Shown here in pieces: positions 1 to 64,000 of a stretch of 64,000 bases of DNA. A program made the position numbers and the translations under genes. This DNA comes from Thioalkalivibrio sp. ALJ16. GTDB lineage: Bacteria > Pseudomonadota > Gammaproteobacteria > Ectothiorhodospirales > Ectothiorhodospiraceae. The first letter of the stretch is position 1; every line of letters begins with the position of its first letter. The notes under the pieces are model-generated. The model was not told the origin of the DNA and made no database searches. It was given only the letters and a program-made list of their open reading frames with translations. The stretch spans positions 124,001 through 188,000 of the forward strand of contig NZ_KB898039.1 in NCBI RefSeq assembly GCF_000377345.1. Reading direction: 5' to 3'.

Positions 1-1240
1 ATTTTGCGCGATACATGGCCATGTCCGCCTCGCGCATCAGATCGTCCGGAGTGGTGCGGCCCGGGGGCTGCGGCGCATCCGACGCCTGGGCTCCCTGCTG
101 CGGACAGGTGCGGCCGTAGGGGCGCGTGGCGATGCCGATGCTGACGGTGACGTAGACATCCTGCCCGGCAATGGAGAACGGCTCGTGCAGCACGGACTGC
201 AGGCGCTCCGCCACACGCAGGGCATCCGCGGGCTCGTTCAGGCCTTCCAGCAGGATGGTGAACTCGTCGCCGCCCAGGCGTGCGAGGGTGTCGTCCGGAC
301 GCGGCGTCGACTCGCCCTGCGGGCGCGAGACGGTGTCGTTGCTGCGCAGCGCGCTCAGCAGGCGCTGGCCCACACGCACCAGCAGTTCGTCCCCGGCCGG
401 ATGTCCCAGGCTGTCGTTCACGACCTTGAAGCGGTCGATATCCACGAACAGAACCGCAAACAGGTTGAAGGGGTCGCGGGCGGCGCGGGCGATGGCGTGG
501 GTCAGACGATCATGAAACAGGCGGCGGTTCGGCAGGCCCGTCAGCTGGTCGTGCGAGGCGTTATGTAGCAGGTGCTCCTCGTGGCGGTTGCGCTCGATCA
601 CGCGACCCAGCTGCACGCCGATCTGCCACATCAGCCACAGCAGGTCGGGGTCCGTCTCGGTGGGTTTGGTGGCGAAGAACTCGAGGACGCAGGCGACCTC
701 GGAGCCGACCATCACCGGGAAGGCAAAGCCCGAGCGCAGACCGCTGGAGGTGGCCTGCGGCGCGCGCGGGAAGTTGTCGTCGTTGGCCAGATCCTCGATC
801 CAGGCCGGTTCGCCGTTGTCCAGGACCCGGCCGGGGAGGCCCTGGCCGATGGCGAAGGACATGTCCTCGGTGCACTCGCGAAACGCTGTGAACGGCTGTG
901 TGGAGGCCAGATGCCAGATGCCGGTCGGAGTCAGTTCGCTGGCGCCGCTGTGCTCGTTCTGCCGGGCCAGGTAGGCATGCCCGACCGGCCAGTCAAGGTA
1001 GCCACCGATGGCGGTCAGCGCGGCCCGCAGCACATGCGCGATGGAGTCCGACTGGTTGGCGGTGGAGGCAATGGTGTTGAGCAGCTCGATCTGCTGCTGC
1101 TTGGCGTAGATGTCCTGCAGACGGTCCTCGGCCAGCGCCTCGGCGCGTCGCCGCGCCTCGCGCTCGCGCTCCACCAGCCCCTGCAGCCGTTCCCGTTCGA
1201 CCTCCGGTGCACTGCACCGAGCATGCCGCTTCACACGCAC
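1..1240 (-). CDS. GAF-GGDEF diguanylate cyclase-type protein (C-terminus beyond left edge)
   Basis: The minus-strand frame is open from about 1276 to the window edge. Its product begins with a charged coiled coil rich in E and R, followed by a GAF domain (roughly residues 60-230) and a GGDEF domain. The GGDEF active site is intact (LGGDEFTIL, codons at 274-248), with an RPDD inhibitory-site motif five residues upstream, so c-di-GMP synthesis with product inhibition is likely. The sequence still reads as GGDEF domain (ADMAMYRAK) at base 1, so the end of this domain, and perhaps an EAL domain, lie outside. The start is uncertain: GTG at 1240 or 1234 are the first usable codons after an in-frame stop at 1279-1277, and neither has a good ribosome-binding site. 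A longer N-terminus read through a frameshift is possible. Confidence 0.75.
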   Translation of the reverse strand, partial: MRVKRHARCSAPEVERERLQGLVEREREARRRAEALAEDRLQDIYAKQQQIELLNTIASTANQSDSIAHVLRAALTAIGGYLDWPVGHAYLARQNEHSGASELTPTGIWHLASTQPFTAFRECTEDMSFAIGQGLPGRVLDNGEPAWIEDLANDDNFPRAPQATSSGLRSGFAFPVMVGSEVACVLEFFATKPTETDPDLLWLMWQIGVQLGRVIERNRHEEHLLHNASHDQLTGLPNRRLFHDRLTHAIARAARDPFNLFAVLFVDIDRFKVVNDSLGHPAGDELLVRVGQRLLSALRSNDTVSRPQGESTPRPDDTLARLGGDEFTILLEGLNEPADALRVAERLQSVLHEPFSIAGQDVYVTVSIGIATRPYGRTCPQQGAQASDAPQPPGRTTPDDLMREADMAMYRAK

Positions 1241-1451
1241 CCCCGCAGGGCGACGCGATTTCTCTCCGCTCGAGCGTCATGCATGGGCCACCCCTGGCCG
1301 TTCCCGTGTCGAATGCGTTCCCTGACATCCGGCAGGATGCCGCGCACTTCAGATAGAGACGCCGGTTCTCGGATTCCAATTCCGTGTGGATTCTAGAGAA
1401 AGCCCTGAATCGACGTACGCATTCGCGTTGGCAGCGTGCGGCGCGGGTGCG

Positions 1452-2000
1452 TCAGTCGTCGCGGTGCGTGACCCAGGGTTCGCCCATCTCCCGTTCCCAG
1501 TCTTCCTGGGTCGGGTGGTTGCGGTCGTAGCGTATCCAGGCCTCGAAGATCTCGTCCGGCCAGTGCGACTGCAGCCAGGCAATGATGGCCTCGGCATCGC
1601 GTTCGGACAGGGTGTCCTCAAAGCTCGGCATGGCCCCGCCGCGGGCCTCGGCCCCGTAGCGGATCATATCCCTGAGTTGCCAGTACGGGTGATGCCAGGT
1701 GTGGGCACTGCCGTCCAGCGGCGGGGGCGGCAGGGTGCCATCGGGATTGCGCTGACGCCAGTTTTCGGCGCCCTCGCGCTGTTCCCCGTGGCAGGCCGCG
1801 CAATGGAGCTGATACAGGCGTTCGCCGCGCTGCAGGATTTCCGGGTCGGTTGTGCGCTGGTGGTGCTCGGGTGTCCCGGGACCGCCACCGAAACCGTCGC
1901 AGCCGGTGAGTCCGGCGACTGCCAGGCCCAGGATCAGTACCAGGGCTGAGGCGTGGGCCCCGGGGGCGCGTCCGAAGCGGTGCCAGGCGTGACTGGACAT
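1452..2000 (-). CDS. Lipoprotein cytochrome c, single haem
   Basis: This 182-residue protein has an N-terminal hydrophobic segment ending in a lipobox (LTGC, Cys34), so it is probably lipid-anchored on the periplasmic face of a membrane. A single haem-binding CAACH motif lies at residues 67-71, and GGAMPSF around residue 124 supplies a likely distal methionine. This is a class I cytochrome c of the cytochrome_CBB3 type, expected to carry one electron between respiratory partners; the partners cannot be told from the sequence. Its start ATG overlaps the stop of the upstream gene (ATGA at 2000), so the two are translationally coupled. No oxidase or dehydrogenase gene is adjacent. Confidence 0.85.
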   Translation of the reverse strand: MSSHAWHRFGRAPGAHASALVLILGLAVAGLTGCDGFGGGPGTPEHHQRTTDPEILQRGERLYQLHCAACHGEQREGAENWRQRNPDGTLPPPPLDGSAHTWHHPYWQLRDMIRYGAEARGGAMPSFEDTLSERDAEAIIAWLQSHWPDEIFEAWIRYDRNHPTQEDWEREMGEPWVTHRDD

Positions 2001-2536
2001 CAGTCGCGGGCCCCCGGGTCACCCGAGTTGGCTGGATCGTCGTCGCCGCGGAAGGCATCCCGCACCGAGCCCCAGGCCTTGCGCGAGCCATCGCGGACGC
2101 CACCCCAGGCATCCCGGGCACCCTCGCGGACACCGCCCCAGGCACCGGAGGAGCGCTCGCGCATCTGGCCGGACCACTCTGCCAGGCGGTCGCGTTCCTC
2201 CACCAGTCCGTCATAGGCGCGTTCGCGGCGCTCGCGCGTGCCCTCGCTGAGGTCGTCCCAGCCTTCGCGGATGTTGTCGCCCAGACGGCCGAGTTCGCGG
2301 TCCATCGCGTCCAGGGTCTCGCGCGTGCGCGAGCGGGTGGCCTCGTCGCCATCCTCGCCTTCCTGCTGGAGTTCCTCGCGGGTCTCGGCCCAGGATTCGC
2401 GCAGTTCTTCCATCTCCGTCGCGGTGGCGTCCGCCGCGGCCGAGGCATCGTGGTCGTCTCCGTGCAGGGGGCTGGTCGCCAGCAGCAGGATGCACAGGCC
2501 GGTCAGCAGGAGAGGGCGCAGCGTGAACGCTTTCAT
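2000..2536 (-). CDS. Exported helical protein with C-terminal aromatic-glycine repeats
   Basis: The 178-residue product starts at ATG 2536, which has a clear GGAGG eight bases upstream; longer in-frame starts lack this. A signal peptide (residues 1 to about 25, ending near SPLHG) is followed by a strongly charged region that looks like one long helix or coiled coil. The last 50 residues contain three to four copies of a short unit resembling AWGGVRDGxR, which suggests an amphipathic helical repeat. I do not recognise a family. It is translationally coupled to the cytochrome c lipoprotein downstream, so a role at the cell envelope alongside it is plausible but unproven. Confidence 0.75.
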   Translation of the reverse strand: MKAFTLRPLLLTGLCILLLATSPLHGDDHDASAAADATATEMEELRESWAETREELQQEGEDGDEATRSRTRETLDAMDRELGRLGDNIREGWDDLSEGTRERRERAYDGLVEERDRLAEWSGQMRERSSGAWGGVREGARDAWGGVRDGSRKAWGSVRDAFRGDDDPANSGDPGARD

Positions 2537-2654
2537 GGTGAGGTCCTCCGGGGCCGTCGCGGGCGGCGGCCCGATATTGGGTTTTCGCCATGGTAGGACG
2601 TTTTGGACTCCGGTATGTTTCCCGCAAGACGTTTTTTGCGAGGGATGCCACGTG

Positions 2655-3077
2655 ATGGAGCGACACTGGCCGTTGCTGTGGGGGTTGCTGACGGCACTGC
2701 TGGCGGGCTGTGCCACGCAGTCTGCGGCACCGGAGAATGGGGATGTGGCGGCGGACCGGGAACCGGCCCCTACGGCCTACGAGTCGCAGGCGGTCCCGGC
2801 GCTGGGGCCTGCGGCGACGCCCGGTGCCGCGGTGCTGGAGTGGTTCGCGGCCAGCCGCTGGGCCTCCGGTCTGGCGCTGGACTACGCCGGGCTGGAGATC
2901 GATCAGCCGCGCCCGGGGCGCGCCGAGCTCCGCCTGACCGGGCTGCGCGATGACGCCGTGAGTGCCTACGAATTCCGCCTGGAGCTGGACGACACGGAGG
3001 CGGGCTGGGTGATCACCGCAGTTGAACGCCGCGCCATCTGCCGCCGCGGCCTCGGCGACAGCGGCCTCTGCCTGTAA
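2655..3077 (+). CDS. Small lipoprotein, unknown function
   Basis: This 140-residue protein starts at ATG 2655 behind an AGGGA-type ribosome-binding site. Residues 1-19 form a type II signal peptide with lipobox LLAGC (Cys19). A proline/alanine-rich linker precedes a small alpha/beta domain (about residues 55-140) with two C-terminal cysteines (ICRRG and GLCL). The domain contains alternating beta-like segments such as RAELRLTGL and YEFRLELDD. No family is recognised. It is transcribed divergently from the helical exported protein gene. Confidence 0.65.
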   Translation: MERHWPLLWGLLTALLAGCATQSAAPENGDVAADREPAPTAYESQAVPALGPAATPGAAVLEWFAASRWASGLALDYAGLEIDQPRPGRAELRLTGLRDDAVSAYEFRLELDDTEAGWVITAVERRAICRRGLGDSGLCL

Positions 3078-3116
3078 CGCCGCGCGCTCGCGGGGCCCGT
3101 GGTGATCCTTGCTCCC

Positions 3117-3242
3117 TGAAGGCGATTCACAGGAAGGCTGGAAGAAGGGAAGAACATCTGTACGGGCAAGGTGTTGATGTGACCCGCCCCCTCTATGCCA
3201 TCTTCCACTCTTCCCGTCCTCCTGTAGATCGCCCTTGACCTT
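3117..3242. repeat. Dispersed palindromic element, copy A
   Basis: About 126 bp of imperfect inverted repeat: the left end reads GGCGATTCACAGGAAG and the right end reads, in reverse complement, GGTCAAGGGCGATC followed by ACAGGAGG. The same ends and overall design recur at 46546-46707. Both copies sit just downstream of a gene stop. It encodes no protein and may be a REP-like or MITE-like sequence. Confidence 0.6.
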
Positions 3243-3269
3243 GATGCCCCCCTCGAGAGTCGCGTCTCC

Positions 3270-3932
3270 CTAGCGGCGGCGGGCGAGGGTCAGGCCGTCG
3301 CCGATGGGGGTCAGCGCGAGGTCGATGCGTTCGTCGTGGTGCAGGGCGGCGTTGAAGTCGCGGATCGCCCGGGTGTTATCGCGGCTGTCCTGCGCGTCCG
3401 CCACGCGACCATGCCACAGGGTGTTGTCGATCAGGATCAGGCCGCCCGGTCGGACCAGGCGCAGGCAGTGTTCGAAGTAGTCGGGGTAGCTGGTCTTGTC
3501 GGCATCGATAAAGGACAGGTCGAAGCGGCCGGTCTCGCCGTTCCGCTCCAGTGCCCTTAGCGAGTCTTGCGCCTCGCCCTGTTCGAGGCGGATGCGGCCG
3601 CTGACCCCGGCGCGTTCCCAGTAGCGCCGGGCCGTGGCGATCCACTGCGCGCTCCGGTCCAGGGTGACGACCTCGCCGTCTTCCGGCAGCGCCAGTGCGA
3701 TCGCCAGCGCGCTGTAGCCGGTGAAGGTGCCGATCTCAAGGTAGCGCCGCGCCCCCATGAGTCGCGCCAGCAGCGCCATGAACTGGCCCTGCTCGGGCGC
3801 GATCTGCATGTTGGCCTCGGGCAGGTTCGCGGTCTCGGCACGGAGGTCGGCAAGCACCTCGGGCTCGCGCAGCGAGTGCCCGAGCAGATAGTGGTACAGG
3901 CGATCGTCGAGTCCGATGGAACGATTGGACAT
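3270..3932 (-). CDS. SAM-dependent O-methyltransferase (Methyltransf_3 family)
   Basis: The 220-residue soluble protein has the class I Rossmann fold of the catechol/caffeoyl-CoA O-methyltransferase family. Motif I (YLEIGTFTGYSALAIA, about residues 64-80) binds S-adenosylmethionine, VTLDRS is the acidic motif II, and LSFIDADKTSY plus LIDNTLWHG match the metal- and substrate-binding segments. Length is normal for bacterial members. ATG 3932 is preferred over GTG 3935 because of the GGGAG upstream. The substrate cannot be told from sequence; most bacterial members act on catechol-like compounds. It lies 35 bases downstream of spoT on the same strand. Confidence 0.85.
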   Translation of the reverse strand: MSNRSIGLDDRLYHYLLGHSLREPEVLADLRAETANLPEANMQIAPEQGQFMALLARLMGARRYLEIGTFTGYSALAIALALPEDGEVVTLDRSAQWIATARRYWERAGVSGRIRLEQGEAQDSLRALERNGETGRFDLSFIDADKTSYPDYFEHCLRLVRPGGLILIDNTLWHGRVADAQDSRDNTRAIRDFNAALHHDERIDLALTPIGDGLTLARRR

Positions 3933-3967
3933 CACGCGCTCCCGATTGCTGGGGGTGGGTCGGCGGG

Positions 3968-6139
3968 TCAGCCACGCTGGCGCGAGATGCGCAGGACGTC
4001 GGGCAGGCGGCGCAGGCCCCGCATGATCTGGGCCAGGTGCTGGCGGTCGCGTACCGTCAGCAGGAAGGTCATCGCGGTGGAATGGCCGTCCTGCTCATTG
4101 AAGGAGATGTGCTCGATGTTGGAGCCGTGATCGGCGATGACCGCAGCCATGTCGGCCAGGGCCCCGCGCCGGTTGGCGGTGCGCGTGCGCACGGCGGCCG
4201 TGAACTGCAGCTGCGGTTCGTGTGACCACTCGAGGGCAATGGTGCGGTCGGCGCGCTCGCGGCTGTCATGCAGGACGTTGCGGCAGCTCTCGCGATGCAC
4301 CACCAGGCCACGCCCGGCGCTGAGCTGGCCGATGACCGGGTCGCCCGGGATCGGGTGGCAGCAGCGGGCATAGCTCAGCACCAGGCCCTCGGTGCCCTTG
4401 ACTGCCAGGGTCGTCGCCGTCGGCTCGGCAGTTTCGGGGCCTTCCTTGCCGACCATCTGGCGTGCCACCAGAGAAGCCATGCGGTTCCCCAGGCCGATAT
4501 CGATCAGCAGGGCGTCGAGGTCTTCCAGCTGCATCGCATCGAGCATCTGGTCCAGTCGCGCGGGGGATATCTGCGACAGGCGCGCATCCAGGGATTCCAG
4601 GGCCTTGTCCAGCAGACGCTCGCCCAGGGTGCGGGCCTCCTCCGACTGCATCGACTTCAGACAGTGGCGGATGCCAGTGCGGGCCTTGCCGGTGACCACG
4701 AAGGACAGCCATGCCGGATTGGGGCGGGCGCCGGGGGAGGTGACGATCTCCACGGTCTGCCCGCTTTGCAGGCGCGTGGAAAGCGGTGCCAGCTGGCGGT
4801 CGATCTTGGCCGCCACGCAGCGGTTGCCGACATCGGAGTGCACGGCATAGGCAAAGTCGATCGGGGTGGCGTCGCGCGGCAGTACCAGGATGTCGCCGCC
4901 CGGCGTAAAGGTGTAGACCTCGTCCGGAAACAGGTCGACCTTCACGTTTTCCAGGAATTCGATGGAGTTGCCGACGCTGTTCTGGATTTCGAGGACGTCC
5001 TTCAGCCATTCGCGCGCTCGGCTCTGGGCCGTGCGAGTGGATTCGCCCCCGGCCTTGTACTGCCAGTGGGCGGCGATCCCGCTCTCGGCGACACGATCCA
5101 TCTCGGTGGAGCGGATCTGTATTTCGATCGGGATACCCTGGGGGCCGAACAGGATGGTGTGCAGCGACTGGTAGCCGTTGGACTTCGGGATCGCGATGTA
5201 GTCCTTGAAGCGGCCCGGGACCGGCTTGTACAGGTTGTGCACCACGCCCAGCGAGCGGTAGCAGGTGTCGATGTCGTCGACGATGATGCGGATGGCGAAT
5301 ACATCGAACACCTCCTCGAACGAGTGGTGCTTGTCGCGCATCTTGCGATAGATGCTGTACAGGCTTTTTTCGCGCCCGGAGATGCGACCGACGATGCCCG
5401 CCGCCTCCATGCGCGAGCAGATGGCCTGCTCGATGTTCTTCATCGGTTCGCGCCGGTTGCCACCGGCCCGTTGCACGGCCTGCTCCAGTACCGCGGCGCG
5501 CCAGGGGTGCTTGGCGGAAAACCCGAGCTGTTCCAGCTCGCGACGGATCGCGTTCATCCCCAGGCGCTGGGCGATCGGCGCGTAGATCTCCAGGGTTTCC
5601 TTGGCGATGCGGCGGCGCTTGTCCGGGCGCATCACGCCCAGGGTGCGCATGTTGTGCAGGCGGTCGGCCAGCTTGATCAGGATCACCCGGATATCGCGGG
5701 TGATCGCCAGCATCATCTTGCGGAAGTTCTCCGCCTGCGCCTCGGCCTTTGACTGGAACTGCAGGTGGGTGAGCTTGGAGACGCCATCGACCAGCTCGGC
5801 AACCTCCTCGCCGAACTCGGCGTGGATACGATCCTTGCTGGTGGCGGTGTCCTCCATCACGTCATGCAGGATGGCGGCGCAGATCGCCTGATGGTCCATC
5901 CGCATCTCGGCCATGGTGCGGGCCACGGCCAGGGGATGATAGATATAGGGTTCGCCGGTCTTGCGGGTCTGGCCTTCGTGAGACTCCGCGCCCAGGAGAT
6001 AGGCGCGATAGACCTCCTCGACCTCGTTGGGCTCGAGATAGGCCTCGAGCTCCGAGCACAGATCGCTGATCAGAAATCGGGTCGAGTCGCCCGCTGCCGA
6101 GGAAGCGGCCCCGGGCGCGGCTGGCTGCCCAGCGGCCAT
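3968..6139 (-). CDS. spoT: Bifunctional (p)ppGpp synthetase/hydrolase SpoT
   Basis: The 723-residue protein matches the full RelA/SpoT layout: HD hydrolase domain (about residues 45-200) with an intact HDVMED metal-binding motif at 92-97, synthetase domain (about 250-360, with DDIDTCYRSLG and IPKSNGYQSLHT), TGS domain (about 405-465, DEVYTFTPGGDILVLPRDAT) and a C-terminal ACT domain (about 650-720). Intact hydrolase residues and the SpoT-like synthetase loop indicate a bifunctional enzyme that sets the stringent-response alarmone level. ATG 6139 is chosen because AGGAGAT lies eight bases upstream; the longer reading frame runs into rpoZ. The order gmk-rpoZ-spoT is the classical gammaproteobacterial operon. 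Confidence 0.96.
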   Translation of the reverse strand: MAAGQPAAPGAASSAAGDSTRFLISDLCSELEAYLEPNEVEEVYRAYLLGAESHEGQTRKTGEPYIYHPLAVARTMAEMRMDHQAICAAILHDVMEDTATSKDRIHAEFGEEVAELVDGVSKLTHLQFQSKAEAQAENFRKMMLAITRDIRVILIKLADRLHNMRTLGVMRPDKRRRIAKETLEIYAPIAQRLGMNAIRRELEQLGFSAKHPWRAAVLEQAVQRAGGNRREPMKNIEQAICSRMEAAGIVGRISGREKSLYSIYRKMRDKHHSFEEVFDVFAIRIIVDDIDTCYRSLGVVHNLYKPVPGRFKDYIAIPKSNGYQSLHTILFGPQGIPIEIQIRSTEMDRVAESGIAAHWQYKAGGESTRTAQSRAREWLKDVLEIQNSVGNSIEFLENVKVDLFPDEVYTFTPGGDILVLPRDATPIDFAYAVHSDVGNRCVAAKIDRQLAPLSTRLQSGQTVEIVTSPGARPNPAWLSFVVTGKARTGIRHCLKSMQSEEARTLGERLLDKALESLDARLSQISPARLDQMLDAMQLEDLDALLIDIGLGNRMASLVARQMVGKEGPETAEPTATTLAVKGTEGLVLSYARCCHPIPGDPVIGQLSAGRGLVVHRESCRNVLHDSRERADRTIALEWSHEPQLQFTAAVRTRTANRRGALADMAAVIADHGSNIEHISFNEQDGHSTAMTFLLTVRDRQHLAQIMRGLRRLPDVLRISRQRG

Positions 6140-6152
6140 GAAACGGGATCTC

Positions 6153-6428
6153 CTAGCGTTCGTCGGCTTCGAGCTGTTCCAGATGGCGGATGGTGCTGAA
6201 GTCCAGCATCTGGTTCTGGGGACGTTCGTCGTGTTCGTCGAACACCTCGACACCGACCACGCCGGCGGCGATTTCGCGCAGGGCGATCACCGTGGGCTTG
6301 TCGTTGTCCTCAGGGACGCGAGCCTCCTTGCCGTGGGCGATGTGGCGGGCCCGGCGGGCGGCCATCAGCACCAGCTGGAAGCGGTTTTCGACGTTTTCGA
6401 GGCAGTCCTCGACGGTGACGCGTGCCAT
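6153..6428 (-). CDS. rpoZ: RNA polymerase omega subunit
   Basis: The 91-residue product begins [10 protein letters not shown] and carries the conserved [12 protein letters not shown] segment of omega. It assists folding of the beta' subunit and assembly of RNA polymerase, and in proteobacteria forms part of a ppGpp-binding site, which fits its position between gmk and spoT. Thirteen bases separate its stop from the spoT start, indicating one transcript. Confidence 0.97.
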
Positions 6429-6489
6429 CGGATACTCCGGTCAGTAAATTCTTGAAATCCATGCGGCGTAGCCGCAGTTCACCAGCATG

Positions 6490-7140
6490 TTACGCCGACC
6501 CCGGTTCCAGCGCCAACAGGTTTCCCAGTGTGGATGCGGAACGGTGCTCCTGCTCCACGGTGCGCAGGCGGTTGCTGCGGAAGATGCAGGCCAGGTCGCG
6601 CACGGCCTGGTCGAAGTCGGCATTGACGACGGTGTAGTCGTATTCGCGGAAGTGCGTGCAGTCGGATTCGGCGTCGCGCAGGCGGCGCTGAATCACGGCT
6701 TCCTCGTCCTGGCCGCGCCCGCGCAGGCGGCGTTCCAGCTCGTCCCGCGAGGGCGGCAGGATGAAGATCGAGTGTGCGTCCGGGACGGCGGCGCGCACCT
6801 GGCGCGCGCCCTGCCAGTCGATCTCCAGGATCACGTCCACGCCGGCGTCCAGGCGCGCGTTCACGCTGGCGTGCGCGGTGCCGTAGAAGTTGTCGAACAC
6901 CTTGGCGTGTTCCAGCAGCTGACCGTCCTCGATCATGCCCAGGAAGGTCTCGGCGGAGACGAAGTGATAGTGCTGCCCGTCCACCTCGCTGGCGCGCGGC
7001 TTGCGCGTGGTGTGCGAGACCGAGACCTCGACTGCATCCACCGTTTCCAGCAGGGCGGCGACCAGGCTGGTCTTGCCGGCGCCGGAGGGGGCGGAAACGA
7101 TATAGAGCGAGCCGCGAACGGCGGGGGCAATGGCGGTCAT
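6490..7140 (-). CDS. gmk: Guanylate kinase
   Basis: The 216-residue enzyme phosphorylates GMP to GDP with ATP. The P-loop SAPSGAGKTSL lies near the N-terminus, followed by the GMP-binding segment SHTTRKPRASEVDGQHYHF and the LEIDWQGARQVR motif, all typical of bacterial Gmk. It is the first gene of the gmk-rpoZ-spoT run, linking guanine nucleotide supply to alarmone metabolism. Sixty-one bases separate it from rpoZ. Confidence 0.97.
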   Translation of the reverse strand: MTAIAPAVRGSLYIVSAPSGAGKTSLVAALLETVDAVEVSVSHTTRKPRASEVDGQHYHFVSAETFLGMIEDGQLLEHAKVFDNFYGTAHASVNARLDAGVDVILEIDWQGARQVRAAVPDAHSIFILPPSRDELERRLRGRGQDEEAVIQRRLRDAESDCTHFREYDYTVVNADFDQAVRDLACIFRSNRLRTVEQEHRSASTLGNLLALEPGSA

Positions 7141-7223
7141 GGGCGCGTCCGCAGGACCTGGGCGTGATCGGGAACCGGCGAGTTCCGGGGCGTGCCGGAG
7201 CTTCCAGAGTCAAAGAAGAAGGT

Positions 7224-7300
7224 TGGTCGGAGTGAAAGGATTCGAACCTTCGACCCCTGCCTCCCGAAGGCAGTGCTCTACCAAGCTGAGCTACACTCCG
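7224..7300 (-). tRNA. tRNA-Pro, anticodon CGG
   Basis: Read on the minus strand, 77 nt fold into a full cloverleaf: acceptor stem CGGAGTG/CACTCCG, D arm GCTC...GAGC, anticodon stem CTGCC/GGCAG closing the loop TTCGGGA, and the T loop TTCGAAT. The anticodon CGG reads the proline codon CCG. The 3' CCA is encoded (7226-7224). Its own promoter lies just upstream. Confidence 0.95.
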
Positions 7301-7313
7301 AACCGAGCCCGCT

Positions 7314-7342
7314 ATTATGCCGGGCCATTTCCGGCCTGTCCA
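7314..7342 (-). promoter_or_regulatory. Sigma-70-type promoter of tRNA-Pro
   Basis: On the minus strand TGGACA (7342-7337) is separated by 17 bases from CATAAT (7319-7314), each differing from consensus at one or two positions. The tRNA begins 13 bases after the -10 box, so the transcript has almost no leader. Confidence 0.65.
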
Positions 7343-7404
7343 TGCCTTCGGACGGAAAACCGTCGAGGGTTTCCCCGGGCCCGCGGCGGGGCACGCAGCG
7401 AACG

Positions 7405-8373
7405 TCAGTGATCGCGGCCGACCGCAAAGCGCGCGAGGTCGATCAGCGCCTGACGCTGGGGGGAGTCGGGCAGGTGCTCGATGGCCTCGATGGCGGCGGC
7501 GGTCTCGGTCTCGGCGCGAGCGCGGGTGTAGGCCAGGCCGTCGGTGGCGTGGACCACCTGCAGCACCGCGTCGACCTGCTCGCGGCCACCGTTTTCGATC
7601 GCCTGGCGCACCGTCGCCTGCTGGTCCGGGTTGCCGACGCGCAGGGCGTGGATCAGCGGCAGGGTGGGCTTGCCTTCGGCGAGGTCGTCGCCCATGCGCT
7701 TGCCGGTGACGTCGTCGCTGGAGGAGTAGTCGAGCACATCGTCGATCAGCTGGAACGCGGTGCCCAGATGCATGCCGTAGCGGGCCAGCGCCTGTTCGTC
7801 GGCCTGCGGGCGCCCGCCGAGGATCGCGCCCAGCTGGCAGGCGGCCTCGAACAGCTTGGCCGTCTTCGACTGGATCACATGCATGTAGCGGGCCTCGTCG
7901 ACATCGGCATCGTGGCAGTTCATTAGCTGCATCACCTCGCCTTCCGCGATCACGTTGGTCGCGTGCGAGAGGATCTCCATCACCCGCATCGAGCCGACCT
8001 CGACCATCATCTCGAACGCGCGCGAGTAGAGGAAGTCGCCGACCAGCACCGCGGCCTCGTTGCCGAAGATGTGGTTGGCGGTCTCGTTTCCGCGCCGCAG
8101 CTCGGAGGCATCGACCACGTCATCGTGCAGCAGGGTTGCGGTATGGATGAACTCGACCACCGCGGCGAGGGTGATCGGGTCGCGGCCCTCGACCTGGCAG
8201 GCCCGGGCCGACAGGGTGACCAGCAGGGGCCGCAGGCGCTTGCCGCCCGAATGGATGATGTAATGCCCGAGCTGATTGATCAGCACCACCGGAGAGCTGA
8301 GGCGCTCGCGGATGCACTGGTCGACGGCCTGCATGTCGTCGGCCGCCAGTTCTCGGATCGCGTCAATGGGCAT
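7405..8373 (-). CDS. ispB: Octaprenyl diphosphate synthase (trans-polyprenyl synthase)
   Basis: The 322-residue protein is a long-chain trans-isoprenyl diphosphate synthase. Both aspartate-rich motifs are present: LLHDDVVDAS (first, in the DDxxD class) and FQLIDDVLDYS (second), as are GGKRLRP and the K-T pair of the substrate pocket (IQSKTAKLFEA). It should extend farnesyl diphosphate with isopentenyl diphosphate to make the ubiquinone side chain. Length and the position next to rplU-rpmA (divergent) match ispB of gammaproteobacteria. Chain length (C40) is inferred from context only. Confidence 0.92.
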   Translation of the reverse strand: MPIDAIRELAADDMQAVDQCIRERLSSPVVLINQLGHYIIHSGGKRLRPLLVTLSARACQVEGRDPITLAAVVEFIHTATLLHDDVVDASELRRGNETANHIFGNEAAVLVGDFLYSRAFEMMVEVGSMRVMEILSHATNVIAEGEVMQLMNCHDADVDEARYMHVIQSKTAKLFEAACQLGAILGGRPQADEQALARYGMHLGTAFQLIDDVLDYSSSDDVTGKRMGDDLAEGKPTLPLIHALRVGNPDQQATVRQAIENGGREQVDAVLQVVHATDGLAYTRARAETETAAAIEAIEHLPDSPQRQALIDLARFAVGRDH

Positions 8374-8421
8374 GAGGTTGGCTAGCGCGCTCGTGAGGTG
8401 GTCGTGAGGGGCGAAGGCATG

Positions 8422-8485
8422 CTAGGGAAACGCTGGACAATGTACAAGGGAAGCACGGATCAATGTACGCGCGCGCGAGCGCTGG
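8422..8485. repeat. Two degenerate ends of the MITE-like family in tandem
   Basis: CTAG followed by GGAAACGCTGGACAATGTAC (8422-8445) and then AAGGGAAGCACGGATCAATG continuing to the GC alternation near 8475 both resemble the terminal sequence of the palindromic elements at 30309-30612 and 34089-34125. They lie in the same orientation in the ispB-rplU intergenic region. No matching opposite end is present, so these look like remnants. Confidence 0.4.
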
Positions 8486-8523
8486 GCCGCAACGCGCACC
8501 GTTGCCGTTACCCAGGACGAGCA

Positions 8524-8552
8524 TTGACCCGGACGGGAAGCGCTGCTAGCAT
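8524..8552 (+). promoter_or_regulatory. Sigma-70-type promoter of rplU-rpmA
   Basis: TTGACC (8524-8529) and TAGCAT (8547-8552) are separated by 17 bases, close to consensus spacing and sequence. The rplU start is about 70 bases downstream. Confidence 0.65.
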
Positions 8553-8623
8553 TCCCGCCCTTTCGCGAGACCAGCTTCAGTCTGGCTGGTCCACACAAGG
8601 TATCGCAACGGAGTCCCAGGGAA

Positions 8624-8935
8624 ATGTACGCGATCATCGCAACAGGTGGTAAACAGTACCGCGTCGCCGAAGGCGACGTGATTCGCATCGAAAAGCTCGA
8701 CGCCGAGGCCGGTTCCGAGGTCGAGTTCGACCAGGTGCTGATGGTCGGCGCCGGCGACGATGTCCGCGTCGGGGCCCCGCTGGTGGATGGTGGCAAGGTC
8801 ACCGCCAAGGTCGAAGACCATGGCCGCGCCAAGAAGGTCCACATCATGAAATTCCGGCGGCGCAAGCATTCCCAGAAGCAGATGGGGCACCGCCAGCACT
8901 ACACCACCGTGCGTATCACCGGCATCGCCGGGTGA
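8624..8935 (+). CDS. rplU: 50S ribosomal protein L21
   Basis: The 103-residue protein starts [18 protein letters not shown] and ends with the basic [19 protein letters not shown] segment, the hallmarks of bL21, which binds 23S rRNA. It is followed after 30 bases by rpmA, the universal bacterial pairing. Confidence 0.98.
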
Positions 8936-8965
8936 GCGCTCGCAGGCATTCAGGAGAGCTGAACC

Positions 8966-9226
8966 ATGGCACATAAGAAGGCAGGCGGGAGTACCCGCAA
9001 CGGGCGCGATTCCGAAAGCAAACGCCTGGGCGTGAAGCGCTTTGGCGGTCAGGTCGTGCGCGCTGGCAACATCCTCGTTCGTCAGCGTGGGACGCAGTAT
9101 CATCCCGGCGAGGGCGTGGGTTGTGGCAAGGACCATACGCTGTTCGCCAAGGTCGACGGCCAGGTCGTCTTCAAGGTGGGCGGCAAGCACAACCGTCGTT
9201 TCGTGAGCGTCCAGCCGCAGCAGTAA
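8966..9226 (+). CDS. rpmA: 50S ribosomal protein L27
   Basis: The 86-residue product begins [20 protein letters not shown], the conserved N-terminal tail of bL27 that reaches the peptidyl-transferase centre, followed by RVKRFGGQ-like and [10 protein letters not shown] segments. No N-terminal cleavage extension of the Firmicutes type is present. A GGAGAG-like ribosome-binding site precedes the ATG. Confidence 0.98.
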
Positions 9227-9235
9227 GCCGGCCGG

Positions 9236-11795
<2,560 letters not shown>

Positions 11796-11858
11796 TTCGC
11801 CTGCGGGCGCGTACGCGTTCGTATCCAGTTGCCCTCGGCGGGACTCCATGCCCCCCCT

Positions 11859-11935
11859 GTGGGAGCGTGCTTGCACGCGAAGCCCCTGCCCGCGTCCGAC
11901 TCTGGCAGGGGCTTCGCGTGCAAGCACGCTCCCAC
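11859..11935. repeat. REP-type hairpin with perfect 32 bp arms
   Basis: Positions 11859-11890 are perfectly complementary to 11904-11935, leaving a 13-base loop. The arms begin GTGGGAGCGTGCTTGCACGC, resembling the REP sequences of Pseudomonas. It lies 64 bases after proB and may act as a terminator or mRNA-stabilising structure. A smaller inverted repeat (11964-11972 with 11989-11997) follows in the same gap, before the convergent xseA. Confidence 0.8.
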
Positions 11936-12065
11936 GGTGTATTGCGTGTGCTGATCCGATCGCCATCCCGGCTCTTCGCTGCGCTGCGGCCGGGATGACC
12001 CCGCGCCTCACGGCTCCCTGCTACGGGCTCAGGGCCTCCGTGGTTAAAGGCGGAGGCCGCGCGCT

Positions 12066-13475
12066 TCAGTTGTCGGAGTGGGTGCCGGTGACTTCCAGGT
12101 CCAGGCGGCCTCGCGCCAGGCGTGCGCGCAGGCGCTGGCCAGGCGCGGTCTGGTCGGCGCGGCGCAGGACCTCGCCCTCGGGGGTCTGCAGGATTGCATA
12201 GCCACGTTCCAGCACTGCCTCCGGGCCCAGCGAGCGCAGTTGGCGGGCCGTGGCGTCCAGATGGCGCTGGCGGCTGGCCAGCGCCTGTCGGGTGGTGTCC
12301 TCGAGCTGGCGTCGCAGCCGCGCCAGCGCCTCGCGGCGTCGGGGAAGGTCGTGGTCGGGGCGCACCCGTGTCAGGCGCTGGCGCAGGTGGTCCAGGCGCA
12401 TGCGGGCCGCGGCGAGGCGATTGCCGGGCGAGGCGCCGGCGAGACGGAGCTGGGTGTGCTGCAGGCGTGACCGGGCACGCTCTTCGGTGCGCGACCAGGC
12501 GCGAGTCAGGCGTTCGCGCTGGTCGTCCAGGCGCTGCGCGTCGCGCTCCAGCAGCTGACGCGGATGGCGCCGCTCCAGGCGCGCGTGCAGTGCCGCGAGG
12601 GCCTGCTGCTGCCGGGCAATGCGCTGGCCGAGCAGGCCGGACAGGCGCTCGCGGGCGCGCTGCAGCTGGTGGCGCAGGGTGGTCGCATCCGGGCTGACGG
12701 CCTCGGCCGCGGCCGTTGGTGTGGAGGCGCGCAGGTCGGCAACGAAGTCGGTGATGGTGGTGTCGCTCTCGTGCCCCACGCCGGAGACGACGGGGATCGG
12801 ACAGGCGGCGATGGCACGGGCGACGCTTTCCTCATTGAAGGCCTGCAGGTCCTCCAGCGAGCCGCCGCCGCGGGCCAGGATGATCACGTCCACACGGCCC
12901 TCGCGGGCGGCCTGCTCCAGGGCCGCGACGATCTGACTGGCGGCCTGCGCACCCTGCACTGCGGTGGGGTAGAGGGTGAAGGGCAGCAGCAGCGGGAAGC
13001 GTCGCGCCAGGGTGCGTTCGATATCGTGCCGCACATCGCCCTGGGTGGAGGTGATCACGCCGAGGCGGTGGGTCCAGGCGGGGAGGGGCTTCTTCCGCTC
13101 GGGGTCGAACAGGCCCTCGGCGGCAAGCTTTTCCTTCAGGCGCTGAAAGGCCGCAAGGAGCTGGCCCTCGCCGGCTGGCTGCAGGGCCTCGACGATGATC
13201 TGGAACTGGCCGCGTGCGGCGTAGATCCCGGCGCGGCCCTGGATCTGCACCGCGTCGCCATCGGCGAAGCGGGTGGCGTTGCGGGCGTTGCCACGAAACA
13301 GCACGCAGCTGACCGAGCTGTTTGCATCTTTCAGCGAGAAGTACTGGTGGCCGGAGGCGTACTGGCGCAGGTTGGAGACTTCGCCCTCCACGCGCAGGCG
13401 GCCAAGGCCGTCGCGCAGCAGGCCGTCGGCACACTGGTTGAGTTCGGTAACGGAAAAGACCGGGGCGTCGCTCAT
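12066..13475 (-). CDS. xseA: Exodeoxyribonuclease VII large subunit
   Basis: The 469-residue protein starts at ATG 13475 behind GAGG. Residues 1-100 form the OB-fold (FSVTELNQCADGLL, VEGEVSNLRQYASGHQYFSLKD). The catalytic domain carries GVITSTQGDVRHDI, ILARGGGSLEDL, ARAIAACPIPVVSGVGHESDTTITD and ASTPTAAAEAVSPD, followed by a long coiled coil to about residue 420. With XseB it degrades single-stranded DNA to short oligonucleotides. The small subunit gene is not in the window. It follows the DUF4197 gene by 7 bases. Confidence 0.96.
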   Translation of the reverse strand: MSDAPVFSVTELNQCADGLLRDGLGRLRVEGEVSNLRQYASGHQYFSLKDANSSVSCVLFRGNARNATRFADGDAVQIQGRAGIYAARGQFQIIVEALQPAGEGQLLAAFQRLKEKLAAEGLFDPERKKPLPAWTHRLGVITSTQGDVRHDIERTLARRFPLLLPFTLYPTAVQGAQAASQIVAALEQAAREGRVDVIILARGGGSLEDLQAFNEESVARAIAACPIPVVSGVGHESDTTITDFVADLRASTPTAAAEAVSPDATTLRHQLQRARERLSGLLGQRIARQQQALAALHARLERRHPRQLLERDAQRLDDQRERLTRAWSRTEERARSRLQHTQLRLAGASPGNRLAAARMRLDHLRQRLTRVRPDHDLPRRREALARLRRQLEDTTRQALASRQRHLDATARQLRSLGPEAVLERGYAILQTPEGEVLRRADQTAPGQRLRARLARGRLDLEVTGTHSDN

Positions 13476-13482
13476 GCGGTCC

Positions 13483-14253
13483 TCAGAGGCGGGCGAAGAC
13501 GCGCTGGAAGACATCCGTGCCGCGGCCCACGGGGTCGATCCGCAGCCGCGCCTCCTCTTCGGCCATCGCGTGGAACAGGCCATTCATGGTGTGTTCCAGC
13601 ACATGCCCCACCAGGTCCAGGCGGACGTTGGCGAGGAACGGGATGTCGCGCATCTGCGATTCCAGATTGTGGTACGAGCTCAGGGCCTCGACCGCATCCA
13701 GACTGGCGGTGACCGGCTCCCGCATCGCCTCGGTCAGGCGTGGGCGCATCTCCTGTTCGAGATGCCGGGTCGCCGCGTCCTCGCCACCGAGCAGGATGCC
13801 GCGGGCATCCTCCAGATCGAGCGCGAAGATGGCGCGGATGAAGGGCTCGCGGGCATCCCACACAGCGCCCTCGGCAGCGCGGTTCATGCGCAGTTCCAGG
13901 GTGCCCAGCGGGGCCTCCATGCCGAGTCGGCCGAGGGAACGCCGGGTGGTGGCAAGGACCTCGGGCAGCGGGATGCGCACGTCCGGGTTGCCGTAGAAGC
14001 CGTTGCGTCGGCTGAGCGTCTCGGAGGCCGAATGGGTGGCGATGACCAGGGCCTCGTGCACTGCCTCGATCAGCTCCGCGGTGGACAGCCCTGAAAATTC
14101 CGGGGGGCGCGTGAGCAGTGTGCGGAACATCTCATGGCCGAAACGCCACCATTCTGCCTGCGCGCTGGTGGAATCCAGGGCAAGGCCCGGCGCCAGCAAC
14201 AGGGCCAGCATGCGGCGGCGGGTGATGCGGGCCTGTGGCGCGCGCTCGGGCAT
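13483..14253 (-). CDS. DUF4197-family exported protein
   Basis: The 256-residue protein begins with twin arginines before a hydrophobic stretch (ARITRRRMLALLLAPGLALDSTSAQA), so it is likely exported; whether by Sec or Tat is unclear. The body matches the DUF4197 pattern: GLSTAELIEAVHEALVIAT, NGFYGNPDVRIPLPEVL, LELRMNRAAEGA and the helical SYHNLESQMRDIP. Function is unknown; the family is widespread in proteobacteria. It is probably cotranscribed with xseA downstream. The ribosome-binding site is weak. Confidence 0.75.
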   Translation of the reverse strand: MPERAPQARITRRRMLALLLAPGLALDSTSAQAEWWRFGHEMFRTLLTRPPEFSGLSTAELIEAVHEALVIATHSASETLSRRNGFYGNPDVRIPLPEVLATTRRSLGRLGMEAPLGTLELRMNRAAEGAVWDAREPFIRAIFALDLEDARGILLGGEDAATRHLEQEMRPRLTEAMREPVTASLDAVEALSSYHNLESQMRDIPFLANVRLDLVGHVLEHTMNGLFHAMAEEEARLRIDPVGRGTDVFQRVFARL

Positions 14254-14347
14254 GGTGTCTCGACTGACGGGGTTTGCGGGTGACTGGGCATCCTATCAGG
14301 GTGCCGTGCGGGCGTCTGCGCAGCGTCCATTGCGCGCGTGCGCTGGC

Positions 14348-14376
14348 TTGTCGCGGAAGGGCCCGAATTCTATACT
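14348..14376 (+). promoter_or_regulatory. Sigma-70-type promoter of guaBA
   Basis: TTGTCG (14348-14353) and TATACT (14371-14376) have exact 17-base spacing. About 68 bases of leader separate the -10 box from the guaB start. No PurR-like operator was recognised. Confidence 0.7.
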
Positions 14377-14378
14377 GA

Positions 14379-15905
<1,527 letters not shown>

Positions 15906-15972
15906 CTCGGCCGCCACGGCCGGGTATCCCCCGACACCCACCGGCCGTCCGGCCGGTACAGCGGATGACCTC

Positions 15973-17550
15973 ATGACCCAGGATCTTCACGCCCACCGCA
16001 TTCTGGTGCTGGACTTCGGCTCCCAGTACACCCAGCTGATTGCCCGCCGCGTGCGCGAGGCCGGGGTCTACTCCGAGGTGCATGCCTGGGACATGCCGGC
16101 GGCAGATATCCGCGCGTTCAACCCCACCGGCATTATCCTTTCCGGCGGTCCGGAGTCGGTGAATATCGACCAGCCGCCGCGCGCCGAGGATGCGGTGTTC
16201 GAGCTGGGCGTGCCGGTGCTGGGCATCTGCTACGGCATGCAGACCATGGCCGCGCAGCTGGGCGGGCGGGTCGAGCCGTCCAAGCGCCGCGAGTTCGGTT
16301 ATGCCCAGGTGCGTGCCCGCGGCCATACGCCGCTTTTGCGCGATATCGAGGATCACACCACACCGGAGGGCTACGGCCTGCTGGACGTGTGGATGTCGCA
16401 TGGCGACCACGTGACCGAGCTGCCGGAGGGCTTCCGCCTAATGGCCTCCACCGATTCCGCGCCGATCGCCGGTATGGCCGACCCGGATCGCGGCTTCTAC
16501 GGCGTGCAGTTCCACCCCGAGGTCACGCATACGACCCAGGGCCAGCGCATCATCGAACGCTTCCTGCACGAGATCTGCGGCTGCGAGGCACTGTGGACCG
16601 CCGACAACATCATCGACGACATGGCCGCGCGGGTGCGCGAACAGGTCGGGGACGACCATGTGGTGTTGGGTCTGTCCGGCGGGGTGGACTCCTCGGTGGT
16701 CGGGGCGCTGCTGCACAAGGCGATCGGTGACCAGCTGACCTGCGTGTTCGTGGATACCGGGCTGCTGCGCGAGGGCGAGGGTGACCAGGTGATGGCGACC
16801 TTCGCCCGCCACATGGGCGTGAACGTGATCCGTGTGGATGCCGAGGAGCGCTTCATGAGTGCGCTGGCCGGGGTCGAGGACCCGGAGGCCAAGCGCAAGG
16901 TCATCGGCGGGCTGTTCATCGACGTGTTCGACGAGGAGGCCGCGAAGCTGAACAACGTGCAGTGGCTGGCCCAGGGCACGATCTACCCGGACGTGATCGA
17001 GTCGGCCGACTCGAAGACCGGCAAGGCGCATGTGATCAAATCACACCACAACGTGGGCGGGCTGCCGGAGAACATGAAGCTGGGACTGGTGGAGCCGCTG
17101 CGCGAGCTGTTCAAGGACGAGGTGCGCAAGATCGGCGTGGAGCTGGGCCTGCCCACCGAGATGGTCTATCGCCACCCGTTCCCGGGACCGGGGTTGGGTG
17201 TTCGCATCCTCGGTGCGGTGAAGAAGGAATACGCCGATCTGCTGCGCCGCGCCGATGCGATCTTCATCGAGGAACTGCGCAAGGCCGATCTGTACGACAA
17301 GACCTCGCAGGCGTTTGCGGTGTTCCTGCCGGTGAAGTCGGTCGGGGTGATGGGCGACGGCCGGCGCTACGACTACGTGGTCGCGCTGCGCGCGGTGGAG
17401 ACCATCGACTTCATGACCGCCCGCTGGGCCCACCTGCCGTATGACTTCCTCGACCACGTCTCGCGCCGCATCATCAACGAGATCCCCGGTATCTCACGCG
17501 TGACCTACGACATCTCCGGCAAGCCTCCGGCCACCATCGAGTGGGAATAG
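15973..17550 (+). CDS. guaA: GMP synthase (glutamine-hydrolysing)
   Basis: The 525-residue protein converts XMP to GMP using ATP and glutamine. The N-terminal class I glutamine amidotransferase domain has the catalytic cysteine in LGICYGMQ and the His/Glu pair in QFHPEVTHT. The ATP-pyrophosphatase domain has the P-loop [12 protein letters not shown], and the C-terminal dimerisation domain ends [15 protein letters not shown] 15973 is preferred over an upstream in-frame start because the conserved protein begins here. Confidence 0.98.
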
Positions 17551-17569
17551 TCCTCCCGGACGGCGCCTC

Positions 17570-17815
17570 TTAGGGAGACGCTGATTTAATCGCACGTCCG
17601 CGTTGGTGCCCCCCGGTTTTTCGAGAAAAAGCGTTCCGAGACAATGCGCGTCGTGCAGCGGGTAGTGGTTCTACCCGCCCGTTATTGTCGAAAACGGGCG
17701 CGCGCACGGCGTTGCGGCTCCCCTGTGCAGAATGACTGCACGGCAGTCACCGCGCCTTGTTCGCACGCAAAAGCGGCTCGAGCGCGGACGTGCGATTAAA
17801 TCAGCGTCTCCTTAG
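17570..17815. mobile_element. MITE-like palindromic element 2, with TTAG target duplication
   Basis: A 246 bp element related to element 1. Its ends match as inverted repeats over about 29 bases inside direct TTAG copies at 17570-17573 and 17812-17815. It shares the interior GTTGGTGCCCCC, TAGTGGTTCTACCCGC and GCAGAATGACTGCACGGC blocks with element 1 but is shorter in the middle. It separates guaA from the phosphorelay operon and abuts its first reading frame. No protein is encoded. Confidence 0.75.
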
Positions 17816-20800
17816 TTGGGGCAGAAAGTTGGACGTGGCAATATCGGGTATCCCCGAATCGTGCGTGGTCCAATTCCGTTGAAAACGCCTCCCTGTCCCG
17901 GCAACGAAAAAGAGCGGCTGCGAGCACTGCGGGCTCGAGGGCTGTTGGATACCGCGGCTGAGGAGCGGTTCGACCGACTCACGCGTCTGGCGCGGCGGAT
18001 GTTCGGGGTGTCCATCGCGCTGGTTTCGCTGGTGGACGAGGACCGGCAGTGGTTCAAGTCGCGGCAGGGTCTCGAGGTGGCGGAGACCGGGCGTGATATC
18101 TCCTTTTGCGGGCATACGATTCTCGGGGGCGATATCTTCGAGATTCCCGATGCGCGCGCGGACGCCCGGTTTGCCGACAACCCACTGGTGACCGGGGAGC
18201 CGCAGATCCGGTTCTACGCCGGTGCACCACTGACAACCTCCGACGGTTACCGGATCGGGACGCTTTGCCTGATCGACGGCCAGCCGCGGCAGTTGAGCGA
18301 GGACGAGCGACGCTCCCTGCGTGACCTCGCCGATGCGGTCGCGGCGGAAATCGACTCCACCGAACAGCGGGCGCTTGCCAATGCGCTGGGGGATCTGCGG
18401 CAGCTTGGCGAGGTGATTACCCGTGCGCAGTCGGCGTTTATTCGCGATGCCGATCAGGACCGTGGGCAGGTCTTTGACGGACTGCTTGCGGATACCCTCG
18501 AGCTGACCCACAGCGAATACGGCTTTATCGGAGAGGTGCTGCACACGCCTGAAGGTTCGCCTTACCTCAAGACCAGTGCCATCACCAATATCGCCTGGGA
18601 TGACGCGACCCGCGCCTTCTATGCGGCCAACGCACCCCAGGGGCTGGAGTTTCACAACCTGGAGACCCTGTTCGGCGCGGCCCTGACCGGCGCGGGGCCG
18701 GTGATTGCCAATGACCCCGCCGGAGACCCGCGCAGCGGGGGCTTGCCCGAAGGACATCCGCCGCTCAAGGCCTTTCTGGGGATACCCATCGAGCACGGGG
18801 GCGAGCGGATCGCCGTGCTGGGGATCGCCAACCGTCCGGGTGGCTACGACCCGGAACTGGTGGAGTTTCTGCAGCCGCTGCTCGCCACGCTGGGGCAGTT
18901 GGTGGATGCGGCTCGCACTCGTCGTCGTTACCGGGCGGGCCAGTTGGAGCGGGCGCGGCTGTCCCGGGTGGCGAGCGAGACGACCAATGGCGTGATCATT
19001 ACCGACGCCGACGGCCGGGTCGAGTGGATTAACGACGGCTTTACCCGCTTGAGTGGCTACACCCTGGACGCAATGCTTGGCCGCCAGCCGAGTGAACTGT
19101 TGCAGGGTGCCGGGACCGATCCGGAGACGGTAGCCCGGATCGGTGGGGCGCTGGCGCGGGGCGAACCATTCGTTGAAGAGCTGTTGAACTACCACATCGA
19201 CGGCCACCCGTACTGGGTGCGGATCCACTGCACCCCATTGCGCGACGAGCAGGGGGTGTTGCAGGGGTTCATCGCGATCGAGTCCGATGTGACCCGGGAA
19301 CGCGAGGATGCCGAACGGATCCGCGAGAGCGAGCAACAGTTCCGCTCGCTGGTCGACAATATCCCCGGAATCACCTATCGCTGCCTGCTGGATGCGGACT
19401 GGACCATGCTCTACATGAGCGACCAGGTGGATACGCTGTCGGGCTATCCTGCCAGCGACTTCATCGACAATGCCGTGCGCAGTTACGCCAGCGTGATCCA
19501 CGAGGATGATCAGGCGCGAGTCCAGGATGCGGTGGAACAGGCCTTGAGCGCCGGCGACGACTGGTCCGTTGAATACCGTATTTGGCATCGTGACGGCAGT
19601 ATCCGCTGGGCCCAGGAACGGGGCTCCGCCATTCGTGATCCGGATGGCCGAGTGCGCTACCTCGACGGCTTCATCCTCGATGCGACCCGGGAACGGGAAC
19701 ATCGTGAACAGCATCAGCGCCAGCTGGACGCGTTCGCGGCGCTAAACGAGATTGCATCCCTGGTGGCGCTGGACCTCGATGACCAGCTCGAGCGCGCGCT
19801 ACAAATGGGGGCCAACTTTCTGGGGCTGGAACTGGGCATCGTCAGTCGGATCCGCGGCGACGACTATACGGTGCGGGCGTTCGTCGCGCCGGCTGGCGCC
19901 CCCCTCGAGCGTGGTCAGCGCTTTGCGCTCGGGCGTACCTACTGTGCGCTGACCCTTGCGCACAACGACCTGCTGACGATCGAGCACATGGGCGCGTCCA
20001 AGCACCAGGGCCACCCGTGTTACGCGGACTTCGGCCTGGAAGCCTACATCGGTGTCGTGCTGGAGGTTGAGGGGCAGCGCTTTGGCACCCTGAACTTTTC
20101 GTCGGCGCACCCCAGACCGGCCGCGTTCAGCGAGGGTGAACGCATGTTCGTGCGTCTGTTGGGGCGCTGGGTGGCCGCGAGCCTGGAGCGGGAACAGTCG
20201 CACGAGCAGTTGAAGAAGCTGATCTCACTGGTCCCGGGGATGGTGTATCAGTATCGGCAGTGGCCGGACGGCCGCATGGCCTTCCCGTACAGCAGCCCCG
20301 GCATCCAGGATATCTACGGCATCAGCGCAGAGGCGGCACGCGAGGATGCCAGCATGGTGTTCCGCAGTCTGCACCCGAAGGACCGGGATCGGGTGGCGCA
20401 GTCCATCGAACGGTCGCGGCGGGAACTGAGCAACTGGCATTGCGAGTATCGCACCCTGCGGGATGATGGTCGCGTGGGGTGGGTGCAGGGTCACGCCTCG
20501 CCCGAGCCCCTCGACGACGGTAGTACGCTGTGGCACGGATATATTCGGGATATCACGGATGAAAAGGAGGCCGAGCTGGCCGTCGCGGACAGCGAGGCCC
20601 GCCTGCGGGGGCTGTTCGAGCTCTCACCGGTGGGGATCGCGCTGAACGATTACGAGACCGGGACGTTTGTGGATCTCAACGCGGCCCTGTTGCGCCCGAC
20701 CGGTTATACCCGCGAGGAGTTCGTTGCACTCAGCTACTGGGATGTCACGCCCCGGGAGTACGCAGCGCAGGAAGCGCAGCAACTGGAGAGCATGGAACAG

Positions 20801-21655
20801 ACGGGCCGTTACGGCCCCTACGAGAAGGAATACATCCGCAAGGATGGCACCCGGTATCCCGTGCTGCTCAACGGAATGGTCGTGCACGACAAGTCCGGTC
20901 GCAAACTGATCTGGTCCATCATCGAGGATATCTCCGAGCGCAAGCGCATCGAGCGCATGAAAAACGAGTTTATCTCCACCGTCAGCCACGAGCTGCGCAC
21001 GCCGCTCACGTCCATCTCCGGAGCCCTGGGCCTGCTGACGGGCGGGGCGGCAGGAGCGTTGCCGGAGCGGATGCAGGAGATGCTGGAGATTGCCCACAAG
21101 AACAGCAAGCGCCTGGGGCTGCTGATCAACGACCTGCTGGACATGGAAAAGCTGGTGGCCGGCAAGATGCGCTTCGAGATGCAAGAGCAGCCGCTGTTCC
21201 CGTTGCTGGAGCAGGCTGTGCGCAGCAACCAGAGCTATGCCGACCAGTACGGGGTGCACCTGATGCTGGATGCGGAGGACGACGGGGTCCGGGTCGAGGT
21301 GGATGCCGACCGCCTGCAGCAGGTGCTGGCCAATCTGCTCTCCAACGCAGCCAAGTTTTCGCCGGAGGGTGAGGAGGTGCGGGTGGCGGTGGAGCGTGAC
21401 GGCGCCCGAGTGCGCGTCTCGGTGATCGATCACGGCCCCGGGATCCCGGAGGCGTTCCGCGAACGCATCTTCCAGAAGTTTTCCCAGGCCGATGCCTCCG
21501 ACACCCGCCAGAAGGGTGGTAGCGGCCTGGGGCTGGCGATCACCCGGGAGCTGGTGGAGCGCATGGGCGGTGAGGTCGGGTTCGACTCCGTGCCGGACGC
21601 GGGGGCGACTTTCTGGTTTGAACTGGGATGCCACCGTGAGGGGGCCCGCGGATGA
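17816..21655 (+). CDS. Cytosolic multi-sensor histidine kinase (GAF/PAS array)
   Basis: Up to 1279 residues with no membrane segment. Order: GAF (about 35-175), GAF (190-365), PAS (385-500), PAS (505-625), GAF (640-790), PAS (800-915), PAS (920-1040), HisKA (phospho-acceptor His near 1058 in FISTVSHELRTPLTS) and HATPase_c (1150-1272, with NLLSNAAKFSPEG and GSGLGLAI). It has no receiver domain, so it must pass phosphate to another protein of the operon. The start is unresolved: TTG 17816, GTG 17861 and TTG 17879 are in frame and none has a clear ribosome-binding site; the first GAF homology begins after all three. The stop overlaps the next gene by ATGA. Confidence 0.85.
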   Translation: MGQKVGRGNIGYPRIVRGPIPLKTPPCPGNEKERLRALRARGLLDTAAEERFDRLTRLARRMFGVSIALVSLVDEDRQWFKSRQGLEVAETGRDISFCGHTILGGDIFEIPDARADARFADNPLVTGEPQIRFYAGAPLTTSDGYRIGTLCLIDGQPRQLSEDERRSLRDLADAVAAEIDSTEQRALANALGDLRQLGEVITRAQSAFIRDADQDRGQVFDGLLADTLELTHSEYGFIGEVLHTPEGSPYLKTSAITNIAWDDATRAFYAANAPQGLEFHNLETLFGAALTGAGPVIANDPAGDPRSGGLPEGHPPLKAFLGIPIEHGGERIAVLGIANRPGGYDPELVEFLQPLLATLGQLVDAARTRRRYRAGQLERARLSRVASETTNGVIITDADGRVEWINDGFTRLSGYTLDAMLGRQPSELLQGAGTDPETVARIGGALARGEPFVEELLNYHIDGHPYWVRIHCTPLRDEQGVLQGFIAIESDVTREREDAERIRESEQQFRSLVDNIPGITYRCLLDADWTMLYMSDQVDTLSGYPASDFIDNAVRSYASVIHEDDQARVQDAVEQALSAGDDWSVEYRIWHRDGSIRWAQERGSAIRDPDGRVRYLDGFILDATREREHREQHQRQLDAFAALNEIASLVALDLDDQLERALQMGANFLGLELGIVSRIRGDDYTVRAFVAPAGAPLERGQRFALGRTYCALTLAHNDLLTIEHMGASKHQGHPCYADFGLEAYIGVVLEVEGQRFGTLNFSSAHPRPAAFSEGERMFVRLLGRWVAASLEREQSHEQLKKLISLVPGMVYQYRQWPDGRMAFPYSSPGIQDIYGISAEAAREDASMVFRSLHPKDRDRVAQSIERSRRELSNWHCEYRTLRDDGRVGWVQGHASPEPLDDGSTLWHGYIRDITDEKEAELAVADSEARLRGLFELSPVGIALNDYETGTFVDLNAALLRPTGYTREEFVALSYWDVTPREYAAQEAQQLESMEQTGRYGPYEKEYIRKDGTRYPVLLNGMVVHDKSGRKLIWSIIEDISERKRIERMKNEFISTVSHELRTPLTSISGALGLLTGGAAGALPERMQEMLEIAHKNSKRLGLLINDLLDMEKLVAGKMRFEMQEQPLFPLLEQAVRSNQSYADQYGVHLMLDAEDDGVRVEVDADRLQQVLANLLSNAAKFSPEGEEVRVAVERDGARVRVSVIDHGPGIPEAFRERIFQKFSQADASDTRQKGGSGLGLAITRELVERMGGEVGFDSVPDAGATFWFELGCHREGARG
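21123..21609 (+). repeat. Kinase-core direct repeat, copy 1
   Basis: About 487 bp encoding the end of HisKA and most of HATPase_c is nearly identical to 24326-24812, with only scattered substitutions. The flanking parts of the two genes are far more diverged, indicating recent duplication or gene conversion. Confidence 0.8.
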
Positions 21656-24600
21656 GGCAGCAGTGGTCAGGCTCGGTGGAGCGCGGGCTTGCGACGTTGG
21701 CGCTGGCCCTGCTGGCGGTGGCCGGCAATTTCTTCCATCTGCCGCTGCTGTTCGGTCTGGACTTCATCTTCGGATCGATCGCGGTGATGCTCGCGGTGCT
21801 GCTGTTGGGGACGCTGCCCGCGGTGATTGTCGCGATCGCCGGGGGACTCTACACCTTGGTCCTGTGGGGCGTTCCGTATCCGATGGTGGTGTTCGTGATC
21901 GAGGCACTGGTAGTGGGCCTCGTTTACCGGCGCTGGCTGTACAACGTGGTGGTGGCCGACCTGCTGTACTGGCTGGTGATCGGGGTTCCGCTGGTGTTGC
22001 TGTTCTATCGCGGCTTGATCGGGATGGACTGGGAACCCACCACCATGATCGCCCTGAAGCAGGCGGTGAACGCGCTGTTCAACACGCTGATCGCCAGCCT
22101 GTTGGTGATGTTTTGGCGGTTGTTGCGGCGCGGCGAGCAGGCCTCCCGACTGGGCAGGCCTTCGCTGGCGAGCCTGTTGTTCCACGCGATGCTCCCGGTC
22201 ACCCTGCTGGCCGGGCTGGCCCCGATCCTGCACCAGAGCTATCAGCAGCGCGACGAGCAGGAGGCCTTCATGGTCGAGCGCCTGCAGGAACGCGCCGAGA
22301 GTCTGTCCGAACGGCTCGCGAGCGATTACCGCGAGGGCCGGGTCCGGTATGACTACCATCTGCGGCGGGTGCAGACGCGCGAGGATCTGGGGCTTGCGAT
22401 TGTGTCCCCGGAAGGTCGGGTGCTGGCCAGTCGGGGCGACGTCCGCAGCGTGCTGGAGGCGTCGGATGGCCAGGTGGAGACCCTGGATCGCGAGCTTTCG
22501 ATCTGGTTGCCGGACGGTTCAATGTCGGCTGTGGGTCGCTGGGGGCAGGGGGCCTACTTCGTTGCAGCGCCGGTGGGCCTCGTGCCGGATATCGAGCAGG
22601 TGTATGCGGAGATGCCGGCGGCACCGGTGGTCCGGGCGCTGGAGCAGCAGCGCGTGGAGTTGTTTGCCCTCCTGACGGTGATCGTGGCCCTGGCCATCCT
22701 GGTCTCGGCCGCCTTGAGTTATGCCATCAGCCGTCCCTTGCGCAAGCTGGATGCGGTCAGTGCAGGGCTGAGTTCGGACATTGCCGCGGGGCGTTCGCCG
22801 GAACTGCCGGAAAGCCGGATTCTCGAATACGACGGCCTGGCCAGGACCCTGCGCGAGATGTCGCGGCAGCTGGTGGCCAGTTTCCGCCAGCAGGCGCAGG
22901 CGCGCAGCGAACTCGAGTCCGAGGTGCAGACGCGCACTGCGGAGCTTGCGCAGACCGCCGATCAGTTACAGGCGGTTCTGGCGGCGGCGTCGGAATTCGC
23001 AATTGTGGTGACCGACCGCGATGGTCTGATCACCCTGTTCAATCCGGGTGCGGAAAAGATGACGGGCTATGCTGCCGACGAAATGGTGGGCCAGCAGTCA
23101 CCCGTCCTGTTCCATGTGCCGGAGGAGATCGCAGCGCGCGCGGCGCAATTGAGCGCTGCCAGTGAACGAACGATCGATGGCTTTCGGGCCTTCGTCGAGA
23201 TCGCGGATCGCGAGGGAGCGGAAACCCGGGAATGGACCTTTGTGCGCAAGGACGGCATGCGCATTCCCGTTTCCCTGACGGTGACCCCCCAGACCGACAA
23301 ACAGGGAAATATCAGCGGCTACCTGGGTATCGCCGAGGACATCACCGAGCGCAAGGCCGCCGAACAGGCCCTGCGCGAGAGCGAAAAACGCTTCCGGGAT
23401 GCCACCCAGCAGTTGACGCTGGCGACCGAGGCGGCGCATCTGGGTGTATGGGATTTGAACCTGACCAGCGGGCGGCTTGACTGGGATTCCGGGATGTTCC
23501 GTCTTTACGGCGTGTTACCCCGCGATTTTGGTCACCATGCCGATGACTGGAGGCGCGCCTTGCTGCCCGAAGACTTGGAGCACGCAGAAGCCAGCCTCGA
23601 AACTATCCTTGAACGTCCCGGGATACCCCGCGAGTTCACGTTCCGAATTCTCCGGGGCGATGGGGCGACACGTCATATTCGCGCTATGGCACAGGCGATA
23701 ACCGATGCGGCAGGTGTGGTCGTGCGGGCGATTGGCGTGAACGAAGACGTAACCGAGCGTATAGAGGCGGAGCGAGCCCTGGCGGAGCAGGCGCTTCGCA
23801 CGCAGACGATCATCGATAACATCGTAGACGGGATCATTACGATCGATCGCGATGGGTTGATCCAGTCGTTCAATCCGGGTGCAAGTCGCATCTTCGGGTA
23901 TACGCCCCGTGAGGTTGCCGGTCGCAATGTAAGCGTGTTGATGACCGGGCCTGATCGTGAGAGCCATGACGTATACCTGCGTAATTATCAGGCCACTGGC
24001 AACCGGCGGGTGATTGGCACCAGCAGGGAACTGCAGGGGCGTCGCAAGGATGGAACCGTGTTCCCGATGGAACTTGCTGTATCGGAGGTCACGCAACACG
24101 GCGAGCCCCTCTATGTGGGGGTTGTGCGTGACATCACCGAACGCAAGCGGGTGGAGCGCATGAAGAACGAGTTCGTTTCCACGGTGAGCCACGAACTGCG
24201 TACGCCACTGACATCGATCTCGGGAGCCCTTGGGATGATTGCCAGCGGCGCGCTTGGCGAACTGCCCGGCGAGGTGGGCGAAATGGTCACGATTGCCCAG
24301 CGCAACAGCCAGCGTCTGACGCTGTTGATCAACGACCTGCTGGACATGGAAAAGCTGGTGGCCGGCAAGATGCGCTTCGAGATGCAAGAGCAGCCGCTGT
24401 TCCCGTTACTGGAGCAGGCTGTGCGCAGCAACCAGAGCTATGCCGCCCAGTACGGGGTGCACCTGATGCTGGATGCGGAGGATGACGGGGTCCGGGTCGA
24501 GGTGGATGCCGACCGCCTGCAGCAGATGCTGGCCAATCTGCTCTCCAACGCAGCCAAGTTCTCGCCGGAGGGTGAGGAGGTGCGGGTGGCGGTGGAGCAT

Positions 24601-24873
24601 GACGGCGCCCGGGTGCGCGTCTCGGTGATCGATCACGGCCCCGGGATCCCGGAGGCGTTCCGCGAACGCATCTTCCAGAAGTTTTCCCAGGCCGATGCCT
24701 CCGACACCCGCCAGAAGGGCGGAAGCGGCCTGGGACTGGCGATCACCCGGGAGCTGGTGGAGCGCATGGGCGGCGAGGTCGGGTTCGACTCCGTGCCGGA
24801 CGCGGGGGCGACGTTCTGGTTCGACTTGCCACTGACCGGGCAGGGCCGGGGCAAGCATGGGGGTGCCCAGTGA
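21652..24873 (+). CDS. Membrane-bound PAS histidine kinase
   Basis: 1073 residues. A hydrophobic N-terminus (about residues 5-160) holds five to six membrane helices resembling an integral membrane sensor. A further helix near 185 and another at 342-365 enclose a likely periplasmic sensor segment (about 205-335). HAMP-like sequence (SRPLRKLDAVSAGLS, about 360-420) and coiled coil follow, then PAS at 440-560, 570-690 and 715-825, HisKA (His near 847) and HATPase_c to the end. It lacks a receiver domain. It starts within the stop of the preceding kinase (ATGA), and its own stop overlaps the next start. Confidence 0.85.
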   Translation: MRQQWSGSVERGLATLALALLAVAGNFFHLPLLFGLDFIFGSIAVMLAVLLLGTLPAVIVAIAGGLYTLVLWGVPYPMVVFVIEALVVGLVYRRWLYNVVVADLLYWLVIGVPLVLLFYRGLIGMDWEPTTMIALKQAVNALFNTLIASLLVMFWRLLRRGEQASRLGRPSLASLLFHAMLPVTLLAGLAPILHQSYQQRDEQEAFMVERLQERAESLSERLASDYREGRVRYDYHLRRVQTREDLGLAIVSPEGRVLASRGDVRSVLEASDGQVETLDRELSIWLPDGSMSAVGRWGQGAYFVAAPVGLVPDIEQVYAEMPAAPVVRALEQQRVELFALLTVIVALAILVSAALSYAISRPLRKLDAVSAGLSSDIAAGRSPELPESRILEYDGLARTLREMSRQLVASFRQQAQARSELESEVQTRTAELAQTADQLQAVLAAASEFAIVVTDRDGLITLFNPGAEKMTGYAADEMVGQQSPVLFHVPEEIAARAAQLSAASERTIDGFRAFVEIADREGAETREWTFVRKDGMRIPVSLTVTPQTDKQGNISGYLGIAEDITERKAAEQALRESEKRFRDATQQLTLATEAAHLGVWDLNLTSGRLDWDSGMFRLYGVLPRDFGHHADDWRRALLPEDLEHAEASLETILERPGIPREFTFRILRGDGATRHIRAMAQAITDAAGVVVRAIGVNEDVTERIEAERALAEQALRTQTIIDNIVDGIITIDRDGLIQSFNPGASRIFGYTPREVAGRNVSVLMTGPDRESHDVYLRNYQATGNRRVIGTSRELQGRRKDGTVFPMELAVSEVTQHGEPLYVGVVRDITERKRVERMKNEFVSTVSHELRTPLTSISGALGMIASGALGELPGEVGEMVTIAQRNSQRLTLLINDLLDMEKLVAGKMRFEMQEQPLFPLLEQAVRSNQSYAAQYGVHLMLDAEDDGVRVEVDADRLQQMLANLLSNAAKFSPEGEEVRVAVEHDGARVRVSVIDHGPGIPEAFRERIFQKFSQADASDTRQKGGSGLGLAITRELVERMGGEVGFDSVPDAGATFWFDLPLTGQGRGKHGGAQ
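24326..24812 (+). repeat. Kinase-core direct repeat, copy 2
   Basis: Partner of 21123-21609, offset by 3203 bases, covering the HisKA tail and HATPase_c of the membrane-bound kinase. The third kinase of the operon shares the protein motifs here but not the near-identity at DNA level. Confidence 0.8.
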
Positions 24874-27800
24874 ATGAGGAGAGCGTAAGGCTCGGCCTGA
24901 TGCCGCCACTGACCGGCCTGGTCAGCATATACGGACCAGAAATCCTCCGCGCCGCCGAGATCGCCTGTGCCGAGATCAACGAACAGGGCGGTGTGCTGGG
25001 CCGGCCACTGGAGCTTGTGGTCGAGGATGACGGCAGTTTGCCGGAGAGCGCGGTCGCCGCAGCGGAAAAACTGGTCAAGCAGCATGGCTGCGCCGCCATC
25101 ATTGGCAACCTGCTGTCCAACTCCCGTATCGCCGTCGCCTATCGCGTGGCCGAACCGAACGGGGTTCCGCAGCTCAATTTTTCTTTCCACGAAGGCAGTA
25201 TCGATAGCCGCTATTTCTTCCACTTCGCCGCCCTGCCCAATCAGCAGATCGACCGCATGATCCCCTACATGCGGGAGCAGTACGGCCCCCGGTTTTTCTT
25301 TGCCGGCAACAACTACGAATGGCCCCGCGGCTCCATTGCAGCCGCCAAGGACGCGTTGGCGAAGTGCGGCGGTGAATCACTGGGTGAGGAATACCGCGAC
25401 CTCGGCGTGGCCGTAGAGGAGATCGATCGCCTGCTCGATGTTGTTGCGGCGGCTGCTCCGGACGTCTTTGTGCCGTACTTTGCCGGAGCCGACCAGATCA
25501 ACCTGCTTACGCGCTTTTCCGAGCGTGGACTCAAGTCAGGTATTGCAGTGGTCATGGGGCACTACGACGAGATGATGGCGAGCAAGCTGCCGCCACAGGT
25601 GCGTGAGGGCCTGTACTCCAGCAACACCTATTTCATGAGTGTTGACAGCGATGCCAATCGTAATTTCATGGAGCGGCTTGCACAGATGCCCGGTGTCAAT
25701 GGCATCTGGCCGCACGGCAATGGCACTCTCACCAACTTCAGCGAAGGCGCCTATGTCTGTGTGAAGGCATTTGCCACGGCAGCCAATGCCGCCGGCAGCA
25801 CCGATCCCGAGGCGCTGGTCGACGCACTCAAGACCGTCCGCGTGACGGCGCCACAGGGCAGCGTGGTGATGGACCCGGAGACCCAGCATGCCGCGGTCAA
25901 CTGCTATCTGACCCGATGCAACCGCGAGGGTGTCTTCGACATCATCCAGGCATTCGAACTACAGCCACCGGTGATTCCCGAGCGCTACCGTCACCAGAAA
26001 ATCAGCAGCCACGCCACCCTGGAGGACGATATTCGACTGCAGGCGCGAATGCTGGAGCAGATGCAGGGCGGGGTGTTGCTCATCGATTCGGGCAGCCAGA
26101 CAGTCATCTACGCCAATGCCGGCGCCGAGAAGATGTTCGGATACGAGCGTGGCGGACTGGTCAACACGACGTGGCAGCAGCTCGGCCCGCCTGGTCGCGA
26201 ATCTGGCGCCAGTCGGCTGGAGGATGTCGCCGCCAGCATCCTGCACCATGGCGCCTGGGAAGGGGAACTGCGACAGCGGCACCAGAATGGCACCGAACTC
26301 TACTGTCGGGCTTCATTCAGTACCTTCACCCACCCGGTGCAGGGTGAGGTCTGGCTTGGCGTCTACACCGACATTACCGACCGCAAGCGGGCCGAAACCG
26401 CCCTGGCGGAACAAGTCCATCACACGCAGACGATTCTCGATAACATGGTCGATGGCATCATCACCATCGACGGGAACGGCGTCATCCAGTCGTTCAACCC
26501 GGCGGCCGAGCAGATTTTCGGCCATGCCGCCGACGCGGCAATCGGCCGCAACGTGAGCATGCTCATGCCCAGCCCGCACCGCGAGGCCCACGACAGCTAC
26601 CTGCGCAACTACCAGGCCACCGGCGTGGCGCGCATCATCGGCATCGGCCGCGAGGTGGATGGCCGGCGCCGCGATGGCAGCCTGTTCCCGATGGAGCTGG
26701 CCATATCCGAAGTGACCCGCCAGGGGCAGCCCCTGTACGTGGGCATGGTGCGCGACATCACCGAGCGCAAGCGCGTCGAGCGCATGAAGAGCGAGTTCAT
26801 CTCCACCGTGAGCCACGAGCTGCGCACACCGCTGACCTCCATCTCCGGCGCGCTGGGGCTGATCGCCGGCGGCGCGCTGGGCGCACTGCCGGAGCAGGCG
26901 CGGGAGATGATCGCCATCGCCAACAAGAACAGCCAGCGCCTTACCCACCTCATCAACGATCTGCTCGACATGGAGAAGATCGCCGCCGGCAAGCTGCATT
27001 TCGAGATGCAGGTGCAGCCGCTGCTGCCCCTTATCCAGCAGGCCCTGGACAGCCACCGCACCTACGGCGCGGAACGCCGGGTGGCGCTGGTGCTCGCGGG
27101 CGAGGCGGCGCACACCGAGGTGCGGGTGGACAGCCAGCGGCTGATGCAGGTGCTGGCCAATCTGCTGTCGAACGCCATCAAGTTCTCGCCCGAGGGCGGC
27201 ACGGTGGACGTGGCCGTGGCATGCGACGCGGCGCGGGCGCGCGTGAGCGTACGCGACCACGGCCCCGGCATTCCCGAGGCCTTCCAAAGCCATATTTTCG
27301 AAAAATTCGCGCAGGCCGACGCCTCGGACACGCGCCAGAAGGGCGGCACCGGCCTCGGCCTGGCCATCACCCGCGAGCTGGTCGAACGCATGGGCGGGGC
27401 GATCGGGTTCGATTCGGTTGAAGGCGCGGGCGCGACCTTCTGGATCGAACTGCCGCTGGCGGCGGTGGCCCAGCCGGCCGTCCCCGGCGCACTTGCCGAT
27501 GCGGATGCGCCGCGCATCCTGGTGGTGGAAGACGAGCCGGACGTCGCGCAACTGCTGAACCTGATGCTCACCCGCGCCGGATATCGCGTCGACATCGCGC
27601 TCACCGGGCAGGACGCGCTGGCGGCCGTGCAAAAAACGGCGTACGACGCCCTGAGCCTGGACCTGATGCTGCCCGACATCAGCGGCCTGGAAATCATCCG
27701 CCAGGTGCGCCAGCGGCAGGAAACGGCAGACCTGCCCATCGTGGTGGTGTCGGCCAAGATGGAAGAGGGGCGGCTGGCGATCAACGGCGACTTCTCCGCC

Positions 27801-28253
27801 ATCGAGTGGCTGGCCAAGCCGATCGACGAGCACCGGCTGCTGGCCGTGTTGGAGCGCCTGGTTTCCCGGACCAGTGCGCAGCATCCGCGCGTGCTGCACG
27901 TGGAGGATGACGACGACCTGTACCAGGTGGTACGCACCATGGTCGGCGAGCGTTTCGATTTCGAGCAGGCCAGGACGCTCCGCGAAGCCCGCGCCCGCGT
28001 GGCGCTGGAGCGCTTCGAGGTGGTGATTCTCGACATCGGCCTGCCGGACGGCTCCGGCTGGGACCTGTTGCCGGACATCCGCGCGCGCCAGCCCGATGCG
28101 CGCGTCGTCATCTTCTCCGGCGCCGACACGACCGCGGACGAGGCGCACAGGGTCGAGGCGGTGCTGCTCAAGTCGCAGGTATCGCCGCGCGAGCTGATCG
28201 ACGCCCTCGGCAGCCGCATCCGATCATTCAAAACCAAAGGGAGGGACGCATGA
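24870..28253 (+). CDS. Hybrid histidine kinase with cytosolic AmiC-like binding domain
   Basis: 1127 residues starting at GTG 24870, overlapping the previous stop. Residues 1-375 match a type I solute-binding protein of the AmiC/branched-chain amino acid class (RLGLMPPLTGLVSIYGPEILRAAEIACAEINEQGG, LNFSFHEG, NSNTYFM-like region, TNFSEGAYVCVKAFA). There is no signal peptide and no membrane helix anywhere, so the binding domain should be cytosolic, as in AmiC. Then PAS (390-505), PAS (515-630), HisKA (His near 649), HATPase_c (740-865), REC (881-995, Asp in LSLDLMLPD) and REC (1006-1120, ILDIGLPDGSG). The ligand is unknown; amides, urea or amino acids fit the family. Autophosphorylation and intramolecular transfer are expected. 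Confidence 0.85.
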   Translation: MNEESVRLGLMPPLTGLVSIYGPEILRAAEIACAEINEQGGVLGRPLELVVEDDGSLPESAVAAAEKLVKQHGCAAIIGNLLSNSRIAVAYRVAEPNGVPQLNFSFHEGSIDSRYFFHFAALPNQQIDRMIPYMREQYGPRFFFAGNNYEWPRGSIAAAKDALAKCGGESLGEEYRDLGVAVEEIDRLLDVVAAAAPDVFVPYFAGADQINLLTRFSERGLKSGIAVVMGHYDEMMASKLPPQVREGLYSSNTYFMSVDSDANRNFMERLAQMPGVNGIWPHGNGTLTNFSEGAYVCVKAFATAANAAGSTDPEALVDALKTVRVTAPQGSVVMDPETQHAAVNCYLTRCNREGVFDIIQAFELQPPVIPERYRHQKISSHATLEDDIRLQARMLEQMQGGVLLIDSGSQTVIYANAGAEKMFGYERGGLVNTTWQQLGPPGRESGASRLEDVAASILHHGAWEGELRQRHQNGTELYCRASFSTFTHPVQGEVWLGVYTDITDRKRAETALAEQVHHTQTILDNMVDGIITIDGNGVIQSFNPAAEQIFGHAADAAIGRNVSMLMPSPHREAHDSYLRNYQATGVARIIGIGREVDGRRRDGSLFPMELAISEVTRQGQPLYVGMVRDITERKRVERMKSEFISTVSHELRTPLTSISGALGLIAGGALGALPEQAREMIAIANKNSQRLTHLINDLLDMEKIAAGKLHFEMQVQPLLPLIQQALDSHRTYGAERRVALVLAGEAAHTEVRVDSQRLMQVLANLLSNAIKFSPEGGTVDVAVACDAARARVSVRDHGPGIPEAFQSHIFEKFAQADASDTRQKGGTGLGLAITRELVERMGGAIGFDSVEGAGATFWIELPLAAVAQPAVPGALADADAPRILVVEDEPDVAQLLNLMLTRAGYRVDIALTGQDALAAVQKTAYDALSLDLMLPDISGLEIIRQVRQRQETADLPIVVVSAKMEEGRLAINGDFSAIEWLAKPIDEHRLLAVLERLVSRTSAQHPRVLHVEDDDDLYQVVRTMVGERFDFEQARTLREARARVALERFEVVILDIGLPDGSGWDLLPDIRARQPDARVVIFSGADTTADEAHRVEAVLLKSQVSPRELIDALGSRIRSFKTKGRDA

Positions 28254-28633
28254 GCACCCTGCAACGCATTCTGTACGTGGAAGACGAGCCCGACATCCAG
28301 GCCGTGGCGAGGCTCGCGCTGGAGACGGTCGGCGGTTTTACGGTCAAGGTCTGCTCCTCGGGCGAGGAGGCCGTGCGTGAGGCGGAGACCTTTGCACCCG
28401 ACATGATCCTGCTGGATGTGATGATGCCCGGGATGGATGGACCAACGACCCTGGAGGCCCTGCGAGGTATTCCGGCGCTGGCCGAGGTGCCGGTGGCCTT
28501 CATGACTGCCAAGGTGCAGCCCTCCGAGATCGCACACTACAAGTCGCTGGGGGCGCGCGACGTGATCCCCAAACCGTTCGATCCCATGACGCTTTCCGAC
28601 CAGGTGCGGCAGGTCTGGGATGGGGCGGCATGA
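28250..28633 (+). CDS. CheY-like single-domain response regulator
   Basis: The 127-residue protein is a stand-alone receiver: acidic pair EDEPD near the N-terminus, phospho-acceptor Asp in ILLDVMMPGMDG (about residue 57), the Thr of AFMTAKV and the Lys of VIPKPFDP. With no output domain it probably relays phosphate between the kinases and the HPT domain of the next protein, or acts by binding a target. ATGA overlaps at both ends couple its translation to its neighbours. Confidence 0.9.
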   Translation: MSTLQRILYVEDEPDIQAVARLALETVGGFTVKVCSSGEEAVREAETFAPDMILLDVMMPGMDGPTTLEALRGIPALAEVPVAFMTAKVQPSEIAHYKSLGARDVIPKPFDPMTLSDQVRQVWDGAA

Positions 28634-30312
28634 CAAGTGCTGACGCCGAGCAGGCCTTGAAAGACCGCCTGGCACAACTGCGTGCTCGGTATCTGGAACA
28701 CCTGCCGGATGAGCTGGCTGCACTGAGTGCTCTGCAGGGCCGGTTGGCCGGGAAAGAGCAGGACCGCGAGGTGCTGGACGAACTGCAACAGCGTCTGCAC
28801 AAGCTGGCCGGCAGCGGGGGCAGTTTCGGCTGTGCGGAGTTGAGTGCCGCCGCGCGTGTGCTGGAGCAGCGGATCGGCAGCTGGCTTGGGGCGAAGGCGC
28901 TGGCACTGGATGCTGCGAGTCGTCAGTGGCTGGCGGACGAGATCGCAGGACTCTCCCGCACCGTACCCGCCCAATCGATGGAGCCCTCGGAACAACCGGA
29001 TGCGGGTGTGCTCCCCGAGACTCGACCCGCTGTGGACCGTGTCCTGAAGGTATGGCTGGTCGAAGACGATGCGGAACTGGCCGGGCAACTCGGGCAGCAA
29101 CTCCAGTCTTTCAATTATGCGGTTCGAGTGTTCGACGGCATTGATGCGCTCAAGCGTGCGGTGAAGGGTGAGCAACCGGATCTGCTGCTGATCGACGTGA
29201 TGCTGGACGAGGGCCGTGAAAATGCAACCGCAAGGCTGGTGGACTGCCCCGATCTGCAGGCGTTGGGCTGCCCGTTGATCTTTCTCTCCGACAAAGACGA
29301 CTTTCCGTCACGTGTGCGCGCGGTACAGCTGGGCGCGCAGGGGTATTTCCTGAAACCGCTGGATGTGCCCCGGCTGGTCAATCGTATCTCGCAGATCTTC
29401 GAGGAGCGTCATGCGCCGGCGCAACGGGTGCTGATCGTGGACGACGACGCCGATCTTGCCGAGCATATGCGGCTGGTACTGACCGCCGCCGGGATGGAGG
29501 CCCGAGTGCTGGATGCGCCGCGCGAGATCATGGATACGATCGCCGCGTTCCGGCCGGAACTGGTGCTGATGGATCTGTATATGCCCGAATACGCGGGCAC
29601 CGACCTGGCGGGGCTGATTCGCCAGCACGAGGCCTACATCCATCTGCCGATCGTGTATCTGTCGGCGGAAACCGATATCGAGCGTCAGATCGAGGCCATG
29701 GGTCGGGGCGCGGACGACTTCCTGACCAAGCCGATTTCCGACGTGCAACTGGTGGCCGCCGCTCGCTCGCGGATCGCGCGCGCACGCCAGCTGGAGGAGC
29801 GGATCAGCAAGGACAGTCTGACTGGACTGCTCAAGCACGCCAGCATCAAGGAGGCCGCTAGTCGGGAGGTGTTGCGCGCTCGCCGGATCGGGCGACCCGT
29901 TACGTTGGCGATGCTCGACATCGACCACTTCAAGAGGGTCAACGATGCCTACGGGCATGCCGTGGGAGATGTGGTGATTATGTCGATCGCGACCCTGCTG
30001 CGGCAGCGCCTGCGCCAGTCCGACATCATCGGCCGCTATGGCGGGGAGGAGTTCGTCGCGGTGCTGCCGGAATGCGACGCGGAGAATGCCCGGCGGGTGC
30101 TCGAGGATATCCGCCGTAACTTTGCTGCTCTGAATTTCAACCATCGGGACGATCGCTTCGGCTGCACTATCTCGATCGGCATGGTGTGTTCGGCTGACTA
30201 TCCCGAGGAGGATGGTCCTGATCTACTGGTCGCTGCCGACGAGGCGCTCTACCGGGCCAAGCGGGGTGGGCGCGATCAAACCGAGCAGGCGTTCCCGGTG
30301 CCCGCACATTAG
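28630..30312 (+). CDS. HPT-REC-REC-GGDEF diguanylate cyclase, phosphorelay output
   Basis: 560 residues: HPT domain (about 15-110; phospho-accepting His57 in LHKLAGSGGSFG), REC (139-258, Asp in LLIDVMLDEG), REC (266-380, LMDLYMPEYAG) and GGDEF (395-550) with an intact GRYGGEEF active site and an RQSD inhibitory site five residues upstream. It therefore unites phosphotransfer, reception and c-di-GMP synthesis in one chain and is the obvious endpoint of the operon. Its stop codon TAG lies inside the TTAG flank of the palindromic element that follows. Confidence 0.9.
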   Translation: MTSADAEQALKDRLAQLRARYLEHLPDELAALSALQGRLAGKEQDREVLDELQQRLHKLAGSGGSFGCAELSAAARVLEQRIGSWLGAKALALDAASRQWLADEIAGLSRTVPAQSMEPSEQPDAGVLPETRPAVDRVLKVWLVEDDAELAGQLGQQLQSFNYAVRVFDGIDALKRAVKGEQPDLLLIDVMLDEGRENATARLVDCPDLQALGCPLIFLSDKDDFPSRVRAVQLGAQGYFLKPLDVPRLVNRISQIFEERHAPAQRVLIVDDDADLAEHMRLVLTAAGMEARVLDAPREIMDTIAAFRPELVLMDLYMPEYAGTDLAGLIRQHEAYIHLPIVYLSAETDIERQIEAMGRGADDFLTKPISDVQLVAAARSRIARARQLEERISKDSLTGLLKHASIKEAASREVLRARRIGRPVTLAMLDIDHFKRVNDAYGHAVGDVVIMSIATLLRQRLRQSDIIGRYGGEEFVAVLPECDAENARRVLEDIRRNFAALNFNHRDDRFGCTISIGMVCSADYPEEDGPDLLVAADEALYRAKRGGRDQTEQAFPVPAH

Positions 30313-30612
30313 CGAAACACTGATTAGTGTACACACTCGCGTTGGCACCCCGGGTTTTCCGATACAAAGGGCGGTGCGCAATCGGTAGTGGTTCTATCGG
30401 CCCGTTTTTGACGGATTCTGGCCGCAACGCAGGATCGAGGAACCTGAGGTGCCAACCCCGAAGGGGTTTGGCCGCCCGTTGTTATCAAGAACGGGCGCGC
30501 GCACAGCGTTTCGGCTCCCTTGCGCAGAATGACTGCACGGCAGTCGCTGCGCCTTGTTCGCACGCAGAGGCGACTCGAGCGCGAGCGTGCACATAAATTA
30601 GTGTTTCCTTAA
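30309..30612. mobile_element. MITE-like palindromic element 3
   Basis: About 304 bp, more diverged from elements 1 and 2 but with the same plan: ends CGAAACACTGATTAGTGTAC and, reversed, GGAAACACTAATTTATGTGC, and interior GTTGGCACCCC, TAGTGGTTCTA and GCAGAATGACTGCACGGC blocks. Flanks read TTAG on the left and TTAA on the right, a one-base mismatch to a duplication. It fills most of the 357-base gap after the phosphorelay operon; I see nothing else in 30613-30669. Confidence 0.7.
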
Positions 30613-30669
30613 GTCACGGATTGTTGAAGGCGGTGGGCCGGCCTGCCGGTATGTTGCGATACGAGGCCT

Positions 30670-31251
30670 CTACGACGTGACGAGCAGGTAGGTCGCGGCT
30701 CCGATCACGCCGAGCACGATCGCCACCGCGACCAGGCCGATCCCGAACAGCGCGCGGTCGCTGCCCCGCGTGGCGTTCTGCGTCTTGCGGCCCGTCGACC
30801 CCGCTCCCTCGCCGGGTGCGTTGTCCCGGCCCTGACGCAGCAGGTCCAGCATCGCGTCGATACGGTCATCGTCGAAGGCGAAGGGGTCGAACTGGCGCTG
30901 GCCAAAGCGCTGTAGCAGCTGACGGACGTCCCCCGCTGCCGGGACGTATTTCATCGACCATTCGCCGAAACCTGGAGCATCCAGCGGTTGCTCGCGCAAT
31001 ATCCGGACCTCCTCGTGGCGATCGTCACGCCGGATCCGCTCCAGGGTGTCGCGCACGGCCTCGGGTTCGCCCTCCAGGCACTGGAAGAAATGCCCGTCGC
31101 CGTAGTACAGCGCGCCGACGATCCCCTGGCGCGGGTTGTTCTGCCGCGACTGCATCAGGATGCGACTGACCTCGGGCTCGATGCCCTGGCTGGACTTGTG
31201 GTCGGGGAAAGTTGCGCGCGACGCGTAGACGAGCTGAAGAATGGCGGCCAT
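30670..31251 (-). CDS. BLUF blue-light sensor with C-terminal membrane anchor
   Basis: The 193-residue protein opens with a BLUF flavin-binding domain (residues 1-100): Tyr9 in LVYASRA, Asn39 in SRQNNPRQGIVGALYY and Gln57 in FFQCLEG are the photocycle residues and are intact. A charged helical stretch (110-165) is followed by one hydrophobic segment (about 170-191) at the extreme C-terminus, which would place the sensor on the cytoplasmic face as a tail-anchored protein. Most stand-alone BLUF proteins are soluble. GGGAGG lies upstream of the ATG. The HDOD gene is 53 bases upstream on the same strand, suggesting joint expression. Confidence 0.88.
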   Translation of the reverse strand: MAAILQLVYASRATFPDHKSSQGIEPEVSRILMQSRQNNPRQGIVGALYYGDGHFFQCLEGEPEAVRDTLERIRRDDRHEEVRILREQPLDAPGFGEWSMKYVPAAGDVRQLLQRFGQRQFDPFAFDDDRIDAMLDLLRQGRDNAPGEGAGSTGRKTQNATRGSDRALFGIGLVAVAIVLGVIGAATYLLVTS

Positions 31252-31304
31252 GCGGGGATCCTCCCTGAGAAGTCAGGTAGAAGACCATCCGCCTGAGGGC
31301 TGGT

Positions 31305-32156
31305 TCACTCGATGATCTGATTCACGTGTTCCAGACCGATCGCGTCGTCCTCCCAGTTCAGCACGGTGCTGCCGGGCTTGGCGGCCAGGCGGCGAATGGC
31401 GGCCACCGATCTGCGGTCGATGCTGGCGAGGCGGTGGTTCGTGGAGCTGTAGCTCTCGATATTGGCGGCCTGCAGGATGTCGCTGTAGTTGACCGGCTCG
31501 CCTTCCTCCGGCTCGCGCTTGAGGTTCTCGTGTTCGCCGACGGCCCGGATGATCTCGGGCTCGAAGTTCCAGTTCTTCAACATGGCCCGACCGATCGCGA
31601 CATGCGCGGCATCCGCGGCCGCCTGCAACGCGCGCGGGTCCTCGTAGATCTCGGGTGTCTTCTCCGCGCGGCGCAGGATCGGGATCATGCCGATGTCGTG
31701 GACCAGGCCGGCAAGCAGAGCGGTATCCGGGTCCAGGTGCGGGTGGCGGCGGGCCAGCAGGTAGCTGATGATGGCCACCTCCAGGCTGTGGTTCCACAGC
31801 GTCTCCATGCGTACACGAATGGCCTCGTTGCCGCTCTGGAAGACCTCCTTCATCGACAGCGCAATGATGGTCTGGCGGGCACGTTCCATGCCCAGGCGCG
31901 TCACCGCCGAGCGGATGGTCGCGCAGCGGGTCAACCCGCGGTACGCCGGGCTGTTCGCATGCCGGACCAGCCGCGCGGCGAGCGCGGTATCGCGCGAGAT
32001 CAGATTGACCAGATCGACGATGGAACTGGACTCGTCCTGCGTAATGAACAGCGCCTGCACCGACACGTCGGGCAGGGTCGGGATCTCGATCTGATGGCGT
32101 TCGAGGTCCTGACGCAGGCGTTCGAGAAACTTTTCGACTTCCGCTCGGGTGGCCAA
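31305..32156 (-). CDS. HDOD-domain signalling protein
   Basis: The 283-residue protein is almost entirely one HDOD domain (about residues 20-220), with IPTLPDVSVQAL, ISRDTALAARLVRHANSPAYRG, a run of helices and LLAGLVHDIGMIPIL. HDOD proteins are non-catalytic relatives of HD phosphohydrolases and occur in two-component and c-di-GMP networks, often as scaffolds. It precedes the BLUF gene and lies beside the phosphorelay operon, so a shared signalling role is possible but not shown. Confidence 0.85.
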   Translation of the reverse strand: MATRAEVEKFLERLRQDLERHQIEIPTLPDVSVQALFITQDESSSIVDLVNLISRDTALAARLVRHANSPAYRGLTRCATIRSAVTRLGMERARQTIIALSMKEVFQSGNEAIRVRMETLWNHSLEVAIISYLLARRHPHLDPDTALLAGLVHDIGMIPILRRAEKTPEIYEDPRALQAAADAAHVAIGRAMLKNWNFEPEIIRAVGEHENLKREPEEGEPVNYSDILQAANIESYSSTNHRLASIDRRSVAAIRRLAAKPGSTVLNWEDDAIGLEHVNQIIE

Positions 32157-32284
32157 GGGCGTTCCATGTCCGGGTGGGCGTAGATGCGCCGATTATGCCA
32201 TACGTACCGCGCGCGTCCGTGCCGCGCTGGTTGACGGGCTGGCCGGCCCTGCCGAAGATGAAGACAGCCGACAGGAGGTCCTCC

Positions 32285-32884
32285 ATGCGCCGATTCGTGC
32301 TCGATACCAGTGTCTTCACCAACCCGCATGTGGCCGGGCAGTTCGGCGAGGACCCGGAGGACATCCTGCGGACCTTTCTCACCCTGGCCCGGCACTGTCC
32401 CGCCGAGTTCTACATGCCGCTGTCGGTGTACGAGGAGTTTCGCGGCATGCGCGACCTCGAGGCCCTGGCGGCCGACTTCGAGACCGTTGTGTGGGTGCGC
32501 TCGCCGCGTCGCTTTGCGCTGACCCTGCCGAGCGACATCCTCTACGAGTTCATCGACGAGGTACGCACGCGCATCGATCGCGGCCTGCGCATCGCCGAGG
32601 AACACACGCGGCAGGCGGGGGCGGCCGAGTCGCTGCGCCCGGAGCTGATCACGCAGCTGCGCGAGCGCTTCCGCGAGGCCATGCGCAAGGGCCTGGTGGA
32701 CTCGCGCGAGGATGTCGATGCCGTGCTGCTGGCGATGGAGCTGGATGCCGAACTGGCCAGCGCCGACGAGGGCATGCGCAAGCTGGGCAACCGCATGGGG
32801 ATCAAGCTGGTCACGGCCGACTACCTGCGGCGGGTCATGGAAAACCTCTCCGAGTCGGGCATCCCCGGTCCGGGCGGCGCCTGA
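32285..32884 (+). CDS. PIN-domain RNA ligase partner protein (MJ_0950-like)
   Basis: The 199-residue protein starts at ATG 32285 directly after a perfect AGGAGGT. It has the PIN nuclease layout: MRRFVLDTSVF with the first acidic residue, a helical middle, DSREDVDAVLLAMELDAELASADEGM with further acids, and IKLVTADYLRRV near the end. It matches the family known as RNA ligase partner protein, which co-occurs in genomes with Pab1020-type RNA ligases. The ligase gene is immediately downstream and convergent. Nuclease activity is inferred from the fold only; no substrate is established. Confidence 0.85.
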   Translation: MRRFVLDTSVFTNPHVAGQFGEDPEDILRTFLTLARHCPAEFYMPLSVYEEFRGMRDLEALAADFETVVWVRSPRRFALTLPSDILYEFIDEVRTRIDRGLRIAEEHTRQAGAAESLRPELITQLRERFREAMRKGLVDSREDVDAVLLAMELDAELASADEGMRKLGNRMGIKLVTADYLRRVMENLSESGIPGPGGA

Positions 32885-32910
32885 GGCCGCAAGTCGGGGG
32901 CTTTCCCGTG

Positions 32911-32968
32911 TTCACCTGCGAGCAGGCTCCTGCAGGTTCTACTTTGCAGGAGCCTGCTCGCAGGTGAA
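32911..32968. terminator. Bidirectional hairpin between PIN and RNA ligase genes
   Basis: Two perfect 24-base arms (32911-32934 and 32945-32968) enclose a 10-base loop in the 88-base gap between convergent stop codons. The arms read TTCACCTGCGAGCAGGCTCC onward. There is no long U tract, so it may be a REP-like barrier to convergent transcription as well as a terminator. Confidence 0.65.
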
Positions 32969-32972
32969 GGGC

Positions 32973-34076
32973 TCAGTCGTATTGCCGGTCACCCGCCAGG
33001 GCCGAGGCCAGGGTGCCGGTGATGCGATCGAACAGGCGTTCGAACTCCAGCAGCCAGTAGCCGCTTTCTTCCTGACGCGGGGTGTTCGGCAGGAAACGCA
33101 CGTGGCGCCCGCCGGTTGCCTGCATGTGGTCGATAAAGCGCTGTGCCCCCGCGCGCTCGCGGAAGCGGCAGCGGTAGGTATGGCCGACGCGCCCCTCGCT
33201 CCGGCTCTTGTCCACCGCGGTCGCCAGCCCGGACAGCAGGGCCTCGCCCAGTTCCCGTTCCACGGCGGCACGTTCGCCGGGCGGGTGCTCCGCGAGGAAC
33301 ACCGCCAGGCGGGTCAGGCGATTGGTGAAGTACTCCGGCGGCAGGTCCAGCAGCTGCTCGGAACACACGCGGATGTCGTTGATGCAGGAGCCTCCGGCCA
33401 CGTACTTGGCGCGGTGCTGGCCGTCCGCGGTCTTCAGCACCAGCCCCTCGGCCCCTTCCGCATCCAGTTGCCGAATCAGCTGCCCGAGGGCTGCGCTGTC
33501 CGCGGGCGTGAAGCGTCCGTGCAGGGGTGCCGGGGGTAGCTGGTGGCGCTGCATCAGGGCGAATTTCTCGTCCTGCGGCACGAATCCGGGGCGGCCGAGC
33601 CGCATCAGGTCGAACACGAACAGGCCGACATCCTGTGCGACGCGCGGCGTGGAGCCTTCCAGATAGGGGGTGTCCGGTCCGGCGATCTCCGCGCACAGCA
33701 CCAGGTCGGGCTCGGCGTCGAACACCCCGAGGTCCACGAAATCGGGCACCCGATCGGTGCTGAAGGCGCACACAAATCCTCCCCGACTGAAGGCGTAGAC
33801 CCGGCCCTCCCGGCGCAGGATGCGCACGTTGAAGCCGTCGATCTTCTCCTCCGCCCAGAACGGCTGCTCGAACTGGCGCGGCAAGCCGGCCGCCAGTGAC
33901 TGGATCCGTCCGATGGCCGGGTAGCCGGGCACCACCGCACCGTCCGGCAGCACCACGGAGCCCCGGGGGTAGTGGTTCACCGGCTCCAGCAGCCGGGCGT
34001 ATTCCAGCCCGTCAAAGGTCAGGGCCTCGGCCCGGTGGTTCGCGATCGCGTCCTGCAGCGTGTCCCGGTCGATCAT
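32973..34076 (-). CDS. ATP-dependent RNA ligase, Pab1020/Rnl3 family
   Basis: The 367-residue protein has the nucleotidyltransferase motif I EEKIDGFNVRI (about residues 95-105), whose lysine forms the AMP adduct, followed by RGGFVCAFSTDR, LCAEIAG (motif III region), EGLVLKTADG (motif IV) and KYV (motif V). The long N-terminal region and helical C-terminal dimerisation region fit the archaeal Rnl3 type rather than T4 Rnl1/2 or RtcB. Family members circularise or join 5'-phosphate and 3'-OH RNA ends. TGGAG precedes the ATG. It may be cotranscribed with the two genes upstream; the 31-base gap holds a repeat-element end. Confidence 0.88.
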   Translation of the reverse strand: MIDRDTLQDAIANHRAEALTFDGLEYARLLEPVNHYPRGSVVLPDGAVVPGYPAIGRIQSLAAGLPRQFEQPFWAEEKIDGFNVRILRREGRVYAFSRGGFVCAFSTDRVPDFVDLGVFDAEPDLVLCAEIAGPDTPYLEGSTPRVAQDVGLFVFDLMRLGRPGFVPQDEKFALMQRHQLPPAPLHGRFTPADSAALGQLIRQLDAEGAEGLVLKTADGQHRAKYVAGGSCINDIRVCSEQLLDLPPEYFTNRLTRLAVFLAEHPPGERAAVERELGEALLSGLATAVDKSRSEGRVGHTYRCRFRERAGAQRFIDHMQATGGRHVRFLPNTPRQEESGYWLLEFERLFDRITGTLASALAGDRQYD

Positions 34077-34088
34077 GCGTTCTCCATT

Positions 34089-34125
34089 GCCAACGCGAGT
34101 GTGTACATCAATCCGTGTTTCTCTT
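34089..34125 (-). repeat. Solo end of the MITE-like family within a gene 3' end
   Basis: Read on the minus strand this stretch is AAGAGAAACACGGATTGATG followed by TACACACTCGCGTTGGC, closely matching the left end of element 3. It supplies the last five codons and the TGA stop (34110-34108) of the cotransporter gene and ends a few bases before the ligase ribosome-binding site. No partner end is present nearby. Confidence 0.65.
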
Positions 34126-35778
34126 GCGCAGTCCCAGGATCTGGTCTTTCAGCGCCTCGGTGTGGTGACGCGCCTTGGCCGCCTGGGTGACCAGGCGCCG
34201 CGCCATGCTGATGATCCGCAGCTGGCGTTCCATCTCGGCCATGCTCAGCGAGCCAAAGGTTCCTTCGCGTAGCAGGGCGGCCTTCAGTTCGGCGTAGGTG
34301 GTTTCCACCGTGTCCACGGCCTCGGCGGCGGCCAGATCATGGCCGTTGTCGCCATCGTCCGCCTCCAGGTTGCACAGGTCCAGGGCGCGGATCGCCTGTT
34401 CCTGCCAGGCGCGGCGTTGTTCGGTCACGATCGGGCGCTCCTCGCCACTGGACTGGCGGCGCAGGTCGGCGATGTCGTCGGCCAGTATGGCGACCTCGCG
34501 GTGGTAGCGGGCGATGCGTACGGCCTCGGCGATGCCGTGTCCGACCTGTTCCGGCATCGGGTGGTTGGCTGTGTTTGCCGCGAAGTCGGCGATGGCCTGG
34601 GTCAGCTGTTCTGCGGCCAGGCGCCGGCGGTCGAGGATGCCGGCCGCCGGCGGCGCGGTCTGCAGGGCCTCGCGTGCCATCGAGTGGCCGATGTCGCCCA
34701 GGCGTTCGGTCTCCTGGATCAGCGACTGCAGGGCAAGATCCGGGACCCCGGAACTGCTGCGGTCCAGATACTGGGGCCGGGCGATGTCTTCCTCGATGGT
34801 GCGAAAGCGGCCCTGCAGCCAGCGGATCATCGGCGGGGCGACCGGGACCATCAGCGCCACCCCGAGCAGGTTGAACGCAGTGTGGAACAGCGCCAGCAGC
34901 ACCGCCGGGGCCGGTGCCTCGCCGGTGCTGCCCCAGACCCAGGCGATTGTGGCCAGGAACCAGGGCAGGATCAGTAGCGCGACGATCGCCGTCAGGCCGT
35001 TGAAGATCACATGGGCCGCTGCAACACGCTTGGCGTTCGGGGTCGCGCCGATCACGACCAGCAGCGCCTTGACCGTGGTCCCGAGGTTGGCGCCGATCAC
35101 GGCCGCGGCGGCGGCTTCCAGCGGCACCGCGCCGCTCATGGCGGCGGTCAGGGCCATGGCCATGGAGGCCGAGGAGCTCTGCATCAGCACGGTCAGCAAG
35201 GCCCCGATGCCGACCATGATCAGGAGTCCGACGAAACCGGGACGCGCCAGCGCGCCGAGGTCAAAGGTCGCGCTGAGCCCCTCGAAGGCCTCGCGCAGCA
35301 CGTCGATCCCGAAGAACAGCAGGCCGAAGCCGGCCAGGGCCAGGCCCAGATAGCGCGGCCGCGCGGCCTTCATGAACAGGTAGAGCAGGGCACCGATACC
35401 GATCGTCGGCAGGGCGAAGGTCTCGATACGGATGTTGAAGCCGATCAGCGCGACCAGCCAGCCGGTCATGGTGGTGCCGACGTTGGAGCCGAAGATTACC
35501 CAGACCGACTGACCGAGTGTCAGCAGGCCGGCGTTGGCGAAGCCGATGGTGGCGACCGTGACCGCGCTGGAGGACTGCACCAGCGCGGTCACGCCCATGC
35601 CCGAGGCGAGGGCGCGCGGCCGGGTGCGGGTCCACTGCCCGAGGATGTGCTGCAACGCCTTGCCGCCGGCGGTCTTCAGGCCGTCGGTCAGCAGCGTCAT
35701 GCCGAGCAGGAACAGGCCGAGACCGCCGAGGAAGCCGGCGATCAGGGCGTAGGTGCTGACGGCTTCGGCCTCCGGCAT
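34108..35778 (-). CDS. Na/Pi cotransporter family protein with PhoU-like domain
   Basis: The 556-residue protein has two inverted Na/Pi cotransporter repeats with the signature QSSSA in VTALVQSSSAVTVATIGFANAG and LMQSSSASMAMALTA, about eight to nine membrane helices up to residue 320, and a cytosolic PhoU-like helical domain (about 345-550). It should couple sodium to phosphate movement, or act in phosphate-linked signalling as the family name allows. Its last residues (KRNTD) and stop are encoded by a repeat-element end, so the natural C-terminus may have been replaced. It starts 21 bases after the beta-CASP gene. Confidence 0.88.
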   Translation of the reverse strand: MPEAEAVSTYALIAGFLGGLGLFLLGMTLLTDGLKTAGGKALQHILGQWTRTRPRALASGMGVTALVQSSSAVTVATIGFANAGLLTLGQSVWVIFGSNVGTTMTGWLVALIGFNIRIETFALPTIGIGALLYLFMKAARPRYLGLALAGFGLLFFGIDVLREAFEGLSATFDLGALARPGFVGLLIMVGIGALLTVLMQSSSASMAMALTAAMSGAVPLEAAAAAVIGANLGTTVKALLVVIGATPNAKRVAAAHVIFNGLTAIVALLILPWFLATIAWVWGSTGEAPAPAVLLALFHTAFNLLGVALMVPVAPPMIRWLQGRFRTIEEDIARPQYLDRSSSGVPDLALQSLIQETERLGDIGHSMAREALQTAPPAAGILDRRRLAAEQLTQAIADFAANTANHPMPEQVGHGIAEAVRIARYHREVAILADDIADLRRQSSGEERPIVTEQRRAWQEQAIRALDLCNLEADDGDNGHDLAAAEAVDTVETTYAELKAALLREGTFGSLSMAEMERQLRIISMARRLVTQAAKARHHTEALKDQILGLRKRNTD

Positions 35779-35799
35779 CGCGGCTGTGGGGGTGCGGCG

Positions 35800-37200
35800 T
35801 TACAGGGTGATGGTCTCGCCGAAGGCGGGCACATGCGCCTCGGCCCCCAGCTCGTCGCGCAGGCCTGCGGCCAGGGCCTCGCGCGCCTCTGGCTCGCCGT
35901 GGACTAGATGGAACACCGGCTGGTCCTGAAAGCCGCGTGCCCATTCGAGCAGCTGGCTGCGCCCGGCGTGGGCGGAAAAGCCGCCCAGGGTGTGGATCTT
36001 GGCGTTCACCGCGACCTCGTCGCCCAGCAGCTTGACCTTCTCGGCGCCGTCCACCAGACGCCGCCCGAGTGTACCGGAGGCCTGGAAGCCGACGATCACC
36101 AGATGGGCCTCGCGCCGCCACAGGTTGTACTTCATGTGGTGACGGATGCGCCCGCCATTGCACATGCCGGAGCCGGCGATGATGATCGCGCCGCCGGTGA
36201 TGCGGTTGATCGCCATGGACTCTTCCACCGAGCGGCAGACCTGCAGCCCGGGCAGGTAGGCCGCCGGATCCCCATTTGCGGCTTCATGCAGGCGGTCCAT
36301 GTCCTCCGGGTCCAGCGTCCGCCGCAGGCGGGTGTACAGCTCGGTGACCTTGATGGCCATCGGGCTGTCGAGGAAGACCTTCTGCTGCGGCAGGCGCCCG
36401 GCGTGGTGCAGCATGCTCAGGTGGTAAAGGATCTCCTGGGTGCGGCCGACCGCGAAGGCCGGGATCAGCACGTTGCCGCCGCTCTCGTCGGCCTCGGCCA
36501 GCACCTGCGCGAACTCCTCGACCGTTTCTTCCATCGGGCGGTGGTCGCGGTCGCCGTAGGTGCTTTCCAGCAGCACGTGGTCGGCGTGTTCCGGGCGCGC
36601 GGGCTCGTGCATCAGCACGGCGTCGTCATTGCCGAGATCGCCCGAGAACACCAGGTGCCGGTCACGCCCGCCGGAGGGCACGATCAGATCCACGATCGCG
36701 GAACCGAGGATGTGCCCGGCATCGCGGAAGGTCAGGCCGATCCCGCCCGCGATCTTGCGCGCCTGGCCGTAGGGCACGGCCTCGCACAGCCCGAGGGTGG
36801 TGGCGACATCATCGATGTCGTAGACCGGCTCCACCAGCGGCTTGTCCGCCCGCCGGCGCCACTTGTTCTCCCACTCGATGTCCTTGCTCATCACGAACGC
36901 GGCATCCTCGAGCATGATCTCGAGCAGCTCCTCGGTGCCCGGCGTGCAGTAGATCGGACCGCGGTAGCCGTCGCGCACCAGCTTGGGCAGGAGCCCCGAG
37001 TGGTCGAGGTGGCCGTGCGAGAGCACCACCGCGTCGAGGCTTTCCGCCAGTTCGGCGAGCGGGGCGCGGTTCGCCTCGTCCGCATCGCTGTTGCCCTGAT
37101 ACATGCCGCATTCCAGCAAAATGCGGGCGTCGTCGGTCTCGAGGAGATAACGCGATCCGGTGACCTCGCCGGTCGCCCCCTGAAAGGTCAGTTGTGCCAT
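35800..37200 (-). CDS. Metallo-beta-lactamase/beta-CASP ribonuclease
   Basis: The 466-residue enzyme has the MBL motif LSHGHLDHSGLLPKLV (about residues 58-73), further metal ligands in AGHILGSA and FSGDLG, and the beta-CASP insertion ending with FSAHAGRSQLLEWA and LVHGEPEA. It belongs to the CPSF73-like/YsrA group of RNA-specific nucleases (motif HxHxDH intact). The usual product would be an endo- or 5'-exoribonuclease acting on RNA in the cytosol. It heads a minus-strand run that includes the cotransporter and the RNA ligase, placing an RNA cutting and an RNA joining enzyme in one neighbourhood. Confidence 0.9.
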   Translation of the reverse strand: MAQLTFQGATGEVTGSRYLLETDDARILLECGMYQGNSDADEANRAPLAELAESLDAVVLSHGHLDHSGLLPKLVRDGYRGPIYCTPGTEELLEIMLEDAAFVMSKDIEWENKWRRRADKPLVEPVYDIDDVATTLGLCEAVPYGQARKIAGGIGLTFRDAGHILGSAIVDLIVPSGGRDRHLVFSGDLGNDDAVLMHEPARPEHADHVLLESTYGDRDHRPMEETVEEFAQVLAEADESGGNVLIPAFAVGRTQEILYHLSMLHHAGRLPQQKVFLDSPMAIKVTELYTRLRRTLDPEDMDRLHEAANGDPAAYLPGLQVCRSVEESMAINRITGGAIIIAGSGMCNGGRIRHHMKYNLWRREAHLVIVGFQASGTLGRRLVDGAEKVKLLGDEVAVNAKIHTLGGFSAHAGRSQLLEWARGFQDQPVFHLVHGEPEAREALAAGLRDELGAEAHVPAFGETITL

Positions 37201-37354
37201 ATGGTGAAGTGTACGCGCGACGCGGGGTTAATGGGCAAGCAACGGCCGGGGACTTGATCCCGATCAACCCGGGTCCGGATTGCCGTGTGCCCGGGTTGAC
37301 CCGTATCCCGGCGCGGGCGAGCCTGTAACCGGGTCATGGAGGAGGATGCGGGCC

Positions 37355-37825
37355 ATGCGATTGAGCAGTCCGGCGTTTGCCGATGGAGAACGGATGCCGA
37401 TCGAGGTCTCGGCGCGGGATGCCAACGAGTTGCCGCAGCTGGAGATCCGCGAGGTGCCGGCCGGCGCCCGCAGCCTTGCGCTGATCCTGGAGGACCTGGA
37501 CTCGCCGCTGGGGGCAGTCACCCATTGGCTGGTCTGGAACCTGCCGCCGGATACGCATTGTGTGGATGCCCTGCACCTGCCCCGCGAGGGGCGTGTGGGG
37601 ATGGATGCCTTCGGCAAGGTCGGCTATCTCGGCCCGGTGCCGCCGGAGGGGTGTCATCACTACCGCTTTCGCCTGCTGGCGCTGGATGCCGAGCTGGAGC
37701 TGGAGGCGGGGGCGACCCGCAGCGAGTTCGATGCCTCGGCCGAGGGGCACGTGCTGGACGAGGCGGATCTCACCGGGGCGCTGTGCTCCGCGGACGAGGG
37801 CACGGATTCCGATGCGTCGGGCTGA
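37355..37825 (+). CDS. YbhB/YbcL-type PEBP family protein
   Basis: The 156-residue protein belongs to the phosphatidylethanolamine-binding protein/Raf kinase inhibitor-like family: SLALILEDLDSPLGAVTHWLVWNLPPD and GYLGPVPPEGCHHYRFRLLALD are the diagnostic segments forming the anion-binding pocket. There is no signal peptide. ATG 37355 is preferred because GGAGG lies nine bases upstream; ATG 37346 would sit on top of it. Cellular role in bacteria is unclear. It precedes the BCCT gene by 24 bases. Confidence 0.88.
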   Translation: MRLSSPAFADGERMPIEVSARDANELPQLEIREVPAGARSLALILEDLDSPLGAVTHWLVWNLPPDTHCVDALHLPREGRVGMDAFGKVGYLGPVPPEGCHHYRFRLLALDAELELEAGATRSEFDASAEGHVLDEADLTGALCSADEGTDSDASG

Positions 37826-37849
37826 TCCGGCCAGCGGGGGGGCAGCGGC

Positions 37850-39394
37850 ATGAATGACTATCGCCCGGAGGCCTTCTTCGCCACGGTGAACCCGACGGTG
37901 TTCACCGCCTCCGCGATCATGGTGGTGGTGTTCGTCGCCTTCGGGGTGATCTTCCCGTCCACGGCCAGCGAGGTGTTCGCCAGCATCCACGGCTTTATCA
38001 CCGAGTATCTCGGCTGGGGCTACCTGCTGGTGGTGACCTTCTTCCTCGGCTTTCTGGTCTGGCTGGGCTTCAGCCGCTATGGCGTGATCCGGCTGGGGCA
38101 GCCGGACGACCGGCCGGAGTTCGGCTTTGCCGCCTGGTTCGCGATGCTGTTCTCCGCCGGTATGGGGATCGGGCTGGTCTTCTGGAGCGTGGCCGAGCCG
38201 ATCCTGCACTACCAGCACCCGCCGACCGGCGATGGCGAGACCGACGCGGCCGCGCGCCAGGCGATGGTCTACACCTTCTTCCACTGGGGCCTGCATGCCT
38301 GGGCGGTGTACGTGGTGCTGGGGCTGTCGGTCGCCTATTTCAGCTTCCGGCACCGCCTGCCGCTGACCATCCGCTCGATTTTCTACCCGCTGCTGGGGGA
38401 TCGCATCTACGGCCCGATCGGACATGTGATCGACATCCTCGCGGTATTCGGCACCCTGTTCGGGCTGGCCACCTCGCTGGGGTTCGGGGCGATGCAGCTC
38501 AATACCGGGCTCAACGTGCTGGTCGACATGCCGGTGTCGCACTGGTGGCAGGTGGGCATCATTACCGCGATCACCGCAGTGGCGGTGCTGTCGGTGATCT
38601 CCGGGCTGGATCGCGGGCTGAAGTGGGTCAGCGTGTTCAACCTGGTGCTGGCGATCAGCTTCATGCTGTTCGTGCTGATCGCCGGGCCGACGCTGTTCAT
38701 CCTGCGCTTCTTCCTCGACTCCACCGGCGGCTATCTGCAGCAGATCATCCAGCTCAGCCTGCACACCGACGCCATCGGCGGTTCGCAGTGGCAGAAGGAC
38801 TGGACCATGTTCTACTGGGCGTGGTGGATCGCCTGGTCGCCGTTCGTCGGCATCTTCATCGCGCGCATCTCGCGCGGGCGCACCATCCGCGAGTTCATCG
38901 TCGGCGTGCTCGCCCTGCCCAGCCTGTTCGTGTTCGCCTGGATGGCGATCTTCGGCGGCACTGCATTGCACATGGAGCTGTTCGACGACGGCGCGGGTAT
39001 CGCCGCGGCGGTCGCCGAGGACACCACCGTGGCCCTGTACGCCACCCTGGCGCAGCTGCCCTGGACCACGATCGCCTCCGGTGTGGCGACCCTGCTGATC
39101 GCGACCTACTTCATCACCTCTTCGGCCTCCGGAACCTATGTGGTGGATGCGCTGATCTCGCGCGGTTCGAAGCACTCGCCGAAGCGCCAGCGGGTGATCT
39201 GGGGGATTACCGAGGGGGCGGTGGCCGCGACGCTGCTGATCGTCGGCGGCGAGCGCGCGCTGGACAGCCTGCAGACCGGATCGCTGACCGCCGGGCTGCC
39301 GGTCGCGATCATCCTGGTGTTCTGCTGCTTCAGCCTGCTGCGCGCGCTGGGTCGCGAGTATCGTGTGGAGGGCGTGGACCCGCCCTGGCGTTGA
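37850..39394 (+). CDS. BCCT-family betaine/choline/carnitine-type transporter
   Basis: The 514-residue protein shows 12 likely membrane helices and the family signature in WSPFVGIFIARISRGRTIREFIVG, with MGIGLVFWSVAEP containing the glycine stretch near the sodium and substrate sites. BCCT carriers import quaternary ammonium compounds such as betaine, choline or ectoine with Na+ or H+. The short C-terminal tail (about 15 residues after the last helix) gives little room for an osmosensing extension like that of BetP. Substrate cannot be assigned; osmoprotection is the likely use. Confidence 0.92.
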   Translation: MNDYRPEAFFATVNPTVFTASAIMVVVFVAFGVIFPSTASEVFASIHGFITEYLGWGYLLVVTFFLGFLVWLGFSRYGVIRLGQPDDRPEFGFAAWFAMLFSAGMGIGLVFWSVAEPILHYQHPPTGDGETDAAARQAMVYTFFHWGLHAWAVYVVLGLSVAYFSFRHRLPLTIRSIFYPLLGDRIYGPIGHVIDILAVFGTLFGLATSLGFGAMQLNTGLNVLVDMPVSHWWQVGIITAITAVAVLSVISGLDRGLKWVSVFNLVLAISFMLFVLIAGPTLFILRFFLDSTGGYLQQIIQLSLHTDAIGGSQWQKDWTMFYWAWWIAWSPFVGIFIARISRGRTIREFIVGVLALPSLFVFAWMAIFGGTALHMELFDDGAGIAAAVAEDTTVALYATLAQLPWTTIASGVATLLIATYFITSSASGTYVVDALISRGSKHSPKRQRVIWGITEGAVAATLLIVGGERALDSLQTGSLTAGLPVAIILVFCCFSLLRALGREYRVEGVDPPWR

Positions 39395-39401
39395 GCTGCG
39401 T

Positions 39402-39746
39402 TCAGTGTTTCCCGAGCGTCTTGCGCAGGTGCTCGATCTGTTCCGGCTTGATGCCGGCGATGTCCTTGATCGGCAGGGTCACGGCAAACCCGTTGCCCAG
39501 TCGGCTCAGTTCCAGTTCCGCGTCCAGGTGGTCCAGCATGCGCCGGGCAAGGCTGGACTCCAGCACCATCAGCAGCACCTTGCGGCCGGAGGTGTCCTTC
39601 AGGTCCATGACCGGGTTGCGCCGCAGCTGCGCGATGCCCTGGGCATCCAGTAGGGTCAGGCCGGCGGCCCCGTCGCGCTGAACGATCTCGATCGCGCGAT
39701 CGGCCAGGCTGCGCGGAATGACGGCGGCGAGCAGAACGAATTGCAT
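39402..39746 (-). CDS. Small PII-like protein, second of a tandem pair
   Basis: The 114-residue protein (MQFVLLAAVIPRSLADRAIEIVQRDGAAG) has the beta-alpha-beta pattern of a ferredoxin-like PII fold. I assign it to PII-like proteins tentatively; the classical PII T-loop tyrosine region is not evident. It lies 25 bases after a related small gene and the channel gene, all on one strand. PII-like proteins commonly bind nucleotides and control neighbouring transporters, which would fit. Confidence 0.55.
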   Translation of the reverse strand: MQFVLLAAVIPRSLADRAIEIVQRDGAAGLTLLDAQGIAQLRRNPVMDLKDTSGRKVLLMVLESSLARRMLDHLDAELELSRLGNGFAVTLPIKDIAGIKPEQIEHLRKTLGKH

Positions 39747-39771
39747 GGCAGAGTCTCCGTATCCGGGCGCG

Positions 39772-40101
39772 TCAGGGCGTGGTGGTCAGGTGGCCGACGA
39801 ACTCCATGCCCTGAAGGGCATTCACGTCCAGGGTGAAAGCAAGCCCGTTGTAGGGCTGGAACAGGTCGAGCTCCTGGTTCAGGCGCTGCGCAATGCGCTC
39901 GGCATGCCCGGTCTCCAGCTGCCAGATGCAGACCGACTCGTTGCCCTGGTAGGTCACCCCGAGAAAGGTCATGTGCTCGGGGAAACCGAGGCCCGAACCC
40001 TGGATCACCGCGCCGTCCGCGCCGCCTTCCTCGGCGGCGATGGTCAGGGCCTGTTCCTCGCGGTCCTGGTCGACGATTGCGATCAGAAAGGTCTCCGCCA
40101 T
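39772..40101 (-). CDS. Small PII-like protein, first of a tandem pair
   Basis: The 109-residue product starts at ATG 40101 (MAETFLIAIVDQDREEQALTIAAEEGGADGAVIQGSGLG). The strand-helix-strand order and the glycine-rich loop after the second strand resemble PII-like proteins and the downstream gene product, although identity between the two is low. It is 29 bases after the ligand-gated channel gene. I see no catalytic motif. The family call is provisional. Confidence 0.5.
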   Translation of the reverse strand: MAETFLIAIVDQDREEQALTIAAEEGGADGAVIQGSGLGFPEHMTFLGVTYQGNESVCIWQLETGHAERIAQRLNQELDLFQPYNGLAFTLDVNALQGMEFVGHLTTTP

Positions 40102-40130
40102 GATGCTTTTTCTCCCCGCGGTGGTCTGCG

Positions 40131-41258
40131 TCAGTTGCCGAGATAGCGTCGCAGCACCCGTTGCCATTCGTCGGATTCCAGAATCTCAAGGATAGCGATG
40201 TTCATAGGGGCGCGCAGTGGCGACCCCTGGGGCAGGGCCAGGGCATAGTCCTGGCGCAGGAACTCGACCGGCAGGACCTCCAGTTGCCCCGCAAAGTGCT
40301 CGCGGACCTGATAGCGCAGCAGTGGAGCGTCGTAGACCATCGCGTCGACGCGGCCCTCGGCGACTGCGCCCAGTGCGGTGGCGAGGTCCGCATGGTCGTG
40401 GTATGCAAAGCCCTGGTCGTCCAGCCAGGCGGCGGCGCTGGAGCCGCCGATGGTGGCGATGCGCTGGCCCTCGAGGTCGGAGACGTTCTGGATTCCCGTA
40501 TCCAGCGAGCTGACCGTCAGCGTGGTCGCGATCGCGGCGGTAAAGGTGGACACCAGGATCAGCGCGGCAAACATCCAGACCAGCGCGATCATGCGCCCCG
40601 GCAGGGTGCGCGGGGCCTTGTCGCCATAGCCGACCGTGGTCATGGTGACCGCGGCCCACCAGAACGCGGAGCCCAGCCCCTGGGCGGCGTTGCCGCCGAA
40701 CTCGTCGGCGTTGCGCCGGCGCTCGAATATCCACAGCAGCGCACCCACCAGCAGGAGCAGTCCGGCCAGGGCCAGCACCACCATCAGGAAGGGGACGGAG
40801 ATGAAGGCCCGCAGCGCCCCGGCCACCGGGTTGCCCTGCTGGGGCACGGCAATGGACAGCCCGGTGGTGTAGTACGGGTGGGTGAAATCGACCCGTTCGG
40901 CGCGTTCCGCGGTGGCGGTCAGCGCGGCGACCGAGACATCGATACGTCCGTCCCCCAGCCCGTCGATCAGCCCGTCGAGGCTGGTCTCGCGGTACTCGTA
41001 GTCCACCTCCAGGCGCTCGGCGACCCGTTCCCACAGCTCGATCGCGATGCCGGAGGGGTGGCCATCGGCATCGCCCGGGGGGATCACGAACGGCGGCACG
41101 AAGCGGGTGCCGACCCGCAGCGTTTCCGACTCCAGGAGATCGGAGTCGGCCACGGCCCCGGGGGCCTGGGCCGCGGCAGGGGCAGCCAGCAGCCCCGCGA
41201 GCGCAGCCAGAACGATCAGGAGCAACAGGGCGTGAATGGACCGATGGCTGCGGGGCAT
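40131..41258 (-). CDS. GluR0-type ligand-gated potassium channel
   Basis: The 375-residue protein combines a signal peptide (1 to about 31), a split bacterial SBP_bac_3 amino-acid-binding domain (S1 about 45-140 and S2 about 250-370) and an inserted two-helix pore (about 152-245) with the potassium selectivity filter TVGYGD at 208-213. This is the architecture of prokaryotic ionotropic glutamate receptors such as GluR0: ligand binding outside opens a K+ pore. ATG 41258 is chosen because the signal peptide starts there; the longer frame upstream is non-specific. Ligand is unknown; amino acids are likely. Two PII-like genes follow in the same operon. Confidence 0.88.
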   Translation of the reverse strand: MPRSHRSIHALLLLIVLAALAGLLAAPAAAQAPGAVADSDLLESETLRVGTRFVPPFVIPPGDADGHPSGIAIELWERVAERLEVDYEYRETSLDGLIDGLGDGRIDVSVAALTATAERAERVDFTHPYYTTGLSIAVPQQGNPVAGALRAFISVPFLMVVLALAGLLLLVGALLWIFERRRNADEFGGNAAQGLGSAFWWAAVTMTTVGYGDKAPRTLPGRMIALVWMFAALILVSTFTAAIATTLTVSSLDTGIQNVSDLEGQRIATIGGSSAAAWLDDQGFAYHDHADLATALGAVAEGRVDAMVYDAPLLRYQVREHFAGQLEVLPVEFLRQDYALALPQGSPLRAPMNIAILEILESDEWQRVLRRYLGN

Positions 41259-41297
41259 AGCGGATTCTCGAAGGGACTTCGCCGTACCATACCGGGA

Positions 41298-42560
41298 ATG
41301 CCTCCAGGTAAACACCAGCGGATGTACGACCCCTTTGCCTGCCCGGAACGCGCGCCAGCGGCCACGGACACGTCGCGCCCGGCGCTGGATGTCGGCCTTA
41401 CCCTGGACTGGAGCAGTGCCGAGGCGCGCCATCGTGACTGCCTGTTCCTGCCGTGGCTAATGCCGGCGCGCGACGTCTGGCCGGATGCCGTCGGGTCGCA
41501 GCTGGCCGGCACGGAGGTCGGCGAGGCCGTGGCGGTTCCGGGGGCGTCGTGGGTTCCGGCACGGGACCCGGCAGGGGAGGTCGAACTGCCGCCGACGGCG
41601 TTCAATCGGCGCCTGCGCCGGTATCGGGTGGTGGAACCCCGGGCCGGGCGTTTCTATCCGCGTGCGTTCATCGCCGGCCATGCCTGCGTCGAGGCCGGTG
41701 ACCGCGAGCTGTTCCGCATCGGCGCGCTGGAGGACACGCGGCTCGTCGCGGACCTGAACCATCCGCTGGCGGGCGTGGACGACCTGCAGCTGCATGCCCG
41801 CGTGATGGCGTCTCACGGGCAGGGGCGCGACGACGATCGCGTGGTGGACGTGGCGCGGATGCTCACAGCGCGCGGCCCGGGGATGCAGGCGCGCTGGCAC
41901 GGCCAGCCCTCGGATTTCTGGTCCGGGGATGCCTGCGAGCGCGAGGACCCCGCGCCCGATTGCGACTTCTACGCCAGTCCGCGACTGGTGCATCACCTCG
42001 ATGCCGCGGCCCGTGCCCGAATCGCGGCGCTGTACGCCACGCTGATCCCGCAGGGTGCCCGGGTGCTGGACCTGATGAGCAGCTGGGCATCGCACCTCGA
42101 TCAGGTGCGAGGGCCCGAGGCGGTTGTCGGGCTGGGCATGAACCACCAGGAGCTGGCCGCCAACGAGGTCCTGGATCAGGCCCTGGTGCACGACCTGAAC
42201 CGGCAGCCGGCGATTCCACTACCGCCCGCGAGCTTCGACGCGGTGGTGTGTACCGCCTCGGTGGAGTATCTGACGCACCCACAGGCGGTATTTGCCTCGG
42301 TGCGCGAGCTGCTGCGTCCGGGCGGGGTGTTCGCGGTGACCTTCTCCGATCGCTGCTTTCCGACCAAGGCGATCGCCGTCTGGGAGCCGCTGTACGACTT
42401 CGAGCGCATGGGGCTGGTGCTGGATCTGTTCCTGCGGGCGGGCTTCGATGACCTTGCCACGCTCTCGCTGCGCGGCCTGCCGCGCCCGCCGGACGACCCG
42501 TATGCCGGACGGCTGGAGCATGCCGATCCGGTGTTCGCCGTCTGGGGGCGGCGGGCGTGA
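41298..42560 (+). CDS. FKBP-like domain fused to SAM methyltransferase
   Basis: 420 residues from ATG 41298 (ATG 41322 is an alternative). Residues about 75-165 end in DLNHPLAGVDDLQLHARV, the SlyD/FKBP signature, though catalytic completeness is doubtful. From about 235 a class I methyltransferase fold follows (GARVLDLMSSWASHLDQ, VGLGMNHQELAAN, SFDAVVCTASVEYLTHP, LRPGGVFAVTFSDRC). The pairing suggests methylation of a folding substrate or a scaffold role, but nothing here identifies the substrate. The next gene starts inside its stop codon. Confidence 0.78.
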   Translation: MPPGKHQRMYDPFACPERAPAATDTSRPALDVGLTLDWSSAEARHRDCLFLPWLMPARDVWPDAVGSQLAGTEVGEAVAVPGASWVPARDPAGEVELPPTAFNRRLRRYRVVEPRAGRFYPRAFIAGHACVEAGDRELFRIGALEDTRLVADLNHPLAGVDDLQLHARVMASHGQGRDDDRVVDVARMLTARGPGMQARWHGQPSDFWSGDACEREDPAPDCDFYASPRLVHHLDAAARARIAALYATLIPQGARVLDLMSSWASHLDQVRGPEAVVGLGMNHQELAANEVLDQALVHDLNRQPAIPLPPASFDAVVCTASVEYLTHPQAVFASVRELLRPGGVFAVTFSDRCFPTKAIAVWEPLYDFERMGLVLDLFLRAGFDDLATLSLRGLPRPPDDPYAGRLEHADPVFAVWGRRA

Positions 42561-43312
42561 GCGCGCCCGTCCGCATCATCGGCGTCGACTGTGCGACCCA
42601 GCCGCGCAAGACGGGGCTGGCCTGCGCCCGCTGGTCCGGCGGGGCCCCGCGTCTGGAGGAGGCCCGGCGCGCGCACCCGAGCGAGCCGGCGGCCGCGATC
42701 GTGGCCGGCTGGATGGATACGCCGGAACCGGTTCTGCTGTGCCTGGATGCCCCGCTCGGCTGGCCCAGCGCGCTGGCGCGGGAGCTGGCGGGGCACCAGG
42801 CCGGGGCGGGCATTGCAGCGGACGCGGACGCGATGTTCCATCGGCATACCGACCGGGTGATTCGGGAGCGCCTCGGCAAGCGCCCGCTGGAGGTGGGGGC
42901 GAACTTCATCGCGCGCACCGCGCTGGCGGCGGTCAATCTGCTGCAGGTCCTGCGTGACCAGAGCGGGCGGGCGCTCCCGCTGCCCCGGGTGGCCGGGCCG
43001 GTTACCGACTCGGTGGCGATCGAGGTATATCCGGCGGCCCTGCGCCGGGTCCGTGGCTGGGATACCCGCGGCGATGTCCGTACCCGGCTGCCAGGGGCCT
43101 TCGCGGGGCCGGTGCCGGACCTGAGTACGGCTACTGACGATACGCTGGACGCGGTGCTGTGCGTGCTGGCCGGGGTCGATTTCCTGGCCGGCCACGCCGT
43201 CCCGCCGACCGCGGCCGAGGCGGAGCTGGCGGGCCGCGAGGGCTGGATCTGGTCGGCCGATCCGGACCCGTTTCGCAGCGCAGAGGCTGCGCCACCACGG
43301 AGGCCTTCTTAA
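42557..43312 (+). CDS. DUF429 family protein
   Basis: The 251-residue protein starts at GTG 42557 (GTGA overlap). It shows the DUF429 layout: an RNase H-like start [65 protein letters not shown] and a terminal [14 protein letters not shown]. The acids at these points resemble an actin/RNase H-like nucleotide or nuclease site, but the family function is unknown. It is translationally coupled to the FKBP/methyltransferase gene. Confidence 0.75.
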
Positions 43313-43404
43313 CCGGTAAACTGCGCAATGTTTTCGGGATACGCCGATCGGTCGGCGTTTCGATTCGCGATGTCCGCGCAGCGGGCCGGACCAGTGGGGA
43401 GCGC

Positions 43405-45738
43405 ATGGCCGCAAGCAAGGCCAAAACCGGGGGCAAGGGCAGGAAGGCGGCGGAACCGGCAGCACCGCCCAGCCTGAGCGGGCAGCTGCTGCGCGGGCTG
43501 CGCGAGGGTGCGCTGCTGATCTTCGGCATGCTGGCGCTGTACTTGTTGGTCGCCCTGGTGAGCTATCACCCGGGCGACGCCGCATGGTCCACCACCGGCG
43601 ACGGCGAGAGCCTGCGCAACCTCGGCGGCACCACCGGCGCCTGGTTCGCCGATATCGCGTTTCACCTGCTGGGCTTTCTGGCCTACTTGATCCCGCTGGC
43701 GGTCGCCGGCATTGGCTGGTGGCTGTTCCGGCATCGCCGCGAGGCCCGTATCGCCAGCCCGATGGAGCTGACCGTGCGTGGGGTTGCGCTGATTGTGGCG
43801 CTGATCTCGGGTGCGGCACTGGCCGCGCTGCACCTGCTGCCCGGTGGGATGCCGGTGCACGCGGGGGGCATTCTCGGCGACCTGTTCGCGGGCTGGGCGG
43901 TGGCCGGGCTGAGTCTGGTCGGGGCGACGCTGGTGCTGCTGGCGCTGTTCCTGGCCGGGGTCACGCTGTTCACCGGGCTGTCGTGGTTCCTGCTGATGGA
44001 CCGGCTTGGCCAGCTCGCCATTCGTGGCTTCGAGCGCGCCCGTGCCGCGCTGGACTCGGCTCGGGATCGCCGCATCGGGGCGCGCGAGCGTGCCGAGCGC
44101 GAGACGCGGGTGGAAAAGGAACGCAAGCGCACCGAGAAGCGCTCGCCCTCGCGCGTGGAGCCGCGCATCCAGGCGCCGGCGCCCAGCCCGCGCGTACAGA
44201 AGGAGCGTCAGGTCCCGCTGTTCAGCGAGGGTTCGGGTGCCGATCCGCACCCGCCGTTGGGGTTGCTGGACGAGCCGCCGCCCCCGCCGGACGGCTTCTC
44301 CGAGGAGTCGCTGCAGGCGCTGTCGCGCCTGGTCGAGCTGAAGCTGAAGGACTTTGGCGTGGAGGTCGAGGTGGTCGCGGTGCAGCCGGGTCCGGTGATC
44401 ACGCGCTTCGAGCTGCAGCCGGCCGCCGGGGTCAAGGCCTCGCGCATCTCCGGGCTGTCCACCGATCTGGCGCGCTCGCTGTCGGTGATGGCGGTGCGCA
44501 TCGTCGAAGTGATCCCGGGCAAGTCCACCGTGGGCCTGGAGATCCCGAACGAGAACCGCGAGATCGTGGCGCTCTCCGAGATCCTGCGTTCGGAGCTGTT
44601 CGACGCGAACAAGTCGCCGCTGACCATGGCGCTGGGCAAGGATATCGGCGGCGCGCCGGTCATCGCGGATCTGGCGAGAATGCCGCACCTGCTGGTGGCC
44701 GGCACCACCGGCTCCGGGAAGTCGGTGGGCGTGAACGCGATGCTGCTGTCGCTGTTGTACAAGGCGACACCGGACGAGGTCCGCCTGATCCTGATCGACC
44801 CGAAGATGCTGGAGCTGTCGGTATACGACGGCATCCCGCACCTGTTGTGCGAGGTCGTGACCGACATGAAGGATGCCTCCAACGCCCTGCGCTGGGCGGT
44901 GGCGGAGATGGAGCGGCGCTACAAACTGATGTCGGCGATGGGCGTGCGCAACATCGGCGGCTTCAACAAGAAGGTGCGGGATGCGCAGGTCGCCGGCGAG
45001 CCCCTGAAGGACCCGCTGTTCGACCCGGCCCAGGCGGTGACCGAGACGGAGGCCGCGGAGCTGGAGCCGTTGCCGTTCATCGTGGTGGTGGTCGACGAGT
45101 TCGCCGACATGATGATGGTGGTGGGCAAGAAGGTGGAGGAGCTGATTGCGCGCCTGGCGCAGAAGGCGCGCGCGGCCGGTATCCACCTGATCCTGGCCAC
45201 TCAGCGCCCGTCGGTGGATGTGATCACCGGCCTGATCAAGGCGAATATCCCCACCCGCATCGCGTTCCAGGTCTCCTCGCGCGTGGACTCGCGCACCATC
45301 CTCGACCAGATGGGGGCAGAGCACCTGCTGGGCCACGGCGACATGCTCTACCTGCCGCCGGGCAAGGCGATGCCGGAGCGCGTGCACGGCGCCTTCGTGG
45401 CCGATCACGAGGTACACCAGGTGGTGGAATACCTGAAATCCACTGGCGAGCCGGACTACAACGAGGCGATCCTCGACGAACCGGAGGTCGGGGCCGCCGC
45501 GATCCCGGGCCTGGAGGCGCCGGGCGAGGCGGGGGCGGAGACCGACCCGTTGTACGATCAGGCCGTGCAGGTGGTCATCGAGTCGCGCAAGGCCTCGATC
45601 TCGTTTGTCCAGCGACGGCTCAAGATCGGCTACAACCGGGCCGCGCGCATGGTCGAGGACATGGAAGCCGCGGGACTGGTCAGCCCGGTACAGTCCAACG
45701 GCAATCGCGAGGTCCTGGTTCCGGGGCCGAACGACTGA
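43405..45738 (+). CDS. ftsK: DNA translocase FtsK
   Basis: The 777-residue protein has four N-terminal membrane helices (about residues 30-215) that anchor it at the septum, a charged linker, and the RecA-like motor with Walker [15 protein letters not shown] and Walker [16 protein letters not shown]. The C-terminal winged-helix gamma domain (about 710-775, [30 protein letters not shown]) reads KOPS sites. It pumps chromosome DNA towards dif at division. The linker is short compared with the E. coli protein. ATG 43405 follows GGGGAG. Confidence 0.97.
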
Positions 45739-45856
45739 CGCCCGGCAGGGTCCATGACGCTGATCCTGTGTGCCCGATCACCCGTTGCTGCGCCCTATTC
45801 ACGCCCGGTTAAGCGATTGGGTGCAGCATGGGCTCATCCATCCGACCGGAGTTCGC

Positions 45857-46510
45857 ATGTACGTACGTCTGTTTTCCCGTCTGCTGCCGGCGCTTGCTGT
45901 CGCCGCTGGCCTGGCCGTTGCCCCGACCCATGCCGGCGAGCCGGCGCCGGATGCACGCGCGGCGCTGGAACGCTTCGTCGACGGGCTGGAAACGTTCTCG
46001 GCGGACTTTACCCAGACCGTCCGTGACGAAACCGGTTACGTTCTGCAGGAATCCGACGGTGTGATGCACCTGGGCCTTCCGAACCGGCTGTACTGGGAGG
46101 TGACCGATCCCTTCCCGCAGACCATCGTCTCCGACGGTGCCGACCTCTGGACCTTCGATCCGGATCTCGCCCAGGCCACCGTGCGGCCGCTGGGCGATGC
46201 CTTCGATGCCACCCCGATTGCGGCCATCACCCAGGCCGACCGCCTGGACGAGCACTTCCGCATGGATGTGTGGCCGGTCGACGATGCCAGCGCCATGCGG
46301 CTGGTGCTGATCCCGCGCAACCAACAGGCGGACTTCACCCACCTCGAGCTGGATCTGACCCCGGACAGCGATCTGACGCGTATGGCCTTCCGCGATATCT
46401 TCGGTCAGCAGACCGAGATCCGGTTCCATGCCACCGAGCGTAATGCCGGCGTGGACGAATCGCGTTTCACCTTCGACCCGCCGTCCGGCACCGACATCTA
46501 TCGCCCCTGA
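45857..46510 (+). CDS. lolA: Outer-membrane lipoprotein carrier LolA
   Basis: The 217-residue periplasmic protein has a cleavable signal peptide (MYVRLFSRLLPALAVAAGLA to about residue 26, ending THAG) and the LolA core: RFVDGLETFSADFTQTV, DLWTFDPDLAQATVRPL and the C-terminal FHATERNAGVDESRFTFDPPSGTD. It shuttles lipoproteins from LolCDE to LolB. GGAG precedes ATG 45857. The order ftsK-lolA-rarA is conserved in gammaproteobacteria. Confidence 0.95.
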   Translation: MYVRLFSRLLPALAVAAGLAVAPTHAGEPAPDARAALERFVDGLETFSADFTQTVRDETGYVLQESDGVMHLGLPNRLYWEVTDPFPQTIVSDGADLWTFDPDLAQATVRPLGDAFDATPIAAITQADRLDEHFRMDVWPVDDASAMRLVLIPRNQQADFTHLELDLTPDSDLTRMAFRDIFGQQTEIRFHATERNAGVDESRFTFDPPSGTDIYRP

Positions 46511-46545
46511 GCGTCCCGCCCGCGCTTTGCGCCGGCACGCGGGCA

Positions 46546-46707
46546 GGTCAAGGGCGATTCACAGGAAGAAGGGAAGGCTCGAAGATTGATGGGGCCATGG
46601 CGTGGTGCCGAGGCCCATGAACAGGGAACCACGCAAATGCGTTGCCACCGCCTTGCACCCCAAGAACCCTTCCCACCTTCCTGTCTTCCTGTGAATTGCC
46701 CTTGACC
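46546..46707. repeat. Dispersed palindromic element, copy B
   Basis: A 162 bp element in the lolA-rarA gap. Its two 23-base ends (46546-46568 and 46685-46707) are inverted repeats with one mismatch, reading GGTCAAGGGCRATTCACAGG inward. The inner part has purine-rich and pyrimidine-rich stretches (AAGGGAAGGCTCGAAGA against AACCCTTCCCACCTTCCTG) that extend the palindrome. It matches copy A at 3117-3242 and encodes nothing. Confidence 0.75.
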
Positions 46708-46766
46708 TTCTTCGGGTGCTGCGTGGTGAAGCAGGGGTCTTTTCCCCGAGGCGTTACAATCGCCCC

Positions 46767-48146
46767 ATGAGTGATTCCCCCGAAGGCGACCTGTTCGGCC
46801 CCGATCCGGAACTCGGCGCCGCGGAACCCGAGCCACCGCCGGCAGCGGCTCCGGCCCCGTCCGCGCCCCTGGCGGAGCGCATGCGTCCCGCCAGTCTCGA
46901 CGAGATGGTCGGCCAGAATCACCTGGTGGGTCGCGACGCCGCGCTGCGTCAGGCCATCGAGCAGGGGCTGACCCCCTCGATGATCCTGTGGGGGCCGCCC
47001 GGCTGCGGCAAGACCACCCTGGCGCGCCTGGTGGCGGCGACCGCCGCCCAGCGCCTGGTCACGCTGTCGGCGGTGCTAGCCGGGGTGAAGGATGTGCGCG
47101 CGGTGGTCGATGCCGCCCGCGTCCGGCGCGGCAATGGCGTGGGCACCCTGTTGTTCATCGACGAGATCCATCGCTTCAACAAGGGGCAGCAGGATGCGCT
47201 GCTGCCGCATATCGAGGACGGCACCCTGACCTTCGTAGGAGCCACCACGGAAAACCCCTCCTTTGCGCTGAACAGCGCGCTGCTCTCGCGTGCCCGGGTC
47301 TACCGCATGGAGTCCGTCGGCGCCGATGCCGTCGAGGCGCTGATCGAGCGCGCCCTGAACGATCCGGAGCGCGGCCTGGGCGGTCGCGGCCTGAGCCTGG
47401 AGCCGGAGGAGCGGCGGCGCCTGGCGCGGGCCGCCGATGGCGATGCCCGGCGCGCGCTGAACTGGCTGGAGACGGCCTCCGACCTGGCCCGAGACGGTGC
47501 GATCACCGCCGCCGCCCTGCGTGCGGTGATGGGCGCGCAGAGCCTGGCCTTCGACCGTCAGGGCGATGCCTTTTACGACCAGATCTCCGCCCTGCACAAG
47601 TCGGTGCGCGGTTCCGATCCGAACGCCGCGGTGTACTGGCTGACGCGCATGCTGGATGCCGGTTGCGACCCGGACTACCTCGGCCGGCGCCTGCTGCGCA
47701 TGGCCTACGAGGACATCGGCCTGGCGGCAGTCGGGCTGGGGGCGCGGGTGCTGGCCGCCTGGCGGACCATGGAACGCCTGGGCCGACCGGAGGGCGATCT
47801 CGCGCTGGTTCAGGTGGTGATCGAGCTGGCGGCGGCACCCAAGAGCAACAGCGCCTACAAGGCGCTGGGCCAGGCGCGTGCGGCCATCCGCGACAGTGGC
47901 AGCCCCGGCGTGCCGCTGCACTTGCGCAACGCGCCGACCGAACTGATGCGAGCGGAAGGCTTCGGGGCGGGCTATCGTTACGATCATGACGAACCGGACG
48001 GCTATGCGCGCGGCCAGGTCTATCTGCCGGAGGGGCTGGAGGAGGCGCGCTTCTACCAGCCGCGTCGGGACGGCACGGAGCGGGCGCTGGCGGAGCGGCT
48101 GGAGCGCCTGCGGGGCGCGGACGACACCGCCGGCGACGGGGATTGA
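46767..48146 (+). CDS. rarA: Replication-associated recombination ATPase RarA (MgsA)
   Basis: The 459-residue AAA+ protein carries ERMRPASLDEMVGQNHLVG, Walker A GPPGCGKTTLA, Walker B LLFIDEIHRFNKGQQD and sensor 1 VGATTENPSFALNSALLSRA, with the C-terminal clamp-loader-like tetramerisation domain (PNAAVYWLTRMLDAGCDP, LRRMAYEDIGLA). It acts at stalled replication forks. ATG 46767 is the conserved start; a longer GTG form would begin in the palindromic element. An extra proline/alanine-rich N-terminus of about 30 residues is present. Confidence 0.96.
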   Translation: MSDSPEGDLFGPDPELGAAEPEPPPAAAPAPSAPLAERMRPASLDEMVGQNHLVGRDAALRQAIEQGLTPSMILWGPPGCGKTTLARLVAATAAQRLVTLSAVLAGVKDVRAVVDAARVRRGNGVGTLLFIDEIHRFNKGQQDALLPHIEDGTLTFVGATTENPSFALNSALLSRARVYRMESVGADAVEALIERALNDPERGLGGRGLSLEPEERRRLARAADGDARRALNWLETASDLARDGAITAAALRAVMGAQSLAFDRQGDAFYDQISALHKSVRGSDPNAAVYWLTRMLDAGCDPDYLGRRLLRMAYEDIGLAAVGLGARVLAAWRTMERLGRPEGDLALVQVVIELAAAPKSNSAYKALGQARAAIRDSGSPGVPLHLRNAPTELMRAEGFGAGYRYDHDEPDGYARGQVYLPEGLEEARFYQPRRDGTERALAERLERLRGADDTAGDGD

Positions 48147-48152
48147 AGAGAC

Positions 48153-48863
48153 ATGAACATCCGCCATCACAAGCGCACCCTGATGGTCGCGGGCATCCTG
48201 TTCGTGGTGTCCCTGATATGGATCCTGCTGACCACTGAGTGGCCCAGCTTCGGCTTTCCGCTGGGGGACCTGGAGGCCTGGCTGCGTGGCTGGGGTGCCG
48301 GGGCCTACGTGGTGTTCGTGCTGGCGTTCGTGGTGCTGGCCCTGTTCCCGCTGCCCAGTACCTTCTGGATCCTGCTGGGCGGCGCCCTGTTCGGGCCCTT
48401 GGCCGGGGCGGCCCTCAGCCTCCTCGCGGCCACGCTCGCGGCGATGATTGCCTTCATGCTGGCGCGTACCTGGCTGCAGCCCTGGCTGACCCCGCGCATG
48501 GGGCCCCGCAGCTCGCGCCTGCGCGCGGACGTGGAGGCCGAGGGCTGGCGGGTCGTGGCCCTGACCCGACTGGTGCCGGTGTTCCCGTTTGCCCCGACCA
48601 ATTACGCCCTGGGGCTGGTGCGGCTGCCGCTGCGCGTATTCACGCTGACCACCGTGCTGGCCCTGATCCCCAGCCTGTTCGCCTATGCCTGGCTGGGGCA
48701 TGCCACCCGCGAGATGGCCAGCGGCGCCGACAGTGGGGTACAGCTGGGGCTGGCCCTGCTGGCGGTACTGGCCCTGTTGCTGCTGTTGCCGCGGCTGGTG
48801 CGCCGGATCTGGCTGGGTCAGAAGATGCTGCGGGCCGTCGACGGCGTCCGGGCTAGCGGGTGA
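48153..48863 (+). CDS. TVP38/TMEM64 (DedA-superfamily) membrane protein
   Basis: The 236-residue protein has five to six membrane helices and the SNARE-associated/VTT core: PSTFWILLGGALFGPLAGAALSLLAATLAAMIAFMLAR, then LTRLVPVFPFAPTNYALGLVRLPLRVFTLTT. Family members are proposed lipid scramblases or transporters of the inner membrane. It follows rarA by 6 bases, so it is likely in the same transcript, and overlaps the next small gene. Confidence 0.85.
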   Translation: MNIRHHKRTLMVAGILFVVSLIWILLTTEWPSFGFPLGDLEAWLRGWGAGAYVVFVLAFVVLALFPLPSTFWILLGGALFGPLAGAALSLLAATLAAMIAFMLARTWLQPWLTPRMGPRSSRLRADVEAEGWRVVALTRLVPVFPFAPTNYALGLVRLPLRVFTLTTVLALIPSLFAYAWLGHATREMASGADSGVQLGLALLAVLALLLLLPRLVRRIWLGQKMLRAVDGVRASG

Positions 48864-49105
48864 TGAAAGCCTTCGTTCGCTGGGTGGATCGTGCACCGCT
48901 GTGGCTGTTTGCGCTGTTCGTGGTCACTTTGGGGCTTGCCCCGTGGGTTCCCGAGCCGCATGTCGCCGAGAAGCTGCGCTGGCTGTTCGCTGGCGAACTC
49001 GGCCAGCCGCAGGACATCCTCGACCTGGTGATGCACGCCATTCCCTGGCTGCTGATGGCCTTCAAGCTCTATCGCAACAGCCTGGCGGCCGGGCGTACGC
49101 CCTGA
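48863..49105 (+). CDS. Small two-helix membrane protein
   Basis: This 80-residue protein starts at ATG 48863 within the stop of the previous gene (TGATG). It has one clear helix at residues 11-28 (APLWLFALFVVTLGLAPWV), a short charged middle, and a second helix at about 55-68 (LVMHAIPWLLMAFKLY). Similar short proteins are sometimes labelled RND transporter in databases, but the length rules out a pump. Function is unknown; coupling to the TVP38 protein suggests a partner role. Confidence 0.65.
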   Translation: MKAFVRWVDRAPLWLFALFVVTLGLAPWVPEPHVAEKLRWLFAGELGQPQDILDLVMHAIPWLLMAFKLYRNSLAAGRTP

Positions 49106-49194
49106 CCGAGTGCTGGCCCGCGGCTTGTGGGAAATCGACGTCGCAGCGCCCCGTCGCTACCGTTGGCGCAGGTTTTCAACCCCGGGAGAATCCG

Positions 49195-49551
49195 ATGCGC
49201 TTTATCGTTGCTGTTACCGCCGGTACCGACGACCCCACCCGCGCCACCCTCGGCATGATTGCCGCGAACGTGGCCAAGCAGCAGGGCCATGACGTGACGG
49301 TCTGGCTGCAGGGCGAGGCCGTGAACATCGCCAACCGCAATGTCTACGACAAGATCGTCGGCCACAACATGCCGGCGATGAAGGACATCGTGGATTCGCT
49401 GGTCGAGGAAGGCGTCCCGTTCTGGGCCTGCGAGGCCTGCGCCAAGGGCCGCGACGTCGGCGAGCACAACTTCCTGCCCAACGCCGAGATGGCCGGCATG
49501 GGTCAGTACGTCCAGGCCGTCGCCGATTTCGACCGCTCCATGAGCTTCTGA
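49195..49551 (+). CDS. DsrE-family sulfur-carrier-type protein
   Basis: The 118-residue protein (MRFIVAVTAGTDDPTRATLGMIAANVAKQQGHDVTVWLQGEA) has the DsrE/YchN fold with the cysteine loop FWACEACAKGRDVG; two cysteines three apart are candidates for persulfide binding. DsrE-like proteins relay sulfur in oxidation or tRNA thiolation pathways. A GGGAG site precedes the ATG. It is a single gene with its own terminator, so no pathway partner is visible nearby. Confidence 0.85.
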   Translation: MRFIVAVTAGTDDPTRATLGMIAANVAKQQGHDVTVWLQGEAVNIANRNVYDKIVGHNMPAMKDIVDSLVEEGVPFWACEACAKGRDVGEHNFLPNAEMAGMGQYVQAVADFDRSMSF

Positions 49552-49568
49552 TCGAACGTGTTGGGCCA

Positions 49569-49607
49569 CGGGCGGGAGTGTGATCTCCCGCCCGTTTTTG
49601 TTTTTTC
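49569..49607 (+). terminator. Rho-independent terminator after the DsrE gene
   Basis: CGGGCGGGAG (49569-49578) pairs perfectly with CTCCCGCCCG (49585-49594) around a six-base loop and is followed by a long T run. It isolates the nitrate locus from upstream transcription. Confidence 0.93.
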
Positions 49608-49628
49608 CCCGCCGCCAGTCTGCCGAAC

Positions 49629-49644
49629 TGGCACATCGCATGCT
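49629..49644 (+). promoter_or_regulatory. Sigma-54 promoter of nasR
   Basis: TGGCACATCGCATGCT has the -24 GG and -12 GC at exact spacing and matches the consensus TGGCACG-N4-TTGCW at all but two of its specified positions. It ends 34 bases before the nasR ATG. Sigma-54 promoters need an enhancer-binding activator, here most likely NtrC. Confidence 0.7.
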
Positions 49645-49678
49645 TGTTTATTCCGGGAATGATCCACGGACGACGAGC

Positions 49679-50992
49679 ATGACCCAGACCCCATCCCCGA
49701 GTTTTTCCCTTGAAGAGGCCATTGGCGACTTCCTGGTCGCCTCGCGCAAGTGCGAGGTGGTGAGCCTGGAGCGCCTGCTGGAGGCGGTGCAGCTGGTCGG
49801 GCGCATCCGCGCGCTGGTGCATGCCCTGCAGCGCGAGCGCGGGGCATCCAGCCTCTGGATCGGGTCCGGTGGTCAGCGCTATACCCGCGAACTGGAGCAG
49901 TACCGGGCCGAATCGGACGCCGCCGCGGCCGCGTTCCGCGAGCACCTGGATGGCTGGCTGGCACCGGACGCCTGTGCCCATGGCCGCAGCCGGCTGCTGG
50001 GGCGCATGGCGCTGGCGCTGCACGGCCTGTCCGGCCTGGGCAGCCTGCGTGAGGAGGTGCTGGAGCAGACCCTCAGCCCGATGGACTCAACCCGCGGTTT
50101 CAGCGAGCTGATTCGTGCCCTGATGGCCGTGGTGTTCGAGGCCGCGGATTCGGCGACCGATCCCGAGGTCTCGCGGGCCCTGGTGGCCCTGTTGAACTTC
50201 ATGCAGGGCAAGGAGCTGGCAGGGCAGGAGCGCGCGATCGGGGCCGCCGGGTTCGGGGCCGCGAGTTTCGAGCCCGAGCTGCGCCAGGCGCTGGTCCATC
50301 GGATTGATGCCCAGGAACGGGCATTCCGTATCTTCTCCGAGTTCGCGGCACCGGCCGCCTGTGCTGCCTGGCGCGAACTGCAGACGGCGGCCTTCGCCGC
50401 CGACATCGAGCGTCTGCGCCGCCGGGCCTGTACCGAGGCCTCCGGACACCACGACCCCGCCCGGGCCGAGGAATGGTTTGCCTGCACCACTGCGCGTATC
50501 GACGCGATGAAGGAGGTCGAGGACCTGCTGGAGATGCACCTGAACGAGTGCTGCTCGGTACGTATCACGGCGGATCGCGCGGACCTGGGCGCGGTGCGAG
50601 ACCGGGTCGCGCAACTCGCCGAGTCGGAGCTGCGCGACAGCGTGCCGTATGCGGTGTTCTTCGGCGCACCGGAGGGCCTGGAGCCCGCGCAGGAGGAGGG
50701 CGATGCCGTACTCAACGTACCCATCGTCGGGCACTCGGTGATGGACCTGGTGCAGCGCCAGGCGGCCCGGCTGCAGTCGGTGGAGGACGAGCTGCATGCG
50801 GCCCGCCAGGCCCTGGCCGAGCGCAAGACCATCGAGCGTGCCAAGGCGCTGCTGATCCAGCACCGCGGCCTCAGCGAGGACCAGGCCTACAAGCTCCTGC
50901 GTCAGACGGCGATGAACCAGAACCGGCGCCTGGCCGAGGTCGCCGAGGCCACGGTCGCGATGTCTGACCTGCTGGGCAAGGGCGGCCTGTAG
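49679..50992 (+). CDS. nasR: Nitrate/nitrite-responsive antiterminator NasR (NIT-ANTAR)
   Basis: The 437-residue protein has an N-terminal all-helical NIT domain (about residues 35-300, with VHALQRERGASSLWIGSGG and the following DPEVSRALVALLNFMQGKELAGQERAIG) that senses nitrate and nitrite, and a C-terminal ANTAR domain (about 375-432, ALAERKTIERAKALLIQHRGLSEDQAYKLLRQTAMNQNRRLAEVAEAT) that binds RNA. This is the NasR architecture known from Klebsiella, where ligand lets the protein prevent termination in the nas leader. A matching leader lies immediately downstream, before nrtA. The protein is soluble. Confidence 0.95.
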   Translation: MTQTPSPSFSLEEAIGDFLVASRKCEVVSLERLLEAVQLVGRIRALVHALQRERGASSLWIGSGGQRYTRELEQYRAESDAAAAAFREHLDGWLAPDACAHGRSRLLGRMALALHGLSGLGSLREEVLEQTLSPMDSTRGFSELIRALMAVVFEAADSATDPEVSRALVALLNFMQGKELAGQERAIGAAGFGAASFEPELRQALVHRIDAQERAFRIFSEFAAPAACAAWRELQTAAFAADIERLRRRACTEASGHHDPARAEEWFACTTARIDAMKEVEDLLEMHLNECCSVRITADRADLGAVRDRVAQLAESELRDSVPYAVFFGAPEGLEPAQEEGDAVLNVPIVGHSVMDLVQRQAARLQSVEDELHAARQALAERKTIERAKALLIQHRGLSEDQAYKLLRQTAMNQNRRLAEVAEATVAMSDLLGKGGL

Positions 50993-51021
50993 CCAACTCC
51001 TCGGGAAATGTATTCCGCCCT

Positions 51022-51100
51022 TGTGGGAGCGGGCTTGCCCGCGAAGCCCCTGCCTGTGTCCGCCACTGGCAGGGGCTTCGCCGCCAAGGCGGCTCCTACA
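51022..51100. repeat. REP-type hairpin, imperfect
   Basis: TGTGGGAGCGGGCTTGCCCG followed by CGAAGCCCCTGCC (51022-51054) pairs imperfectly with 51067-51100. It is the same family as 11859-11935 and strongly resembles Pseudomonas REP sequences. It sits between nasR and the nrtA control region. Confidence 0.75.
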
Positions 51101-51105
51101 GGTAG

Positions 51106-51141
51106 TGCACCAGCGCGGTTCATCTGCACCGGCGGTGTGCC
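51106..51141 (+). promoter_or_regulatory. Pair of NtrC-like enhancer sites upstream of nrtA
   Basis: TGCACCAGCGCGGTTCA (51106-51122) and TGCACCGGCGGTGTGCC (51125-51141) each resemble the NtrC dyad TGCAC-N7-GTGCA, with one and one mismatch in the right half respectively. They are 19 bases apart centre to centre and about 125-150 bases before the sigma-54 -24 element, a usual enhancer distance. Confidence 0.5.
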
Positions 51142-51264
51142 CCAGGGTGGTGCCCCTTGCGGGTGGTATTTCCCTGCGAAGATTCGATTGAGTACCGGGA
51201 ACCGTCCGATTTTTCCGCGTCAGGATAGGCTTTGAGCCCTCTCGGTCGATTAGCAACGGCTAAT

Positions 51265-51280
51265 TGGCACACCTCCTGCA
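51265..51280 (+). promoter_or_regulatory. Sigma-54 promoter of the nitrate operon
   Basis: TGGCACACCTCCTGCA has GG and GC at the required spacing and matches consensus at all but two specified positions. The predicted start of transcription is near 51291, immediately before the first leader hairpin. Confidence 0.75.
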
Positions 51281-51294
51281 GGAGTATCGGCAAG

Positions 51295-51374
51295 ATGAGC
51301 CAATGGCGGTTCGTCGCCTGACAACAGGGAGACCCGATGACTGGGGCTCCCACGGGACTGGACAAAGGCGTCCA
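51295..51374 (+). promoter_or_regulatory. ANTAR-binding double hairpin in the nrtA leader
   Basis: Hairpin P1 (51295-51314) has stem ATGAGCC/GGTTCGT and hexaloop AATGGC. Hairpin P2 (51359-51374) has stem TGGAC/GTCCA and hexaloop AAAGGC. Both loops have A at position 1 and G at position 4, the known ANTAR recognition pattern. P2 shares bases 51367-51374 with the 5' arm of the terminator, so P2 and the terminator cannot form together. Confidence 0.8.
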
Positions 51375-51418
51375 TCACCCGGCTGCAAACGCAGCCGGGC
51401 TGATGCGACGCCTTTTTT
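51367..51418 (+). terminator. Leader attenuator (intrinsic terminator) of the nitrate operon
   Basis: GGCGTC (51367-51372) pairs with GACGCC (51407-51412), and CCCGGCTGC (51378-51386) pairs with GCAGCCGGG (51391-51399) around AAAC, followed by six Ts. It lies 42 bases before nrtA and would stop transcription unless the P2 hairpin is stabilised by NasR. Confidence 0.9.
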
Positions 51419-51459
51419 CGTTTTTGGACGTGTTTGCTGACAAGGGGAGTGAACCCGCA

Positions 51460-52764
51460 ATGACCGATCACACGAATGACACGAAAAAGACCTCCGGCCT
51501 GTCGCGCCGGCGTTTCCTGGGCGGCATGGCCGCCGGGATCGGCGCGACCGCGCTGGGCGTTTCCGGGGCCGCGCCCTGGGGGTATGCGAAGGCCGGCAAC
51601 GGCAAGCCGGAGACGACCGAGGCGAAGCTGGGCTTTATCGCCCTGACCGACGCCGCACCGCTGTTCATCGCGCTGGAGAAGGGTTTCTTCGCCGCCCATG
51701 GCATGCCGGACGTACAGGTGCTGAAGCAGTCCTCCTGGGGCACGGTGCGCGACAACCTGGAACTGGGCTCGCGCCGTGGCGGCATCGACGGCTCGCACAT
51801 CCTGACGCCGATGCCCTACCTGCTGCACCGCCGCGGCACGCCGATGAGCATCCTCGCGCGGCTGAACCTGGCCGGGCAGTGCATCTCGGTGGGTAATGAA
51901 TATGCCGATCTGAAGGTCGGCCTGGAGACCGGGGAGTTCAAGGAGGCGCTGGCGGAGAAACGCGCCGGCGGCGACGAGGTACGCGCGGCGATGACCTTCC
52001 CTGGCGGCACCCACGACCTGTGGATCCGCTACTGGATGGCGGCCGGCGGGATCGACCCGAACCGCGACATCTCCACCATCGTCGTGCCGCCGGCGCAGAT
52101 GGTCGCCAACATGCGGGTCGGGTCCATGGACACCTTCTGTGTCTGCGAGCCCTGGAACATGCAGCTGATCAACCAGGGCATCGGCTACACCGCGAACACC
52201 ACCGGCGAGCTCTGGCACAACCATCCGGAGAAGGCGCTGGGTATGCGCGCGGACTGGGTGGAGGCGAACCCGAACGCGGCCCGCGCCCTGATCATGGCGG
52301 TGATGGAGGCGCAGATGTACTGCGAGGACCCGGCGAACATCGAGGAGGTCGCCGAGATCTGCTCGCGCCGGCGCTACATCCACGCCCCGTACGGCGACAT
52401 CATCGACCGCATGCAGGGGCACTTCGACTACGGCACCGGCCGCGTGGTCGAGGATCACCCCGACCGCATGCGCTACTGGAACGACCAGGCCTCCTATCCC
52501 TTCAAGAGCCACGACCTGTGGTTCCTCACCGAGGACATCCGCTGGGGCTACCTGCCGCCGGACCTCGACATGCAGGCCCTGGTGGACGAGGTCAACCGCG
52601 AGGACATCTGGCGCGAGGCGGCCGACACGCTCGGCATCGACTCGGCCGACATCCCCGAGAGCGCCTCACGCGGCAAGGAAACGTTTTTCGACGGCAAGGT
52701 CTTCGACCCGGAAGACCCGCAGGCCTACCTCGACAGCCTGGAGATCAAGGCGCTCGCGTCCTGA
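51460..52764 (+). CDS. nrtA: Nitrate ABC transporter, substrate-binding protein
   Basis: The 434-residue protein begins with a Tat signal (SRRRFLGGMAAGIGATALGV, about residues 15-40), so it is exported folded. The body is the NrtA/CmpA type: KLGFIALTDAAPLFIALEKGFFAAHG, GSRRGGIDGSHILTPMPYLL, GGTHDLWIRYWMAAGGIDP and FCVCEPWNMQLINQGIGY. Matching NasA and NirB downstream make nitrate (with nitrite) the expected ligand. ATG 51460 lies 12 bases after GGGGAG. It is the first gene after the attenuator. Confidence 0.94.
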   Translation: MTDHTNDTKKTSGLSRRRFLGGMAAGIGATALGVSGAAPWGYAKAGNGKPETTEAKLGFIALTDAAPLFIALEKGFFAAHGMPDVQVLKQSSWGTVRDNLELGSRRGGIDGSHILTPMPYLLHRRGTPMSILARLNLAGQCISVGNEYADLKVGLETGEFKEALAEKRAGGDEVRAAMTFPGGTHDLWIRYWMAAGGIDPNRDISTIVVPPAQMVANMRVGSMDTFCVCEPWNMQLINQGIGYTANTTGELWHNHPEKALGMRADWVEANPNAARALIMAVMEAQMYCEDPANIEEVAEICSRRRYIHAPYGDIIDRMQGHFDYGTGRVVEDHPDRMRYWNDQASYPFKSHDLWFLTEDIRWGYLPPDLDMQALVDEVNREDIWREAADTLGIDSADIPESASRGKETFFDGKVFDPEDPQAYLDSLEIKALAS

Positions 52765-52809
52765 CGCGACGGCCCGACGCCCCCTGCACAGACGATTCAA
52801 GAGGATTCG

Positions 52810-53748
52810 ATGATGAGTGCCATTCTCGATCGCAACATGACCTTCGGCGCCGGGCGCGAACGCCCGGCGGCCGCGGAGACCTCCACGGCCGCGGTGGCCC
52901 GGCCGGCGGCGCCGTCGGCCCGGTCCGGCGCTGCCCCGCCCCCCGACCCCGGGGCCTGGGGCCGGCGTATGCGCAACGCGGCCGCCGTGGTCCTGCCCCC
53001 GGTGATCGTGACCGCGATTTTTTTGCTTCTCTGGGAAATGATGACGTCCTCCCAGGGAGCCGTACTGCCCGGCCCGAGTCAGGTGATCACCGACACCTGG
53101 GAACTGATCGTCAATCCGTTCTATGACTACGGCGGCAACGACGTGGGTATGGCCTGGCAACTGCTCGCGAGTCTCGAGCGCGTGGCCTATGGCTACGCCC
53201 TGGCGGTAGTCGCCGGGATCGGTCTCGGGGTGCTGGTCGGCCAGTCCACCTGGGCGATGCGCGGGCTGGACCCGCTGTTCCAGGTCCTGCGCACCGTGCC
53301 GCCGCTGGCCTGGCTGCCGATCTCCCTGGCCGCGTTCCAGGCCAGCAACCCGTCGGCCATCTTCGTGATCTTCATCACCGCTATCTGGCCGATCATCATC
53401 AACACCTCGGTCGGCATCCGGAACATCTCGCAGGACTACGTGAACGTGGCCCGCGTGTTGCGCCTGAACGGCTTCGAGTACTTCACCAAGATCATGCTTC
53501 CGGCCGCCGCGCCGTATGTCTTCTCCGGTCTGCGCATCGGCATCGGCCTCGCCTGGCTGGCGATCGTCGCCGCCGAGATGCTGATCGGCGGGGTCGGCAT
53601 CGGCTTCTTCATCTGGGATGCCTGGAACGCCTCCATGCTCAGCGACATCGTGCTGGCCCTGGTCTACGTCGGCCTGGTCGGGTTCTTCCTCGACCGCTTG
53701 GTCGCGATCGTCGGCAAATGGGTCACCCGCGGCACGCAGGCCGGCTGA
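52810..53748 (+). CDS. nrtB: Nitrate ABC transporter, permease
   Basis: The 312-residue inner-membrane protein has about six helices and the BPD_transp_1 coupling loop (NISQDYVNVARVLRLNGFEYFTKIMLPAAAPYVFSGLRIGIGLAW). An N-terminal cytosolic tail of about 60 residues is rich in alanine and proline. ATG 52810 and ATG 52813 are adjacent; GAGGA spacing slightly favours the second. It pairs with NrtA and the ATPase next to it. Confidence 0.93.
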   Translation: MMSAILDRNMTFGAGRERPAAAETSTAAVARPAAPSARSGAAPPPDPGAWGRRMRNAAAVVLPPVIVTAIFLLLWEMMTSSQGAVLPGPSQVITDTWELIVNPFYDYGGNDVGMAWQLLASLERVAYGYALAVVAGIGLGVLVGQSTWAMRGLDPLFQVLRTVPPLAWLPISLAAFQASNPSAIFVIFITAIWPIIINTSVGIRNISQDYVNVARVLRLNGFEYFTKIMLPAAAPYVFSGLRIGIGLAWLAIVAAEMLIGGVGIGFFIWDAWNASMLSDIVLALVYVGLVGFFLDRLVAIVGKWVTRGTQAG

Positions 53749-53773
53749 TCCGGCCCCTCACAGGAGAATCATC

Positions 53774-54574
53774 ATGACCAGCTATCTCTCCATCGAACAT
53801 ATCCACAAGACCTTTGGCGAGGGCCCGACGGCCAGCGAGGTACTGCGCGACGTCGACCTGCACGTGGACCGCGGCGAGTTCATCTCCATCATCGGCCACT
53901 CCGGCTGCGGCAAGTCGACGGTGCTCAACATCGTCGCCGGGCTGCTGGAGACCAGCACCGGCGCGGTGATCCTGGACGGCAAGGAGGTCAGCAAGCCGGG
54001 CCCGGACCGCAGCGTCGTGTTCCAGAACCACTCCCTGCTGCCCTGGCTGACCGTGCGCGACAACGTGGCGCTGGCGGTGGACAAGACCTTCAAGGGCACC
54101 AAGTCCGCCGCCGAGCGCCGCGAATGGGTGCTGCAGACTCTGGACATGGTCGGCATGAGCCACGCGCTGGACAAGCGCCCGGACGAGATCTCCGGCGGCA
54201 TGAAGCAGCGCGTAGGCATCGCCCGGGCGCTGGCGATGGAGCCCAAGGTCCTGCTGATGGATGAACCCTTCGGCGCGCTGGATGCGCTGACCCGGGCGCA
54301 CCTGCAGGACGAGGTGATGCGCATCCAGTCGGAGCTGGGCAACACCGTGCTGATGGTCACCCACGACGTGGACGAGGCGGTGCTGCTGTCCGATCGCATC
54401 GTGATGATGACCAACGGCCCGGCCGCGACCATCGGCGAGATCCTGGAGATCGACCTGCCGAAGCCGCGCGAGCGCCTGGCGATGGCCGACAACGCGCAAT
54501 ACAACCACTACCGGGCCGAGGTGCTGCGCTTTCTCCACGAGCGCCACAAGAACCCCGAGTCGGAGGCCGCGTGA
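53774..54574 (+). CDS. nrtD: Nitrate ABC transporter, ATP-binding protein
   Basis: The 266-residue ATPase has Walker A IGHSGCGKST, Q-loop VFQNHSLLPWLTV, signature SGGMKQRVGIARA, Walker B VLLMDEPFGALDA and switch His MVTHDVDEA. It lacks the extra NrtA-like domain of cyanobacterial NrtC, so the NrtD/NasD name fits better. AGGAGA precedes ATG 53774. Its stop overlaps the nirB start. Confidence 0.93.
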   Translation: MTSYLSIEHIHKTFGEGPTASEVLRDVDLHVDRGEFISIIGHSGCGKSTVLNIVAGLLETSTGAVILDGKEVSKPGPDRSVVFQNHSLLPWLTVRDNVALAVDKTFKGTKSAAERREWVLQTLDMVGMSHALDKRPDEISGGMKQRVGIARALAMEPKVLLMDEPFGALDALTRAHLQDEVMRIQSELGNTVLMVTHDVDEAVLLSDRIVMMTNGPAATIGEILEIDLPKPRERLAMADNAQYNHYRAEVLRFLHERHKNPESEAA

Positions 54575-57054
54575 TGGATACCGCGAACGAGAAGCCGCGG
54601 CTGGTCCTGATCGGCAACGGCATGGCCGGCATGCGCACGGTCGAGGAGCTGCTGAAGCTCAAGCCGGACATGTACGACATCACCGTGTTCGGCGCCGAGC
54701 CCTGGGGCAACTACAACCGCATCATGCTCTCGCCGGTGCTGGCCTCGGAGAAGACCGTCGACGAGATCATGCTGAACGATGATGCCTGGTATGCCGAACG
54801 CGGCATCACCCTGCACAAGGGCAAGCGCATCGAACGGATCGACCGCGTGAACCGGCGGGTGATCGCCGAGGACGGCACCGAGGCGCCCTATGACCGCCTG
54901 CTGCTGGCGACCGGTTCCGATCCGGTGATGATCCCGGTGCCGGGGCACGAACTGGAGGGCGTGGTCGCTTTCCGCGACATCCACGACGTGGACGCGATGC
55001 TCGGGGCCAGCCGCGCACACCAGCATGCGGTGGTGATCGGCGGCGGCCTGCTGGGCCTGGAGGCCGCCAACGGCCTGATGCGCCAGGGCATGGAGGTCAC
55101 CGTGGTGCACCTGATGGATCACCTGATGGAGCGCCAGCTGGATGCCGAGGCCGCCGGGATGCTGCGCGGCTCGCTGGAGGAGCGCGGCATGCGTTTTCGC
55201 ATGGCGCACCAGACCGAGGCGATCCTGGGCGAGGACCGTGTCACCGGCGTGCGCTTCACCGACGGCAGCGAGGTCGCGGCGGATCTGGTGGTGATGGCCG
55301 TCGGCATCCGCCCGAACACCGCGCTGGCCGCGTCCGCCGGGCTGCACTGCGAGCGCGGCGTGGTGGTGAATGACACGATGCAGACCTATGACCCGTCGAT
55401 CTACGCGGTGGGCGAGTGTGTGCAGCACCGCGGCGCCACCTATGGCCTGGTCGCGCCCCTGTGGGAGCAGGCGAAGGTCTGCGCCAACCACCTGGCCGAG
55501 TACGGCATCGGCCGTTACGAGGGCTCGATGACCTCCACCAAGCTGAAGGTGACCGGGATCGACTTGTTCTCCGCCGGCGACTTCACCGGCGACGAGACCA
55601 CCGAGGACCTGGTGTTCAAGGATGCCGCGCGCGGCGTCTACAAGCGCCTGGTGCTGAAGGACAACCGCATCCAGGGGGCCGTGCTGTACGGCGACACCCT
55701 GGACGGCTCCTGGTACTTCCAGCTGATGCGGGACGGAACGCCGGTGGCCGACATCCGCGAGAACCTGCTGTTCGGCCAGGCGCATATCGGCGACTCCGGC
55801 CACGGCGACGAGGCCTCGCGGGTCGCGGCCATGCCCGACGAGGCCGAGATCTGCGGCTGCAACGGCGTATGCAAGGGCGAGATCGTCCAGGCGATCAGCG
55901 CGCACAAGCTGTTCACGCTGGAGGACGTGCGCGCCCACACCAAGGCGTCGAACTCCTGTGGTTCCTGCACCGGGCTGGTGGAGTCCGTGCTCGCGACCAC
56001 GCTGGGTGGCGACTACTCCGACGCCCCGGCGAAAAAGCCGGTCTGTGCCTGCACCGACCACAGCCACGACGAGGTACGCGCGGCCATTGCCCGCGACGGG
56101 CTCAAGACCATGGACGCGGTGTTCGAGGCCCTCGACTGGAAGACCCCGAACGGCTGCCATGTCTGCCGTCCGGCGCTCAATTACTACCTGCTGGCGGCCT
56201 GGCCGAAGGACTACCAGGACGACGCCCAGTCGCGCTTCATCAACGAGCGCGCCCACGGCAACATCCAGAAGGACGGTACCTATTCCGTCGTGCCGCGCAT
56301 CTGGGGCGGGGTGACCACCCCGGCCGAGCTGCGCGCGATCGCCGAGGTGGCCGAGCGCTACCAGGTGCCCACGGTCAAGTTCACCGGCGGCCAGCGCATC
56401 GACCTGCTGGGGGTGAAGAAGGTCGACCTGCCGGCGATGTGGCGCGATCTCGGCGACGCCGGGTTTGTCTCCGGCCATGCCTACGGCAAGGCCCTGCGCA
56501 CGGTGAAGACCTGTGTCGGCTCCGAGTGGTGCCGCTTCGGGACCCAGGACTCGACCGGGCTCGGCATCCAGCTGGAGCGGATGACCTGGGGCTCCTGGAC
56601 CCCGCACAAGTTCAAGATGGCGGTCTCCGGCTGTCCGCGTAACTGCGCCGAGGCCACGATCAAGGACCTGGGCGTGGTCTGCGTGGACTCGGGCTACGAG
56701 CTGCACGTGGGCGGCAACGGCGGGGTGAAGGTCCGTGCCACCGACTTCCTCTGCAAGGTGGAGACCGAGGCCGAGGTACTCGAGTACGCCGGGGCCTTCA
56801 TGCAGTTCTACCGCGAAGACGCGCGCTATCTGGAACGCACCGCCCCGTGGATCGAGCGCGTCGGACTGACCCGGGTGAAGGAACGCCTGGTGGACGACGC
56901 CGAGAACCGCGCCGCGCTGTACGCCCGCTTCCTGGAGTCGCAGGAGGTGGCGCAGGTGGACCCCTGGGCCGAGCGGGCCGCCGGGCATGCGGCGCACGAG
57001 TTCATCCCGATCACGCCGGTGGACGCGGCCCCGCGCCAGGGGGTGTCGGCATGA
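54574..57054 (+). CDS. nirB: Assimilatory nitrite reductase [NAD(P)H], large subunit
   Basis: The 826-residue enzyme reduces nitrite to ammonium. Order: FAD/NAD(P)H oxidoreductase (1 to about 320; LVLIGNGMAGMRTVEEL, VVIGGGLLGLEAANGL), a BFD-type [2Fe-2S] domain (about 425-475, CGCNGVCKGEIVQAI and SCGSCTGLVESV), a second BFD-like segment (CACTDHSHDEVRAAI, GCHVCRPALNYYL), a ferredoxin-like half-domain and the sirohaem/[4Fe-4S] domain (KTCVGSEWCRFG near 646 and SGCPRNCAEA near 684). ATG 54574 is used; GTG 54571 is possible. The start overlaps the ATPase gene stop. Confidence 0.96.
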   Translation: MDTANEKPRLVLIGNGMAGMRTVEELLKLKPDMYDITVFGAEPWGNYNRIMLSPVLASEKTVDEIMLNDDAWYAERGITLHKGKRIERIDRVNRRVIAEDGTEAPYDRLLLATGSDPVMIPVPGHELEGVVAFRDIHDVDAMLGASRAHQHAVVIGGGLLGLEAANGLMRQGMEVTVVHLMDHLMERQLDAEAAGMLRGSLEERGMRFRMAHQTEAILGEDRVTGVRFTDGSEVAADLVVMAVGIRPNTALAASAGLHCERGVVVNDTMQTYDPSIYAVGECVQHRGATYGLVAPLWEQAKVCANHLAEYGIGRYEGSMTSTKLKVTGIDLFSAGDFTGDETTEDLVFKDAARGVYKRLVLKDNRIQGAVLYGDTLDGSWYFQLMRDGTPVADIRENLLFGQAHIGDSGHGDEASRVAAMPDEAEICGCNGVCKGEIVQAISAHKLFTLEDVRAHTKASNSCGSCTGLVESVLATTLGGDYSDAPAKKPVCACTDHSHDEVRAAIARDGLKTMDAVFEALDWKTPNGCHVCRPALNYYLLAAWPKDYQDDAQSRFINERAHGNIQKDGTYSVVPRIWGGVTTPAELRAIAEVAERYQVPTVKFTGGQRIDLLGVKKVDLPAMWRDLGDAGFVSGHAYGKALRTVKTCVGSEWCRFGTQDSTGLGIQLERMTWGSWTPHKFKMAVSGCPRNCAEATIKDLGVVCVDSGYELHVGGNGGVKVRATDFLCKVETEAEVLEYAGAFMQFYREDARYLERTAPWIERVGLTRVKERLVDDAENRAALYARFLESQEVAQVDPWAERAAGHAAHEFIPITPVDAAPRQGVSA

Positions 57055-57422
57055 GCTGGCTCGCGATCTGTCCGCTCGAGGACATCCCGCCGCTGGGCGC
57101 GCGCGTGGTGGCGGGCCCGAACGGCGACATCGCCGTGTTCCGCACCGCCGATGACCGCGTGTTTGCCCTGCGCGACCAGTGCCCGCACAAGGGCGGGCCG
57201 CTGTCGCAGGGAATCGTCCACGGCGAGCGCGTGACCTGCCCGCTGCACAACTGGGTGATCGATCTGCCCTCCGGCGAGGCCACCGGGGCGGACAGTGGCT
57301 GTACCCATGCCTTCCCGATCCGGGTGACCGACGGTCAGGTGTGGCTGGACCTCTCCGGCGCCGCGGGCGATTCCGCGGACAATTCGGGGGCGGCACCGGC
57401 CGCCTGCCGCGAGGCGGGCTGA
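57051..57422 (+). CDS. nirD: Nitrite reductase [NAD(P)H], small subunit
   Basis: The 123-residue protein has a Rieske-type fold with both metal-ligand motifs: CPHKGGP and CPLHNWVID. In NirD proteins of this type the cluster may be present or lost; here all four ligands (two Cys, two His) are in place. It partners NirB. ATGA overlap with the nirB stop couples them. Confidence 0.93.
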   Translation: MSWLAICPLEDIPPLGARVVAGPNGDIAVFRTADDRVFALRDQCPHKGGPLSQGIVHGERVTCPLHNWVIDLPSGEATGADSGCTHAFPIRVTDGQVWLDLSGAAGDSADNSGAAPAACREAG

Positions 57423-57423
57423 G

Positions 57424-60114
57424 ATGGCTGCGGAACAGTCGGTGACCCGTACGACCTGTCCCTATTGCGGGGTGGGCTGCGGCGTGGAGGTGACCGCGAC
57501 GCCGGAAGGCGAGTTTCCGGTCGCGGTGCGCGGCGACCCCGCCCATCCGGCGAATGCCGGGCGCCTGTGCTCCAAGGGCGCGGCGCTGGCCGAGACCCTC
57601 GGCGACGAGGGCCGGCTGCTGCACCCGGAGATCGGCGGGCGGCGTGTCGACTGGGAGACCGCGCTCGATCATGTGGCGGACGGCTTTCGCGAGACCATCG
57701 CGGCGCACGGGCCGGATGCGGTCGCCCTGTACGTCTCCGGGCAGATCCTGACCGAGGACTACTATGTGGCCAACAAGCTGATGAAGGGCTTCATCGGCTC
57801 GGCCAATATCGACACCAACTCCCGGCTCTGCATGTCCACGGCCGTGGCCGCCCACACCCGCGCCTTCGGGGTGGATGGCGTGCCGGGAAGCTATACCGAC
57901 CTCGAGCAGGCCGATCTGGTCGTGGTCACGGGCTCCAACATGGCCTGGGCCCACCCGGTCCTGTTCCAGCGCCTGCAGGCCGCCCGCGCGGCGCGCCCGG
58001 AGATGAAGCTGGTGGTGATCGACCCGCGGCGCACGGCCACTGCCCAGGCGGCTGACCTGCACCTGCCGCTGGCGCCGGGCACGGATGCCTGGCTGTTCAA
58101 CGGCCTGCTGGACCATCTGCGCCGGGAGGATGCGCTGGACCCCGGCTTCCTGGAGCGGCATGTCGACGGCTTTGCCGACGCCCTGGCGGCCGCGCGGTCC
58201 TCCAGCCCGTCGATCGCCGCGACCGCCGAGGCCTGCGAACTGGAGCCGGAGTTGGTGGCGACGTTCTTCCAGTGGTTTGCCCGCACCGAACGCACCGTGA
58301 CCGCCTTTTGCCAGGGCATCAACCAGTCCGACAGCGGCGTGGACAAGGCCGGGACGATCCTCAACGTACACCTGGCCACCGGCCGCATCGGGCGCCCGGG
58401 CATGGGACCGTTCTCACTGACGGGCCAGCCGAACGCGATGGGCGGGCGCGAGGTCGGCGGACTGGCCAGCCAGCTGGCCGCGCACATGGGCTTCGACGAG
58501 GCGGACCTGGACCGGGTCGGGCGTTTCTGGGGCGCACCCAACCTTGCTCGCCAGCCGGGCCTGAAGGCGCTGGACCTGTTCCGCGCGGTCGAGTCGGGGC
58601 AGGTGAAGGCGGTCTGGATCATCGGCACCAATCCGCTGTTCAGTCTGCCCGAAGCCGCGCGCTTCGAGCAGGCCCTGGCCGCATGCCCGCTGGTCGTGGT
58701 CTCCGACTGCGTGCGCGAGACCGAGACCACGCGGGTGGCCGACGTACTGCTGCCGGCGACCACCTGGGGCGAGAAGGACGGCACGGTGACCAACTCCGAG
58801 CGCCGCATCTCGCGCCAGCGCCCGTTCCGGGCGCCCCCGGGCGAGGCCCGTCACGACTGGTGGGCGCCGGCCCGGGTCGCGCAGCGGCTGGGGTTCGCCG
58901 CGGCCTTTCCCTATACCCGCCCGAGCGAGATCTTCCGCGAACATGCGGCGCTGTCCGCCTTCGAGAACCACGGCACGCGCGACTTCGACATCGGCGCGCT
59001 GGCCGGGCTTTCCGACGCGGAGTACGACGCCCTGGAGCCGGTGCAGTGGCCGCTGCCGGCGGGGAGCCGGATCGGTGCCGAACACCTTTATGCCGATGGC
59101 CGATTCTTTACCGCCAATGGTCGGGCGCGGCTCGCGGCCGTGGCCCCGCAGGCCCCGACCGACCCGGTCGCTGCCGATTATCCGCTGCGCCTGAACACCG
59201 GCCGCATCCGCGACCAGTGGCACAGCATGACCCGCACCGCCAGCACCCCGCGCCTGAGTGCGCATCAGCCGGAGCCGTTCGTCGAGATCCATCCGGTGGA
59301 TGCCGGGCTGTTCCGGCTCCAGCCCGGCGACCTCGCCGAGGTGACCAGTCGTCACGGACGCCTGCTGGCGCGGGTACAGACTAGCCGCGAGCAGCGCCCG
59401 GGCAGCGTGTTCGTGCCCATGCACTGGAGCCGGCCGATCGCGCGGCTCGCCCGGGTCGATGCGCTGGTGCCCGCGCATGTCGACCCGGTCTCCGGCCAGC
59501 CGGCGTTCAAGCACACGGCCGTGGCCGTGCGCCCGGCGGCGCTGGACTGGCACGGCTTCGTGCTGAGCCGCGAGCCGATCACCACGCCCGAGTCGGACTA
59601 CGCAGTCACCGCCCGCGGTCCCCGACACCTGCGCACCGAGCTCGCCGGCCGGGGCACACCGCCCACGATGGATGCGTGGCGCGAACGCCTGGACGGGCCG
59701 GGGGAATGGCTGGAGTTCGCCGACCCCGCCGGGGGGCGCTACCGCGCCGCGCGGATCCACGAGGGGCGGCTCGCCTGCGTGCTGTTCGCGGGCCCCGACC
59801 GGGGCTTGCCCGAGCGCGAGTGGCTGGCCGGCCTGTTCGCGGCCGAGACGATCAGCGATACCGAGCGCATGGCGCTCCTGACCGGGCGTCCACCGAACGG
59901 CCAGGCCGCGCGCGGGCGCATGGTCTGCGCCTGCTTCGGCGTGGACGAGATGCGTATCCGCACCGCGATCCGCGAGCAGGGGCTGGCCACCTGCGAGGCC
60001 GTGGGTTCGGCCCTTGAGGCGGGGACCAACTGCGGCTCCTGCCGACCCGAGATCCAGACCCTGTTGAATGAAGAAGCCGAGACGCCCACGGACCCCGTGG
60101 CGCGGGAGGGATAA
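57424..60114 (+). CDS. nasA: Assimilatory nitrate reductase, catalytic subunit
   Basis: The 896-residue molybdopterin enzyme reduces nitrate to nitrite in the cytoplasm. The N-terminal [4Fe-4S] motif is CPYCGVGCGVEV with the fourth Cys in GRLCSKG; the Mo-bis-MGD domains follow (TNSRLCMSTAVAAHTRAFG, QGINQSDSGVDKAGTILN, GRIGRPGMGPFSLTGQPNAMGGREVGG) with C-terminal MopB-type barrel (LNTGRIRDQWHSMTRT). A C-terminal BFD-like [2Fe-2S] domain (CACFGVDEMRIRTAI near 835, NCGSCRPEI) serves as electron entry. No Tat signal. No separate NasB/NasC reductase is encoded nearby, so the donor may be NAD(P)H via another protein or ferredoxin. Confidence 0.95.
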   Translation: MAAEQSVTRTTCPYCGVGCGVEVTATPEGEFPVAVRGDPAHPANAGRLCSKGAALAETLGDEGRLLHPEIGGRRVDWETALDHVADGFRETIAAHGPDAVALYVSGQILTEDYYVANKLMKGFIGSANIDTNSRLCMSTAVAAHTRAFGVDGVPGSYTDLEQADLVVVTGSNMAWAHPVLFQRLQAARAARPEMKLVVIDPRRTATAQAADLHLPLAPGTDAWLFNGLLDHLRREDALDPGFLERHVDGFADALAAARSSSPSIAATAEACELEPELVATFFQWFARTERTVTAFCQGINQSDSGVDKAGTILNVHLATGRIGRPGMGPFSLTGQPNAMGGREVGGLASQLAAHMGFDEADLDRVGRFWGAPNLARQPGLKALDLFRAVESGQVKAVWIIGTNPLFSLPEAARFEQALAACPLVVVSDCVRETETTRVADVLLPATTWGEKDGTVTNSERRISRQRPFRAPPGEARHDWWAPARVAQRLGFAAAFPYTRPSEIFREHAALSAFENHGTRDFDIGALAGLSDAEYDALEPVQWPLPAGSRIGAEHLYADGRFFTANGRARLAAVAPQAPTDPVAADYPLRLNTGRIRDQWHSMTRTASTPRLSAHQPEPFVEIHPVDAGLFRLQPGDLAEVTSRHGRLLARVQTSREQRPGSVFVPMHWSRPIARLARVDALVPAHVDPVSGQPAFKHTAVAVRPAALDWHGFVLSREPITTPESDYAVTARGPRHLRTELAGRGTPPTMDAWRERLDGPGEWLEFADPAGGRYRAARIHEGRLACVLFAGPDRGLPEREWLAGLFAAETISDTERMALLTGRPPNGQAARGRMVCACFGVDEMRIRTAIREQGLATCEAVGSALEAGTNCGSCRPEIQTLLNEEAETPTDPVAREG

Positions 60115-60116
60115 GC

Positions 60117-61583
60117 ATGGAACACCTGCCGATCTATATGCAGTTGCACGGCCGCGAGGCCCTGGTGGTCGGGGCTGGACCGGTCGCCACGCGCAAGGCG
60201 GCGCTGCTGCTGGAGGCCGGGGCGCGGGTGCGCCTGCGGGCCCCCGAGTACAGCGACGCCTCCGAGCGCCTGCTGCGCGAGCAACCGGAGTCGATCAGCC
60301 GCGATCCGGGGGTCTATGACACCGAATGCCTAGATCGTGTGGCGATCGTGATCGCTGCCACCGACGATGCGGCGGTGAACCGCCAGGTCTCGGAGGATTG
60401 CGTTGCGCGCTCGATCCCGGTGAACGTCGCCGACCAGCCCGAGCTGTGCAGCTTCATCCTGCCGGCGATCGTGGAGCGCGGGCCGCTGACCATCGCGATC
60501 GGCTCGGGTGGCCGCGCCCCGGTGCTGGTGCGCCTGCTGCGCGCGAAGATCGAGAGCCTGATCCCGACCGGCTATGGTCGGCTAGCCGATCTCGCCGGGC
60601 GGCTGCGCGACCGGGTGCGCGCCCGTTTCGACCATGTGAACGCCCGCCGCGCCTTCTGGGAGCGGGCTTTTGCCGGGCCGGCCACCGAGCTCGCCCTGGC
60701 CGGGCGCATGGACGCGGCCGAGGCGCGCCTGGAGCAGGAACTGGCGGACGCCGCAACCAGCACGCCCGGCGAGGTCTACCTGATCGGCGCCGGGCCGGGC
60801 GATCCCGACCTGCTGACCTTTCGCGCGCTGCGCCTGCTGCAGCAGGCGGATGTGGTCGTCTACGACCGGCTGGTGTCCTCCGAGGTGGTGAACCTGGCCC
60901 GGCGCGAGGCCGAGCGCTTCTATGTCGGCAAGGAGCGCGACCACCACTGCGTGCCGCAGGAGGAGATCAGCGCGCTGCTCTCCCGCCTGGCGCGCGAGGG
61001 CAAGCGGGTGGCACGGCTGAAGGGCGGCGACCCGTTCGTGTTCGGCCGGGGCGGCGAGGAGCTGGACGTGCTGGCGCGCCACGGCGTGGCCTACCAGGTT
61101 GTCCCCGGCATTACCGCGGCCAGTGGCTGCTCCGCCTATGCGGGCATACCGCTGACCCACCGCGACCATGCCCAGTCGGTGCGGTTCATCACCGGTCATA
61201 CCCGCGAAGGGCGGCTGGATGTGGACTGGTCACAGCTGACCAGTACCCGCGAGACCCTGGTGTTCTACATGGGCCGCAAGGGCGTGGGCGAGATCTGCCG
61301 GGGGCTGAAGGGTGCCGGCCGCGCCGGGCAGACCCCGGCGGCGATCATCGAAAACGGCACCACTGCCCGCCAGCGCGTCGTGACCGGCACGCTGGATACG
61401 CTGGCCGCACGTGCCGAGCGCGAGCAGGTGGGCTCGCCCAGCCTGATCGTGATCGGCGAGGTGGCGGCCTGCCACGCGCGCCTGGCCTGGTTTCAGCCGG
61501 ATGCCGGGGCCACGACGGTGTTCCCGCAGCCGATGCCGATGTCGAGGGCAGGGTCGCGGGCCGCCGCGGCGAGCGCGGCGTGA
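60117..61583 (+). CDS. cysG: Sirohaem synthase CysG
   Basis: The 488-residue trifunctional protein contains the N-terminal precorrin-2 dehydrogenase/ferrochelatase part (MEHLPIYMQLHGREALVVGAGPVATRKAALLLEAGA) and, from about residue 218, the uroporphyrinogen-III methyltransferase domain (VYLIGAGPGDPDLLTFRALRLLQQADVVVYDRLVS, RLKGGDPFVFGRGGEE, VVPGITAASGCSAYAGIPLTHRD). It makes sirohaem for NirB. Its start is 2 bases after the nasA stop. Confidence 0.96.
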   Translation: MEHLPIYMQLHGREALVVGAGPVATRKAALLLEAGARVRLRAPEYSDASERLLREQPESISRDPGVYDTECLDRVAIVIAATDDAAVNRQVSEDCVARSIPVNVADQPELCSFILPAIVERGPLTIAIGSGGRAPVLVRLLRAKIESLIPTGYGRLADLAGRLRDRVRARFDHVNARRAFWERAFAGPATELALAGRMDAAEARLEQELADAATSTPGEVYLIGAGPGDPDLLTFRALRLLQQADVVVYDRLVSSEVVNLARREAERFYVGKERDHHCVPQEEISALLSRLAREGKRVARLKGGDPFVFGRGGEELDVLARHGVAYQVVPGITAASGCSAYAGIPLTHRDHAQSVRFITGHTREGRLDVDWSQLTSTRETLVFYMGRKGVGEICRGLKGAGRAGQTPAAIIENGTTARQRVVTGTLDTLAARAEREQVGSPSLIVIGEVAACHARLAWFQPDAGATTVFPQPMPMSRAGSRAAAASAA

Positions 61584-62431
61584 CGGACGCATCCGTCCTG
61601 TCGGAGGCGACGGCCAGTGGCCTCGCGGGTCGCCGCGTGGCCCTGCCGGAGAGCCGGGCGCTGGAGGTCTTCGCCGGCCTGCTGGAGCGGCGCGGGGCCG
61701 AGGTCTGGCGCTGCCCGCTGATCGCGATCCACGACAGCCCCGACCGCACGGCGATCGAGGCCTGGCTGCACCGGGCGATCGAGGCGCCGTTCGACCGCCT
61801 GATTTTTCTGACCGGCGAGGGCTTCACCCGCCTGACCGGCTTTGCGCAGTGCGCCGGACGCGAGGACGCCTGGCTGGCGGCCGTGGCGCGGACGCAGACC
61901 CTGGTGCGGGGCCCCAAGCCGGGGCGGGTGATGAAGCCCTTCGGCGTGCGCCCGGATGCGGTCGCCGCGGCACCGACCACCGAGGGCATCATCGAAACCC
62001 TTTCTGGGCAGGATCTGGTGGGGCAGCGTATCGGGGTGCAGCTCTACGGCGCCGAACCCAACCGCCGCCTGCTCGAGTTCCTGGAGCAGGCGGGCGCCGA
62101 GGTCTTCCCCGTCTGGCCCTACCGCTATGCCGACGCCGCCGAGACCGGGCGCGTGACCGGGCTGATCGAGGCCCTGATCGCGGGGGAGGTGGATGCGATC
62201 GCCTTCACCAGCCAGGCCCAGGTGCGGCGACTGCTGGCGGTCGCCCGGGCCGATGATCGTCACGACATGTTGCGGGCAGCGCTGGAGCGAACCGTCGTCG
62301 CCGCGATCGGCCCGGTGGTGGCCGACGAGTTGCGCGCCCACGGTATTTCCCCCGCAGTGGTCCCCGAGGCCCGCTACTTCATGAAGCCGCTGGTCTCGGC
62401 GCTCACTCGGCATCTGCGGGCAGCTGCGTAG
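61580..62431 (+). CDS. Uroporphyrinogen-III synthase-like protein (HEM4)
   Basis: The 283-residue protein starts at GTG 61580, overlapping the cysG stop. It has the two-domain HEM4 shape: LAGRRVALPESRALEVFAGLLERRGAEVWRCPLI, FLTGEGFTRL, LYGAEPNRRLLEFLEQAGAEVFPVWPYRY and AIAFTSQAQVRRLLAVA. It should supply uroporphyrinogen III for sirohaem, perhaps as a paralogue of a housekeeping hemD, or act as a regulator as some HEM4 relatives do in nitrate gene clusters. No DNA-binding domain is attached. Confidence 0.82.
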   Translation: MTDASVLSEATASGLAGRRVALPESRALEVFAGLLERRGAEVWRCPLIAIHDSPDRTAIEAWLHRAIEAPFDRLIFLTGEGFTRLTGFAQCAGREDAWLAAVARTQTLVRGPKPGRVMKPFGVRPDAVAAAPTTEGIIETLSGQDLVGQRIGVQLYGAEPNRRLLEFLEQAGAEVFPVWPYRYADAAETGRVTGLIEALIAGEVDAIAFTSQAQVRRLLAVARADDRHDMLRAALERTVVAAIGPVVADELRAHGISPAVVPEARYFMKPLVSALTRHLRAAA

Positions 62432-62489
62432 GGAACTTGTGGCGCGGGCGAATGGCCCACGGATTGAATCCCCTGCGGTGATCCGGGCC

Positions 62490-63431
62490 ATGAAACCAAC
62501 GTCCACACGGCATTCGCGCCGATCCTTCCTGCGGTGCATGGCCGGCGCCACCCTGGCGGCCGGGGCAGGCTGGCCGGTCGTCGCGGGCGCTTCCGAAGGC
62601 CGTGAACCGCAGCGCAAGCCGATCCCGTCGTCCGGGGAACGCATCCCGGTGATCGGCATGGGGACCTGGATCACCTTCAACGTGCCGGAGGACCCGGATG
62701 CGCTGGCGGTGCGCACGCGCATCCTCGACACCTTCATCCGTCGCGGCGGCGGGATGATCGACTCCTCGCCGATGTACGGCCGCGCCGAGGCGGTGGTCGG
62801 GCACGGGCTGCGCGAGCTGGGGCACCCGGAGGGGCTGTTCGCGGCCACCAAGGTCTGGACGCGCAGCACCGCCACCGGGCGCGAGCAGCACAAGAAATCC
62901 CGGGAACTGTGGGGCGTCGACACGCTCGACCTGCAGCAGGTGCACAACCTGCAGAACTGGGAGGCCCACCTGGAGACGCTGCGCGAGCGTCGCGCGGCGG
63001 GCGAGCTGCGCTATATCGGCGTGACCACCTCGCACGGGCGCCGCCACGACGAGCTGGAGCGCATCCTGCAGCGCGAGGACCTGGATTTCGTGCAGCTCAC
63101 CTACAACATCCTCGACCGCGAGGCGGAGCAGCGCCTGCTGCCGCTGGCGCGCGAACACGGGGTGGCGGTGATCGCGAACCGGCCGTTCCGGCGCAAGGCG
63201 CTGATCAACCAGTTCCAGGGGCATCCGCTGCCGGACTGGGCGGCCGAGATCGAATGCGCGAACTGGCCGCAGTTCCTGCTCAAGTTCATCGTCTCCCACC
63301 CGGACGTGACCTGCGCGATCCCCGCGACCTCCGTGGTCGCGCACATGGAGGAGAACATGGGCGCGCTGTACGGCCCGCTTCCGGATGCCGAGATGCGCAG
63401 CCGCATGGTCGCCTACGTGCAGGACCTGTAG
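62490..63431 (+). CDS. Tat-exported aldo/keto reductase
   Basis: The 313-residue protein starts at ATG 62490. A Tat signal (HSRRSFLRCMAGATLAAGAG) precedes an aldo/keto reductase barrel: IPVIGMGTWITFN, FIRRGGGMIDSSPMYGRAEAVVGHGL (catalytic Asp and Tyr), ATKVW with the catalytic Lys, DLQQVHNL with the catalytic His region (weaker), and IPATSVVAHMEEN. A periplasmic NADPH-dependent enzyme would be unusual unless cofactor is carried through Tat. Substrate unknown. It is probably a separate unit from the nitrate operon. Confidence 0.85.
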   Translation: MKPTSTRHSRRSFLRCMAGATLAAGAGWPVVAGASEGREPQRKPIPSSGERIPVIGMGTWITFNVPEDPDALAVRTRILDTFIRRGGGMIDSSPMYGRAEAVVGHGLRELGHPEGLFAATKVWTRSTATGREQHKKSRELWGVDTLDLQQVHNLQNWEAHLETLRERRAAGELRYIGVTTSHGRRHDELERILQREDLDFVQLTYNILDREAEQRLLPLAREHGVAVIANRPFRRKALINQFQGHPLPDWAAEIECANWPQFLLKFIVSHPDVTCAIPATSVVAHMEENMGALYGPLPDAEMRSRMVAYVQDL

Positions 63432-63467
63432 GGTTGGCCCCTGAATCCGAGCGACCGGGGAGGCGGG

Positions 63468-64000
63468 ATGCTGCCGTTCGATAGCGCCACCTGGCTGGCG
63501 ATCCTGGGCCAGTACAACACCGCCATCTGGCCGCTGCACGCGGTCGGCGCCCTGCTCGCGCTGGTGGCCGTCGCGCTTGCGTTCACGGGCTGGCGCGGGG
63601 CGGCCCGCGTCACGGGCCTGATGCTGGGCGTGCTGTGGATCTGGACCGGAGTGGTCTTCTTCGGCGGTTCGCTGGCACCCTTCCACTTCGCCTCTGAATG
63701 GCTGGCCGGGGTCTTCGTCGCCCAGGGCCTGATGCTGCTGTTCGCGCTGACCCTGATGGGCCAGGCCCGCTTCGACTCGCCCGGCTGGCCCGGCGGGCTC
63801 GCGGGCAGCGGCGCGGCCTTGATGATCGTCTACGCGCTGGCCGGCTATCCATTGCTCGATCTCGCGCTGACCGGCACGCCCTGGACCCAGTTGCAGTACG
63901 TCGGCGTCGCGCCCGGACCGACCATGCTGCTGACGCTCGGACTCCTGCTGCTCGCCCGCCCGCGGCCCCCGCTGGTGCTGGCCATCATCCCGCTCCTGTG
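63468..64000 (+). CDS. DUF6064-like membrane protein (C-terminus beyond right edge)
   Basis: The frame is open from ATG 63468 (GGAGG nine bases upstream) to the end of the window: at least 177 residues with five or six hydrophobic helices, beginning MLPFDSATWLAILGQYNTAIWPLHAVG. The WxxxxQYNxxIWP pattern at the start and the helix order resemble DUF6064 proteins. Function is unknown. It lies 36 bases after the aldo/keto reductase. Confidence 0.7.
   Translation, partial: MLPFDSATWLAILGQYNTAIWPLHAVGALLALVAVALAFTGWRGAARVTGLMLGVLWIWTGVVFFGGSLAPFHFASEWLAGVFVAQGLMLLFALTLMGQARFDSPGWPGGLAGSGAALMIVYALAGYPLLDLALTGTPWTQLQYVGVAPGPTMLLTLGLLLLARPRPPLVLAIIPLL

What the first reader, a model, noticed from the sequence alone, without database searches (positions are those of the whole stretch)
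32285..34076. Archaeal-type RNA ligase with its PIN-domain partner, an uncharacterised RNA end-processing pair
Seen: a PIN protein with the acidic residues of a nuclease and a Pab1020/Rnl3-type ligase with an intact KxDG motif, convergent and separated by a 24-bp-arm hairpin. Known: these two families co-occur across genomes, but the partner function and the RNA substrate are not established. Inference: a cut-and-seal or circularisation system, rare in bacteria and probably acquired by transfer.
Basis: partly seen in the sequence, partly recalled or inferred. Interest (0 to 1): 0.78.

Follow-up and report, generated by a model that had tools for sequence, protein, structure and literature searches.

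The report
Protein-only RNase P with RNA ligase
Two neighbouring genes in a Thioalkalivibrio-type bacterium encode a known protein-only RNA-cutting enzyme (HARP) and a known RNA-joining enzyme (Rnl3); their pairing was published in 2025, but what RNA they act on in bacteria is still unknown.

Summary
At 32285-32884 (+) lies a PIN-family nuclease with intact acidic residues. At 32973-34076 (-) lies a Pab1020-type (Rnl3) RNA ligase with intact KxDG. They converge across a hairpin with 24-bp arms. The PIN protein is not an unknown partner: it is HARP, the minimal protein-only RNase P, 67% identical to the H. halophila enzyme of PDB 7OG5. The HARP-Rnl3 link was published in 2025 (PMC12153264), with Thioalkalivibrio named among HARP carriers.

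My tests confirm and sharpen it. In 370 gammaproteobacterial genomes, 17 have both, 1 HARP only, 0 ligase only, 352 neither. In 60 of 60 linked bacterial loci the genes are tail-to-tail, in about 26 flanking contexts, with no conserved third gene. The pair is kept whether or not RNA-based RNase P is present; this genome has rnpB and rnpA. Two proposed substrates fit bacteria poorly: fibrillarin is absent from 31 of 31 genomes, and the real tRNA genes here all encode CCA and lack introns. The hairpin is a dispersed REP-like repeat, not part of the system. Most likely HARP cuts and Rnl3 seals or circularises an unidentified structured RNA. That step is inferred.

The parts
32285..32884 (+). HARP (homolog of Aquifex RNase P), PIN_5-family minimal protein-only RNase P, 199 aa; 'RNA ligase partner protein' TIGR03875
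   Evidence: TIGR03875 217 bits, NF003344 305 bits; PDB 7og5 E=2.7e-79; catalytic D7/D139/D143/D161 and SH-domain R126/R130/R134 conserved in 79-80 of 80 relatives
32973..34076 (-). Rnl3 (Pab1020-type) ATP-dependent RNA ligase, 367 aa, motif I KIDG at residues 78-81, PF18330 C-terminal domain
   Evidence: TIGR01209 275 bits; PDB 3qwu E=8e-89, 2vug (PAB1020) E=8e-65; Lys78 invariant
32911..32968 (.). REP-like inverted repeat (24-bp arms, 10-nt loop) lying between the two convergent stop codons; not a conserved part of the system
   Evidence: fold, z=-8.7; 9 copies of the arm in the genome; full in L063/L066, half in L064/L065/L068, absent in L067/L069

Best explanation
The pair is HARP plus Rnl3, a two-gene unit kept together in bacteria. 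The most likely mechanism is sequential. HARP binds a structured RNA with a closed terminal helix and removes its 5' leader, leaving a 5'-phosphate. Another nuclease trims the 3' end to a 3'-OH. Rnl3 adenylates the 5'-phosphate and joins it to the 3'-OH within the same molecule, giving a circular or resealed RNA. In this bacterium the substrate is probably not a housekeeping tRNA and not a C/D-box sRNA. Shown here: family identity, intact catalytic residues, very tight co-occurrence, fixed convergent linkage in bacteria, coexistence with RNA-based RNase P, absence of fibrillarin, and intron-free CCA-encoding tRNA genes. Inferred: order of action, circularisation or resealing as outcome, and the nature of the RNA.
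For: Identity. Co-occurrence: 17 both, 1 HARP-only, 0 ligase-only, 352 neither in 370 gammaproteobacterial genomes at least 90% complete (Fisher p about 2e-28, not corrected for phylogeny); one of the 17 has only a truncated HARP fragment beside the ligase. A ligase (in G052 only a weak fragment) was found in 77 of 80 HARP genomes: 60 within 1 kb, 17 elsewhere. Within the order both genes are confined to one genus: HARP in 29 of 30 genomes, ligase in 30 of 30, neither in the other 17. Linkage: 60 of 60 linked bacterial loci are tail-to-tail, 53 of them with stops overlapping by 4-54 nt or under 35 bp apart. They lie in about 26 contexts with no conserved third gene. Two haloarchaeal plasmid pairs are instead head-to-head, so the link exists in two arrangements. 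HARP and ligase trees agree (distance correlation 0.91, Mantel 0/2000). Asymmetry: ligase was not found without HARP, while HARP sometimes occurs alone (PMC12153264), which fits HARP supplying the ligase's substrate. Chemistry: RNase P products have 5'-P and 3'-OH ends, which are Rnl3's joining ends (established knowledge). Rnl3 prefers RNAs whose ends meet in a terminal stem and circularises C/D RNAs in Thermococcus (PMC9014305). Not housekeeping tRNA: rnpB and rnpA are present here, and rnpB is above cut-off in 23 of 26 non-Aquificota HARP genomes. All real tRNA genes here encode CCA, and one bacterial HARP cuts CCA-bearing pre-tRNAs about 10-fold slower (cited in PMC12153264).
Against: No expression, interaction or product data exist for the bacterial pair. 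Convergent genes cannot share one operon, so co-expression is not implied. Association could reflect shared selection in extreme habitats. Fisher statistics ignore shared ancestry, and tree agreement is partly expected from common descent. T. kodakarensis lacking the ligase grows normally (PMC9014305), and HARP knockouts in two archaea have no growth defect (PMC12153264). HARP can cut pre-tRNA in vitro, so a tRNA backup role is not excluded.
Confidence: 0.5

Rival explanations
1. RNA repair: under alkaline, saline or hot stress Rnl3 reseals broken structured RNAs, including tRNAs or rRNA nicked by HARP or other nucleases; circles are by-products.
For: HARP and Rnl3 end chemistries match (established knowledge); carriers come mainly from extreme habitats (PMC12153264); the pair is kept with or without rnpB.
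Against: Hydrolytic or RNase A-like breaks leave 2',3'-cyclic phosphate and 5'-OH ends that Rnl3 cannot join (established knowledge); no end-healing gene is conserved next to the pair. In Thermococcus the ligase makes defined circles (PMC9014305).
Confidence: 0.2
2. No direct cooperation: HARP is a backup tRNA 5'-processing enzyme and Rnl3 has a separate job; both are retained by the same habitats and travel together as a mobile pair.
For: HARP has pre-tRNA activity; convergent genes do not form an operon; about 26 flanking contexts suggest a travelling cassette.
Against: Ligase was never found without HARP in the gammaproteobacterial sample. Unlinked pairs are kept together (17 of the 20 HARP genomes without a neighbouring ligase). 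Haloarchaea show a different linkage. All real tRNA genes here carry CCA and RNA-based RNase P is present.
Confidence: 0.2
3. Toxin-antitoxin-like pair: HARP, a VapC-like PIN nuclease, is the toxin and the ligase undoes or restrains it.
For: PIN_5/VapC relationship and adjacency (raised in PMC12153264).
Against: HARP occurs alone while ligase alone was not seen, the reverse of what a toxin needing its antidote would give. TA pairs are usually co-directional operons; here 60 of 60 are convergent. Ligase deletion is harmless in T. kodakarensis, as PMC12153264 notes.
Confidence: 0.04

Closest known systems
HARP of Halorhodospira halophila (Hhal_2243, PDB 7OG5)
   Same: 67% identical, same length and domain plan (PIN plus spike-helix insertion), same catalytic aspartates; pre-tRNA cleavage reported with Mg2+/Mn2+
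   Different: Activity of the protein in this window is untested; PMC12153264 states that several recombinant gammaproteobacterial HARPs (including H. halophila) failed to process pre-tRNA, in conflict with the eLife 2021 report
Rnl3 RNA ligases: Pab1020 (PDB 2VUG) and PDB 3QWU ('DNA ligase')
   Same: Same family over full length, TIGR01209 and PF18330, KxDG motif
   Different: Bacterial host without fibrillarin, hence without the C/D-box substrates known for the archaeal enzyme
HARP-Rnl3 linkage, Seshadri and Gopalan, mBio 2025 (PMC12153264)
   Same: Same two genes, same neighbourhood, Thioalkalivibrio named among HARP carriers; 665 of 751 HARP genomes carry the ligase and 127 of 164 bacterial ones are co-localised
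   Different: That study calls the arrangement 'bidirectional' and proposes C/D-box RNA circularisation; here bacterial pairs are specifically tail-to-tail (60 of 60) and the C/D-box substrate does not fit bacteria

Membership tests
HARP / minimal protein-only RNase P (TIGR03875, PF08745) | Profile match above curated cut-off over the whole protein | tested here: met
   217 bits against cut-off 95.3; PF08745 206 bits against 27
HARP / minimal protein-only RNase P (TIGR03875, PF08745) | Four catalytic aspartates of the PIN active site | tested here: met
   D7, D139, D143, D161 aligned with A. aeolicus D7/D138/D142 and the SADEG Asp; 79-80 of 80 relatives
HARP / minimal protein-only RNase P (TIGR03875, PF08745) | Spike-helix insertion with conserved arginines needed for pre-tRNA cleavage | tested here: met
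   R126, R130, R134 invariant in 80 of 80; R128 is R or K
HARP / minimal protein-only RNase P (TIGR03875, PF08745) | Pre-tRNA 5'-leader cleavage and oligomeric (dodecamer) assembly | not testable with these tools
   Needs biochemistry; shown for H. halophila HARP
Rnl3 / Pab1020-type RNA ligase (TIGR01209) | Nucleotidyltransferase core with KxDG lysine | tested here: met
   KIDG at residues 78-81; Lys in 59 of 59 alignable relatives
Rnl3 / Pab1020-type RNA ligase (TIGR01209) | Rnl3-specific C-terminal domain (PF18330) | tested here: met
   62 bits against cut-off 25; full-length match to 2VUG and 3QWU
Rnl3 / Pab1020-type RNA ligase (TIGR01209) | ATP-dependent RNA joining or circularisation | not testable with these tools
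   Needs biochemistry; known for Pyrococcus and Thermococcus enzymes (PMC9014305)
C/D-box sRNA circularisation system | C/D-box RNP machinery (fibrillarin) in the host | tested here: not met
   No fibrillarin above cut-off in 31 of 31 HARP-bearing bacteria including this genome; four archaeal controls positive
VapBC-like toxin-antitoxin | Co-directional operon with small antitoxin; toxin not stable alone | tested here: not met
   60 of 60 linked bacterial loci convergent; HARP found alone

The most novel reading that the evidence does not exclude
In bacteria the tail-to-tail HARP-Rnl3 cassette matures a so far unknown class of structured non-coding RNA by leader removal and circularisation, independent of tRNA maturation and of C/D-box RNAs. 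This would be a dedicated bacterial RNA-circularising pathway.
Probability: 0.3. Interest if true: 0.85.

Novelty: already known. Interest (0 to 1): 0.4.

Why it matters
HARP is an odd RNase P: in Aquificota it is the only one, but elsewhere it sits beside the RNA-based enzyme with no known job. Its near-constant companion is an RNA ligase. If the pair cuts and seals a specific RNA in bacteria, it would explain why HARP persists and reveal a bacterial route to circular RNA. The results narrow the search: housekeeping tRNAs and C/D-box RNAs are poor candidates in this organism, and a culturable genus carries both genes.

Tried and rejected
1) Intergenic hairpin as part of the system: rejected, it is a dispersed REP-like repeat and polymorphic between strains. 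2) A third conserved gene, for example the beta-CASP RNase at 35800-37200: rejected. It is conserved only in the close Thioalkalivibrio group; two further occurrences (L078, L105) are near what chance gives for 80 loci of up to 20 kb. 3) Carriage by phages or viruses: no match in phages or viral contigs. Plasmid matches are all haloarchaeal. 4) tRNA splicing as the ligase's job: RF00005 finds 44 tRNA-like matches, all 61-88 nt long. ARAGORN's one 'intron' call is a spurious second Gly-tcc; an intact Gly-tcc gene lies elsewhere. 5) Replacement of RNA-based RNase P: rejected for this genome, which has rnpB (321 bits) and rnpA. 6) Base composition as a sign of recent transfer: none (68-69% GC against 67.7% in the window). 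7) Rfam scan of the window for a neighbouring RNA substrate: only one tRNA, at 7227-7300. 9) No newer paper in the library establishing the bacterial substrate.

Full report
WHAT IS THERE. The window lies in a 2.76-Mb draft genome (G000, contig C3). The nearest named loci are Thioalkalivibrio strains (97-98% identical HARP). An ORF at 32285-32884 (+) encodes 199 aa. An ORF at 32973-34076 (-) encodes 367 aa. The first matches TIGR03875 'RNA ligase partner protein' and PF08745. The second matches TIGR01209, PF09414 and PF18330 'Ligase Pab1020 C-terminal region'. By sequence the first is 67% identical to the H. halophila protein of PDB 7OG5, 'RNA-free ribonuclease P' (E=2.7e-79), with all seven strong PDB hits being HARPs. 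The second matches 3QWU (E=8e-89) and P. abyssi PAB1020 2VUG (E=8e-65).

ACTIVE SITES. D7, D139, D143 and D161 of the window protein fall on the catalytic aspartates reported for A. aeolicus HARP (PMC8266387) and are present in 79-80 of 80 relatives (the single gap is a truncated contig). Spike-helix arginines 126, 130 and 134 are invariant. The ligase lysine of KxDG is present in 59 of 59 alignable relatives. The Asp is replaced by Asn in four (L113, L115, L120, L124).

HAIRPIN. The arms are perfect over 24 bp and the fold is far from chance (z about -8). The same 24-mer occurs nine times in the genome with up to 3 mismatches, against none for the reversed pattern, and a second inverted pair sits on contig C10. 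In sister strains the spacer holds a full, a half or no copy. It is a REP-like element, not a conserved component, and it lacks the T-run of an intrinsic terminator.

CO-OCCURRENCE. In the host order, HARP is in 29 of 30 genomes of the window's genus and the ligase in 30 of 30; neither is in the 17 genomes of the other four genera. The one HARP-less genome is 66% complete, and its ligase lies 60 bases from the contig end where HARP would follow. In a spread of 370 gammaproteobacterial genomes (364 of them at least 90% complete and at most 5% contaminated), 17 have both, 1 HARP only, 0 ligase only and 352 neither (Fisher p about 2e-28, not corrected for phylogeny). One of the 17 (G249) has only a truncated HARP fragment directly beside the ligase. 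Two sub-threshold ligase matches of about 20 bits were not counted. In a named sample of 80 HARP loci, 60 have the ligase within 1 kb. Of the other 20, 17 have a ligase elsewhere in the genome (one only a weak C-terminal fragment, G052) and 3 have none. This independently agrees with the published 89% (PMC12153264).

ARRANGEMENT. In all 60 linked bacterial loci the ligase is downstream of HARP on the opposite strand: tail-to-tail. Stops overlap by 4 to 54 nt in 25 loci and lie less than 35 bp apart in 28 more. Two haloarchaeal plasmid pairs are head-to-head, with 98-121 bp between starts. Three haloarchaeal plasmids carry HARP alone within the stretch read. The pairs sit in about 26 flanking contexts, some set apart only by short contigs, and no third gene recurs across clades except generic ones. 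HARP and ligase trees are congruent (r=0.91, Mantel 0/2000). The bacterial unit is therefore these two genes alone, moving or being inherited together without an operon.

RELATION TO RNase P. This genome has a full rnpB (321 bits) and rnpA. Among 38 HARP genomes scanned, rnpB is above cut-off in 23 of 26 non-Aquificota (the three exceptions are MAGs) and in 0 of 12 Aquificota-type genomes, one of which bears an Acidobacteria title. The ligase is kept in both situations, so its link to HARP does not depend on HARP being the only RNase P.

SUBSTRATE. The published idea of C/D-box RNA circularisation (PMC12153264; archaeal data in PMC9014305) does not carry over to bacteria: no fibrillarin above cut-off in 31 of 31 HARP-bearing bacterial genomes, while four archaeal controls are positive. 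Housekeeping tRNA is also a poor candidate here. Of 44 ARAGORN carry a genomic CCA; the exception is a degenerate Gln copy, and one CCA-bearing call is the spurious 'intron' Gly. No tRNA intron was found. A bacterial HARP is reported to cut CCA-bearing pre-tRNAs about tenfold slower (cited in PMC12153264). What remains is a structured RNA whose ends meet in a terminal helix: that is the product geometry of an RNase P-type cut and the preference of archaeal Rnl3 (PMC9014305). This step is inference.

MECHANISM. RNase P-type cleavage leaves a 5'-phosphate, and Rnl3 joins 5'-phosphate to 3'-OH (established knowledge), so HARP's product can feed the ligase without end-healing enzymes. The asymmetry (ligase not seen without HARP, HARP sometimes alone) fits HARP acting first and argues against HARP being a toxin that needs the ligase as antidote. 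I put about 0.5 on sequential cut-and-seal, 0.2 on RNA repair, 0.2 on no direct cooperation, and the rest on the cap-removal and toxin-antitoxin ideas.

STATUS. Membership in HARP and in Rnl3 is met on every sequence feature tested; activities were not testable. The pair, its co-localisation and its presence in this genus are already published. What is added here: the strictly tail-to-tail arrangement in bacteria against head-to-head in haloarchaea, independence from rnpB, absence of fibrillarin, the CCA/intron survey, and the removal of the hairpin from the picture.

CAVEATS. Loci within a clade are not independent. Many genomes are MAGs, so absences are weak. The named scan finds only HARPs close to the bacterial query. 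Tree agreement has no species-tree control. Literature is limited to the open library.

Noticed in passing
window 32911-32968; G000:C10:34545-34608 and five other places: REP-like 24-bp repeat, in two places as an inverted pair, dispersed in the genome and polymorphic between sister strains; no associated transposase was looked for.
   Followed up: partly
window 34108-37200 (-): The ligase is last in a tight minus-strand run: beta-CASP/MBL RNA nuclease (35800-37200, 362 bits to the Cas14 model and 297 to aCPSF1, both under cut-off), Na/Pi symporter (34108-35778), ligase. Conserved only in close Thioalkalivibrio strains.
   Followed up: partly
L113, L115, L120, L124: Rnl3 ligases with KxNG instead of KxDG in motif I, in Methylothermaceae and a gammaproteobacterial MAG, each still beside an intact HARP.
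   Followed up: no
L164, L165, L166 (haloarchaeal plasmids): All three HARP-only haloarchaeal plasmids have a HalOD1 output-domain gene near HARP.
   Followed up: no
G000:C27:4951-5022: Degenerate tRNA-Gln copy (30.5 bits) next to an intact tRNA-Gln.
   Followed up: no
literature: PMC8266387 against PMC12153264: H. halophila HARP is reported active on pre-tRNA in one paper and listed among inactive recombinant HARPs in another.
   Followed up: no
L137 (record titled Acidobacteria bacterium J001): HARP, ligase and lack of rnpB all place this contig with Aquificota; the bin is probably misnamed.
   Followed up: no
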